Origin: a virus
Virus record (IMG/VR): IMGVR_UViG_3300031951_000544
Location: 1 to 37,236 of that record
Strand: one strand, 5' to 3'
Length of the DNA stretch: 37,236 nucleotides
The translations under genes were made by a program, and so were the position numbers. This document shows positions 1-37,236 of this stretch, one piece after another (position 1 is the stretch's first letter; each line of letters starts with the position of its first letter). The notes beneath the pieces were generated by a model. That model was not told where the DNA came from and ran no database searches. It saw nothing but the letters and a program-made list of their open reading frames with translations.

Positions 1-39
1 GGCTTCTTCGGTCGGATCTTCCATTTCTTCAGACGCCAT
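1..39 (-). CDS. start of a structural gene, probably portal (partial)
   Basis: Only the first 13 codons lie in the window (M-A-S-E-E-M-E-D-P-T-E-E-A), and the frame runs off the left edge. The ATG at 39 overlaps the last 11 bases of the terminase gene. A GAGGG Shine-Dalgarno sequence sits 9 bases upstream, which supports this start over the in-frame ATG at 24. The gene directly after terL in the same direction is usually the portal in tailed phages, so portal is inferred from position alone. Confidence 0.6.
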   Translation of the reverse strand, partial: MASEEMEDPTEEA

Positions 40-1540
40 ACGGATTTACCCTCGGACGCGCATTGACAATGAGCCTCGGCTGCAACGGCTTGGGCTTGCT
101 CACACTTATCATATCCTTGTCGGCTAGGAAACGTAAACCTTGGGTGCAAGCATCCATCAAATCGTCATGCCGAATGCTGCCCTCGCCGGAGAACGCACAA
201 AGTTGATACAGAAGCGGTTCCGCCCACGAGCGAACCTGACCCTTGCGCTTCTCAGACTCCACAAACCAGACCATGCCGCTCGCAAAGAGGTGACTCACCA
301 TGTGAAGGCGCGTGAGTTTGCTTGCTTTGCCGGGATTGTAAGCGTGCGCGATGATGCCTTCTCTTGCGAGCATCTGCCGAAGCGAAATTCCGCTGCCTTT
401 GTCTTCAATCACGATGGTATCGGGCTTTCTGCCGCTCCCCAACACCCGTCCGGGGCCAATCATCGGCTTGATTAAAGGCCGCTGCTCATCATCGCCGTAA
501 TAAACCTCACGCTCTTTGTGCACCCGCTTGATCAAATCCGGCATCCCAAGCCGATCTTCCCAACAATCAAGCAACATGATGCAGGGCTTGTCTTCTTGAT
601 GGAATAAACCCAAGACCACACACGCACTCGGGTCGGCATCGGACGTTTTCTTGTCGCGAGTTTGCTCCGTAAACGCCGTATCCAGACTCAAAACGATGTG
701 TTCAAACACCGGCAAGGGCTTTTTCGCTGGCCATAACTTGACCCAATTGCGCTTAATGATCCCCTGCTCTTCCGGATTCAGCACTTCGGCGTGAATTTCC
801 TGCCGACCTAGCGTCGTACCCTCAAATTTCAACAATTGCTGCTGGAAAGTCGGCGCTAAGTTCGCAATGTTCTCGTACGTCGACGCCCGAACCACCGTTA
901 CATCGTCGCCATCGCGCTCAATCAACTCACGAATCAGCGCTTTGGGCTTCGGCGTCGTCGTTGCCACAATTCTTGGGTGTTTTCCAAGGCGAAGCGCGAA
1001 CATAATCATGTCCCACGCCTCTTGGTCGTACTGCCACGCCGCCAATTCGTCGCACCACGCGCCATGCCACTGGCCACCACGGAGCCGGTCGGGCGTTTCA
1101 GCACTGATCCCTTTGATGAGCGAGTCGTTCTTTAAGATAATTTCCGACAGCGACCGGTTGTATTCCTTAATCGCACGCTCCGGAATCACCGAAATCAACC
1201 CCGAATCACCCTCAAAACACGTATCACGAATGTCCGCAGAGGTCGGCGCACACACCAACCAACGGCTTTCGGGCCTTTGGAATGCTTGCCACCATACCCA
1301 CTCTGCCGCAGCCCGCGTTTTTCCCGCACCACGACCGGCAAGCATCAACCAAATGGTCCAATCGCCCTTCGGGGGAGCCTGATGCTTGTGCCGCTTCTCA
1401 CACCACTTGGCATGCGCCTGCAACGCAAACAACTCATCGGTCGTGAGCTTGTTTAAATCCTCAAGGATCTTCTGCGTCTGCGGGCTCGTTGCCGTAGCCG
1501 GGGGTGCGTTAAGCGTGAGGGTGGGGCCCTTCTCGGACAT
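29..1540 (-). CDS. terL: terminase large subunit (TerL)
   Basis: This is the DNA-packaging motor: its ATPase pumps phage DNA into the prohead and its nuclease cuts the concatemer. Of 503 residues, the Walker A loop GRGAGKT is at about 69-75, the Walker B AWCDE with catalytic Glu at about 161-165, and the coupling motif TTTPKP at about 194-199. The C-terminal RNase H-like nuclease shows acidic residues in LSLDTAF (about 284-290), IEDKGSG (about 378-384) and RHDDLMDA (about 457-464). Length and motif order are complete for the family. It is preceded on the same strand by two small basic proteins and overlaps the start of the next gene, probably portal. The TerS-like candidate lies 2.4 kb away, beyond an inserted plus-strand cassette. 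Confidence 0.95.
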   Translation of the reverse strand: MSEKGPTLTLNAPPATATSPQTQKILEDLNKLTTDELFALQAHAKWCEKRHKHQAPPKGDWTIWLMLAGRGAGKTRAAAEWVWWQAFQRPESRWLVCAPTSADIRDTCFEGDSGLISVIPERAIKEYNRSLSEIILKNDSLIKGISAETPDRLRGGQWHGAWCDELAAWQYDQEAWDMIMFALRLGKHPRIVATTTPKPKALIRELIERDGDDVTVVRASTYENIANLAPTFQQQLLKFEGTTLGRQEIHAEVLNPEEQGIIKRNWVKLWPAKKPLPVFEHIVLSLDTAFTEQTRDKKTSDADPSACVVLGLFHQEDKPCIMLLDCWEDRLGMPDLIKRVHKEREVYYGDDEQRPLIKPMIGPGRVLGSGRKPDTIVIEDKGSGISLRQMLAREGIIAHAYNPGKASKLTRLHMVSHLFASGMVWFVESEKRKGQVRSWAEPLLYQLCAFSGEGSIRHDDLMDACTQGLRFLADKDMISVSKPKPLQPRLIVNARPRVNPYGV

Positions 1541-1541
1541 A

Positions 1542-1775
1542 TCAGCGATAACGCGAGGTCTTCTTCGCGATCTTGGACGGCTGCTTTACAAATTGTTTGC
1601 CAGCGGCCTTGCCCTCTCGCTTGGCACGAGTCGTTGCCGCATATTCCGCAGGCGACAGCGCTTCAATGGCCGCTTTGGGGAGATAACGCTCGCCGGTTTT
1701 GGAGGAGGGTTTGCCGGACTTAGTTGTCCAACGCTGGTCGCCCCAGTCTTTCAGTGATTTCTGTGGTGAGCGCAT
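1542..1775 (-). CDS. small basic protein, DUF5872-like
   Basis: A 77-residue Lys/Arg-rich protein. The pattern TKSGKPS..TGERYLPKAA...LSPAEYAATTRAK...GKQF.KQP..IAKKTSRYR matches what I recall of DUF5872, a family found in phages and large viruses. The function is unknown. Its basic charge suggests nucleic-acid binding, which is inference. It is packed tightly between terL and another basic gene, so it is probably co-expressed with packaging genes. Confidence 0.75.
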   Translation of the reverse strand: MRSPQKSLKDWGDQRWTTKSGKPSSKTGERYLPKAAIEALSPAEYAATTRAKREGKAAGKQFVKQPSKIAKKTSRYR

Positions 1776-1777
1776 GG

Positions 1778-1969
1778 TTAGTCTCGGTACCCGCCGCCTT
1801 TTTCTTTATAGCGTTTAGCCAGTAGCTGAGCTTTCCTCGCGGACCATTGCCCTGCGGCGGTGCCTTGTGTGGCCGATGCCTTGATCTGATTAAACAACTT
1901 CTTGCGCATCTCGGGCTTGGTGTAATTACCCGCTGCGTTCACTTTAGATTTCGTTGCCACGGTCAACAC
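1778..1969 (-). CDS. small basic phage protein of unknown function
   Basis: A 63-residue Lys-rich protein with the signature KSKVNAAGNYTKPEMRKKLF near the N-terminus and GQWSARKAQLLAKRYK..GGGY at the C-terminus. I recall this pattern from small proteins beside DUF5872 and terminase genes in other phages. The function is unknown; binding to DNA or the packaging machinery is a guess from charge and context. The ATG at 1969 lies inside the 3' end of the upstream gene (26-bp overlap), which suggests translational coupling. Confidence 0.7.
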   Translation of the reverse strand: MLTVATKSKVNAAGNYTKPEMRKKLFNQIKASATQGTAAGQWSARKAQLLAKRYKEKGGGYRD

Positions 1970-2498
1970 TCCATACTTCAGTTTGACGCTTAAGTTTCGG
2001 CCAAGTGGCCTCGGTAATAAACGATTTGTCCAATACTAGCAAATGATTTGTGGGCTGCGCGGTATAACGACCGTTGTCTAACTTGACGAAGTAGAACTCC
2101 TTGCCCTGCTCCGGCTCCTGACTGAAACCATCCAGCATCGGGATTGCGGTGAAGAGGTAGGTACCGGTGTGTTCTTGGCGGGAACGTAGCCGGGTCTTGA
2201 TACGGGTCCCTTCGAGAAAGGGGTACTCGGTCGTGCTGAAGTGAATGCCGTAGCAATCCCAAGTCTGTGCGTCGGCGGGGTCCCAAGGGGTCCCTGTGAT
2301 GGTATGCGCCAACTTGTGCAGCGGGACGTTCCGGTATACCGCGCCGCATTCCAGCATGACGTGGCAACCCCAAGTGCGACCGGGGTGGGAAACCAGACCA
2401 AACCACGCAGCCCGTAGCCAGTCGGCGTTGCCAAAGGTGTTGGGCTCAACGTAGCAGTACGTGTGCCGGGGTAGGGGTCCCGCGCCGGTATGTAGCAT
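1944..2498 (-). CDS. hypothetical protein upstream of the terL cluster
   Basis: The chosen start gives 184 residues beginning MLHTGAGPLP. The frame is open a further 40 codons, to an ATG at 2618, but that extension is Arg/His/Pro-rich and looks non-coding, so I prefer 2498. No strong Shine-Dalgarno precedes either start. The protein is mixed alpha/beta with many Trp, Tyr and His (for example WGCHVMLECG and DCYGIHFSTTEYPF), no membrane segment and no recognisable catalytic motif. It is the first gene of the leftward unit running into TerL. I do not recognise a family. Confidence 0.65.
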   Translation of the reverse strand: MLHTGAGPLPRHTYCYVEPNTFGNADWLRAAWFGLVSHPGRTWGCHVMLECGAVYRNVPLHKLAHTITGTPWDPADAQTWDCYGIHFSTTEYPFLEGTRIKTRLRSRQEHTGTYLFTAIPMLDGFSQEPEQGKEFYFVKLDNGRYTAQPTNHLLVLDKSFITEATWPKLKRQTEVWSVDRGNEI

Positions 2499-2836
2499 AA
2501 ACAAAAGGTAACACAAGTGGGTAGCGTTGCAAAAGTGGGGTGGGGGCCTGAAAGTGAAATGTGCAGATGGGACCCGTTGCGCCACCCGTCGATTTGCGTG
2601 CGTCCCGTGTGTCGTCATTCGTCTATTGGCGCTCCGCGCAACGTCTCGCTAGGGACCCACGACCACGCGCCCACATTCGCGCCCATTACTTGCGCCACCG
2701 ATACCAGTAGCAGCAGCAGCGGTACAGATTACTAGTCACAATTGCATAGCATTGGCGCGTAGCATTTAACTGTTGACATAACAACCTGCTTGCGTTAATC
2801 TGTAGTCGTTCGATAACTAAACAGGAATTAGCACAC
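2499..2836. other. divergent intergenic region
   Basis: This 338-base gap separates the leftward packaging genes from the rightward GP88 cassette. It holds a probable sigma70 promoter for the cassette (2773-2801). It also has a short near-tandem repeat, CGCGCCCA at 2666-2673 and 2678-2685, and a small AGC triplet run at about 2707-2718. The leftward promoter must lie here too, but I cannot place it. No tRNA or credible small gene is seen. The left part could be coding if the 2618 start of the neighbouring gene were used. Confidence 0.5.
2773..2801 (+). promoter_or_regulatory. sigma70-type promoter of the GP88 cassette
   Basis: A perfect -35 TTGACA (2773-2778), a 17-base spacer and a -10-like TAATCT (2796-2801) lie 35 bases before the GP88 start codon. 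The -10 keeps only the key TA...T positions. Confidence 0.6.
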
Positions 2837-3484
2837 ATGATCCGCATATCCACTACATCGAAGCTTGACGGGGTTCGCTCGTGGTCGCTTCAGGCTCGCG
2901 AGACTTGTCCCGGCTCTTTTGGTTCTGACGGTGAGCTTGTCCCGGCATGCGTTGGTTGTTATGCCGTTGGTGGCAACTACCGATATCCGAACGTTAAAGA
3001 GCCGCGCATAGAAAACCGGGAAGACTGGAAGCGCCCGGAATGGGTCGCCGATATGGTCGCCGCGTTGCGTAACGATAGGTTTTTCCGTTGGTTTGATTCG
3101 GGCGATATGTACGCGCTCGCGCTCGCCGAAAAAATTTATCAAGTAATGGAAGCGAACCCGGATGTTCGGCATTGGTTGCCTACCCGAATGCACAAGTTTC
3201 CGAAATTCGCGGATGTGATCAAGCGCATGCAAGCGCTGCCGAACGTCATGGTTCGCCCGTCATCCGATAGCGTTACCGGAGAATATGTACCGGGTATTCA
3301 CGGCTCGACCATTGTCCCGGCTATTGATCAAGTACCAACGGGCGCGACGTTATGCCATGCCGCCACCAATGCCGGGAAGTGTGGCGCGTGCCGTGCCTGT
3401 TATGACAAGTCCGTAGCCGTCGTCGCCTATGTAGCGCACGGGCGCAGCATGATGAAAGTAATTCGCGAACAGTTAGCCGCCTAA
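2837..3484 (+). CDS. GP88-family protein (phage gene product 88-like)
   Basis: This 215-residue protein matches the pattern I know as the phage gene product 88 family: an N-terminal CPGS segment (C24), an ACVGCY pair (C38, C41), FRWFDSGD at about 83-90, WLPTR at about 113-117, and a C-terminal cysteine cluster LCHAATNAGKCGACRACY (C173, C182, C185, C188). Seven well-placed cysteines suggest a metal or Fe-S centre, but this is inference and the family's function is not established. The start has an AGGA Shine-Dalgarno followed by the recurrent AGCAC leader. It is the first gene of a three-gene cassette with its own promoter and terminator, inserted between the packaging genes in the opposite direction. 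Confidence 0.75.
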   Translation: MIRISTTSKLDGVRSWSLQARETCPGSFGSDGELVPACVGCYAVGGNYRYPNVKEPRIENREDWKRPEWVADMVAALRNDRFFRWFDSGDMYALALAEKIYQVMEANPDVRHWLPTRMHKFPKFADVIKRMQALPNVMVRPSSDSVTGEYVPGIHGSTIVPAIDQVPTGATLCHAATNAGKCGACRACYDKSVAVVAYVAHGRSMMKVIREQLAA

Positions 3485-3504
3485 CCAACAGGGAGAACTA
3501 GCAC

Positions 3505-3711
3505 ATGATCACGTATCGACAATTTCGTAGCCTAGTGAATCGTGAAGTAATCCGTCAGTCTGGCATGGGACTAGAGTGTCTCGCCGATTGCGATATATCG
3601 GACTATTGGGATTCTGATTTTACTGATCAGGAAGCGCAGGACGCGGCCATCGAATGCGCCCATATGGTACTGGCCGAAAACGATTTCCCAATGGATTGCA
3701 TCGGAGAATAA
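3505..3711 (+). CDS. small acidic hypothetical protein
   Basis: A 68-residue acidic protein with Asp/Glu-rich segments (DCDISDYWDSDFTDQEAQDA) and three Cys. There is no membrane segment or known motif. It is preceded by AGGGAGAACTAGCAC directly before ATG, the same leader style as the genes on both sides. As second gene of the GP88 cassette it probably acts with, or is expressed alongside, GP88. I do not recognise a family. Confidence 0.7.
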   Translation: MITYRQFRSLVNREVIRQSGMGLECLADCDISDYWDSDFTDQEAQDAAIECAHMVLAENDFPMDCIGE

Positions 3712-3715
3712 GCAC

Positions 3716-3922
3716 ATGAAAGTACGCGCCAATAGTTGGTATACCTACCGTCCTGCGCTCATCGACCAATGGAACGCATGCACTACGCTACGACCGGGCG
3801 ACCGGGTACAGGTAAGAAAAGCGCCCGGATGTCCGCCACCCAATACCATGGGCCATGCTCACGTTTACGACGAGACCGGGAAGCTGCGCGGCCTAGTTCA
3901 CACGGCTAGCCTGACGCGCTAA
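3716..3922 (+). CDS. small basic hypothetical protein
   Basis: A 68-residue protein with a central LRPGDRVQVRK strand-turn-strand that resembles a small beta-barrel or KOW/SH3-like fold, followed by GHAHVYDETGKLRGLVH. This fold guess is weak. The leader GGAGAATAAGCAC precedes the ATG and lies in the end of the previous gene. It is the last gene of the GP88 cassette, and a strong terminator follows 24 bases after the stop codon. Confidence 0.65.
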   Translation: MKVRANSWYTYRPALIDQWNACTTLRPGDRVQVRKAPGCPPPNTMGHAHVYDETGKLRGLVHTASLTR

Positions 3923-3942
3923 CAAGTTTTCGGTGCTAACAC

Positions 3943-4494
3943 TCAGGGGGCTTCGGCCCCCTCTTTTTTCTCAGGCGTGACATCTATGGTTATGCCGCGC
4001 TCCAGTATTCCGGCGAGTCCGGTCAAGATTTCGGTGCGCTGCTGAATTTCAATCGGGCCGCCGTCTTTGCCGGTTAGTTCTACCTGTTGTCGGTCGCTCC
4101 ACCCTAATCGGGCCTTTGCCAAAAAGATTGCAGCGGTATCGGATCCGGCAATCGCCCGTTGAGCGAGCGACCCTACTACGTCGGTCATCATTCGGGTGCG
4201 ACCGTGTTTCATCTCGTCGTCGTAGTGTTCGCTCAGAGTTTCGGGCGATACCTTCAACGCTTCGCATACTTGCCTGACCGTGAATCCGGCTAGGGACATG
4301 GTGGCGACGGTCTGGGCAAGTGTCGGGTTCGGGTGCGTTCCCTTCGGTCGTCGCCCGTCTTTTGTGTCCGTTACGTTATTAAGTAACGCTTGGTCGCCTT
4401 TCGCTCTAGGATCGGTTTTAAGCGGTCGGTCTGCCACCCCGCTACCCACGCCTAGGGTCTGTGTCTCCGTCGCCTCTAATGCCTTCTCCGTCAT
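3943..4494 (-). CDS. HTH packaging protein, candidate terminase small subunit
   Basis: 183 residues from the ATG at 4494, which follows an AAGGAG Shine-Dalgarno at 9 bases; the open frame extends upstream to 4554 but lacks such a site. After a polar N-terminus comes an HTH (LAGFTVRQVCEALKVSPETL) and then a helix pattern ending SDTAAIFLAKARLGWSDRQQ, then VELTGKDGGPIEI. I know this arrangement from small phage HTH proteins often annotated as terminase small subunits, which bind the packaging site. It is on the TerL strand, but a plus-strand cassette sits between the two. The exact role is inferred, and a transcription regulator is the main alternative. Confidence 0.65.
   Translation of the reverse strand: MTEKALEATETQTLGVGSGVADRPLKTDPRAKGDQALLNNVTDTKDGRRPKGTHPNPTLAQTVATMSLAGFTVRQVCEALKVSPETLSEHYDDEMKHGRTRMMTDVVGSLAQRAIAGSDTAAIFLAKARLGWSDRQQVELTGKDGGPIEIQQRTEILTGLAGILERGITIDVTPEKKEGAEAP
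3946..3969 (+). terminator. rho-independent terminator of the GP88 cassette
   Basis: A six-pair stem GGGGGC/GCCCCC with a TTCG tetraloop (3946-3961) is followed by TCTTTTTT. The hairpin lies inside the 3' end of the opposing TerS-like gene, whose last codons are its complement. There is no U-run in the other direction, so it should stop only plus-strand transcription. Confidence 0.9.
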
Positions 4495-4635
4495 CTTTAC
4501 GCGCTCCTTCGGTTCAGCCCGTAGCCTGTGGGTATTGTGCCTCCGGCAAAACATAAAAACAATACCGAGTTCGATAAATTCTCTACCATAAGAACTAATT
4601 AGAACGAATTCCGGTGATGTAAGTCGTTGATTGTC

Positions 4636-4670
4636 ATAGATAAATACATTAAAAAAAAATTAATATCTAT
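4636..4670. repeat. imperfect AT-rich inverted repeat
   Basis: The left arm ATAGATA (4636-4642) plus TTAA (4649-4652) pairs with TTAATATCTAT (4660-4670), with a six-base bulge and an A-run in the loop. It could be an unwinding element or a cruciform. Confidence 0.5.
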
Positions 4671-4757
4671 ATACCCTCCTATCCTTTTCCTACTCTACCC
4701 CCTTGTGTTGTTTCATAGTTTTTCTTTGCTCTTTTTTCCCCTTATGTTCCAAACAAT

Positions 4758-4811
4758 AACTAATTAATTATTCCGACTCCTTACTTTTCAATGACTTACA
4801 ATTAATTAGTT
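4758..4811. repeat. perfect 12-bp inverted repeat with AACTAATTA motifs
   Basis: AACTAATTAATT at 4758-4769 is exactly complementary to AATTAATTAGTT at 4800-4811, with 30 bases between them. The AACTAATTA core also occurs at 4593-4601, giving three copies in about 220 bases. It may bind an initiator or regulator dimer. Confidence 0.7.
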
Positions 4812-4911
4812 CATTTGTTCTTAAAAGGATTTTATCGATTCGCAAAACAGTCATAAGCAACTAAGAAAAATCAGGACATACGATTTTCACCCCTAATTTG
4901 CAAAAAATCTC

Positions 4912-4940
4912 TTGACTTGACGGTTTTTCTGGAAAACAAT
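4912..4940 (+). promoter_or_regulatory. candidate promoter of the long early operon
   Basis: TTGACT (4912-4917), a 17-base spacer and AACAAT (4935-4940) lie 30 bases before the first gene of the rightward operon. The -10 matches at four of six positions. Confidence 0.4.
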
Positions 4941-4970
4941 AGGTCGTTTTTCTAACCATGAGGAATTTAA

Positions 4971-5288
4971 ATGTTATATTTTAAGGCCCTAACTCAAATA
5001 AATTCACCGGCAACGGCTAAGCAGGTGTTCGACAAGGCCAAAGAGATGGCCCCTCACAAGACGCGAGACCTACAGACCGTTCGGGCAGCGTTGGCCTATC
5101 TGGTGCGGACTAATCGTGCCATTCGTGTCGGGCATGGACAGTACCAAGCCATACAGACCAACGAAAACGAGGTGATCAAACTGGTCGCAGAGAACCAGAG
5201 GCTACGGGAGAGACTGCGGACGCTCGCCAAGGCCTTCATGGTCATTATCGAGGCGAACGGCTACCAACTTAAAGACTTCGAGGGCTGA
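4971..5288 (+). CDS. winged-helix-like small protein with coiled coil
   Basis: 105 residues. Positions about 15-60 (TAKQVFDKAKEM through DLQTVRAALAYLVRTNRAIRVGHGQYQ) read like a winged helix: helix, helix, recognition helix with ALAYLV, then a basic beta hairpin. Positions about 65-95 form a Leu-heptad coiled coil (IKLVAENQRLRERLRTL), suggesting a dimer. The ATG follows GAGGA at six bases. As first gene after the AT-rich region and its promoter it is a good candidate for an early transcription regulator or origin-binding protein. That role is inferred from fold and position. Confidence 0.6.
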   Translation: MLYFKALTQINSPATAKQVFDKAKEMAPHKTRDLQTVRAALAYLVRTNRAIRVGHGQYQAIQTNENEVIKLVAENQRLRERLRTLAKAFMVIIEANGYQLKDFEG

Positions 5289-5290
5289 TC

Positions 5291-5560
5291 ATGTACGAGA
5301 TATACGGCAGATATAGAAACCTGAAACCTGTGGACATCGAGGAATGTCCGAAAAAAACTGACAAGCTCGTTTGGCGACGTTTAAACGATCAGGGCAAGCG
5401 CTACACCATTTTGGAGGCGCGGTGCGATATGAATTTCTCCGACTTATTTCAATCGGTGCGGGAGCTGCGCCAAGAGGTCGCAGAGTTGCGATTGAAACTC
5501 ACCGAAACCCGCAACGAACTGTCGGACTTGAAGCGCAAGGTCTACGGTTCATCCACCTGA
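5291..5560 (+). CDS. hypothetical coiled-coil protein
   Basis: 89 residues. The N-terminal 45 residues are mixed (YEIYGRYRNLKP, LVWRRLNDQGKRYTILEAR). The C-terminal 45 form a heptad coiled coil (LFQSVRELRQEVAELRLKL...ELSDLKRKV). The start is two bases after the previous stop, so the two coiled-coil proteins are co-translated and could pair, which is a guess. I do not recognise a family. Confidence 0.65.
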   Translation: MYEIYGRYRNLKPVDIEECPKKTDKLVWRRLNDQGKRYTILEARCDMNFSDLFQSVRELRQEVAELRLKLTETRNELSDLKRKVYGSST

Positions 5561-5568
5561 TGGTCACT

Positions 5569-5590
5569 CCCTCATGTCGCAGCATGGGGG
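5569..5590 (+). other. RNA hairpin between early genes
   Basis: CCCTCATG (5569-5576) and CATGGGGG (5583-5590) form an eight-pair stem with one G-U pair and a six-base loop, nine bases after a stop codon. No U-run follows, so it may be a processing or attenuation site rather than a full terminator. Confidence 0.4.
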
Positions 5591-5592
5591 TA

Positions 5593-5621
5593 TTGACTAA
5601 CACAAGCCGCTTGAATTACCT
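5593..5621 (+). promoter_or_regulatory. weak candidate promoter in 115-base gap
   Basis: TTGACT (5593-5598), 17 bases and TTACCT (5616-5621). The -35 is good and the -10 is poor. It precedes the gene at 5676, which has the recurrent GGAGAAAGCAC leader. Confidence 0.25.
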
Positions 5622-5675
5622 TCGACAAAACGAACAAACCCACCCACCATTAGTTAGAACGGACGGAGAAAGCAC

Positions 5676-5810
5676 ATGACCGACCCCGACATCCAAGAGC
5701 TTGTTGCTCGCCTGAAGGACTTTCTCGCCTACTGCGACGACACGAGCTTACCCCGCCCCGCCGGTATCCGGCACGAATCCATACCGGCAACGGAGCCAGA
5801 GGTCGCATGA
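5676..5810 (+). CDS. 44-residue hypothetical protein
   Basis: A small acidic protein, MTDPDIQELVARLKDF followed by a Pro-rich tail. It is supported by a perfect GGAGAA-AGCAC leader immediately before ATG and by its ATGA overlap with the next gene. It starts a run of overlapping mini-genes. No family is recognised. Confidence 0.6.
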   Translation: MTDPDIQELVARLKDFLAYCDDTSLPRPAGIRHESIPATEPEVA

Positions 5811-6001
5811 AGAACTTTAAATGCGCTGACTGCGGCAAAGAGTTCAACGAGCCGCTGCATATCCACGAAAAGGAAATGATCGACTACGGCATCGGTCGCC
5901 AATGGGTCACGCTCTGGGAGGGCGACGTTTGCCCTGCTTGCGAAAGTACCAACTGGGCCGACATTCCAGAGCCTGAGCCAGAAAACGAGGAGTCCGTATG
6001 A
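5807..6001 (+). CDS. small zinc-ribbon-like protein
   Basis: 64 residues with CADC near residue 6 and CPAC near residue 44, spaced as a four-Cys zinc ribbon (CxxC...CxxC), then an acidic PEPEPENEE tail. It probably binds zinc; the target is unknown. It overlaps both neighbours by four bases (ATGA), which points to translational coupling. Confidence 0.65.
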   Translation: MKNFKCADCGKEFNEPLHIHEKEMIDYGIGRQWVTLWEGDVCPACESTNWADIPEPEPENEESV

Positions 6002-6210
6002 ACAATTACATTGTGTTGTATCGCACAGAAGAAATCATGTCCCCCTTTGACCCGCCTTTTGGGTTTGAGTGTGAGGCCGACGATGCTGACCACGCTGAAG
6101 AACAATGTTTAAACGCATACCCCGATAGCGGGGTGGTGTGGGTTATCGAAGGCGACGATTACCTCAAAGCCTTGGATCAATACTGGCATGAGAATGAAGT
6201 GATCTTATAA
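5998..6210 (+). CDS. small acidic hypothetical protein
   Basis: 70 residues, strongly acidic. It starts with a beta-strand-like YIVLYRTEE, then FECEADDADHAEEQCLNAYP, a pattern (strand, then A.D...A..A) seen in many small phage proteins, and ends in an acidic helix. It is coupled by ATGA to the zinc-ribbon gene. The function is unknown. Confidence 0.6.
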   Translation: MNNYIVLYRTEEIMSPFDPPFGFECEADDADHAEEQCLNAYPDSGVVWVIEGDDYLKALDQYWHENEVIL

Positions 6211-6231
6211 ACCACAAAGGAGATAGCACAG

Positions 6232-6381
6232 ATGAACAACAAGCAAAAAGCAGCGTTAGAAACGATTGCCAATTTTATCGAATGGTATTCAAGCAACGAA
6301 ACGGAGCGCGACCGACTGTGGGAAGCGGCGTGTGATTACGTTGAGCAAGACCATGTGCTGACGGATGGGGAGGCAGCATGA
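6232..6381 (+). CDS. 49-residue hypothetical protein
   Basis: A helical acidic protein (MNNKQKAALETIANFIEWYS start, ending LTDGEAA). The leader AAGGAGATAGCACAG before ATG and the ATGA overlap with the next gene support it. No family is recognised. Confidence 0.55.
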   Translation: MNNKQKAALETIANFIEWYSSNETERDRLWEAACDYVEQDHVLTDGEAA

Positions 6382-6551
6382 AAACATACGATGTGACCAT
6401 CAGGGCAACGATTTATAAGACGATCAGGGTGGAGGCTGAAAACGAAGATGACGCTTATGTTGAGGCGCACGAGCGGTTTTCGGTGATGCCAGACGATAGC
6501 GAACGGTACGAAGAAGAAACGATGGATATTGAAGAAGTGGAGGCCGCATGA
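6378..6551 (+). CDS. 57-residue hypothetical protein
   Basis: The strand-helix pattern YDVTIRATIYKTIRVEAENE then DDAYVEAHERF resembles small phage proteins whose beta strands are followed by an A-rich helix. It is acidic at the C-terminus. The GGAGG Shine-Dalgarno (6369-6373) lies inside the upstream gene, and both ends overlap neighbours by ATGA. The function is unknown. Confidence 0.6.
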   Translation: MKTYDVTIRATIYKTIRVEAENEDDAYVEAHERFSVMPDDSERYEEETMDIEEVEAA

Positions 6552-6766
6552 ACCCCAAAAAAAGCAATCGCCACCGATTCGACCCTGTTCCGCAGAACCA
6601 AAAAGACGCGCTGACCCTTGCTTTGAAGCTTGGGATAACGGCAACGAGCGAGAAGCGTATGAAGATGGCGGTTCAACTCGCTGAGGACTTGTCTGCGGGA
6701 ATGTGTGAACTGGACATCATGCGCTGCAAGAAACGCGCTTTAAACGAACTGGGGATGAACCAATGA
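6548..6766 (+). CDS. hypothetical protein, basic and helical
   Basis: 72 residues: a basic N-terminus (PKKSNRHRF), then two predicted helices (DALTLALKLGITATSEKRMKM, AVQLAEDLSAGMCELDIMRC). The GGAGG site (6539-6543) and ATGA overlaps give tight coupling to both neighbours. I see no known motif. Confidence 0.6.
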   Translation: MNPKKSNRHRFDPVPQNQKDALTLALKLGITATSEKRMKMAVQLAEDLSAGMCELDIMRCKKRALNELGMNQ

Positions 6767-6855
6767 CCCCCACCGACTACGCTTTGGCTGAAACGGCAGC
6801 GTACGCCCTGCTTGTCTTTGCCGCCGTTGTTTATCTCTCTAGGAACCGTCTATGA
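6763..6855 (+). CDS. 30-residue single-pass membrane peptide
   Basis: A hydrophobic helix from about residue 9 to 25 (ETAAYALLVFAAVVYL) is followed by a short basic tail SRNRL, giving an N-out/C-in type membrane peptide. It is too short for most gene finders but overlaps both neighbours by ATGA, which supports translation. The role is unknown. Confidence 0.5.
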   Translation: MTPTDYALAETAAYALLVFAAVVYLSRNRL

Positions 6856-7565
6856 ATCAGCTCAATTTAAATCGAATCCATCTATCCCGCGCCGTCTGGC
6901 ATCGCATCTTTGAACACGCGGAGATGCTCTCTGCTTGCAAGGCTGAGATTATTTCAGAGGCGCAAGAACTGGACCGGCTACGCCCGAAGGCTCTGTACAA
7001 CACCGGCTCCATCTCAGCGGCATCGGTGTGGGCTTTGACGGCTACGGCCTACTACTTTGCCCCGAAGGTAATCGCGGAGGTCGGCACCTTTATCGGTCGC
7101 TCCACAAGCGCGATGGCTCAAGGCTGCACTTACTCTGGGACGTTCTCCACGATTCACACCTGCGACCTGTCGAATGATATTGACCTGTCGGATGCGATGC
7201 CTTTTTCGTGGGGCGAGGCCGCGCTCGTTCAGTACCCCAAGCAAAGCTCTACGCAGATGTTTAAATCGCTTGCTGACGAGAACGTAAAGCTTGACCTGCT
7301 GCATCTGGACGGGCGCTTGACCGACGAGGACATGGCCCTACTGCCGCAACTTGTCAAAGACCAGACGCTTTTTACTCTGGACGACTTCGAGGGTCTTGAG
7401 AAGGGCGTTGCAAACGCACAACGGCTCATGCACACCTTGGGCAACGTCGCCCACTTTCTGATCTATCCGCCTGAGCGCGACACCTTGGCTCACTTTGGGC
7501 TGCGGGACGGTTGCACGACCGCGATGTTGCTTCCGCGCTGCCTCTTTCAGATCACGGTGCAATAA
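6852..7565 (+). CDS. class I SAM-dependent methyltransferase-like protein
   Basis: 237 residues with a Rossmann-type methyltransferase core. Motif I is VIAEVGTFIGRSTSAMA (about 73-89). A second acidic strand IHTCDLS follows, and then LDLLHLDGRLTDEDMALLPQL, which fits the Methyltransf_24 pattern in which an aspartate after beta 4 is followed by a helix and DDF (TLDDFEG). It would transfer a methyl group from SAM, probably to a small molecule or sugar rather than DNA, because no DNA-methyltransferase catalytic motif such as NPPY or PC is present. It lies in the same operon as three glycosyltransferases, so a shared role in glycan modification is plausible but inferred. Confidence 0.7.
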   Translation: MNQLNLNRIHLSRAVWHRIFEHAEMLSACKAEIISEAQELDRLRPKALYNTGSISAASVWALTATAYYFAPKVIAEVGTFIGRSTSAMAQGCTYSGTFSTIHTCDLSNDIDLSDAMPFSWGEAALVQYPKQSSTQMFKSLADENVKLDLLHLDGRLTDEDMALLPQLVKDQTLFTLDDFEGLEKGVANAQRLMHTLGNVAHFLIYPPERDTLAHFGLRDGCTTAMLLPRCLFQITVQ

Positions 7566-7567
7566 CC

Positions 7568-7726
7568 ATGAAACGCGAAAAACAACTGGCTGAATTTGTG
7601 GATCGTCTCATTGAGGACGAGATCCGGGCGGTCTACCGCAAGGTCTACGGGCAGGGCTTTTTCGTGGGCTTCGTAACGGCTCTAGTCGGCGCGATGGTCT
7701 TTTACGCCATCACGACAGGTGCTTGA
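7568..7726 (+). CDS. 52-residue single-pass membrane protein
   Basis: A charged N-terminal helix (KREKQLAEFVDRLIEDEIRAV) is followed by one membrane segment (GFFVGFVTALVGAMVFYAI). The frame is open upstream, but the ATG at 7568 follows the methyltransferase stop by two bases and is the natural start. The last 17 bases overlap the 3' end of the antisense DUF5856 gene. The function is unknown; insertion in the inner membrane is likely. Confidence 0.6.
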   Translation: MKREKQLAEFVDRLIEDEIRAVYRKVYGQGFFVGFVTALVGAMVFYAITTGA

Positions 7727-8078
7727 GCTTGTAAAGCGCTGACAAGTAATGCCCCACAATCTCGTCAATGATGTTCTGGATCGCGCTTTCCTCGGCGTCG
7801 CAAAACTCAAAGCGGCCTGTGGCGATACGGTCGAGCTGATCTTCCAGAAACTCCACGAGGTCGCGGTTCTTGTCCGCCGACATGAGCGATACCGGCCCCA
7901 TGAGTCCATGCCGACCCTGATACGCCTCTGCAAACGAGTCCGCAAGCTCAGGCAAGCCCTCGTAGAACTTCTGGGTCGCCTTGTGGACGGCGTACGACGG
8001 CGTATTTAAATGCACCGAATGGGCAACGTCCCTTGCCAAAAAGAGAAGGCCCACGAAGTCAGCGGCTTTCATGCTCAT
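7710..8078 (-). CDS. DUF5856-like helical protein (antisense to operon)
   Basis: 122 residues, nearly all helical. The segments LLFLARDVAHSVHLNTPSYA, FYEGLPELADSFAEAYQGRH and DRIATG..EFCDAEESAI match the family I recall as DUF5856, a phage family with a ferritin/Dps-like four-helix look and conserved His/Glu residues. Metal binding or stress protection is conceivable but unproven. It is the only minus-strand gene inside the 4.9-14.2 kb rightward operon and converges with the gene before it. The start may be the ATG at 8078 or the second ATG at 8072; neither has a strong ribosome site. Confidence 0.75.
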   Translation of the reverse strand: MSMKAADFVGLLFLARDVAHSVHLNTPSYAVHKATQKFYEGLPELADSFAEAYQGRHGLMGPVSLMSADKNRDLVEFLEDQLDRIATGRFEFCDAEESAIQNIIDEIVGHYLSALYKLKHLS

Positions 8079-8122
8079 GGCAATAGCCTACCCCGAGGGC
8101 TGCGGAATTTCAAATGGGGGGC

Positions 8123-8151
8123 TTGCGTTGCCCCAAAGACGGGCATACACT
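8123..8151 (+). promoter_or_regulatory. candidate promoter restarting the rightward operon
   Basis: TTGCGT (8123-8128), a 17-base spacer and TACACT (8146-8151) lie about 50 bases before the gene at 8202, just after the antisense gene. A fresh promoter is expected here because the antisense gene breaks the operon. Confidence 0.4.
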
Positions 8152-8201
8152 CAAGCCGATTGGTTTAGCAAATCGTACATACAAATAACTAGGAGAAGCA
8201 C

Positions 8202-8390
8202 ATGAACGGACGAAACGATGACCCTCGCCAGATGAACGACGAGGAGATGATGCAAGAGCTGGACCGAGCGATGGGTGAGTTCTTTGCGATGGAAAAGCAA
8301 CTGGAGCAACAACTCACGCAGACCAGCGCCAAGACCCTACAGGCGTCGGCCAAGGCGATGGATCACTTCATGGGATTGCTGTTTAAGTGA
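8202..8390 (+). CDS. small helical acidic hypothetical protein
   Basis: 62 residues, Met/Gln/Glu-rich and fully helical (DEEMMQELDRAMGEFFAMEK, QLEQQLTQTSAKTLQASAK). The ATG follows a perfect AGGAGA-AGCAC leader. First gene after the internal promoter. No family is recognised. Confidence 0.65.
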   Translation: MNGRNDDPRQMNDEEMMQELDRAMGEFFAMEKQLEQQLTQTSAKTLQASAKAMDHFMGLLFK

Positions 8391-8391
8391 C

Positions 8392-8754
8392 ATGGCTCCG
8401 TTCCCTGACTTTCGGGAGCTGCGGGGGATTGCGCCCAAGGCCACGGTTCGCTGCGAGGTGTGCGGTACCGAGCATCGGGGGCGTTGCCATATGTTCCGCA
8501 AGAAGCCATACAGGAAAGCCCCGCCTCAAGAAACCCGCCGCTACAAAGAGGCCGCGAAGTTACATCAGCAGGTGGCCCGGGCGCGGTGGTGGATCAAGCA
8601 ACTGACGGAGGCAGTCGATGAAGCAAGAGATTCCGGTGGACTCGGACGAGCGCGTAAGCCGCCCCCCGTTGCCCAAGAGCGAAAGAGAGTTGCTCGTCGA
8701 GCAGATCGTGGCGATGCAGCGGCAAATATATCTGATGGAGCGAAAGTTAAATGA
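8392..8754 (+). CDS. small Cys-motif basic protein with overprinted tail
   Basis: 120 residues from the ATG at 8392, one base after the previous stop. The N-terminal part has CEVCGTEHRGRCH (about 21-33), a likely zinc knuckle, then a basic helical region ending about residue 80. From about residue 76 the reading is Arg/Ala-rich and coincides with a second, better-looking gene in another frame (8618-8803). The C-terminal 45 residues may therefore be a by-product of overprinting or recent loss of a stop codon. The function is unknown. Confidence 0.5.
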   Translation: MAPFPDFRELRGIAPKATVRCEVCGTEHRGRCHMFRKKPYRKAPPQETRRYKEAAKLHQQVARARWWIKQLTEAVDEARDSGGLGRARKPPPVAQERKRVARRADRGDAAANISDGAKVK

Positions 8755-8803
8755 GATGGATCAAAAGGAAATGGCGTACTTTCAAAGACCGCCTTCTCGT
8801 TGA
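8618..8803 (+). CDS. small coiled-coil protein in overlapping frame
   Basis: 61 residues: a polar N-terminus, then a heptad helix (SERELLVEQIVAMQRQIYLM, ERKLNEMDQKEM). A strong GGAGG (8607-8611) six bases before ATG supports this start. It overlaps the preceding gene by 137 bases in a different frame. The protein composition is more gene-like here than in the older frame. Confidence 0.6.
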   Translation: MKQEIPVDSDERVSRPPLPKSERELLVEQIVAMQRQIYLMERKLNEMDQKEMAYFQRPPSR

Positions 8804-8888
8804 TTACGACTGGCGATGGGTACCGCCCCCAAACTACCGATGCTCGCGTGGCAAGCAGAGCGATTGCAGATATGGAGATTACTGGTGA
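8751..8888 (+). CDS. 45-residue Trp/Tyr/Cys-rich hypothetical protein
   Basis: MRWIKRKWRTFKDRLLVDYD, then WRWVPPPNYRCSRGK and a second Cys near the end. The ATG overlaps the stop of the 8392 gene (ATGA) and the gene lies partly inside the 8618 frame. The dense aromatic and basic content looks like a real small phage protein, but support rests on the overlap and composition only. Confidence 0.45.
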   Translation: MRWIKRKWRTFKDRLLVDYDWRWVPPPNYRCSRGKQSDCRYGDYW

Positions 8889-8902
8889 GACACAAAGAGT
8901 AC

Positions 8903-9064
8903 ATGGTGGATCGGCTGCACGATGAGTTGGAGCGGCTGCGCACCGAGACGGCGAAGCTCAAGGCGGACTTTGAAAAGCAAGAGCGTGAACGCGAGCGGGG
9001 TGAGATTTTCTTCGCTCTTTTCATGTTTGGAGCGGGGCTCTTTTTAGGATGGGCATTGTTATGA
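8903..9064 (+). CDS. coiled-coil protein with C-terminal membrane anchor
   Basis: From the ATG at 8903: a heptad helix (VDRLHDELERLRTETAKL), a charged stretch, then a C-terminal membrane segment (EIFFALFMFGAGLFLGWALL). The frame is open to an ATG at 8816, but those 29 residues overlap the 8751 gene. The weak site AAAGAG precedes 8903. It ends in an ATGA overlap with the next gene. It resembles small tail-anchored phage proteins of unknown role. Confidence 0.5.
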   Translation: MVDRLHDELERLRTETAKLKADFEKQERERERGEIFFALFMFGAGLFLGWALL

Positions 9065-9267
9065 AACTAGAAGTGTGCATCGAAGGCGTGAGTGCCATTG
9101 TCCGGTCGGAGCTGAACGAAACGCTCAAGTGCCTTCAGGATGATTTAAAGCGCCGCAAGAAAGGCAACAGCATTGCGATCTTTCACATGGACAAGGACGA
9201 GGACGTTGCCGAATTGCAGCGGCACATTGATGCGATGAAGTTGGTGCTGCGTTATTACGGAGAATGA
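9061..9267 (+). CDS. hypothetical helical protein
   Basis: 68 residues. Starts with a strand (KLEVCIEGVSAIV), then helices (LNETLKCLQDDLKRRKKG, DVAELQRHIDAMKLVLRYYG). I chose the ATG at 9061 because it forms an ATGA overlap with the previous stop; an in-frame ATG lies at 9049. No known motif. Confidence 0.6.
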   Translation: MKLEVCIEGVSAIVRSELNETLKCLQDDLKRRKKGNSIAIFHMDKDEDVAELQRHIDAMKLVLRYYGE

Positions 9268-9268
9268 A

Positions 9269-9520
9269 ATGAAGAATCATAAAGGTGTTTTTCTGCACAT
9301 ATTTGAGGATGAAGAAGGTGAATCTGTTATCAATTTTCAAGCGGAATTGCTTGGGATTGCGAACAACGTCGCCAGTCTTCAGCTTTACTCTTGGATTGAC
9401 GGATTTCCAACCAAAGTCATTGAGATGCCGATGAAGGAGTTACTCTCCAAAAACATCATTTTTTATGACAACGAAAAGAAGTGGCGCGACAGCGCGGACT
9501 ATTCTTGGAAAGCTAAATGA
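9269..9520 (+). CDS. hypothetical small protein
   Basis: 83 residues, mostly predicted beta strands (GVFLHIFEDEEGESVINFQA, VASLQLYSWIDGFPTKVIEM), then a Lys/Trp-rich end. GGAG lies eight bases before the ATG, and the stop overlaps the next start (ATGA). No family is recognised. Confidence 0.6.
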   Translation: MKNHKGVFLHIFEDEEGESVINFQAELLGIANNVASLQLYSWIDGFPTKVIEMPMKELLSKNIIFYDNEKKWRDSADYSWKAK

Positions 9521-9741
9521 CCCGCGACGACGTTATCAAATTGGCAGAAGGCAAAGGTTACAGAGCCAAGCCCTGTGTCGCAGACGGCATGATGGCGGTC
9601 AATGTCGGCAAGGCTGAGGACACCAACGAACGTATGCGTCTGACCGATTCGGGACAGTTGCTTGTGGTGGATGAGGGCTGTTACTGGCAGGTCGGGACGA
9701 CTGATGAGTGGGCGAAGCATTTACAGGAGCAACCGCGATGA
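9517..9741 (+). CDS. hypothetical small protein
   Basis: 74 residues: an N-terminal helix (RDDVIKLAEGKGYRAKPCV), then strands with DSGQLLVVDEGCYWQVGTTDEW. It is coupled by ATGA to both neighbours. No family is recognised. Confidence 0.6.
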   Translation: MTRDDVIKLAEGKGYRAKPCVADGMMAVNVGKAEDTNERMRLTDSGQLLVVDEGCYWQVGTTDEWAKHLQEQPR

Positions 9742-10049
9742 CCAACGAAGAACTAGACAGATTGTGGTTCAAGGCGATGCACCAATCTGTTGAAGAAGAC
9801 AAAGCATTTATTCGTTACCACTTCGCCGCCCTTGTCGCTGCCGAGAAAGACAAGGAGATTGAACTACTGCGGGCAGACGCGAAACGATTAGATTGGTGCA
9901 TTTCTGTCTTGCACTCTCAACGCAAAGAAGATTCATATCTGGTAACTGATACTGGGTGTGGTTGTTGTGGTGGAGGGAAATACTTTGATTGCAGTATTTC
10001 TGGGCGAGACGCTATTGATGCCGCGATTCGGGCGAGGGGGGAGACATGA
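9738..10049 (+). CDS. phage hypothetical protein (RLDW...DAIDAAIRA type)
   Basis: 103 residues from the ATG at 9738 (ATGA overlap). The N-terminal helix has AALVAAEKDKEIELLRADAK; the pattern RLDWCISVL ... GRDAIDAAIRARG is one I know from many phage proteins of unknown function, where a RLdWL helix is followed by a C-terminal DAIDAAIR. A CGCCGG turn in the middle may be a metal site or a flexible loop. The final codons are in a 17-base repeat shared with the next gene. Confidence 0.6.
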   Translation: MTNEELDRLWFKAMHQSVEEDKAFIRYHFAALVAAEKDKEIELLRADAKRLDWCISVLHSQRKEDSYLVTDTGCGCCGGGKYFDCSISGRDAIDAAIRARGET

Positions 10050-10222
10050 CTGTTGAAATCGTGTCTGAATATTGTTTGCTGCTAATTGTTGTGTGCTTCA
10101 CCCTGTGCTTCATTGCGTTTACGGCGTTTCTAACGTCATGCGTTGCCCAAATTCTAATGGCGGGGTTTGGGGACTGGATGGAGGCAAGGAAAAAAGCGAT
10201 TCGGGCGAGGGGCAGCGAGTGA
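10046..10222 (+). CDS. 58-residue membrane protein
   Basis: One long hydrophobic segment (YCLLLIVVCFTLCFIAFTAF, about 9-28, perhaps to residue 40) is followed by an amphipathic, basic tail ending KKAIRARGSE. It overlaps the previous gene by ATGA and the next by GTGA. The tail repeats the end of the upstream protein (AIRARG) at the DNA level. It sits directly before a glycosyltransferase; a membrane-partner role is possible but unproven. Confidence 0.55.
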   Translation: MTVEIVSEYCLLLIVVCFTLCFIAFTAFLTSCVAQILMAGFGDWMEARKKAIRARGSE

Positions 10223-10896
10223 TCTCGACTTTTGTGTTCTTTCATGTGGGTGAGGACTTGTCGATGCCGACCAAGATGGTGGGGTCGTTGAAGTCCGTGA
10301 TGCCAAGCGCTGAAGTCATTCAATGCTCTGACGAGGCCACGCCTGAAGTGAAGGGCGTGAATGAGGTCAAGCGCAGCAAGGGCGATGCGTCAGAGATGAT
10401 GTACTGGCGCACAAGAGCGTTTGCCGAGGCCAAGATCACCCGCCCTGCGATGTACATTGATACCGACATGCTCTTTGTGCTGCCTGTGAATCCGGCTGCG
10501 TTATTGGCAGAGCGTGAGGTGATCTTCTGCCGCCGGTCGTTTGATCGGGACGCGGGGTTCAACGGTAAGCAGCGCGACGGGATGTTTAAACAGTACGATG
10601 GTATCCCGCTTGGGGTGTTGTACCCCTACCTTGGCTGCGCAACGATCACCAAGAACTACCATGCTTGGAAGGGCATGGCTGTGCTGATGGGGCTGATGAA
10701 CCGAAACCTGCGGTCATGGTACGGCGACCAAGAGGCGCTCAAAGTGTACTCGCAGATCTTGTACCCCGAAGCCGTAGGTGAGATGCAGGAGCTGGACTAC
10801 GCCTGTCTACCGGATAAGGCTCCGGTGGAGCATGTCCCTCACATCATGCACTTCAAGGGTGCGGCCCGTAAGCAAGCCTTTCTGAATTCGTTTTAG
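10219..10896 (+). CDS. GT-A-type glycosyltransferase-like protein
   Basis: 225 residues from a GTG at 10219 that forms a GTGA overlap with the upstream stop. The frame stays open to 10072, but that part overlaps another gene. The core motif is AMYIDTDMLFVLPV, where DTD (about 81-83) is the metal- and nucleotide-sugar-binding DxD of GT-A enzymes. The preceding VNEVKRSKGDASEMMYWRTR and the closing HIMHFKGAARK fit the same fold. It would transfer a sugar from a nucleotide-sugar donor; acceptor unknown. One of three glycosyltransferase genes in this stretch. Confidence 0.7.
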   Translation: MISTFVFFHVGEDLSMPTKMVGSLKSVMPSAEVIQCSDEATPEVKGVNEVKRSKGDASEMMYWRTRAFAEAKITRPAMYIDTDMLFVLPVNPAALLAEREVIFCRRSFDRDAGFNGKQRDGMFKQYDGIPLGVLYPYLGCATITKNYHAWKGMAVLMGLMNRNLRSWYGDQEALKVYSQILYPEAVGEMQELDYACLPDKAPVEHVPHIMHFKGAARKQAFLNSF

Positions 10897-10905
10897 GAGA
10901 CAGTA

Positions 10906-11211
10906 ATGGAAGAGTTTGACTATTTAAATATCCCCAAGCCCGAGAGCAGCGAAGAGGTCTGGTGCACGATTGGGGAGTCCGGGGAACTGGATGTGTTCAA
11001 CTGGGACTTCGTGGAGAAGCAGGCTGCGGTGTACGACAAGCACCCCGGCAACTTGCCCCGCGACAACGTGCAGATCATTTGCAAGCTCGCGGTATTAATT
11101 CGCAAGCAGACGATTTTCAATTGCATGGCGGTCTTGAGCAAGTACGCCGAGCACCCGCCTGAAACGACTGTGATCTTTATGCGCGAACCCGAGGTGAGCA
11201 ATGATGAGTAA
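10906..11211 (+). CDS. hypothetical acidic protein
   Basis: 101 residues. Acidic N-terminus (EEFDYLNIPKPESSEEVW), a central helix (DNVQIICKLAVLIRKQTIFN) and an acidic C-terminus. The ATG follows AGGAGA at 7 bases. It lies between two glycosyltransferases and overlaps the next gene by 11 bases. No family is recognised. Confidence 0.65.
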   Translation: MEEFDYLNIPKPESSEEVWCTIGESGELDVFNWDFVEKQAAVYDKHPGNLPRDNVQIICKLAVLIRKQTIFNCMAVLSKYAEHPPETTVIFMREPEVSNDE

Positions 11212-11377
11212 GGAAGACCCGACCCTGCGTGATTATTTTGCTTCGGCAGCGGTGCAGGGGTTGCTGGCGCGAGACGATCATTGGCACAACCCTTGGGACA
11301 TTGCCCGTGATGCGTACAAGATTGCCGATGCCATGATGGATGTACGCGAAGAGCGAACGGAGCGGGAAGATGACTGA
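11201..11377 (+). CDS. 58-residue hypothetical protein
   Basis: Begins MMSKEDPTLRDYFASAAVQG, then WDIARDAYKIADAMM and an Arg/Glu tail. This LRDYFA...A..AY.IADAM pattern is common in small phage proteins of unknown function. GAGG precedes the ATG at 11201; the next gene starts eight bases before its end. Confidence 0.65.
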   Translation: MMSKEDPTLRDYFASAAVQGLLARDDHWHNPWDIARDAYKIADAMMDVREERTEREDD

Positions 11378-12053
11378 CCCGTCGCTTCGGGTGTTTATCG
11401 GGTGGGATTCCCGAGAAGACATTGCGTATCAGGTGGCGAAGAAGTCGCTTGAGTTGTACTCATCCATTCCGCTCGAAATCGTTCCGGTAAAGCAAAACGA
11501 TCTGCGCAAAGAGGGCGTGTATTGGCGTCCGGTTGATTCGATGGCATCGACGGAGTTCAGCCTCACGCGGTTTCTGACTCCACACCTCGCGGGGTATACC
11601 GGCTGGGCCTTGTTTTGCGACTGCGATTTTCTTTTCCGGGGGGACATCGCGACTTTGCTTGACTACGCCGACGGGGCAAAAGCGTGCTTCGTGGTACCGC
11701 ACGACTACCGGCCTACCGAAACGGTCAAAATGAATAACCAACCGCAGCACGTTTACCCTCGCAAGAACTGGTCAAGTTTTATGTTCATCAATTGTCAGCA
11801 TGAACAAGTTAAGAAGCTAACGCCAGAGATTGTGAACACGGTCACACCCGCGTATCTTCACAGGTTTGAGTGGCTGACTGACGATGTGATCGGGCATCTT
11901 CCGATTGCGTACAACTATCTTGAAGGGTGGTACACCAAGAATGACTGCCCGAATCCCATTGCCGTGCACATGACCCGTGGTGGTCCTTGGTTCAAGGACT
12001 GGGTGGATGTCGAATATGGCCGCGAGTGGATGGCTGTGGTGGCAACAATATGA
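11370..12053 (+). CDS. glycosyltransferase (GT8-like, DCD motif)
   Basis: 227 residues from the ATG at 11370, inside the end of the previous gene. N-terminal strand LRVFIGWDSREDIAYQVAKK, the acceptor-side STEFSLTRFLTPHL, then WALFCDCDFLFRGDI, whose DCD (about 84-86) is the DxD metal site of GT-A enzymes, and a late HMTRGGPWF with a His that commonly completes the metal site in GT8-type enzymes. Sugar and acceptor are unknown. It overlaps the TPR-glycosyltransferase by ATGA, so the two are co-translated. Confidence 0.75.
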   Translation: MTDPSLRVFIGWDSREDIAYQVAKKSLELYSSIPLEIVPVKQNDLRKEGVYWRPVDSMASTEFSLTRFLTPHLAGYTGWALFCDCDFLFRGDIATLLDYADGAKACFVVPHDYRPTETVKMNNQPQHVYPRKNWSSFMFINCQHEQVKKLTPEIVNTVTPAYLHRFEWLTDDVIGHLPIAYNYLEGWYTKNDCPNPIAVHMTRGGPWFKDWVDVEYGREWMAVVATI

Positions 12054-13429
12054 AACTCACCAAGCAAGACATCATCAACAACGTCGAGAAACTTTTCAAG
12101 GCGAAGAAGTACGAAGACGCTTTGGACTTGTGTAACTACGGAATTGCCAAACATCCGTCGAGTGGGATTCTGTGCCGTGCGAAAGCCAAACTCTTGCAGA
12201 CTATGGGTCGGTTTCGTGAGTCTATCAAAGCCTACTCGTTGCTGATTGATACGGGCGAGGCGCTTGCTGAGGACTACTACAACCGGGGCATGTGTTACTC
12301 GGAACTCCAGCAGTACGAGAAAGCGATTGCCGATCAGAACGGTTCGCTCAAGGTAGACCCGAAGTTCTACATGGCGTACATGCAGCGGGGTGCGAGTCAA
12401 TGGGAGCTGCGGCGTTGGGATGACGCGCTGGAATCGTTCCGCAAGGCGCACGAGATCAACAGCACCGACCCCAACTGCCAGTGGATTCTGGGTTTGCTCT
12501 CGTTGCAGATGAACGACTTCAAGACGGGCTGGCCCTTGTATGACACCCGGTGGCAGAGCGAACGATTTAAATCGCCAAGGCTCAATACCGACAAGCCGCA
12601 GTGGACGAAGGAGAGCGGCGCCAAGTCGGTGCTGGTGTGGGGCGAGCAGGGCATCGGGGACCAGATCATTTACGGCACGTTGCTTCCGACTGTACGTACA
12701 TTGTCCGGACAGATGACGGCGATGGTGGAGCCGCGTTTGATTCCGCTTTTCTCACGGTCAATGCCGGACATTGAGTTCATCCCGAACACCTCGCAGGTTC
12801 CGGCAGACAAGCACGAGACGCAGATTCCTTTTGCGAGTCTCGGGGCATCGTTGATTGAGTCCAAGGAAGACATCACCCGCTACGCCAAGCGTAACTTCTT
12901 GAAGGCGGACGACGCCAAGACGAAGGCGATCTGCGAAGAGCTTGGTATTACGGACGATGACTTTGTGGTCGGGGTGTCGTGGATTAGTTCAGCGATGAAG
13001 ATCGGCCCTCACAAGAGCATGTCACTCGCAGAGATGATGCCGATCTTTTCGATACCGGGCGTGAAGTTTGTGAACTTGCAATACGGCCACGTCAAGCAAG
13101 ATCTCGCGGACTTTGAGGCCAAGCATGGTGTGAAGATCATGCAGTCCTCGGTGGATTGCTGGAAAGACTTGGACGGTTTGGCAGCGCTTTGCTCAGCGTG
13201 CGATGTCATCGTTTCCATTAGCAGCTCCACGGTTCACATGGCTGGCGCATTGGGCGTACCCGTCATGCTGATGGATGCGAACAAGTTGTGGTACTGGGGC
13301 AACAAGGACGGCGACCGTAGCCTCTGGTACCCCTCGGTGCGGATCTTCCCAAGGGACTATGTGACTGCCTCTTGGAAGCCGCAGATTGAAGCCGTGGCGT
13401 ATGAGATTCATGTGATGAAGAACGCATGA
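12050..13429 (+). CDS. TPR-domain glycosyltransferase (GT41/GT9-like)
   Basis: 459 residues. Residues about 10-150 hold roughly four TPR helix pairs (for example YEDALDLCNYGIAKHPS, DYYNRGMCYSELQQYEKAIA, WDDALESFRKAHEIN). The link GWPLYDTRWQ (about 160-169) and WGEQGIGDQIIYGTLLP (about 197-213) are hallmarks of bacterial TPR proteins with a GT-B glycosyltransferase domain. The C-terminal Rossmann half has VVGVSWISS, then VSISSSTVHMAGALGVPVML and RSLWYP. TPRs usually present a protein acceptor. Start by ATGA overlap. In a phage this could glycosylate a virion or host protein; the target is inferred. Confidence 0.8.
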   Translation: MKLTKQDIINNVEKLFKAKKYEDALDLCNYGIAKHPSSGILCRAKAKLLQTMGRFRESIKAYSLLIDTGEALAEDYYNRGMCYSELQQYEKAIADQNGSLKVDPKFYMAYMQRGASQWELRRWDDALESFRKAHEINSTDPNCQWILGLLSLQMNDFKTGWPLYDTRWQSERFKSPRLNTDKPQWTKESGAKSVLVWGEQGIGDQIIYGTLLPTVRTLSGQMTAMVEPRLIPLFSRSMPDIEFIPNTSQVPADKHETQIPFASLGASLIESKEDITRYAKRNFLKADDAKTKAICEELGITDDDFVVGVSWISSAMKIGPHKSMSLAEMMPIFSIPGVKFVNLQYGHVKQDLADFEAKHGVKIMQSSVDCWKDLDGLAALCSACDVIVSISSSTVHMAGALGVPVMLMDANKLWYWGNKDGDRSLWYPSVRIFPRDYVTASWKPQIEAVAYEIHVMKNA

Positions 13430-13548
13430 GCTGGTTCCCGACCGTGGCGCTGGCAGCATTGTGCGTTGCGGCATCGTGGCTCTTGGGCGGCGAACTGATT
13501 GATGCGGTGTTGTTGTATTTGCTTTTGATCTTGGTGGACAAAAACTAA
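13426..13548 (+). CDS. 40-residue membrane protein
   Basis: Two hydrophobic stretches (WFPTVALAALCVAASWLLGG and IDAVLLYLLLILV) form a possible helical hairpin, ending DKN. The ATG overlaps the stop of the TPR-glycosyltransferase (ATGA), which supports translation. Role unknown; it might anchor the enzyme at the membrane. Confidence 0.5.
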   Translation: MSWFPTVALAALCVAASWLLGGELIDAVLLYLLLILVDKN

Positions 13549-13573
13549 ACTTCTAACACAAGAGGGTTGTTTT

Positions 13574-13798
13574 ATGTATGATAACGAGTCCCCGCCGGGT
13601 TCATGGAAGAAGGAACTCTCGGCTGCACCGTGGGGCTACGGACAGAACCAGAATCAGAAAGTCAGGGATGCCTTGGCGGCTGTTAGACAACGAGGCATGT
13701 GGACCGAAGCGTCGGTACTGGAGACAGAGATCACGACGCTCAAGGCAGAGATTGGTTATTTGATGGAGAGAATAGATGCGAGTAAGAGAGACAAATAA
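13574..13798 (+). CDS. hypothetical protein with C-terminal coiled coil
   Basis: 74 residues: a Pro/Gly/Trp-rich start (PPGSWKKELSAAPWGYG), then helices (VRDALAAVRQRGMWTEAS, ITTLKAEIGYLMERI). GAGG precedes the ATG by eight bases. Its last 23 bases overlap the next start. No family is recognised. Confidence 0.6.
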   Translation: MYDNESPPGSWKKELSAAPWGYGQNQNQKVRDALAAVRQRGMWTEASVLETEITTLKAEIGYLMERIDASKRDK

Positions 13799-13964
13799 AA
13801 CGACTGGGGCGATCAGGGAATACCTTGCTGAGATTGGACGCAAGGGTGGCTCAGCGGCAACGGGTGCAAAGAAGCGCCGTAGCCCGGACCATTACAAGAA
13901 GATGGTCGCAGCCCGTCGTAAGAAGCGTAAGGCCAAAGCAAAGCAGGCGAAAGCAGATGAGTGA
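13776..13964 (+). CDS. small basic KGG-type protein
   Basis: 62 residues, strongly basic. The segment IGRKGGSAATGAKKRRSPDH resembles the GRKGGxA motif of small stress and DNA-associated KGG proteins, with a Lys/Ala tail like a histone or nucleoid protein (RRKKRKAKAKQAKA). DNA binding is likely from charge. GAGAG lies before the ATG, within the previous gene. Confidence 0.6.
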   Translation: MRVRETNKTTGAIREYLAEIGRKGGSAATGAKKRRSPDHYKKMVAARRKKRKAKAKQAKADE

Positions 13965-14184
13965 TCCGGTCAACCACCCTGAGCACTACCAGCAGGGTGG
14001 AATCGAAACCATTGACTATATCCGTGCGGTGCTGGGCAAAGAGCAGTTCGTGGCTTATTGCGTGGGCAACGTATTGAAGTACGCCAGCCGCCCGAAGAAG
14101 GGCAAGTATGCAGAGGACTTACGCAAGGCCGCGTGGTATTGCAACCGCGCTGCGGACGAACTTGATAAGGCATCGAAGGTCTGA
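13957..14184 (+). CDS. DUF3310 (SaV-like) protein
   Basis: 75 residues that fit DUF3310 closely: VNHPEHYQQGGIETIDYIRA, then LGKEQFVAYCVGNVLKYASR, KGKYAEDLRKAAWYCNRA. This phage family's function is not settled; it is often near nucleotide-metabolism or replication genes. The ATG at 13957 lies eight bases before the previous stop. It is the last gene of the rightward operon and is followed by a strong terminator. Confidence 0.85.
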   Translation: MSDPVNHPEHYQQGGIETIDYIRAVLGKEQFVAYCVGNVLKYASRPKKGKYAEDLRKAAWYCNRAADELDKASKV

Positions 14185-14224
14185 TACAGTTTGATTGTGC
14201 TATCTCCTGTTAATGACGGGATTG

Positions 14225-14262
14225 GCCCCGGATTGAGCACTCCCTCTCCGGGGCATTTTTTT
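14225..14262 (+). terminator. rho-independent terminator of the rightward operon
   Basis: Stem GCCCCGGA (14225-14232) and TCCGGGGC (14247-14254), a 14-base loop, then ATTTTTTT. It lies between the DUF3310 stop and the convergent primase-helicase stop. Confidence 0.9.
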
Positions 14263-16501
14263 ACCTGCGTACTTTGTATACCCGCCGCTCACGACCGGGG
14301 CCGTTTGGCTTAATGATGTCCTCCATGATGTCGCCCGATTCCAAGAGCGTATTGAGATACTCGTTCCGATCCCGAGCCTTCATGCCTTGGCAAGCCTTGG
14401 CGAGTTGAGTACCGCTCATACCTTCTTTGCCTGCATCGCGAATGAGCTTGAGGATTCGCTTGTGCGCGGCTTCGATTTCGTTCTCTGCCACCTCGCGGTA
14501 CATGAGTTCAGCGGTGTAGTTGAATGACCACCGCGCAAGATCTGCACCCATCTTCATTACTTCAAATGTAATGACAGGGGTATGCGGGTTACGGGCGATG
14601 GCTTCGATCATGGCGAGCTTCACCGAGATCTCTGCAAAGCGCACCCAGAGATAGTCTTTCTTACGAGCGCATTGAATCTGCCATTCCTTGAGTTTGTTGT
14701 ACTCGTCAAAGGCATCGTCTTCCCACTTAACTTGGATGGGTACGACATCGGAACTCGCGACGTGCTGAATGTTTGAAAGATTACCGATGCCCACGGGTAC
14801 CACCGATGCTGCTTCAATGACATCGCGGATGATGTCTTCGGGTGGGCTCTGTCCGCCGTCGGGCACTTGGCTGTCGGGGTATTCCTCGAACGAAGGCATA
14901 AGCAGAATGCGGCTCATGGTGCCGTTATCCAGCATCTCAAACGTTAGTGCCTTGGTGAGCGACGAAGGCGTCGTGGTGCCAAAGAAGTTGAAGTTCGGTT
15001 GCTTGATGTCAAGACGCTTACGGTCTTTGTTGTCGGCGTACTCTTGGCCGTGATAGGTGCCACCGCTGCTGGAGTAAATCTCAAGCAAAGTCTTGATGAT
15101 GTCGCGCTGATGACCCGCTGCATTCTTGGCAGTCAAGCTTTGAAGGTAGAGGCCCATCTCATCAAGGTGGGAGATGCGCGAGGGGAAATCGTGCAGGGTG
15201 CGTAGAATCGCAACGCCTGATGAGAAGCGGTCGCCTGAGATGTAGTTGCTTAAGTTTGCGTCCTCCAGAATCTTCTTGACCTTCTGACGCGAGTGATCTT
15301 TACCGGCACCGGGTGTGGCCACCGCAATGGAGAAGATGTTGCAACGGGTACCAAACGAACTCATCGCGTACCGTCGCCCGAAGATTGCGCCAAACATGCA
15401 GATGGAATTCATCAACGCAAAGGTCGGCTGCGGTTGCTGGGAGCATGACAAAATCCAGCGCGTGACGCGACCCACGAGCGAGGGGCTTTCAAACCATTCG
15501 TTCGGGAAGTTGGAGCGGTTGCTCTTGGTGAACTTCTTGGTTTCGGTGAGTCCCGTCAGATCCACCCGCACTTCTTTGGTCGGATTCAGATTTAAATGCG
15601 GCGCAGGTACCCAGCCGTTTTGCTGAGCAAAAAAGTAGAGCGTACCGGCTCCGATCTTGGAGGGCGGCGACTTGCCGTAGTGATCCCACCGCTGCCGTGT
15701 CTCAAGGCTGTTGTACTTGCCGGAGGCTTGTGACCACTGGTCAAACACGATGAAGCCTTTGCCTTCGGTGGCGCAGTAGACGGCCATACCGATGCGGTTC
15801 CAATCGTCCCAAGAAAGATCTGGATTGGGTACAAACTTGAGTGCATCTTGAACGGCAGCGAGTGTACCCGTGAGGCCCTCGATGGACGTTCTCACATCCT
15901 TGTCAGGGATGATGGTTTGCTGGAGCCGCGAGCGTCTCAGGTTGGGCGGCAGGGTTTTGTACGCCGCCTCGCAAGCCTCCAGCACTTGTTGGTGCGTCAC
16001 AAGAGGCAACGACTCTAGCGGTACCTCGTGCGGCGCAGAGAAGGGCCACTGGTACGGCTTACCCGTCTCGGGGTGTATGGCATAGGCAACGAACTGTTGA
16101 CCAACCCCAAGCACTTCAATCGGGTGTAGGCTGATCTTGGAGAACGGCTCGTTGGTGCGGTACAGGTACAACGCCTTGGGGGATTTGCCGATGCGTACAA
16201 AGTCGGTCTTGCCGAGTTTCTCTTGGATGGTGTTACCGACCGCGATGGCAACGGATGAATCAAGCACATCGACATCAATGGCAACGACCTTGCCGGTCAA
16301 GATACCGACGCCTGCATCGGGCCACTTCTCCCAGATGTCAATGTGCGAGCGTGAACTATCGACCGTCGTCCAGCGTGGCATGTCAAACCACTGGCCATTG
16401 TCATACCGTCCGGGCTTCTTGGTCCCCGGCATAATCGGAACAATGGTGTAGCCTGCATCCAGCAGCTTCGCACCATGCTCAAACATGAATTGATCAGACA
16501 T
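14261..16501 (-). CDS. primase-polymerase/helicase (AEP + PriCT_2 + DUF3987-like)
   Basis: 746 residues. Residues about 10-170 form an archaeo-eukaryotic primase-polymerase domain: GILTGKVVAIDVDVLD with catalytic DVD (76-78), FVRIGKSPKALYLYR (101-115), and GQQFVAYAIHPETGKPYQWP (135-153). A PriCT_2-type segment follows at about 214-297 (LSWDDWNRIGMAVYCATEGK...GAGTLYFFAQQNGW). The C-terminal helicase, DUF3987-like, has Walker A TPGAGKD (396-402) and Walker B HLDE (445-448), then a winged helix near the end. GKD instead of GKT/S is typical of this group. It likely primes and unwinds at the fork. It starts eight bases inside the rusA end. Confidence 0.85.
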   Translation of the reverse strand: MSDQFMFEHGAKLLDAGYTIVPIMPGTKKPGRYDNGQWFDMPRWTTVDSSRSHIDIWEKWPDAGVGILTGKVVAIDVDVLDSSVAIAVGNTIQEKLGKTDFVRIGKSPKALYLYRTNEPFSKISLHPIEVLGVGQQFVAYAIHPETGKPYQWPFSAPHEVPLESLPLVTHQQVLEACEAAYKTLPPNLRRSRLQQTIIPDKDVRTSIEGLTGTLAAVQDALKFVPNPDLSWDDWNRIGMAVYCATEGKGFIVFDQWSQASGKYNSLETRQRWDHYGKSPPSKIGAGTLYFFAQQNGWVPAPHLNLNPTKEVRVDLTGLTETKKFTKSNRSNFPNEWFESPSLVGRVTRWILSCSQQPQPTFALMNSICMFGAIFGRRYAMSSFGTRCNIFSIAVATPGAGKDHSRQKVKKILEDANLSNYISGDRFSSGVAILRTLHDFPSRISHLDEMGLYLQSLTAKNAAGHQRDIIKTLLEIYSSSGGTYHGQEYADNKDRKRLDIKQPNFNFFGTTTPSSLTKALTFEMLDNGTMSRILLMPSFEEYPDSQVPDGGQSPPEDIIRDVIEAASVVPVGIGNLSNIQHVASSDVVPIQVKWEDDAFDEYNKLKEWQIQCARKKDYLWVRFAEISVKLAMIEAIARNPHTPVITFEVMKMGADLARWSFNYTAELMYREVAENEIEAAHKRILKLIRDAGKEGMSGTQLAKACQGMKARDRNEYLNTLLESGDIMEDIIKPNGPGRERRVYKVRR

Positions 16502-16874
16502 TGACGACTTGAACCTCTATGCGCTCTTCGTTGTCGTACTTCTTTGCAGCGACGAGTTCACACACGGCTGCGTCATCGTCAAATACGACTTCGTTCAGCG
16601 CGTCAAGAACTGCTTTAACGATATTGTCGAGGTCGGGTCGGGAAACGTGCCATCCCGTTTTGGTCTTATGGGAGAAGTACGCCGTGATCGTAACCTTGAC
16701 AGGACCTTCTAACACGGTCTTGCCTATCATCGCAACTTGTGCAAACGACTTGAGTGCTCGTTCGTAATCACGAGTCTTTTGCGGTGTGTACGTCACCACA
16801 CCACCGGCCTTGGTGCGACCGAAGCGCGGACGGGATTTACCAATGGGTGTGCCATGGAACACGATGTCAATCAT
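16494..16874 (-). CDS. rusA: RusA-type Holliday junction resolvase
   Basis: 126 residues that fit RusA: KSRPRFGR (13-20) near the N-terminus, then SRPDLDNIVKAVLDALN (78-94) with catalytic aspartates D81 and D83, and FDDDAAVCELVAAKKY (98-113) with D99-D101. It cuts branched DNA made during replication and recombination, before packaging. GGAG sits seven bases before the ATG, and the start overlaps the HTH gene stop by ATGA, so the operon is HTH, rusA, primase-helicase. Confidence 0.9.
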   Translation of the reverse strand: MIDIVFHGTPIGKSRPRFGRTKAGGVVTYTPQKTRDYERALKSFAQVAMIGKTVLEGPVKVTITAYFSHKTKTGWHVSRPDLDNIVKAVLDALNEVVFDDDAAVCELVAAKKYDNEERIEVQVVNV

Positions 16875-17239
16875 AGGGTTACTCCAAACTCTCGCTTAAT
16901 TTTTTGAGCGTGATCTTTTGTGGGCCGCAGGGAATCCTTGATATAGGCAGCAAGGGTATTGCGCGAAATGCCGATACGTTTCGCCGCCTCTTGGATGGTC
17001 AAACCCCTGCGCACCAAGGCATCGTGCAGTTTAAACCCCGGCCCTACTGAGGCGACCGAACGAAGGTCTTGCACTTTCACGGAACCCTTGGTTTTCCGCA
17101 GGATTATGGCCACCCACTGGGGCGACGGAGCACGGCTACCCGCAAGCCATCTTGTGACAGCGGTACGGGTACACCCGACCAAGGCAGCAAACTGCTCCTG
17201 TGTCAAGCGCTTTCGTCTCATGTATTCATTCAGCGTCAT
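16871..17239 (-). CDS. double helix-turn-helix regulator (XRE/Fis-like)
   Basis: 122 residues from the ATG at 17239, which follows GGAGG at four bases; the frame is open a further 17 codons. It has two HTH units: an XRE-type one (LTQEQFAALVGCTRTAVTRW, about 14-33) and a second (LTIQEAAKRIGISRNTLAAY, about 80-99). It faces a divergent control region with three dyads, so it probably regulates both its own operon and the recombination operon. The operator match is inferred. It could instead be a Cro-like early switch. Confidence 0.75.
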   Translation of the reverse strand: MTLNEYMRRKRLTQEQFAALVGCTRTAVTRWLAGSRAPSPQWVAIILRKTKGSVKVQDLRSVASVGPGFKLHDALVRRGLTIQEAAKRIGISRNTLAAYIKDSLRPTKDHAQKIKREFGVTL

Positions 17240-17354
17240 TGATCCTCCAAATTGCCCCCAACTTGGGTGACATATTGCCACCCCTTGCATTCCGTCACAA
17301 GGGGGTATAACCTCTCAATCACTGGCATTGTCCAGTCAATGTGGAGATGTAAAT
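17240..17354. promoter_or_regulatory. divergent control region with three dyads
   Basis: Between the HTH gene and the recombination operon are three inverted repeats: CCCAA-C-TTGGG (17257-17267), CCCCTTG/CAAGGGG with a ten-base spacer (17281-17304), and ACTGG/CCAGT with a six-base spacer (17321-17336). A good rightward -10, TATAAC, is at 17306-17311 next to the second dyad, with TTGCAT as a close -35 at 15 bases. Leftward, TTGTGA-17-CAATAT overlaps the same dyad. This is the layout of a regulated divergent promoter pair. Confidence 0.6.
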
Positions 17355-17738
17355 ATGCGAAATGAAATTGAAATAGCAAATGATCTTTGGGCCGCGAAGC
17401 AGGCTGAGTCTGAAGCCAAAGCAAAGCGGATTGAATTGGAAGAAGAACTGATTGCTGTCCTCGGTTCCAAAGAAGAGGGGCAAGAGAAGCACGCTGTCGG
17501 TGATTACAAGATCACCATCGAAGGCAAACTCATCCGCAAGATCGACTGGAAGGCATTTGATGCTCACGTTGCATCGAAGATTCCGGCGTCCATGCACCCG
17601 GTGAGGATGGTGCGCGAAGTCGATGTGACCGGGGTCAAGTACCTCGCCAACAACGAACCGCAGCTCTATCGCCTCTTGAGCAGTGCGCTCACTGTTGTAC
17701 CCGCTAAAACCTACGTCAAAATTGAATTGGGAGTCTAA
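17355..17738 (+). CDS. phage conserved protein (DUF7173-like)
   Basis: 127 residues. Helical N-terminus (EIANDLWAAKQAESEAKAKR, then ELEEELIAVL), a short beta region (HAVGDYKITIEGKLIRKIDW), then FDAHVASKIPASMHPVR..REVDVTGVKYL and a C-terminal VVPAKTYVKIELGV. I recall this ending from phage proteins just upstream of Sak4 and DUF669 genes. The function is unknown; a recombination accessory role is inferred from context. The ATG at 17355 follows GGAG; an upstream TTG start (17328) is less likely. Confidence 0.65.
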   Translation: MRNEIEIANDLWAAKQAESEAKAKRIELEEELIAVLGSKEEGQEKHAVGDYKITIEGKLIRKIDWKAFDAHVASKIPASMHPVRMVREVDVTGVKYLANNEPQLYRLLSSALTVVPAKTYVKIELGV

Positions 17739-17740
17739 CC

Positions 17741-18505
17741 ATGGCTATATCACTTGCTAGTCTCAAGAAGACTGGCACCGCTCGTCCGCCGCGTATTGTT
17801 TTGTACGGCACACACGGCATCGGCAAAAGCACCTTCGCGGCGCAAGCCCCGGAGCCTGTGTTCATCCAGACTGAGGAGGGCCTTGATGCTGTCTCTGCAA
17901 CAGCGTTCCCGCTCTGCCAAAGTTTTGATGACATTCTGGAATGCATCGGCGTTCTCGCTGGAGAGAGTCACGACTTTCAAACCGTCGTGCTAGACAGCGC
18001 AGACTGGGCCGAGCAGTTGATCCAGAAGCGTGTTGCGCAAGACAACAACGTCAAGACTATCGACGCCATCGGTTACGGACGTGGTTATAAAGCCGCTGCC
18101 GATTACTGGCGACAACTGCTGGATGGGTTTGACCATCTGCGTTCCGACAAGAACATGCAAGTCATTCTGCTTGCACACTCGCAGGTTCGTAGATTCGATG
18201 ACCCGCTGGCTGATCCGTACGACCGCTATCAGCTTGACCTGCATCACGGCAGCGCAAGTCTGGTCAGCGAGTGGTGCGACATTATGATGTTCGCCAATCA
18301 GCAGTACAGCACGGTGAAGTCGGATGTCGGCTTTAACCAGAAAGTTACCCGCGCCGTTGGGACTGGTAACCGTGTACTTTATACCCAAGAACGTCCGGGC
18401 TGGCAGGCGAAGTCTCGCTGGTCGCTACCCGACACCCTCCCGCTGGACTACGGCAAGTTTGCTGAAGCCCTCGGAAATTCAATGGCACAAATCGTAGGAG
18501 AGTAA
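17741..18505 (+). CDS. Sak4-like RecA-fold ATPase (AAA_24)
   Basis: 254 residues. Walker A GTHGIGKST (23-31), the segment VFIQTEEGLDAVSATAFP, Walker B TVVLDSADW (81-89), and VILLAHSQVRRFDDPLADP form the pattern of phage AAA_24 proteins, which include Sak4-type single-strand annealing ATPases. It likely promotes strand annealing and recombination. It starts two bases after the previous stop and is followed by DUF669, which is probably its SSB partner. Complete in length. Confidence 0.85.
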   Translation: MAISLASLKKTGTARPPRIVLYGTHGIGKSTFAAQAPEPVFIQTEEGLDAVSATAFPLCQSFDDILECIGVLAGESHDFQTVVLDSADWAEQLIQKRVAQDNNVKTIDAIGYGRGYKAAADYWRQLLDGFDHLRSDKNMQVILLAHSQVRRFDDPLADPYDRYQLDLHHGSASLVSEWCDIMMFANQQYSTVKSDVGFNQKVTRAVGTGNRVLYTQERPGWQAKSRWSLPDTLPLDYGKFAEALGNSMAQIVGE

Positions 18506-18506
18506 A

Positions 18507-18974
18507 ATGGCCAAGTTAAACTTTAACGCTTCAGAAGTCCCCAGCCAGCAAAGCGGTTACGAGCCGCGACCGACGGGCGAATACACCATGCAAGTCGTAA
18601 ACAGCGACATGCGTACCACCAAGTCGGGCACCGGTCAGTACCTCTGGCTGGAGTTTGACATCCTGAGTGGCCCCGTGCGTGGTAAGTACTTTGAGAGGCT
18701 CAACCTTTTCAATGACAACGCCAAGGCCGTAGAGATTGCTAACCGGCAGCTCTCTGCGATCTGTAACGCTGTGGGTTTGGTTGCGCTTCAGGACTCTGAG
18801 CAGTTGCACATGAAGCCGCTCAAGGTCGTACTCAAGGTCACCGAGAGCAAGGACGGTTCTTTGCAAAACAATGCGAAGTACCTTCCGCTGAACGCAGCCC
18901 CGGCTGCTACGGCACCGGCACCAGCGGCTCCGGCGGCTCCGGCTGCTAAGCCTTGGGAACGTCACAAGAAGTAA
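18507..18974 (+). CDS. DUF669 single-stranded DNA-binding-like protein
   Basis: 155 residues. The N-terminus (LNFNASEVPSQQSGYEPRPT), then GEYTMQVVNSDMRTTKSGTG, LWLEFDILSGPVRGKYFERL and NANAKY-like segments are typical of DUF669, an OB-fold-like family that accompanies Sak4. The C-terminus has a Pro/Ala linker and a WERHKK tip. It probably coats single-stranded DNA. It is co-translated with the ATPase (one base between). Confidence 0.8.
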   Translation: MAKLNFNASEVPSQQSGYEPRPTGEYTMQVVNSDMRTTKSGTGQYLWLEFDILSGPVRGKYFERLNLFNDNAKAVEIANRQLSAICNAVGLVALQDSEQLHMKPLKVVLKVTESKDGSLQNNAKYLPLNAAPAATAPAPAAPAAPAAKPWERHKK

Positions 18975-18980
18975 CAGGTA

Positions 18981-19042
18981 GGCACGGCACCTCAGGGTGT
19001 ATTGATTAACCCCCTAGCTGAACCGCTCTGGGGTGTCGTGCC
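18981..19042 (+). other. long intergenic hairpin between DUF669 and nuclease genes
   Basis: GGCACGGCACC (18981-18991) pairs with GGTGTCGTGCC (19032-19042), 11 pairs including one G-U. Inside lies a competing ACCCC/GGGGT hairpin (19009-19013 with 19030-19034). It occupies almost the whole 78-base gap. Since only CTTT follows, it may be an mRNA-processing or attenuation element rather than a strong terminator. Confidence 0.6.
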
Positions 19043-19052
19043 GCTTTAAATC

Positions 19053-20009
19053 ATGGTCAAAATACCCGACTTGCAAGATCCGACACTGCTTGCGCTTGAT
19101 GCTGCCTTGGAAGAGGCGCAGCGCAGCTCCCCCCGAATGTATCTCGGTGCCTCTAGCATTGGCGAGAACTGTGAGCGTAGACTGTGGCTCAGTTTCCGCT
19201 GGGCCAAGCAAGGCTTTATCGAAGCCGCTGGGCTACGCCGAATTGAAGATGGGCACCGGGGCGAAAAGGTATTGGCAGATTGGCTACGGTTAGTACCCGG
19301 AGTTGATCTTTCCACGGAAAAGGAACCCGGTGTCCAGCACAGTTTTCAAGACCACGGCGGTCACTTCCGTGGCAACTGTGACGGACTCATCACCGGTCTT
19401 TTGCAATCCCCAAAGAAACTTCATGTCTGGGAATGCAAGATCGTCAACGAGCAGAAGTTCAAAAAGGTTTCGTCGCTGAAGATCAGCAAGGGCGAAGAGA
19501 ACGCGCTCAAGGAATGGGATTACGTCTACTACGCTCAGGCTCAAGTGTATATGCACTACTTCAAAGCCGAGCGTCATTACATGACTGTGGGCAGTCCCGG
19601 TGTGCGCGACATTGTAAGCATCCGCACCGAATACTCAGAAGGCGATGCCCAGAAGTTTATCGACAAGGCCAAGCGCATTGTCTTTGCACCGAGGCCCCCG
19701 AGTAAGATTTCAAACGAACCTGCATGGCACGAGTGCAAGTACTGCTCGTTCCATGGGCTGTGTCACAACGATGAGATGCCAACGCAGAAGTCGTGTCGGA
19801 CTTGCATGTACTCGACGCCGTTGCCAGAAGGTACATGGAAGTGCGAGAAGCATGACCACCTTCTCACCGACCCGATGCAACGCGCAGGCTGCAACGATCA
19901 CTTGTTTCACCCCAATCTTGTACCGGGAGAACAGACCGACTACGGTGAGGGCTGGGTGGAATACACGCTTAAAGATGGAACCAAATGGACAAACCGGAGC
20001 CGCTCGTAG
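19053..20009 (+). CDS. Cas4-like PD-(D/E)XK exonuclease with Fe-S motif
   Basis: 318 residues. The nuclease core has GNCDGLI (D110), HVWECKIVN (E127, K129) and AQAQVYMHYF (Q164, Y166), the order of a RecB/Cas4-type nuclease. A Cys at position 40 plus C228, C231 and C237 form the 1+3 arrangement that holds a 4Fe-4S cluster in Cas4 and AddB. A second Cys set (C248, C251, C264, C280) may bind zinc. It would process DNA ends to feed the Sak4-like annealing ATPase. There is no Cas1 or CRISPR array, so it is a phage recombination enzyme, not CRISPR adaptation. Confidence 0.8.
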   Translation: MVKIPDLQDPTLLALDAALEEAQRSSPRMYLGASSIGENCERRLWLSFRWAKQGFIEAAGLRRIEDGHRGEKVLADWLRLVPGVDLSTEKEPGVQHSFQDHGGHFRGNCDGLITGLLQSPKKLHVWECKIVNEQKFKKVSSLKISKGEENALKEWDYVYYAQAQVYMHYFKAERHYMTVGSPGVRDIVSIRTEYSEGDAQKFIDKAKRIVFAPRPPSKISNEPAWHECKYCSFHGLCHNDEMPTQKSCRTCMYSTPLPEGTWKCEKHDHLLTDPMQRAGCNDHLFHPNLVPGEQTDYGEGWVEYTLKDGTKWTNRSRS

Positions 20010-20182
20010 AGGACGATGATGAATTCTCGTTTTCTGGAGAAGAGATGTATTTGATTCTGAAAGCACTGGATGTGTACGCACACGCCATGCTGCTCAGTGA
20101 TTCGACGACTGAATTTTTGAAAGTACAGACGCTGGCCAAGTACATCATCAGTAAGACACCCCGATCAGGATTGAACTCGTGA
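19985..20182 (+). CDS. small acidic hypothetical protein
   Basis: 65 residues with an acidic start (KPEPLVEDDDEFSFSGEEMY) then helices (LILKALDVYAHAMLLSDS, EFLKVQTLAKYIISK). It overlaps the nuclease by 25 bases and the helicase by GTGA, so it is translated between two DNA enzymes and could regulate or bridge them; this is inference. Confidence 0.65.
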   Translation: MDKPEPLVEDDDEFSFSGEEMYLILKALDVYAHAMLLSDSTTEFLKVQTLAKYIISKTPRSGLNS

Positions 20183-21819
20183 TTACCTTACGCCCGTATC
20201 AAAACGAAGCCATTGACTATACGTTCAAGTACCTTGCTGAGAACGACGGCAATCCGCTGATCGTGCTACCCACAGGCACCGGCAAGAGCTTTGTGATTGC
20301 GGAGTTTTGCCGCAAGGTCTTGGCCAACTGGCCCGACAGCAAGATCGTGGTGGTGACGCACGTACGGGAACTGATCCGCCAGAACCATGAAGAGTTGATG
20401 CGTCTGTGGCCCGAGGCCCCGGCGGGAGTGAACTCTGCGGGTTTAAATCAGCGCGACTACGACCCGGCGATTGTGTTCTGTGGGATACAGTCGGTGCACA
20501 AGCATGCGACCAAGTTCACGAAGGTGGATCTGTGCCTGATTGATGAGGCGCACCTGATCCCGCGTAAGACCAACACGATGTACCAAAAGTTCCTAAAGAC
20601 TCTGAAGGCGATGAACCCCCACCTTCGGGTGATTGGGTTGACTGCTACACCATATCGCTTGGACAGCGGGTTACTGTGCGGAGGCAGCGATGCACTCTTC
20701 ACGGATGTGTCTTACGAAGCTCCGCTCTCGGACATGGTGAAGCAGGGGTATCTCACCAAGTTGGTCTCCAAGGAACCCAAGACCCTGCTGGACGTACGCG
20801 GCGTAGCCACCCGAGGCGGCGAGTTTATTCCCGGTGAACTAGAGCGAGCGGTAGACAAGAAGGACGTAAACCAGTCGGTCGTCCGCGAGATTGTAGCCTT
20901 TGGGCAGAACCGTAAGTCATGGCTGCTCTTTTGCTCCGGCGTCTCCCATGCCACTCACATTGCCGAGTTGGTCAGGGGCTACGGGATTACCTGTGAGACC
21001 ATCTTCGGGGAGACCCCTAAAACCGAACGAGACCGCATTGTGGCGGACTTCAAAGCGGGGCGCATTCAGGCGCTGGCTTCTATGGGCGTCCTGACCACGG
21101 GCTTTAACGCGCCTTGCGTGGATCTTGTGGCGCTGCTTCGACCTACCCAGTCGGTAGGGCTGTACGTACAGATCATGGGCCGTGGCATGCGTAACCATCC
21201 CGGCAAGGCCGACTGCTTGGTATTGGACTTTGCAGGCAACGTCGCTCGACATGGGCCGGTGGATCGGATCAATCCCAAGAGACCCCGCAAGTCCACCGAA
21301 GAAGGCATTGCTCCAACCAAGACCTGTCCTGAGTGCAAGAGTATTGTCCACGCTGCGGCCATGGAGTGCTTGGACTGCGGGTACGAGTGGCCCCCACGGG
21401 AAGTGGAGATTGATCGCACGGCAACGACGCTGCCGGTGATGGCTGCTGCAATCCCTGCGCAGTGGGTCAAGGTCAACGCGATTGCTTACCGCCGTCACCC
21501 GAAGCCGGGTAGCCCAGACTCCATGCGAGTGGAATACCGCTCAGGATTGGTGGTGTACCGTGAGTGGGTCTTCTTTGACCACAAGGGATACCCTTTGGAG
21601 AAAGCCCGCAAGTGGTGGCAGCGACGCATGGCTGGCCCCGGTGTTCTTCCAACCAGCACGACCGACGCCCTTGCTAAAGCCCACACATTACTGAAGCCCG
21701 ATGAAATCAAAGTATCTAAAAACGGCAAGTACACAGAAATTACCGACTTTCGGTTCGTGCCCAATCTGCCGCAGGAAGGAGCGGGGGTACCTGTATATGC
21801 CTCCGCCCGGAAGAAGTAA
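20179..21819 (+). CDS. SF2 DEAH-type DNA helicase with zinc motif
   Basis: 546 residues from a GTG forming a GTGA overlap. Motif I PTGTGKS (31-37), Ia VVVTHVRELI, II DEAH (122-125), III TAT (155-157), and motif VI QIMGRGMRNHPGK with Arg fingers. Near residue 386 a zinc-ribbon-like CPECKSIVHAAAMECLDC follows the helicase core. A C-terminal domain of about 150 residues is less clear. It resembles phage UvsW-like or RecG/UvrB-like recombination helicases. It sits last in the recombination operon, so branch migration or fork rescue is likely. The 3' end overlaps another gene by 119 bases. Confidence 0.9.
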   Translation: MITLRPYQNEAIDYTFKYLAENDGNPLIVLPTGTGKSFVIAEFCRKVLANWPDSKIVVVTHVRELIRQNHEELMRLWPEAPAGVNSAGLNQRDYDPAIVFCGIQSVHKHATKFTKVDLCLIDEAHLIPRKTNTMYQKFLKTLKAMNPHLRVIGLTATPYRLDSGLLCGGSDALFTDVSYEAPLSDMVKQGYLTKLVSKEPKTLLDVRGVATRGGEFIPGELERAVDKKDVNQSVVREIVAFGQNRKSWLLFCSGVSHATHIAELVRGYGITCETIFGETPKTERDRIVADFKAGRIQALASMGVLTTGFNAPCVDLVALLRPTQSVGLYVQIMGRGMRNHPGKADCLVLDFAGNVARHGPVDRINPKRPRKSTEEGIAPTKTCPECKSIVHAAAMECLDCGYEWPPREVEIDRTATTLPVMAAAIPAQWVKVNAIAYRRHPKPGSPDSMRVEYRSGLVVYREWVFFDHKGYPLEKARKWWQRRMAGPGVLPTSTTDALAKAHTLLKPDEIKVSKNGKYTEITDFRFVPNLPQEGAGVPVYASARKK

Positions 21820-22066
21820 GAAACCCGCAAGATTTTGCAGCATGCGCTGCATGGACGCTTACATGATTGACAAACAACCGAATGAACGAACCGCTTTAAA
21901 TGAAGCCGCTGTCGCAGCGGGACACTTCATCGAAGCCTACGGGGTGTATGACTTTATGCAGTTCACGCCCGACCGCTTTGACGAATTCATCGAAGCCATC
22001 GTTACGGCTTACGTGGACTCTCTTCAGCAACAGGCATCGGAGCAGGAGATCGTTCGCTTCCCGTGA
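21701..22066 (+). CDS. zinc-finger protein overlapping the helicase end
   Basis: 121 residues. CPIC (20-23) and FCSMRC (45-50) are spaced as a four-Cys zinc finger (CxxC-X22-CxxxC), followed by helices rich in A, E and F (NEAAVAAGHFIEAYGVYDF). Keeping both Cys pairs requires the ATG at 21701, inside the helicase gene; a later ATG at 21797 would lose CPIC. The helicase reading of the overlap also looks normal, so both frames seem used. The 3' end overlaps the convergent gene by 65 bases. Function unknown. Confidence 0.6.
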   Translation: MKSKYLKTASTQKLPTFGSCPICRRKERGYLYMPPPGRSKKPARFCSMRCMDAYMIDKQPNERTALNEAAVAAGHFIEAYGVYDFMQFTPDRFDEFIEAIVTAYVDSLQQQASEQEIVRFP

Positions 22067-22193
22067 TGTAGCCGTTGCCCCGGCAGGGTTCGCTGCCCGT
22101 TGAGAGAATGACGAGTTCAGAATACCTCGGGTGAGAACACCACCCCTCGCCTTCGTACGTCTTGACGAAGTACTTACATTGCGTACAACGCAT
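22002..22193 (-). CDS. small Cys-rich protein, probable zinc binder
   Basis: 63 residues from the ATG at 22193. MRCTQCKYFVKTYEGEGWCS and EPCRGN contain four or five Cys in a CxxC...C...C pattern, often annotated as zinc-binding small phage proteins. The start overlaps the preceding phosphoesterase stop in a TAATG junction. The Pro/Glu-rich tail overlaps the convergent zinc-finger gene. Confidence 0.6.
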   Translation of the reverse strand: MRCTQCKYFVKTYEGEGWCSHPRYSELVILSTGSEPCRGNGYITGSERSPAPMPVAEESPRKP

Positions 22194-23191
22194 TAGAGTT
22201 TCTGCCCTCTGAACCATGCCTCACCGTGCTCTACGACACAGAGTTCCGGCTGCAAGAGCTTACCCTTGTAGAACGTGAGTACCGCAAACCCCGAGGCCCA
22301 GTTGACCGGTCCCGCTTCGGTGTAGTTGAACTGCGGACCATACGGCTCAGCCATGGTACCGGTGTCTACACCGTATCTACGGCCACGGTAATCTGACCAC
22401 GGGGTCACAGAGAGTTTATGCAGATGCCCGTGTACGTATGACACGCCTGCTTTGAGCGTCGAGTTATAGGCCGAATGGATACCGCCCGAAACAGGGCGAT
22501 GCCGAATCGTGGTCCACCCGTCCGTCTGGTTGTTGAGGTGAATGCACCAACCCGCACGCCAGCGGGGCAAGTAATCCAGCAGGGTCATGCCGGTTAGTTC
22601 TTCCAACTCGCCCACGCGGCTCGACAGGTAATTCTCAAACCGGGCATCGTGGTTACCAATGGTGCGGACTAACTTGGCTCCTGAAGCCGCTCGTTCGATC
22701 TCAGCGCACCGATCCTGCACGGCAGCGATCTCGTCCTTCATCTGCGGCTGCTTTTCCCACATGATGCGAGCGTGTCGGCTGATCCGAGCACCGTCCAAGA
22801 TGTCGCCGTTCAGCACCACCATCTTCGGCTTCAGTTCCTTGGCCAACTTACAAAACGCCTGATGCGCCTTGGTCACGATGCTGGGCCAGTAGTGGCAGTC
22901 CGAAGCCACGAGAATGACCCCATCGGTCACGGCATCAACCATTTCCGACTCGTATTTATCCTGACGGATCTTAGCTAACTCGTTTAGTTTATTTCCCACT
23001 ACGCTCTTTTGGCTTGTGGCAGCAGGGTTCCTTCTACTGCTTTCAAGGGATATGCAGTACTTCTGCTCCAATGAACGTCGCCTGTCGTAGACGGACCTGA
23101 CATCCATGTCAAAGTGCTTAGCAACTAAACTTGCTTTTCCGAACCGCTTCCAAGCCTCTATAAATTCTTGATCGTCTGTATATCTGGGCAT
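22193..23191 (-). CDS. metallophosphoesterase with N-terminal HTH
   Basis: 332 residues. N-terminal HTH-like helix (EFIEAWKRFGKASLVAKHFD, then VRSVYDRRR) about residues 9-39. The calcineurin-like core has DCH (98-100), GDILDG (129-134), GNHD (179-182), and GHLH (255-258), the complete set for a dinuclear metal site. It would hydrolyse a phosphoester, for example DNA ends, nucleotides or a signalling molecule; the substrate is not readable. The HTH suggests action on DNA. Similar proteins occur in many aquatic podoviruses. It is last but one of the long leftward operon of structural genes. Confidence 0.85.
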   Translation of the reverse strand: MPRYTDDQEFIEAWKRFGKASLVAKHFDMDVRSVYDRRRSLEQKYCISLESSRRNPAATSQKSVVGNKLNELAKIRQDKYESEMVDAVTDGVILVASDCHYWPSIVTKAHQAFCKLAKELKPKMVVLNGDILDGARISRHARIMWEKQPQMKDEIAAVQDRCAEIERAASGAKLVRTIGNHDARFENYLSSRVGELEELTGMTLLDYLPRWRAGWCIHLNNQTDGWTTIRHRPVSGGIHSAYNSTLKAGVSYVHGHLHKLSVTPWSDYRGRRYGVDTGTMAEPYGPQFNYTEAGPVNWASGFAVLTFYKGKLLQPELCVVEHGEAWFRGQKL

Positions 23192-23193
23192 GA

Positions 23194-23409
23194 TTACTTC
23201 TTGGTGATTTTGATGCCTAGTTCCTTACGGCGTTTTTCCGTGGCCTTATCGTCTCTCTCGGCCTTCCACTCAATATGGCCGTCGATGACCCGGAACTCTT
23301 CCTTGTGTACAAGCGCACAGTCACAGCACTCCGTGTGCGTGTAACCCTTCATGCGGTACCACTTCCCATCCTCGATCTGGACGGGGATGTACTTCTCCCG
23401 CTTTTTCAT
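23194..23409 (-). CDS. small Cys-containing hypothetical protein
   Basis: 71 residues, basic. The segment YTHTECCDCALVHKEEFRVI followed by HIEWKAERDDKAT is one I recognise from other phage small proteins without a known role. CCDC with nearby His could bind zinc. It starts ten bases after the preceding stop and ends two bases before the phosphoesterase. Confidence 0.65.
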   Translation of the reverse strand: MKKREKYIPVQIEDGKWYRMKGYTHTECCDCALVHKEEFRVIDGHIEWKAERDDKATEKRRKELGIKITKK

Positions 23410-23419
23410 AGGCTTGACT

Positions 23420-26400
23420 CTACCTGCTTGAGTAGCGTCTTAGCAAGTCCTGTTCGGCATGAGTGTAGATTGGACCGCCTTTGGCTTTTTTTACGCGCTG
23501 CGCTTTGATGTATTCCTGCGCTTGCTGTTCGTTTTTTATGCCAATTGCATCTGGGTTTATTCCCGTTTGCTCCATGAAAGTAGTTTTCCAAAGCGTCGGA
23601 TGTCCCGGTTTTTTAAGAAGCTTTCCCTCTGAAGTCATGGATGACCAATGAAAACGATTTTTATCATACGGGTCACGCTGGGGTCTAATTCCTGACTTCC
23701 AAGCGGTGATGTAATCGTAGTCAGCATTTTCAGATAAGTCCGGCTCTTCACCGTACTGCTTAACAAATTCGCTGAACCAAGGGGTTTTCCTTATTTCGTT
23801 TACGATTGATTGACGCTCTGAATCAACAACACCTCCATCACGATAGCGTCTTAGCAAATCCTGTTCAGCGGGGGTGTAGACAACGCCGCCGTCGGCCTTT
23901 TTTTCAGTAGGTTCCATCCGCTTAGCGTACTTGTCGCTTAAGGCTTGAATGCGATCCAAGTAATCATCCGATGCCTTGGTGAACTCTTCTTCCGAAAGAA
24001 GTCCTTGCTCGTACTTTCTCTGAACATCAAGGTATACCTTAGACAAGGCATCTCGCTCCCGAACCATGGCGAACTGTTGCTGCGCAGTCAGTTTGTCCAC
24101 ATCAACCGGCGTGACCTTGATACCAAAGGTCTGAAGCACGGCATCGGTGGTTGTAATGGGCGATTGCGTAACCGTTTCTGCTCCGGCTTCAGCGCGTTTA
24201 AATTTCTCCGTAGCCGGTGCGCCGGGGATACCGGGCAGGTTAGGAAGCAAAGATGTAATGAACTTGCTGGCTTTGATGGCTGCGTTGTTAGCGCGAACCT
24301 CGGCTTCGGTCTTGCCAATGTTTAGACCCGGCAGATCGCGACCAGTAAAAGGGTCTCTGCCTTCGTACAAAATGGTAAACCCGTCAAAGAGCGGGCCACC
24401 CGGCTGAAGTGCTTGCGGGAGAAACTCAAACCGTCGCCCCGTTGCTTCGGTGGTGGCAAACACATCGCCGCCCGGAACAAATCGTTTGACATCAAGATAC
24501 TCTGACCGCTCTTCGGTCGGTAACTTAATCATCGTTGGCGGCATACCCGGCACGCCAAACCACGTACCTTTCTGCGACTCCGGCAGCATTTTGCGCTCAA
24601 GTTCAGTATCGCCAGCACCTTCCGCTTCACCGTATTCGTTCACAGCATGCCCAAGCGCAGCCCACTTGGCGTACTTCCATGGACGCATGGCAGCAGACTC
24701 TGCAAGCAATGGCACCGCACGGTAGCTGTACGCAATAAACGGATGTGTCGTATTGCGCATGGCTTGAACAATTGGCGCATTGATTTCGTAATCAATCAAC
24801 CACTTCTTGGCTTCGGCAGCGGCATCTTCTGGAGACATTCCCGCTTTTAGCCGGTCCATGAATATGCCAAACCTGAAGATGCTGTCTTCACCTTGATAAG
24901 CATCAATGACTTTACCGCCGGTCTTTTTCCATCCAGCGTTAGCCACTCTGAACATCTTATCTATATTGTCCGTAGCCGGATTAATGGTCTCTAACTCATC
25001 CAGCATCTGCTTGCCTTCTCGGCCTAGTTCTTGAGAAGAAAAACCCGCGTCAAACACGCCAAGTTTTCTGGCTTGCTCGTATGCTTCGCTGTCACTACCT
25101 TTACGAATTTCATTTGCTGCACGCGCAAGACTTGACCAGTCTGAACCAGAAAGATCGTAGAGCATGAAGTTGGACATAATGTTGTTGACATGAACCGCAG
25201 GATTCAAAGCGGTCTTGCCAATTTTCCATGCCCTAAGCAACTGCTGATACGTTTTGAACGCAGGGTTTCTTGACAGGCTTCTTGAGAAGTCAATTGACTT
25301 AAGATCGTTAAGCACCGTTGGGTCAACGTACTTTCCAGCAAGGTTGCCAAACTTAGCGATATTAGTTCCTTTAAGTTTGTCAGTCGTGACTTGCTCAAAG
25401 CCTTCTCTAGGAACATCGCTGACGTACTGATCCATCTTAGAGATGTCGTCAAAGAGCTTATAGGTCGCAATGTCATTGGACATCAGCTGACCAGTACGAG
25501 CAATGGCAAAAGCCGCATCGTCAATTTCGCCTTTGGCCTGACGCTCTTCTTTAGTTAACTGGCGACGAACGCGAACCTTGCCGCTCTTGGAATCACCAAA
25601 GCGTTCCCATCCCTGCTCAATAAACTTGGGCAGTTCATCTTCGGTGACATCCACGACTACGCCGCGAGGCTTTAGTTCTGAGCCAATTAATCTCAGGTTT
25701 TGAGTAGCCCGCTCAATCAAACTCTGCGGCTTAAGCTTAGTCGTGTACTCGCGGTGCAAATATGTTGCAGCGTTTTTGTTAAACGTCTCTGGGCTGAGCA
25801 ACCCAACGTCTACCATCTTCTGCCCGTAACGAGTGATGGTTTCTCTAGCCCTGTTATTAAGACCAGCCAAAGACTCTACTGGGACTTCTTCGCCCTGCAT
25901 CAAGTAATAAAGAACTTTACGCTCGTTGTCCGGCAGCGTTCTAACGTCTTTGACCAAATCCAAAAAGTCCTCAGACATTTGGTTCTTGAACGTCTTGGCA
26001 TTGGCCTTAACGTCAAGATAGTCCTGCGGCAGACCATAATTATCAATGACCCCGCGAGAGAACCACTCGGCTACGTTTTGATCGCCAAGCGGAATTTTCT
26101 CTGCAACAGCCTTAGCGCCTTTTGCGCCGCCAAATCCAGCCAAGCCATAAAGGGCTGCGGCCATAAGTTGATCGCTAACTGGCGCATCTTCTTCAAGAGT
26201 TTCAAGACCAAAGGCCGAGGAGGCTGCGCCTGTGGCTACAGAAAGTGGATTGCGCTTGGCAAATTCAATTGCAGGACGACCAACGTACTCTTGATACAAC
26301 TCAATAGGCTTTGCCGCAATACCACCTTTCAACTGCTCGGGCGTCGGCTTGGGACCCATTGAAGCAGCACGAACTTCAGCATCCGCAGCCCGCTCGGTTT

Positions 26401-27058
26401 GTTTGACGGCAGAGGCATAGGTTGGGTCGATCTTAACCACATCCTCAATAGTCTTTGCGCCTTGCTTGACCAGCTTTGACTTAGGAGTAAATGGCAATGC
26501 AAGTTCGGTTACGGTCTGAGCCGTTTCCTTTGGGATTGTCCCTTCGGTGGCTTTTGATACAGGCTCTGCAACAGTTGTTTCAATCGCCGCCTCAACAGGC
26601 GAAAGCACAGAAGTAATTCCACCAAGCACAGTCTTGCCAAGACCCGCTGCCTTACCAAGCATTGTCGGGTCTTCAACCAATTGCTTAGCGCCTTCTTTTG
26701 CAAGGCCGACATTTTCAGCCACTGTCCGGCTGTAGACTTCCGGATAACTTGTAATTGGTTCAAGAGCCAACTCAGTAAATGTCTTTGGCTTTTCAGGCGG
26801 TAAACCCGAGGCAGGCTGGGGGACAACTCGCGCAAGCGGCGATTCGGTATAAGAAGGCTGAGGTTCAGGCGATGGCGCAGCAGGTTGCTCAATCTCACGC
26901 TCGCCAATTTTGGTCACTGTTACATCCGGCGCAGCAGGAGGCTGTTCCGAATAGTAAGTTTTCTTGACGTAATCAATGGCGTCCTGATTGGTCGCGCCTT
27001 CAGGTACTCTGACCTTGTAACGCTTACCATCAGGGCCGGTAACGACATACCCTGCCAT
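23420..27058 (-). CDS. large internal virion/ejection protein (1212 aa)
   Basis: The N-terminus (YVVTGPDGKRYKVRVPEGAT NQDAIDYVKK) is a motif found at the start of many phage virion proteins. Pro-rich linker to about residue 95; hydrophobic/amphipathic stretches near 130-160 and 270-330; then a long helical body with AVHVNNIMSNFMLYDLSG and NTTHPFIAYSYRAVPLL, phrases I associate with very large internal or polyvalent phage proteins. The C-terminal 130 residues hold YDYITAWKSGI...HWSSM...HPT, a motif widespread in virion proteins. Two near-identical GG-VVYTPAEQDLLRRY-like tags flank that domain. It probably enters the cell with the DNA. Exact role is inferred. Confidence 0.75.
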   Translation of the reverse strand: MAGYVVTGPDGKRYKVRVPEGATNQDAIDYVKKTYYSEQPPAAPDVTVTKIGEREIEQPAAPSPEPQPSYTESPLARVVPQPASGLPPEKPKTFTELALEPITSYPEVYSRTVAENVGLAKEGAKQLVEDPTMLGKAAGLGKTVLGGITSVLSPVEAAIETTVAEPVSKATEGTIPKETAQTVTELALPFTPKSKLVKQGAKTIEDVVKIDPTYASAVKQTERAADAEVRAASMGPKPTPEQLKGGIAAKPIELYQEYVGRPAIEFAKRNPLSVATGAASSAFGLETLEEDAPVSDQLMAAALYGLAGFGGAKGAKAVAEKIPLGDQNVAEWFSRGVIDNYGLPQDYLDVKANAKTFKNQMSEDFLDLVKDVRTLPDNERKVLYYLMQGEEVPVESLAGLNNRARETITRYGQKMVDVGLLSPETFNKNAATYLHREYTTKLKPQSLIERATQNLRLIGSELKPRGVVVDVTEDELPKFIEQGWERFGDSKSGKVRVRRQLTKEERQAKGEIDDAAFAIARTGQLMSNDIATYKLFDDISKMDQYVSDVPREGFEQVTTDKLKGTNIAKFGNLAGKYVDPTVLNDLKSIDFSRSLSRNPAFKTYQQLLRAWKIGKTALNPAVHVNNIMSNFMLYDLSGSDWSSLARAANEIRKGSDSEAYEQARKLGVFDAGFSSQELGREGKQMLDELETINPATDNIDKMFRVANAGWKKTGGKVIDAYQGEDSIFRFGIFMDRLKAGMSPEDAAAEAKKWLIDYEINAPIVQAMRNTTHPFIAYSYRAVPLLAESAAMRPWKYAKWAALGHAVNEYGEAEGAGDTELERKMLPESQKGTWFGVPGMPPTMIKLPTEERSEYLDVKRFVPGGDVFATTEATGRRFEFLPQALQPGGPLFDGFTILYEGRDPFTGRDLPGLNIGKTEAEVRANNAAIKASKFITSLLPNLPGIPGAPATEKFKRAEAGAETVTQSPITTTDAVLQTFGIKVTPVDVDKLTAQQQFAMVRERDALSKVYLDVQRKYEQGLLSEEEFTKASDDYLDRIQALSDKYAKRMEPTEKKADGGVVYTPAEQDLLRRYRDGGVVDSERQSIVNEIRKTPWFSEFVKQYGEEPDLSENADYDYITAWKSGIRPQRDPYDKNRFHWSSMTSEGKLLKKPGHPTLWKTTFMEQTGINPDAIGIKNEQQAQEYIKAQRVKKAKGGPIYTHAEQDLLRRYSSR
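23432..23905 (-). repeat. paired ~63-bp direct repeat in the 1212-aa gene
   Basis: About 23432-23494 and 23843-23905 are similar copies (roughly 80% by eye) encoding the tags GGPIYTHAEQDLLRRYSSR and GGVVYTPAEQDLLRRYRDGG. They bracket the HWSSM...HPT domain, suggesting duplication of a terminal tag by domain insertion. Confidence 0.7.
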
Positions 27059-27068
27059 AAGTTACCTA

Positions 27069-28079
27069 TTAACCTTCGTCTTCGTCAGGAAAAGGCTCTA
27101 CTGAAAAACCGCCTTTCGTGGCTACTTCTTCATAAGTAGGTTGATTAGCAAGTCTTACCGCATCTTTAATTTTTTGTTGCCTTTCATTTGGGAATGGATC
27201 GGCAAATGCAGCGGCTCTTTCTTTGTCATTAACAGTGGCAAGAAATTCTTTTGCATTTTTAATAGCAGTATCTTTTGTTTTTTGAGCAAGAGTTAAAGAT
27301 GATTTACCTGACCCGCTATATCTTGCAATAAATGATTGAGCAGCTTGTACCTCTTCAGGATTTTTGCTGCTTAACATTTGATTTGCTCTAATCAATTGAC
27401 CTAAGATACTTCGATCTTCTGGAGAATTTTTTCTTCCAATAGAAGAAATTTCTCTTGCAGCCGCGTCTTTTGCAGATTGCGGTACGCTTGGATCTTTACT
27501 GTCAACAATTGACTGAAGATCAATAATTTTTTGCGCATCAGCCTGAAGGTTTTTAGGTTTGTTTGCTTCAGCAATTCTTCTTTGTTCTTCAGCCTCATAT
27601 CGTTTTTGAGTGGCTTCATCCAACGCCTTCTGACGCTCAAGTTCTGTTTGCTTCCCAAGGATATTAAGAATGGCTTCCCGCCGCTTCAAATCATCTTGCA
27701 TTTCTTTCTCAGCACGCTCCTGCCGAGCAACGAGAAAATCACCGCTTTTCCCAGTCGGGATCGCAAACTCTCTAACAAGTTTTCCAATAATGGTTTTTGG
27801 CTCAGGCTTTGGTGCAAGAAGTCTTTGAGTGGCTTCTTCAAGTTGAGCAATATACCTATCTCGAAACGGAGTTGTACTAGCGGGCTCACGACGACGCGCC
27901 TCTTCTTGAGTCTCAGGCATCGGTTCGTAGTCCGCTTCAATAGACTCAGGAACGCCTGCCTTTCTCAAAGAGCGAGAGATTACATCGGAAAGAGGACCGC
28001 CACCTCGAATGGCTTGAGAGAGAGACGACTGAAGTGCCCCAAGACCAGTAAGGTTTTCATCCATTTCTTCGTCGTTCAT
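27069..28079 (-). CDS. coiled-coil structural protein (336 aa)
   Basis: Mostly helical and charged: an acidic start (NDEEMDENLTGLGALQSSLS), a long coiled coil (for example AEKEMQDDLKRREAILNILG, EATQKRYEAEEQRRIAEA), then a Ser/Lys-rich helical C-terminal half. No catalytic motif or membrane segment. It sits between two ejection-type proteins and the AGGCGG site precedes its ATG. About 27.1-27.7 kb is more AT-rich, with A-heavy codons, than the flanking genes, which may mark separate ancestry. A core or ejection protein like those of T7-type phages is the best inference. Confidence 0.65.
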   Translation of the reverse strand: MNDEEMDENLTGLGALQSSLSQAIRGGGPLSDVISRSLRKAGVPESIEADYEPMPETQEEARRREPASTTPFRDRYIAQLEEATQRLLAPKPEPKTIIGKLVREFAIPTGKSGDFLVARQERAEKEMQDDLKRREAILNILGKQTELERQKALDEATQKRYEAEEQRRIAEANKPKNLQADAQKIIDLQSIVDSKDPSVPQSAKDAAAREISSIGRKNSPEDRSILGQLIRANQMLSSKNPEEVQAAQSFIARYSGSGKSSLTLAQKTKDTAIKNAKEFLATVNDKERAAAFADPFPNERQQKIKDAVRLANQPTYEEVATKGGFSVEPFPDEDEG

Positions 28080-28081
28080 GG

Positions 28082-29542
28082 TTATCCGCCTTTGCCTAAG
28101 CCCTTAAGAAGGTCTAAGAGTTGCTCAATGCTTTCAATGCCGCCAAGAAGTCTGCTGAAATCAGTAGTTCCATATTCCCAATCAGTGGGTAATTTTTCTT
28201 CCTTCTGAATTTGAGTTTCTGGCAACTTGATGTTGCTCAACAAGCTGGACAAGAACTTCACCTGCTCTGCCGGGTATCCCTGCTGAGTCAAGAAGTCCTG
28301 ATACGCCAAGTCCAGATTCTTCTGGTTCATCAAGCGTTCTTTCTCGCCCACGCTTGAAACCGCAGTGCCTTCGCGGACGCCAAGTTCCTGAGCACTTTCG
28401 CCTGTTTCCAAATATCGCTTGGACAATTCCTGAAGGTTTCTTGAATCCTCCAGCGACAACTTACCTTTGGTTTCGCCAATACGCGCCAGCATTTCAGCAT
28501 CCTGCGCCGTAAGCGTACCCGTCGCCTTGCCAATCTCAAGAAGTTTGGAGGCATCGTCGGAAGTCAACTGACCTACCCTAGCGCCAATGTCCCCTATGCG
28601 AACACCGCTCTCCAGCAGACGAGCGTAATCATCGGCACTCAGTTTGCCGACCGTACCAGCCAATGCCGCAGCGCGATCTACATCGCGACCAAAGATCTCT
28701 GCCGCTTCGCCGTAGCCTGCTTGAAGCGCCTTGGCCTGCTCACCCAACACCGCCTCTTGAACGTCGCGCAATGCCCGCGCACCAAACTCGCCCATGCGGG
28801 TGCTGCCGGGGCCGACGCCAAACTGACCGGCTTGGATAAACTCGCGGCCCACTTCGGGCAAATACTTCTCGCGCAACTGCCGAGCGCCAATGTCGCCAAT
28901 CCTTTCGACGACCCCGCTGATATAGGGGTTCATGTATTCGGCTACGGCACTAGGGAACCGTTGGGCGGCTGATGACAGATATGGTTGCGCCGCTGCAACA
29001 GACGACCCTGCTCCGCCCCTCTCAATGGCCGACATGCCGGTTTCAAAGTAGGGCTTGGCTGCGCCCACAGCGGACATGTCTGTTGCCTTGCCAAAGAAGG
29101 GCTGCGCTGCCCCGGCTCCGCTCATGGACGCTGCTCGGCTGAGATCGCCTGCTGCGGCACCCATGCCGGTCATTTCCCCGGCCTTGCTAAGCGCCTCACC
29201 GCTTTGAGTCAGGAACGGCTTATAAGCGCCTGCGCCTTTCTTGATGGTCTCGAAGCCCGCTCTTTCGGTCTCGGTGAAGGGGGCGATTCTGGGACCGCCA
29301 TAGGGCGTATACGGCAGTCCACCAACGGCCTGCGCACGGCCCAGCATGTCCGTAACGTACTGGGTATACCACTCAGGTAACTGAAGAGAAGTGCTGCTAG
29401 TCAGCGTGGTCGGTTTTGGCGCATTGCCTTCAAACAAAAAGTCTACGAAGTTTTTGCCCCCACCAGAGCTACCTGTGGTGCTTGTTGGTGTGGTGCTTGT
29501 TGGTGATAAAGGATTTGCATCCGGACCTGCTGCGCTTGCCAT
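28082..29542 (-). CDS. internal virion/ejection protein with internal repeats (486 aa)
   Basis: Ser/Thr/Pro N-terminus (about 1-50), then LPEWYTQYVTDMLGRAQAVG and PYTPYGGPRIAPFTETERAG, phrases known from phage injection or virion proteins. Ala-rich repeats follow (GAAQPFFGKA, GAAKPYFETG, AAAQPYLSSA), then four copies of about 25-30 residues of the form G-x-L-(S/T)-xxD-xxx-LL-xIG between about residues 305 and 405. A C-terminal helix LEQLLDLLKGLGK-like ends the protein. Overlaps the 1107-aa gene by TAATG. Role inferred as ejection or internal core. Confidence 0.7.
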   Translation of the reverse strand: MASAAGPDANPLSPTSTTPTSTTGSSGGGKNFVDFLFEGNAPKPTTLTSSTSLQLPEWYTQYVTDMLGRAQAVGGLPYTPYGGPRIAPFTETERAGFETIKKGAGAYKPFLTQSGEALSKAGEMTGMGAAAGDLSRAASMSGAGAAQPFFGKATDMSAVGAAKPYFETGMSAIERGGAGSSVAAAQPYLSSAAQRFPSAVAEYMNPYISGVVERIGDIGARQLREKYLPEVGREFIQAGQFGVGPGSTRMGEFGARALRDVQEAVLGEQAKALQAGYGEAAEIFGRDVDRAAALAGTVGKLSADDYARLLESGVRIGDIGARVGQLTSDDASKLLEIGKATGTLTAQDAEMLARIGETKGKLSLEDSRNLQELSKRYLETGESAQELGVREGTAVSSVGEKERLMNQKNLDLAYQDFLTQQGYPAEQVKFLSSLLSNIKLPETQIQKEEKLPTDWEYGTTDFSRLLGGIESIEQLLDLLKGLGKGG

Positions 29543-32500
29543 TAAGTCAACCCTCCGCCCATATACTTATTAGGCGATTTTGCGTTTGGACTAATCCGGC
29601 CACGCGAGAGGGCGTCACCCTTATGCTTGCGGATGTTAGCACGGAATTTATCCATTCGTTTCGCCCCCTCTTTCGGAGACCCGTCGCCCAGTAGCGCCAA
29701 GGTTTCCGCATCAATTACGTACTCCCCGTCGCTCAAGAGAGCCGGGATCTTGTCCTCGCGGCCAGAGCCGGGACCGCTGACATATCGACCCCCTGCGGCC
29801 AAGCCGCCCATGGCAAATCGGTTCTCATCTTCCGGATTGACTACCCCAGTAGCGGGGCCTTGAGTCGGCGCAACCTGAGTCATCTTGTCCTCAAAGAACG
29901 TCGCCTCGGGGCCAAACCCATAGTTGTAGTAATCAATATCCGGCTTGAGCGCGGTACGCTTGATCTCGTACTTAGGCAACGCTCCGCCAAAACTGCTGGG
30001 CGCTGCGCCAGTTCCGGTTTTGCCTTTACCCGCAGAACCCGCAACCCCAAGCATACCCAACAACTTCATAAGTTTTTGGAAGTCCTCAAAGGTACCAAGA
30101 AGCTTCTTGATCTGATCAAGCGGGGATTCTTTAACCTCGGTCGGCTTGTAATCTTTAAGAATATCTTCCGGCTTGACATCAATCGGAGGTGGCTCTGGGA
30201 TGCCCAAAGGCGGCGGCGGAACTTCAGGTTCAGTTGGCTTAGTAGTCTCAATAACCACTTCTTCCAACGGACCTTGTGGTCCCGGCGTAGATACCGTTCC
30301 CGGCGGAACAAGCGGAGGCGGAGGGGGAAGCTCAGGCTCAATAGGTTTGGTAGTTTCAATTAAAACTTCATCCAGCGGCCCCCCTTCACTTGGAGGAACG
30401 GTAACTTCCGGAGGTGGTGCAAGCGGAGGAGGCGGAAGTTCCGGTTCCGTGGGTTTGGTAGTTTCAATTAAAACTTCATCCAATGGGCCTTCAACAGAAG
30501 GCGGAACTACTTCCGGAGGCGGCGGCAAAACCGGCGGCGCAACAGGCGGCGGCTCAACGGGTTTTGTTGTTTCAATGACTACTTCTTCAAGAGGCCCCGG
30601 CGGAGTAGGTTCCACAACTTCAGGAGGCGCAAGCGGAGGCGGCGCTACCGGCGGCGGTTCAGTCGGTTTAGTGGTTTCAATAACCACTTCCTCTAAGGGT
30701 TCAACCGGAGCCTTAACCGGCGGTTCAACAATTTCAGGAACTGTTGCCACAACGCCCGTCAATGGACCAGCGACAGGCACAGGCTTTGTTCCGGTAACTA
30801 CAACTTCTTCAAGCGGAGAAGGTTCTGTAGGCGCTGGTTGAGTGGGCGCAGCCGTTGTTGCTGTACCACCACCAGTCAAAGCCCCCGTTGCTGCGCCCGT
30901 TGCGCCTAACAATGCAGCGGCTTGCGGGATAGTTAAACCAAGTTTAGTTGCGGTAATGACAACTTCAGCAAGCGGAGCCGCTGCTGCCGCCCCTGCTGCG
31001 CCCGCCGCTCCAGCACCTGCCGCCCCTGCTCCAGCACCGGCACCTGCGCCCGCTCCAGCGCCTGCCCCCGCACCGCCACCTGCACCCCCTGCAAGTCCCG
31101 GCGCAAACCCAGCCGTAAGCATCGCTGCCGCAGCGACTTTGACAAGATCTTTAACGGTGGTGTCTTCTTTGCGAACAAACGCAGCCTGCGGGTCAGGATA
31201 CCCAGCCCATTGCGGCGTAGCGCCCATGCTGGTGAGTGCACGCTTGGATGCGTTTGCCGGGTCAAAGTTAAAACTACTACCCGCGTAATCCGGCGGAATC
31301 GCGTTATAGAACTGCTGCATCTCTTCTTCGGTAAACGGCTGACGCAGTTGCGACAACCAATCTGCCTTGAGAAGACGATCCGTCAGTCCCTGTTCCTTCG
31401 CATAGGCAAACGCCTCTTGGAACTTGTTGGCCTTGAGCAGATCGCTCAGCGGCTTCATCTGGTCGTAGTCTTTTTCAACCTTGGCAAGATTTGCCAAATC
31501 GCGGTTGATCTTGGCATCGACCATGCCCTGAAGACTCGGATCTTCGGCAACGGCTTCCTTGAGCGCAGAGCCAAAGATTCCTTTGTACGGATCTTTAGCC
31601 GCTTCCTTAGCCGCCTCTAGCGCACCCTCTTCGTAGAGTGAACCTTGTCCGCCGACCGCATCCTTGGCGACGTTTCGCTCATAGCGACCTACATCAAGCG
31701 GAGGGCCACCGCCAAAGGCCGCGTCGCCCACAGACATATTTCCAAACGCTTTAGGGTCAATCAGCCCCGCCATACCCATGGCTTTTGAAATGCTATTAAC
31801 TTCTTCCGGAGTCAGTTTAGATACATCAAACTCAGGAGCCGTAGTCGGCGCAGTAGATGCCGCTACTTCAGCGAGGGGCGACCTTGGAGTAATAATTTCC
31901 GTTTCGCCAGTCGGCATGATGCCTTCGGTTGATTCGGCAAGTTGTAGCGGGGAAGGCTGCGCAACAGGAGCGGTCTCAACCTGAGGCATGACCGGACTCG
32001 GAGCGGCTGGCGGTTCAGGAGTGATTGCAACGGTTTCCTCTCTAGGAATTACTACGCGCTCTTCTTCAGCCTTACGCGCTGCCTCTTGCTCTGCCGCTAC
32101 TCTTGCAGCCTCTTCTTGCTGCCGACGCGCCGCCTCTTGCTGAGCAATGCGATCTAGTTCAGCCTGACGAGCAACCTGAGCCTGACGCTCCTGCTCGACG
32201 CGAGCGGCTTCAACACGCGCTGCCTCAGCAACACGCTGCTCTTCTAACCGACGCTGCTCAGCGGCAATCTGCTCTTGCCTGACTCTCGCGGCTTCGGCCT
32301 CACGACGGGTGCGGGCTTCATCTTCAGCACGCTGAGCCGCCTCAGCCTCACGGGCAAGTTGCGCTTCTCTGGCCACTCTTGCGGCTTCGGCACGAGTTGC
32401 TGCCTCTTGCTCGGCGCGAAGACGGGCTTGTTCCGCAGCACGCATTTCTTGGGCAACCCGATTTGCTTCAGCCTGACGAGCCGCAGCCGCACGCGCAGCC

Positions 32501-32865
32501 TCTTGTCGAGCAGCCTCTTCCTGTCTCGCTGCCTCTGCTTGACGTGCGGCTTCTTGTTCCGCTGCCAATCGGCGCTGCTCAGCAAGACGTTGTGTTTGAG
32601 CAACACGAGCGGCTTCGGCTTGTCTTACGGCTTCGGCCTGACGGGCTGCTTCAATCTGCCGCTGCCGGTCCATCTCTGCCAATCTTGCCGCTTCTTCTGC
32701 GCGAGCAAACTGGGCTTCTTCGGCAGCAAGGGCTGCTCTGGCAGATGGCGCATTAACGGCACTTAGCCCCGGCTCAGCCGCTCCCTCTTCCGCTCTTCTC
32801 AGACGAGGACCATATACGGTTTCTTCCGCTACCGGCTTTTTTCCGTAAGTATAAAAACTAGCCAT
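29542..32865 (-). CDS. giant coiled-coil/Pro-rich ejection-type protein (1107 aa)
   Basis: Order: N-terminal leader (1-40); Ala/Glu/Arg/Gln coiled coil (about 45-270), probably a very long helix; Pro/Thr linker (280-345); globular helical region (345-575); Gly-Ala tract (591-630); repeats of P-L-x-E-V-V-(V/I)-x-x-T-K (631-876) with Pro-rich spacers; then a C-terminal domain with GGRYVSGPGSGREDKIPALL and EYVIDAETLALLGDGS (about 1047-1063), which I recall as a common end of phage virion proteins. GGAGGG precedes the next start, and TAATG couples it to the 486-aa gene. It is probably delivered or assembled in the tail/ejection apparatus; function inferred. Confidence 0.7.
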   Translation of the reverse strand: MASFYTYGKKPVAEETVYGPRLRRAEEGAAEPGLSAVNAPSARAALAAEEAQFARAEEAARLAEMDRQRQIEAARQAEAVRQAEAARVAQTQRLAEQRRLAAEQEAARQAEAARQEEAARQEAARAAAARQAEANRVAQEMRAAEQARLRAEQEAATRAEAARVAREAQLAREAEAAQRAEDEARTRREAEAARVRQEQIAAEQRRLEEQRVAEAARVEAARVEQERQAQVARQAELDRIAQQEAARRQQEEAARVAAEQEAARKAEEERVVIPREETVAITPEPPAAPSPVMPQVETAPVAQPSPLQLAESTEGIMPTGETEIITPRSPLAEVAASTAPTTAPEFDVSKLTPEEVNSISKAMGMAGLIDPKAFGNMSVGDAAFGGGPPLDVGRYERNVAKDAVGGQGSLYEEGALEAAKEAAKDPYKGIFGSALKEAVAEDPSLQGMVDAKINRDLANLAKVEKDYDQMKPLSDLLKANKFQEAFAYAKEQGLTDRLLKADWLSQLRQPFTEEEMQQFYNAIPPDYAGSSFNFDPANASKRALTSMGATPQWAGYPDPQAAFVRKEDTTVKDLVKVAAAAMLTAGFAPGLAGGAGGGAGAGAGAGAGAGAGAGAAGAGAAGAAGAAAAAPLAEVVITATKLGLTIPQAAALLGATGAATGALTGGGTATTAAPTQPAPTEPSPLEEVVVTGTKPVPVAGPLTGVVATVPEIVEPPVKAPVEPLEEVVIETTKPTEPPPVAPPPLAPPEVVEPTPPGPLEEVVIETTKPVEPPPVAPPVLPPPPEVVPPSVEGPLDEVLIETTKPTEPELPPPPLAPPPEVTVPPSEGGPLDEVLIETTKPIEPELPPPPPLVPPGTVSTPGPQGPLEEVVIETTKPTEPEVPPPPLGIPEPPPIDVKPEDILKDYKPTEVKESPLDQIKKLLGTFEDFQKLMKLLGMLGVAGSAGKGKTGTGAAPSSFGGALPKYEIKRTALKPDIDYYNYGFGPEATFFEDKMTQVAPTQGPATGVVNPEDENRFAMGGLAAGGRYVSGPGSGREDKIPALLSDGEYVIDAETLALLGDGSPKEGAKRMDKFRANIRKHKGDALSRGRISPNAKSPNKYMGGGLT
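30166..30699 (-). repeat. 35-36-aa tandem repeat, TonB-box-like motifs
   Basis: Five tandem units of 105-108 bases encode PL(E/D)EV(V/L)IETTKP...PPPP..., at residues 723, 758, 794, 830 and 866. Two earlier relatives are at 631 (PLAEVVITATK) and 684 (PLEEVVVTGTK). The last resembles the EEVVVTGT segment at the N-terminus of TonB-dependent receptors. Confidence 0.8.
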
Positions 32866-32872
32866 GGTTCAC

Positions 32873-33106
32873 CTAATCCAAAACCTGATAAAAGCGATAC
32901 GCCCATTCTTGCCAATCGTCATACTGATAAGGCGACGGCGGATTCTGCTGGGAAATGCCATTGATTCCAATCAATCCAGCCCCCCAATTCTGCCACTCTT
33001 TCTCAGACACAAGCTGCGGAATCGGGCCGTAGTCCTCTAAGTCAAAGACCGTAAAGTCCGCCCAATCCTTCAGGGAGTGATAACGCGGGTCGGTCAGCAA
33101 ACTCAC
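32873..33106 (-). CDS. small hypothetical structural protein
   Basis: 77 residues starting at a GTG (33106) that overlaps the stop of the nozzle-like gene (GTGA), with GGGAGAAAA upstream. Rich in Trp, Tyr and Asp (WADFTVFDLEDYGPI, QYDDWQEWAYRFYQ). Not recognised. Its place between tail genes suggests a tail accessory. Confidence 0.65.
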   Translation of the reverse strand: MSLLTDPRYHSLKDWADFTVFDLEDYGPIPQLVSEKEWQNWGAGLIGINGISQQNPPSPYQYDDWQEWAYRFYQVLD

Positions 33107-34713
33107 GGGTTTTCTCCCAGCATCGTACCCGTAGCCGCTTCGACGTGAGCAATCACTTGCCCCATCTGATAATCGCCATTGATGATGTTGCTCTCAAATT
33201 TAAATCGCAGTTCGCGGCGAATCTCGCGGAAGTACACGAGCTGCTGCTGCTTGTCCTGAGGCGTGTCGTAAATGATCTGCGGGCTACTGGTGACTTCCGC
33301 CGCCTTGGCGTTAGCGCGGCCTGTGATCTCTACCGTCATGTTACCCGACTGAACAAAGTCCGGCTCCATCATCTCTACGCGCAACGCCATATTCTGCGGC
33401 TCTTCCGACGCTACCAGCGAGAAGTCCGAGGTTTCAAAGTACGACCGAATCGGGCGAATCTGATCGCCGTTGATTTCGTTGACGCCATACTCGTGCTGCC
33501 ACACGACGTAGCCCTTTGGGTCGTTGATGATTCGGGGGTTACCATCTTCGGTCACACGCCGCTCGGTGTCTTGCGTACCACGGTATTGCACCGTCTCGGT
33601 ATCAATGATGCCGGTCATCAAGGGTGAGTTGAACACCTGCGCATATTGACCCGCAGAGCGTCCGCCACCCGGCAGTTCCGTGTCATACCACGTATTCTCA
33701 CGCACGTTGTAAATGACCGCATGCGTGCACTCAGTCGCGTTGCCCCTCGGGTAACACCACCAGATCTCGCCCCAGCGGGGAATCTTGATCGCAAAGACTT
33801 TTTGGCGCTGCGCATAGTTCAAGTTGTCGTAGAACCAGTTCAAGTTCAGTTGGTTCGGAACTTCGCGCACGACGCCGTTAAACATCAAGAAGCGGTCAAC
33901 ACCGCACCAAAAGTAAATTCCGTCGTACTCCACCACGCTCTTGCCAGAGAGAATGCTGGACTGCGAGGTAATGGTGTCAAACTGAAAAACGGCAGCGTCA
34001 CCGGTATACGTTGCACGAATCAACGAATCCAACGACCAGAAAAGCCCAGCAGGCGCGTTACCGGCACCGGCACGAAGCGGTAGACCCTTGACGATCTTTT
34101 GACTCGTGACACGCGCAGCGCCAGCATCACCACCGGTCCAATCGTCCGTATATCCCGCACGACTCCACTGCACAAAGCCATCCGAGCCATACGCAAACAC
34201 ATACGGAGCCAAGGCAACGATGCCGCCAGAGACCGTAACCGCTCCCACCAAATCTAGCGGAGCCGTGCCGTTATCGTAGCCTCGGTAAAACGCCCCATTG
34301 GCATTGGATGAAATGTCTTCAATGTCCTGCGCAACGTGCGCCAAGATTTCGTTCTGGTTGGTCGTCGTGTTGTAGGCAACGTCAAATATCCAGTTCGCAT
34401 TATCGTTGCTGACGTACCCAAGATTGGTACGATTCGTAACAATGCTGCTCGCGCCGTTCTGGCTCAGACGGAACCGGAACACACCATCCGATGTCCCGAT
34501 GTGGACGTAAGTAAATCCATTGTGGTTATGAATGTGCATGCCACGGGCAATGCCGTCCAACCGATCTTGCAGCGCACGGAACCCACCGATCTTACGCGGC
34601 AGTCCACGCTGGAAACGAACCCACTGTCCGTCAACGTAGTGGCTACCTTCAAACTTCGTTCCGTCCCGCTTGATGCCGGGATCAGAGCGAATAATGATCG
34701 GACGAAGAGGCAT
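33103..34713 (-). CDS. tail protein, probable nozzle/stabilisation type
   Basis: 536 residues. MPLRPIIIRSDPGIKRDGTK, then FEGSHYVDGQWVRFQRGLPR and KIGGF are a recurrent start in phage tail proteins. The body is beta-rich with WSLDSLIRATYTGD and VVEYDGIYFWCGVDRFLMF blade-like repeats, as in P22 gp10 or T7 gp12-like nozzle propellers. The C-terminus is beta with QLVYFREIRRELRFKFESN. Placed after the adaptor and fibre genes, it probably forms the tail tip; the exact homologue is inferred. TAATG overlap with the fibre gene. Confidence 0.7.
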   Translation of the reverse strand: MPLRPIIIRSDPGIKRDGTKFEGSHYVDGQWVRFQRGLPRKIGGFRALQDRLDGIARGMHIHNHNGFTYVHIGTSDGVFRFRLSQNGASSIVTNRTNLGYVSNDNANWIFDVAYNTTTNQNEILAHVAQDIEDISSNANGAFYRGYDNGTAPLDLVGAVTVSGGIVALAPYVFAYGSDGFVQWSRAGYTDDWTGGDAGAARVTSQKIVKGLPLRAGAGNAPAGLFWSLDSLIRATYTGDAAVFQFDTITSQSSILSGKSVVEYDGIYFWCGVDRFLMFNGVVREVPNQLNLNWFYDNLNYAQRQKVFAIKIPRWGEIWWCYPRGNATECTHAVIYNVRENTWYDTELPGGGRSAGQYAQVFNSPLMTGIIDTETVQYRGTQDTERRVTEDGNPRIINDPKGYVVWQHEYGVNEINGDQIRPIRSYFETSDFSLVASEEPQNMALRVEMMEPDFVQSGNMTVEITGRANAKAAEVTSSPQIIYDTPQDKQQQLVYFREIRRELRFKFESNIINGDYQMGQVIAHVEAATGTMLGENP

Positions 34714-35912
34714 TAGTACGTGCCGCCCTTGATGGGGTCAAGGTCCAGCGCCACCTGAGCGGCAGCGGCATTAGCCGCCGTAAATACCGCATTACCCACC
34801 GTCGTCGCGCCAAGATTGGTTCGTGCTCCCGATGCCGTCGTGGCTCCGGTACCGCCCTGCGCAACAGAGAGCGGGATACCAATCGTGGATGTATCCGCAT
34901 CCACCACATCGGTGCCATCGCAATACAAGATCGCTCGTGCGTTTTGAGCAACCGTGACGCCCGGAGAAGCCTGTCCTGCGGTACGAATGCCGAGCGTATA
35001 AGAGCCACTCGTCTGGTTGCTGACCCAGTACTGCTGCGTTGTCGTCGGAACAATGATGTCGCGATTACCCGTCAACGTACCCGTAAAGACGTATGCCGTC
35101 TTGTTGAGTTCAGCAATTGACAGCGTGTAGTTACCAGTGCCGGAGATGTCAATCTGAAGCACGCTGAAGGCGTAGATCGCGGACTGACCAAAGCCAATCG
35201 TCCAGAATTCAACGCCGTCGGTAATGATGATGCACGAATCGCCCGGTGACAAAACCAGCGTCGTAGCCCCGTTGATCAACTCGGAACTATTGGGGTCAAT
35301 CGTCAGATCGCCCGTGCCGCCGTTACGAACTTGCAAGAACCAGTCGTTACCCAGCGACGGCGCTGCCGTCAAAGCAAGCGTACCCGCACCACCGGTCCAG
35401 ACATACGCCTTCGCACGGTCGCTTACACCGGCTGTGTAGTTACCGCTAAAGGACGATACCGGCATCGACTGATTGAGCGTCGTAGAAATCGCCTTGAGCC
35501 CAAGCCCCGCCAGAGACGCCGCGTTAGACGCTGACGCCGATGCTCCGTATTGGAACGACCGCCACGTACCCGCCGCCGTGCTGTTGCTCGTCAAATAGAT
35601 TTGAAACGTGCTGCCCGAAGTGGGTGCGCAGATCTGAGTTCCGGTGCTGTCAACAACGCTAAAAGTGTTTGCGCCGACGTTGTTAAAGAGAACCGTTTCG
35701 CCGGTAGAAGCCTGCGTGGCATCCGGCATTGTAATGACCAAGCTCGTAGTCGTGGCATTGATGTCCATGATGGACGCCACTACGTCTTGCGTCGGAGCCG
35801 TCTCTAGCGGCCAGTCCAGAACCTGACTAATGGTTAGAGAGACATAGCGATACGAGACATCACTTGAATAGATGTTCGTGCCGCCGAAAGTTTGTGTAAA
35901 GGACGCGGTCAT
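34713..35912 (-). CDS. tail fibre-like protein
   Basis: 399 residues, Ser/Thr/Gly/Ala-rich and beta-strand-like throughout, with few charged residues. The C-terminal SVAQGGTGATTASGARTNLG is the classic tail-fibre repeat motif. The middle has ALTAAPSLGNDWFLQVRNGG and ILYCDGTDVVDA-type strands, common in fibre and receptor-binding proteins. It probably contacts the host surface or carries a further tip. It lies between the adaptor and nozzle genes and its start follows AGG at a normal distance. Confidence 0.75.
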   Translation of the reverse strand: MTASFTQTFGGTNIYSSDVSYRYVSLTISQVLDWPLETAPTQDVVASIMDINATTTSLVITMPDATQASTGETVLFNNVGANTFSVVDSTGTQICAPTSGSTFQIYLTSNSTAAGTWRSFQYGASASASNAASLAGLGLKAISTTLNQSMPVSSFSGNYTAGVSDRAKAYVWTGGAGTLALTAAPSLGNDWFLQVRNGGTGDLTIDPNSSELINGATTLVLSPGDSCIIITDGVEFWTIGFGQSAIYAFSVLQIDISGTGNYTLSIAELNKTAYVFTGTLTGNRDIIVPTTTQQYWVSNQTSGSYTLGIRTAGQASPGVTVAQNARAILYCDGTDVVDADTSTIGIPLSVAQGGTGATTASGARTNLGATTVGNAVFTAANAAAAQVALDLDPIKGGTY

Positions 35913-35914
35913 AG

Positions 35915-36562
35915 TTATGCCTCACGCCGGTTCGTAGACCGGTCAACAATCTTTTGCAAATCCTCACCGTTCAACGCCGCCAGCGCACGGTCATAGTACG
36001 ACTGCCACAACTGTACCCGCTCGTCGTCTTTGACAAAGGGCGTCGCTTCCACAAGGCACCCGTACAGCAGCAGGTTCGGTGCAAACTCGGAAAGCCAATT
36101 GGTCTGGTTGGTGCTGTCCAAAAGCGGCGGCAGTTCGTAGTACAGAATCTCAACCGGATACGCCGCATTGGGCGTCGGACCAAAGATCCAATAACTGTAG
36201 TTGTAATCGGCGTAAAACTTCGGTTGAGCGGTCTGCGTTTCGTTTGGCCAATAATCCCTCAGATATTCATACGACCGAGGGTAGATGGCGACACGGGTGT
36301 TGTTCCCGCTGCCAGTGCCGATGTTTACGCTAACCGTGTCACGCCAACGATCCGGCTTGGCATAGACCGCCACCCCCGTCTGCATGGTCATGGTGACCAC
36401 ATTCTGGAAGCCCTGAATCTTGAGTTCGCGAGCAATCCGACGCTCGGCCAGCGTAATGAGCCGGGGGATCTGCTCAAAGACAATAGGGTCCGTCGCCCCA
36501 CCACGTTCAAGGTAGTTGCGGATGTCGGACTGCAAACTGGTAAATGTCATCGACGCAGGCAT
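35915..36562 (-). CDS. head-to-tail adaptor (SU10/T7 gp11-like)
   Basis: 215 residues. Starts TFTSLQSDIRNYLERGGATD, then IPRLITLAERRIARELKIQG, VAVYAKPDRWRDTVSV, and a late YWIFGPTPNAAYPVEILYYE, with a C-terminal helix. This is the helix, strand, helix pattern of podovirus adaptors that join portal and tail, such as phage SU10's and T7's gp11. AGGAGAGG precedes its ATG. Complete in length. Confidence 0.8.
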   Translation of the reverse strand: MPASMTFTSLQSDIRNYLERGGATDPIVFEQIPRLITLAERRIARELKIQGFQNVVTMTMQTGVAVYAKPDRWRDTVSVNIGTGSGNNTRVAIYPRSYEYLRDYWPNETQTAQPKFYADYNYSYWIFGPTPNAAYPVEILYYELPPLLDSTNQTNWLSEFAPNLLLYGCLVEATPFVKDDERVQLWQSYYDRALAALNGEDLQKIVDRSTNRREA

Positions 36563-36629
36563 AACCCTCTCCTAGTGCCGCGTCTTACCAGTTAGGGGCA
36601 AGACTCATTGGCTCAAATTGTAGCAAATG

Positions 36630-37001
36630 TTACTTGTCAGTGACCCGTCGCCACTCTGGCTTACCCATACCTCGCGAGAAATGGGGGGCATCGACCAACT
36701 TAATCCCATTCCCACCCCAGCTATTAAGCGGGTTCAGCGATTCCCAATACGCCCCAAGCGGAGCCAGCGTGGCCTTGTCGTAGGTCAACTTGCCGTCCTT
36801 GAAGAAATTCAGGTCCACCGCACGACGCTGCAAGTGCAGGCTTTCCATAGTCCGGCTGCGACCCGTCTTGACGTAAATCTGTTGCTGTTCCGGGGTACGG
36901 TACAGTTCACCGGCGGTAACTTGAAATCCAAGTTCCGTAGCCTTTTGAACTAACTTGCCTACGTCCAGCAAAAACGCAGCCTGTTCGGAGACGTTACTCA
37001 T
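36630..37001 (-). CDS. M15 peptidase endolysin (D-Ala-D-Ala/L-Ala-D-Glu type)
   Basis: 123 residues matching the M15 fold: GELYRTPEQQQIYVKTGRSR, SLHLQRRAVDLNFF with H56 and D63 as zinc ligands, and APHFSRG with H107. WGGNG lies before the last ligand. It cuts peptide cross-bridges in peptidoglycan late in infection. No signal sequence, so it depends on the holin, whose stop overlaps its start (ATGA). GGAGG precedes the ATG. Confidence 0.85.
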   Translation of the reverse strand: MSNVSEQAAFLLDVGKLVQKATELGFQVTAGELYRTPEQQQIYVKTGRSRTMESLHLQRRAVDLNFFKDGKLTYDKATLAPLGAYWESLNPLNSWGGNGIKLVDAPHFSRGMGKPEWRRVTDK

Positions 37002-37236
37002 TTCATCGCCTCCTTCAGGGCTTCGGTCTTGTCCTTGCTGCTCTGGCTGGAGCCGAAGTAGTAGGAGACGATCTGGCTCGCAATAGCCGAAAGCACACCC
37101 AGCACATATATGAGGATGTCCTTACGGGTCGCTTCAACCGGGCTGTTGTCGAACATGACGACGCCGAACAGCACAAAGGTCAAAAGCAGAATAGACAGCG
37201 CAAGGACTGGGGTGACGATTTTGTTCAATAAAGGTG
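36998..37236 (-). CDS. holin (start uncertain, reaches window edge)
   Basis: The frame is open to the right edge; within the window a TTG at 37228 can start 76 residues. Two membrane segments (VLALSILLLTFVLFGVVMF and IYVLGVLSAIASQIVSYYF) are followed by GSSQSSKDKTEALKEAMK, the charged C-terminal tail typical of small two-helix phage holins. It would open the inner membrane to release the endolysin. Positioned directly before the endolysin with an ATGA overlap. No spanin gene is seen in the window. Confidence 0.75.
   Translation of the reverse strand, partial: PLLNKIVTPVLALSILLLTFVLFGVVMFDNSPVEATRKDILIYVLGVLSAIASQIVSYYFGSSQSSKDKTEALKEAMK

Follow-up and report, generated by a model that had tools for sequence, protein, structure and literature searches.

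Putative TonB boxes arrayed on a virion-cluster protein of a phage family that includes Caulobacter phages

The 37,236-nucleotide stretch of viral DNA analysed here (the window; IMG/VR record IMGVR_UViG_3300031951_000544) encodes a 1107 aa protein, a putative virion ejection protein (29542..32865 (-), an intact ORF), in which seven copies of the pattern P-L-x-E-V-[VL]-[VI]-x-x-T-K were found between residues 631 and 876. The reading that we favour, to which we give an even chance of being correct on the strength of sequence agreement, is that the array may represent TonB boxes carried by a phage virion protein which, once ejected, would expose them in the periplasm, recruiting the host's Ton motor. 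T1 and phi80 require TonB, and both receptors and bacteriocins are known bearers of TonB boxes. The array has been filed as mimicry of the TonB box, of which bacteriocins had so far been the known examples; in the open-access literature no earlier paper was found that connects TonB boxes with virion or ejection proteins of phages, or that describes a phage-encoded TonB box, most subscription journals being outside the scope of that search. The peptides are almost identical to the TonB box, the handle that serves to open the energised nutrient gates of the bacterium; that such a handle is kept while its surroundings change, in many related viruses, suggests hooking into the host energy machinery on entry. 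A large phage family with recurrent boxes in virion-cluster proteins makes Ton-coupled entry testable with Caulobacter and phage RW, and the box motif offers a sequence handle for spotting TonB-engaging virion proteins in metagenomes.

The seven boxes and their conservation in close relatives

The copies began at residues 631, 684, 723, 758, 794, 830 and 866, in agreement with the first-pass annotation of the window, which had placed seven of them at 631-876. Its proposed motif, P-L-x-E-V-V-(V/I/L)-x-x-T-K, described most copies, the exceptions being boxes 5 and 6 (PLDEVLIETTK), and its five tandem units of 35-36 residues were also found, the start-to-start distances of the last five boxes being 35, 36, 36 and 36 residues with Pro-rich spacers between them. 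Those spacers had been said to recall TonB itself, a likeness that did not extend beyond Pro-richness.

Against a profile built from receptor TonB boxes, box 1 (PLAEVVITATK, residues 631-641, 30943..30975 (-)) scored 12.7 bits, and the most canonical copy, box 2 (PLEEVVVTGTK, residues 684-694, 30784..30816 (-)), scored 23.5 bits, a value as high as that of real receptors; this copy had earlier been compared with a segment at the start of many TonB-dependent receptors. Box 3 (residues 723-733, 30667..30699 (-)), box 4 (residues 758-768, 30562..30594 (-)) and box 7 (residues 866-876, 30238..30270 (-)), all PLEEVVIETTK, scored 7.9 bits each, and box 5 (residues 794-804, 30454..30486 (-)) and box 6 (residues 830-840, 30346..30378 (-)) fell below 6 bits and were detected by the motif derived from phages only. 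The difference between 23.5 and 12.7 bits and scores of about 8 or less led us to class boxes 1 and 2 as canonical and boxes 3-7 as IETTK variants.

The best segments of three contigs (L001, L002 and L003) were 100% identical to the window protein, and a fourth (L004) was missing one 36-residue unit and aligned without differences over the remainder. Three other relatives (L005, L006 and L007) were 64-71% identical to it and differed in copy number. Between the window and L006, 53/55 motif residues were identical vs 83/122 in the spacers, and codon pairs among ten PLxEVxIETTK copies of these two proteins were identical in 219 cases, synonymous in 244 and non-synonymous in 32. As the divergence among copies was mostly synonymous, it is the peptide that appears to be kept and not the DNA. 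Judging from these comparisons, the copies are held at the protein level by purifying selection in close relatives, and the Pro-rich spacers and copy number vary. The alignment of related phages that had been proposed as a check on the array showed spacers replaced, copy number varied and the motif retained, which is the opposite of the motif replacement named in the first-pass annotation as refuting. The likeness to TonB boxes held up in each sequence test that was run. Copy 1, PLAEVVITATK in the window, was LPTFTVTAGG in L005 and L006, which is box-like all the same.

Agreement between phage and receptor motifs

For the receptor profile, the sequence that precedes Plug domains (PF07715) was taken from five genomes, giving 55 regions; de novo motif discovery in them returned ETVVVT[AG], in most cases located 16-20 residues ahead of the Plug, and 28 receptor sites were used for the nine-column profile. 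At 9 bits or more it matched 57 sites in 37 of 50 dereplicated phage proteins (2.9 sites after shuffling), and at 12 bits or more 30 sites in 21/50 (0.4 after shuffling). Column-permuted profiles equalled the real one in 2/500 cases at 9 bits, 1/500 at 12 bits and 0/500 at 15 bits or more; the one permutation with many matches hit almost all of the proteins, roughly once each, so it probably struck a conserved domain. The reversed receptor profile gave zero matches in the phage proteins. In bacterial receptor loci there were 13 matches at 12 bits, 12 of them receptor-box-like by sequence and position, the profile having been trained on those genomes. A held-out set of 25 further proteins, collected by scanning for the neighbouring 486-aa gene and having <30% of 6-mers in common with the first set, gave 12 sites in 10/25 proteins at 12 bits or more (shuffled 0.1) and 29 sites in 14/25 at 9 bits or more (shuffled 1.6). 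Since some proteins with a score of zero had recognisable arrays (e.g. L267, five units of ATVTAQKPVEQP), the box counts are probably lower bounds.

When motif discovery was carried out on 37 strictly dereplicated phage proteins, with receptor data excluded, the strongest family was [DE]-E-[IV]-[VLK]-V-[TES]-[GA]-x-[RK], with 115 sites in 34 proteins after 14 sites belonging to a conserved N-terminal domain had been dropped. Placed in register, the nine columns of the phage and receptor motifs had a mean correlation of 0.64, a value reached by 0/2000 column permutations. The last two columns were near-identical in both motifs (T/S/R, then R/K at about 60-65%), and the weakest was the second (r = 0.39), usually Glu in phages and Thr in receptors. 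This Glu and the five IETTK variants among the window's copies count against the TonB-box reading, as does the narrow base of the receptor profile, drawn from 28 sites in few genomes.

Comparison with the box of TonB-dependent receptors of the BtuB, FhuA and FepA type ([DE]T[VI]xVTA...) covers the same nine columns in register, with disordered surroundings and a basic residue two positions after the box in both. Unlike the receptors, the phage virion-cluster protein has many internal boxes, no plug or barrel, and Glu as the usual second residue. Identity with a TonB-dependent receptor was rejected, no receptor or plug match having been found in Pfam or NCBIfam, and the search for plug domains suggested by the first-pass annotation gave no match in either database. 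Plug or TonB-family homology was likewise rejected by Pfam, PHROGs and NCBIfam.

The motif was also found in a second protein. Among 197 other ORFs of the same phages there were exactly seven sites of at least 12 bits, all in large proteins (735-1062 aa) encoded two or more genes downstream in the cluster of the box protein; their boxes included SEEIVVTATEGYP, APEIVVTAPRI and DEVIVTAKAAS, and the held-out set added EEQITVTGTRNP, AEVVVTAKPK and others. In several relatives a second large protein of the virion cluster had one box (L054:7092-10145, L041:7402-10254, L028:7921-10125, L219:6745-10092 and L235:2147-5557), and the boxes in the second proteins of these relatives include EEIVVTATEGYP, APEIVVTAPRI and EEQITVTGTRNP.

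Pro-rich and Ala-rich repeats expand readily, and the relative L004, of the window type, is short of exactly one 36-residue unit, as a low-complexity repeat with no function might be. Such a chance origin, raised earlier as a chance beta-motif repeat, is nevertheless refuted by the shuffles, the column permutations, the held-out set and the synonymous codon divergence, and we regard it as extremely improbable.

Gene context, predicted structure and the wider family

The box gene lies in a cluster together with genes for a P22-gp10-like ('phage stabilization') tail protein of 536 aa (33103..34713 (-); PHROG 3287, 3.5e-31; 49% identity to a Caulobacter phage RW protein) and an SU10-type head-tail adaptor (35915..36562 (-); Pfam PF24175, 2.9e-32). 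These two neighbours place it in a virion cluster of the P22/SU10-like kind, in which one expects to find ejection proteins, and its position, after the gp10-like tail protein and ahead of other putative ejection proteins, is that of an ejection protein. The other members of the cluster are a 486-aa protein (28082..29542 (-)), whose homologue, 28-35% identical, immediately follows the box protein in relatives; a 336-aa protein (27069..28079 (-)), assigned by ORF and position only; and, last, a 1212-aa protein (23420..27058 (-)) with no convincing TonB-box score (best 9.0 bits), large downstream proteins of relatives often having one box. The box gene was syntenic in the relatives checked, being flanked in all of them by the genes for the gp10-like tail protein and the 486-aa-protein homologue. 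The first-pass annotation had called the product an ejection-type protein, which gene order supports, gene order being no proof; from gene order only, we infer that the protein is located in the virion, packaged there and ejected. A metallophosphoesterase is encoded at the end of the virion cluster (window 22193-23191), and elsewhere in the window there is a primase-polymerase with a PriCT-2 domain (14261-16501).

AlphaFold2 models of the window protein and of the L038 box protein had mean pLDDT values of 48 and 41; both being weak overall, their helix and disorder calls alone were used. In the window protein a single long Ala/Glu/Arg-rich helix was predicted with confidence at residues 40-266 (32068..32748 (-), pLDDT about 80-93 over most of it); further on came a short stretch of helical structure (about 415-521) and a box array that was all disordered. 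In the L038 protein, disordered boxes were predicted to follow helices and a small domain of alpha/beta type, the latter at about residues 46-112. The box regions in these two models of low overall confidence had pLDDT of about 25-45 and were coil. The boxes are therefore predicted to sit in disorder, as expected of a linear peptide ligand. By sequence, a hydrophobic Gly/Ala-rich segment surrounds box 1 (residues about 571-670, 30856..31155 (-)), and DNA tandem repeats lie at 30999-31087, within its coordinates. The very long Ala/Glu/Arg-rich helix of the window protein may be listed beside the TolA-like AADKAAADAA repeats of the L069 and L057 box proteins; in L069, INVTGG motifs lie between these repeats.

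The conserved C-terminal domain (residues 1019-1107, 29545..29811 (-); LSDGEYVIDAETxALLGDGS...) was common to Caulobacter phages RW, GB2A, RLK and KcrB and to at least 552 IMG/VR stretches, of which 80 were fetched. A weak PHROG annotation of the protein as a tail length tape measure protein was rejected, the matches (2e-6 and 9e-5) spanning about 30-37 residues of this domain with no full-length homology. Distant relatives share the end domains alone, and their linkers are unrelated in sequence yet mostly contain 1-8 copies of the motif (for example DEIVVTAK, EEIIVTGNR, DKIVVTGSRIPQ, DLIKVTGSR, EILVNAR and EEIVVTGSP), with a median box-to-box spacing of 39 residues (interquartile range 35-53) in the phage family. 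Box peptides of RW gp066 include PVDEIVVTPSQP and PVDELVIKPPTT. In L267 the tandem units (ATVTAQKPVEQP.../ATVVGQK) are regularly spaced, five in number, and missed by the receptor profile.

The same C-terminal domain was joined to another N-terminal half, without boxes, in L022, L083, L092, L103, L104 and L204; relatives with the TINPxTG-type N-terminal domain (L022, L103, L104 and L204) had boxes in 0/4 cases, and the homologue in cyanophage Pag-Yong1 had none. This absence may follow the host or the type of TonB. The only known hosts within the family are those of the Caulobacter phages, and host assignment through bacterial genome contigs was abandoned, since these were mostly unreliable MAG contigs. 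A contig binned in a Bacteroidia MAG (L100) is a phage contig of the box family with three canonical boxes, and was probably misbinned. A crude pattern for the N-terminal domain was also tried as a means of dividing the family and was discarded, as the small TINPxTG class alone separated and the other classes were mixed.

The main rival to Ton engagement is docking inside the virion, according to which the boxes would attach to the portal, the gp10-like or the 486-aa protein by beta-augmentation and their likeness to TonB boxes would be a convergence on a peptide well suited as an edge strand. In the relatives checked, the box protein was always accompanied by the gp10-like and the 486-aa protein, multiple copies fit multivalent docking, and TonB boxes are recognised by strand geometry more than by exact side chains (PMC11658791). 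A generic strand, however, leaves unexplained the agreement at T-[AG]-x-[RK], columns past the box included, as well as the motif that occurs once in a different large protein from the virion cluster of these phages, and boxes are absent where the N-terminal domain is other and the C-terminal domain the same, and from the cyanophage homologue. We consider docking unlikely, while taking it seriously as an explanation.

Candidate routes of action

TonB boxes bind TonB by beta-augmentation, local structure outweighing exact side chains (PMC11658791), and this tolerance fits the degenerate copies of the phage. Pyocin S2 engages TonB through a TonB box that it brings along itself (PMC10994204), and podophage ejection proteins form envelope-spanning channels (PMC11784390, PMC11440229). 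Taken together, strand addition, the pyocin box and these channels make engagement of Ton from the periplasmic side the best explanation. According to this proposal, the box protein would be packaged in the virion and would enter the cell envelope before the DNA does, its Gly/Ala-rich hydrophobic part would associate with the membrane, and its linker, predicted to be disordered, would expose several [DE]E[IV]VV[TE][GA]xK peptides in the periplasm. The C-terminal domain of the host TonB could then add one box peptide to its beta-sheet, as occurs with receptors and colicins and as motif identity would suggest, and ExbBD-TonB, driven by the proton gradient, would anchor or pull the ejection complex; with boxes about 35-40 residues apart, TonB could take hold repeatedly, or more than one TonB molecule could be captured. 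The broader idea, that a widespread group of aquatic phages uses a periplasmically gripped, proton-driven Ton motor to pull the ejection apparatus or the DNA across the envelope, the box ladders on ejected proteins being the first phage-encoded TonB boxes, is one that we put forward tentatively, as possible and somewhat short of probable.

The ejection proteins of podophages (T7 gp14-gp15-gp16, P22 gp7-gp20-gp16 and Schitoviridae gp71-gp73) likewise cluster beside a gp10-like tail protein and are large, Gly/Ala-rich and helical, as the box protein is. No TonB box has been described in them in the literature searched, and the window protein had no match to a T7 or P22 ejection-protein family in Pfam or PHROGs.

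Colicins, pyocins and klebicins (colicin M, ETLTV; pyocin S2) similarly represent foreign proteins that bring their own TonB box into the envelope. Their box lies in an N-terminal translocation domain, whereas the phages have up to eight in a putative virion protein and singles in a second one. Identity with a TonB-dependent bacteriocin was rejected, the boxes being internal and no receptor-binding or toxic domain having been recognised. The colicin and pyocin route (PMC10994204), together with the position of the gene beside genes for proteins of the tail-tip type, could suggest that the boxes enter from outside through a TonB-dependent receptor or porin in the fashion of colicins, TonB pulling the phage tip through. 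This we hold to be quite improbable, given that the boxes lie in the interior of a long protein, which also has a hydrophobic Gly/Ala-rich segment, and not at a free N-terminus, and that no receptor-binding domain was recognised in Pfam, PHROGs or NCBIfam.

It is also conceivable, if improbable, that ejected boxes act as decoys that occupy TonB and starve the receptors, so that phages and bacteriocins dependent on TonB would be kept out or the uptake of iron and nutrients weakened. Many boxes per molecule would favour titration, and exclusion factors are indeed encoded by phages of TonB-dependent receptors, T1 and phi80 each having an annotated Cor. Such factors, however, are normally expressed and not packaged, and the few copies of a virion protein that are delivered would make a poor titrant against abundant receptors.

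T1 and phi80, to which the first-pass annotation had pointed, resemble the present phages possibly in their dependence on the host Ton system. A scan of their proteins with the receptor profile gave no convincing box, the only match over 12 bits in phi80 being GNTLTVTGV, close to the C-terminal end of its major tail protein; in proteins rich in beta structure, a single match of 12-13 bits can be false. We therefore rejected both as precedents and, since they need TonB but have no comparable boxes, the mechanism proposed here, Ton engagement by ejected boxes, would be without phage precedent.

Capture of a whole receptor N-terminus was rejected, because likenesses were short and the profile match stopped at the box; this confinement points to mimicry or very short capture. 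VVTGSRIPQ in phage L028 can be set against VVTGSRIPQVG in receptor L165, and the phage sequence KIVVTGSRIPQGGLDS is close to the receptor sequence TVVVTGSRIPQVGLYS, a likeness that, as compared here, may reflect a short capture and not pure convergence.
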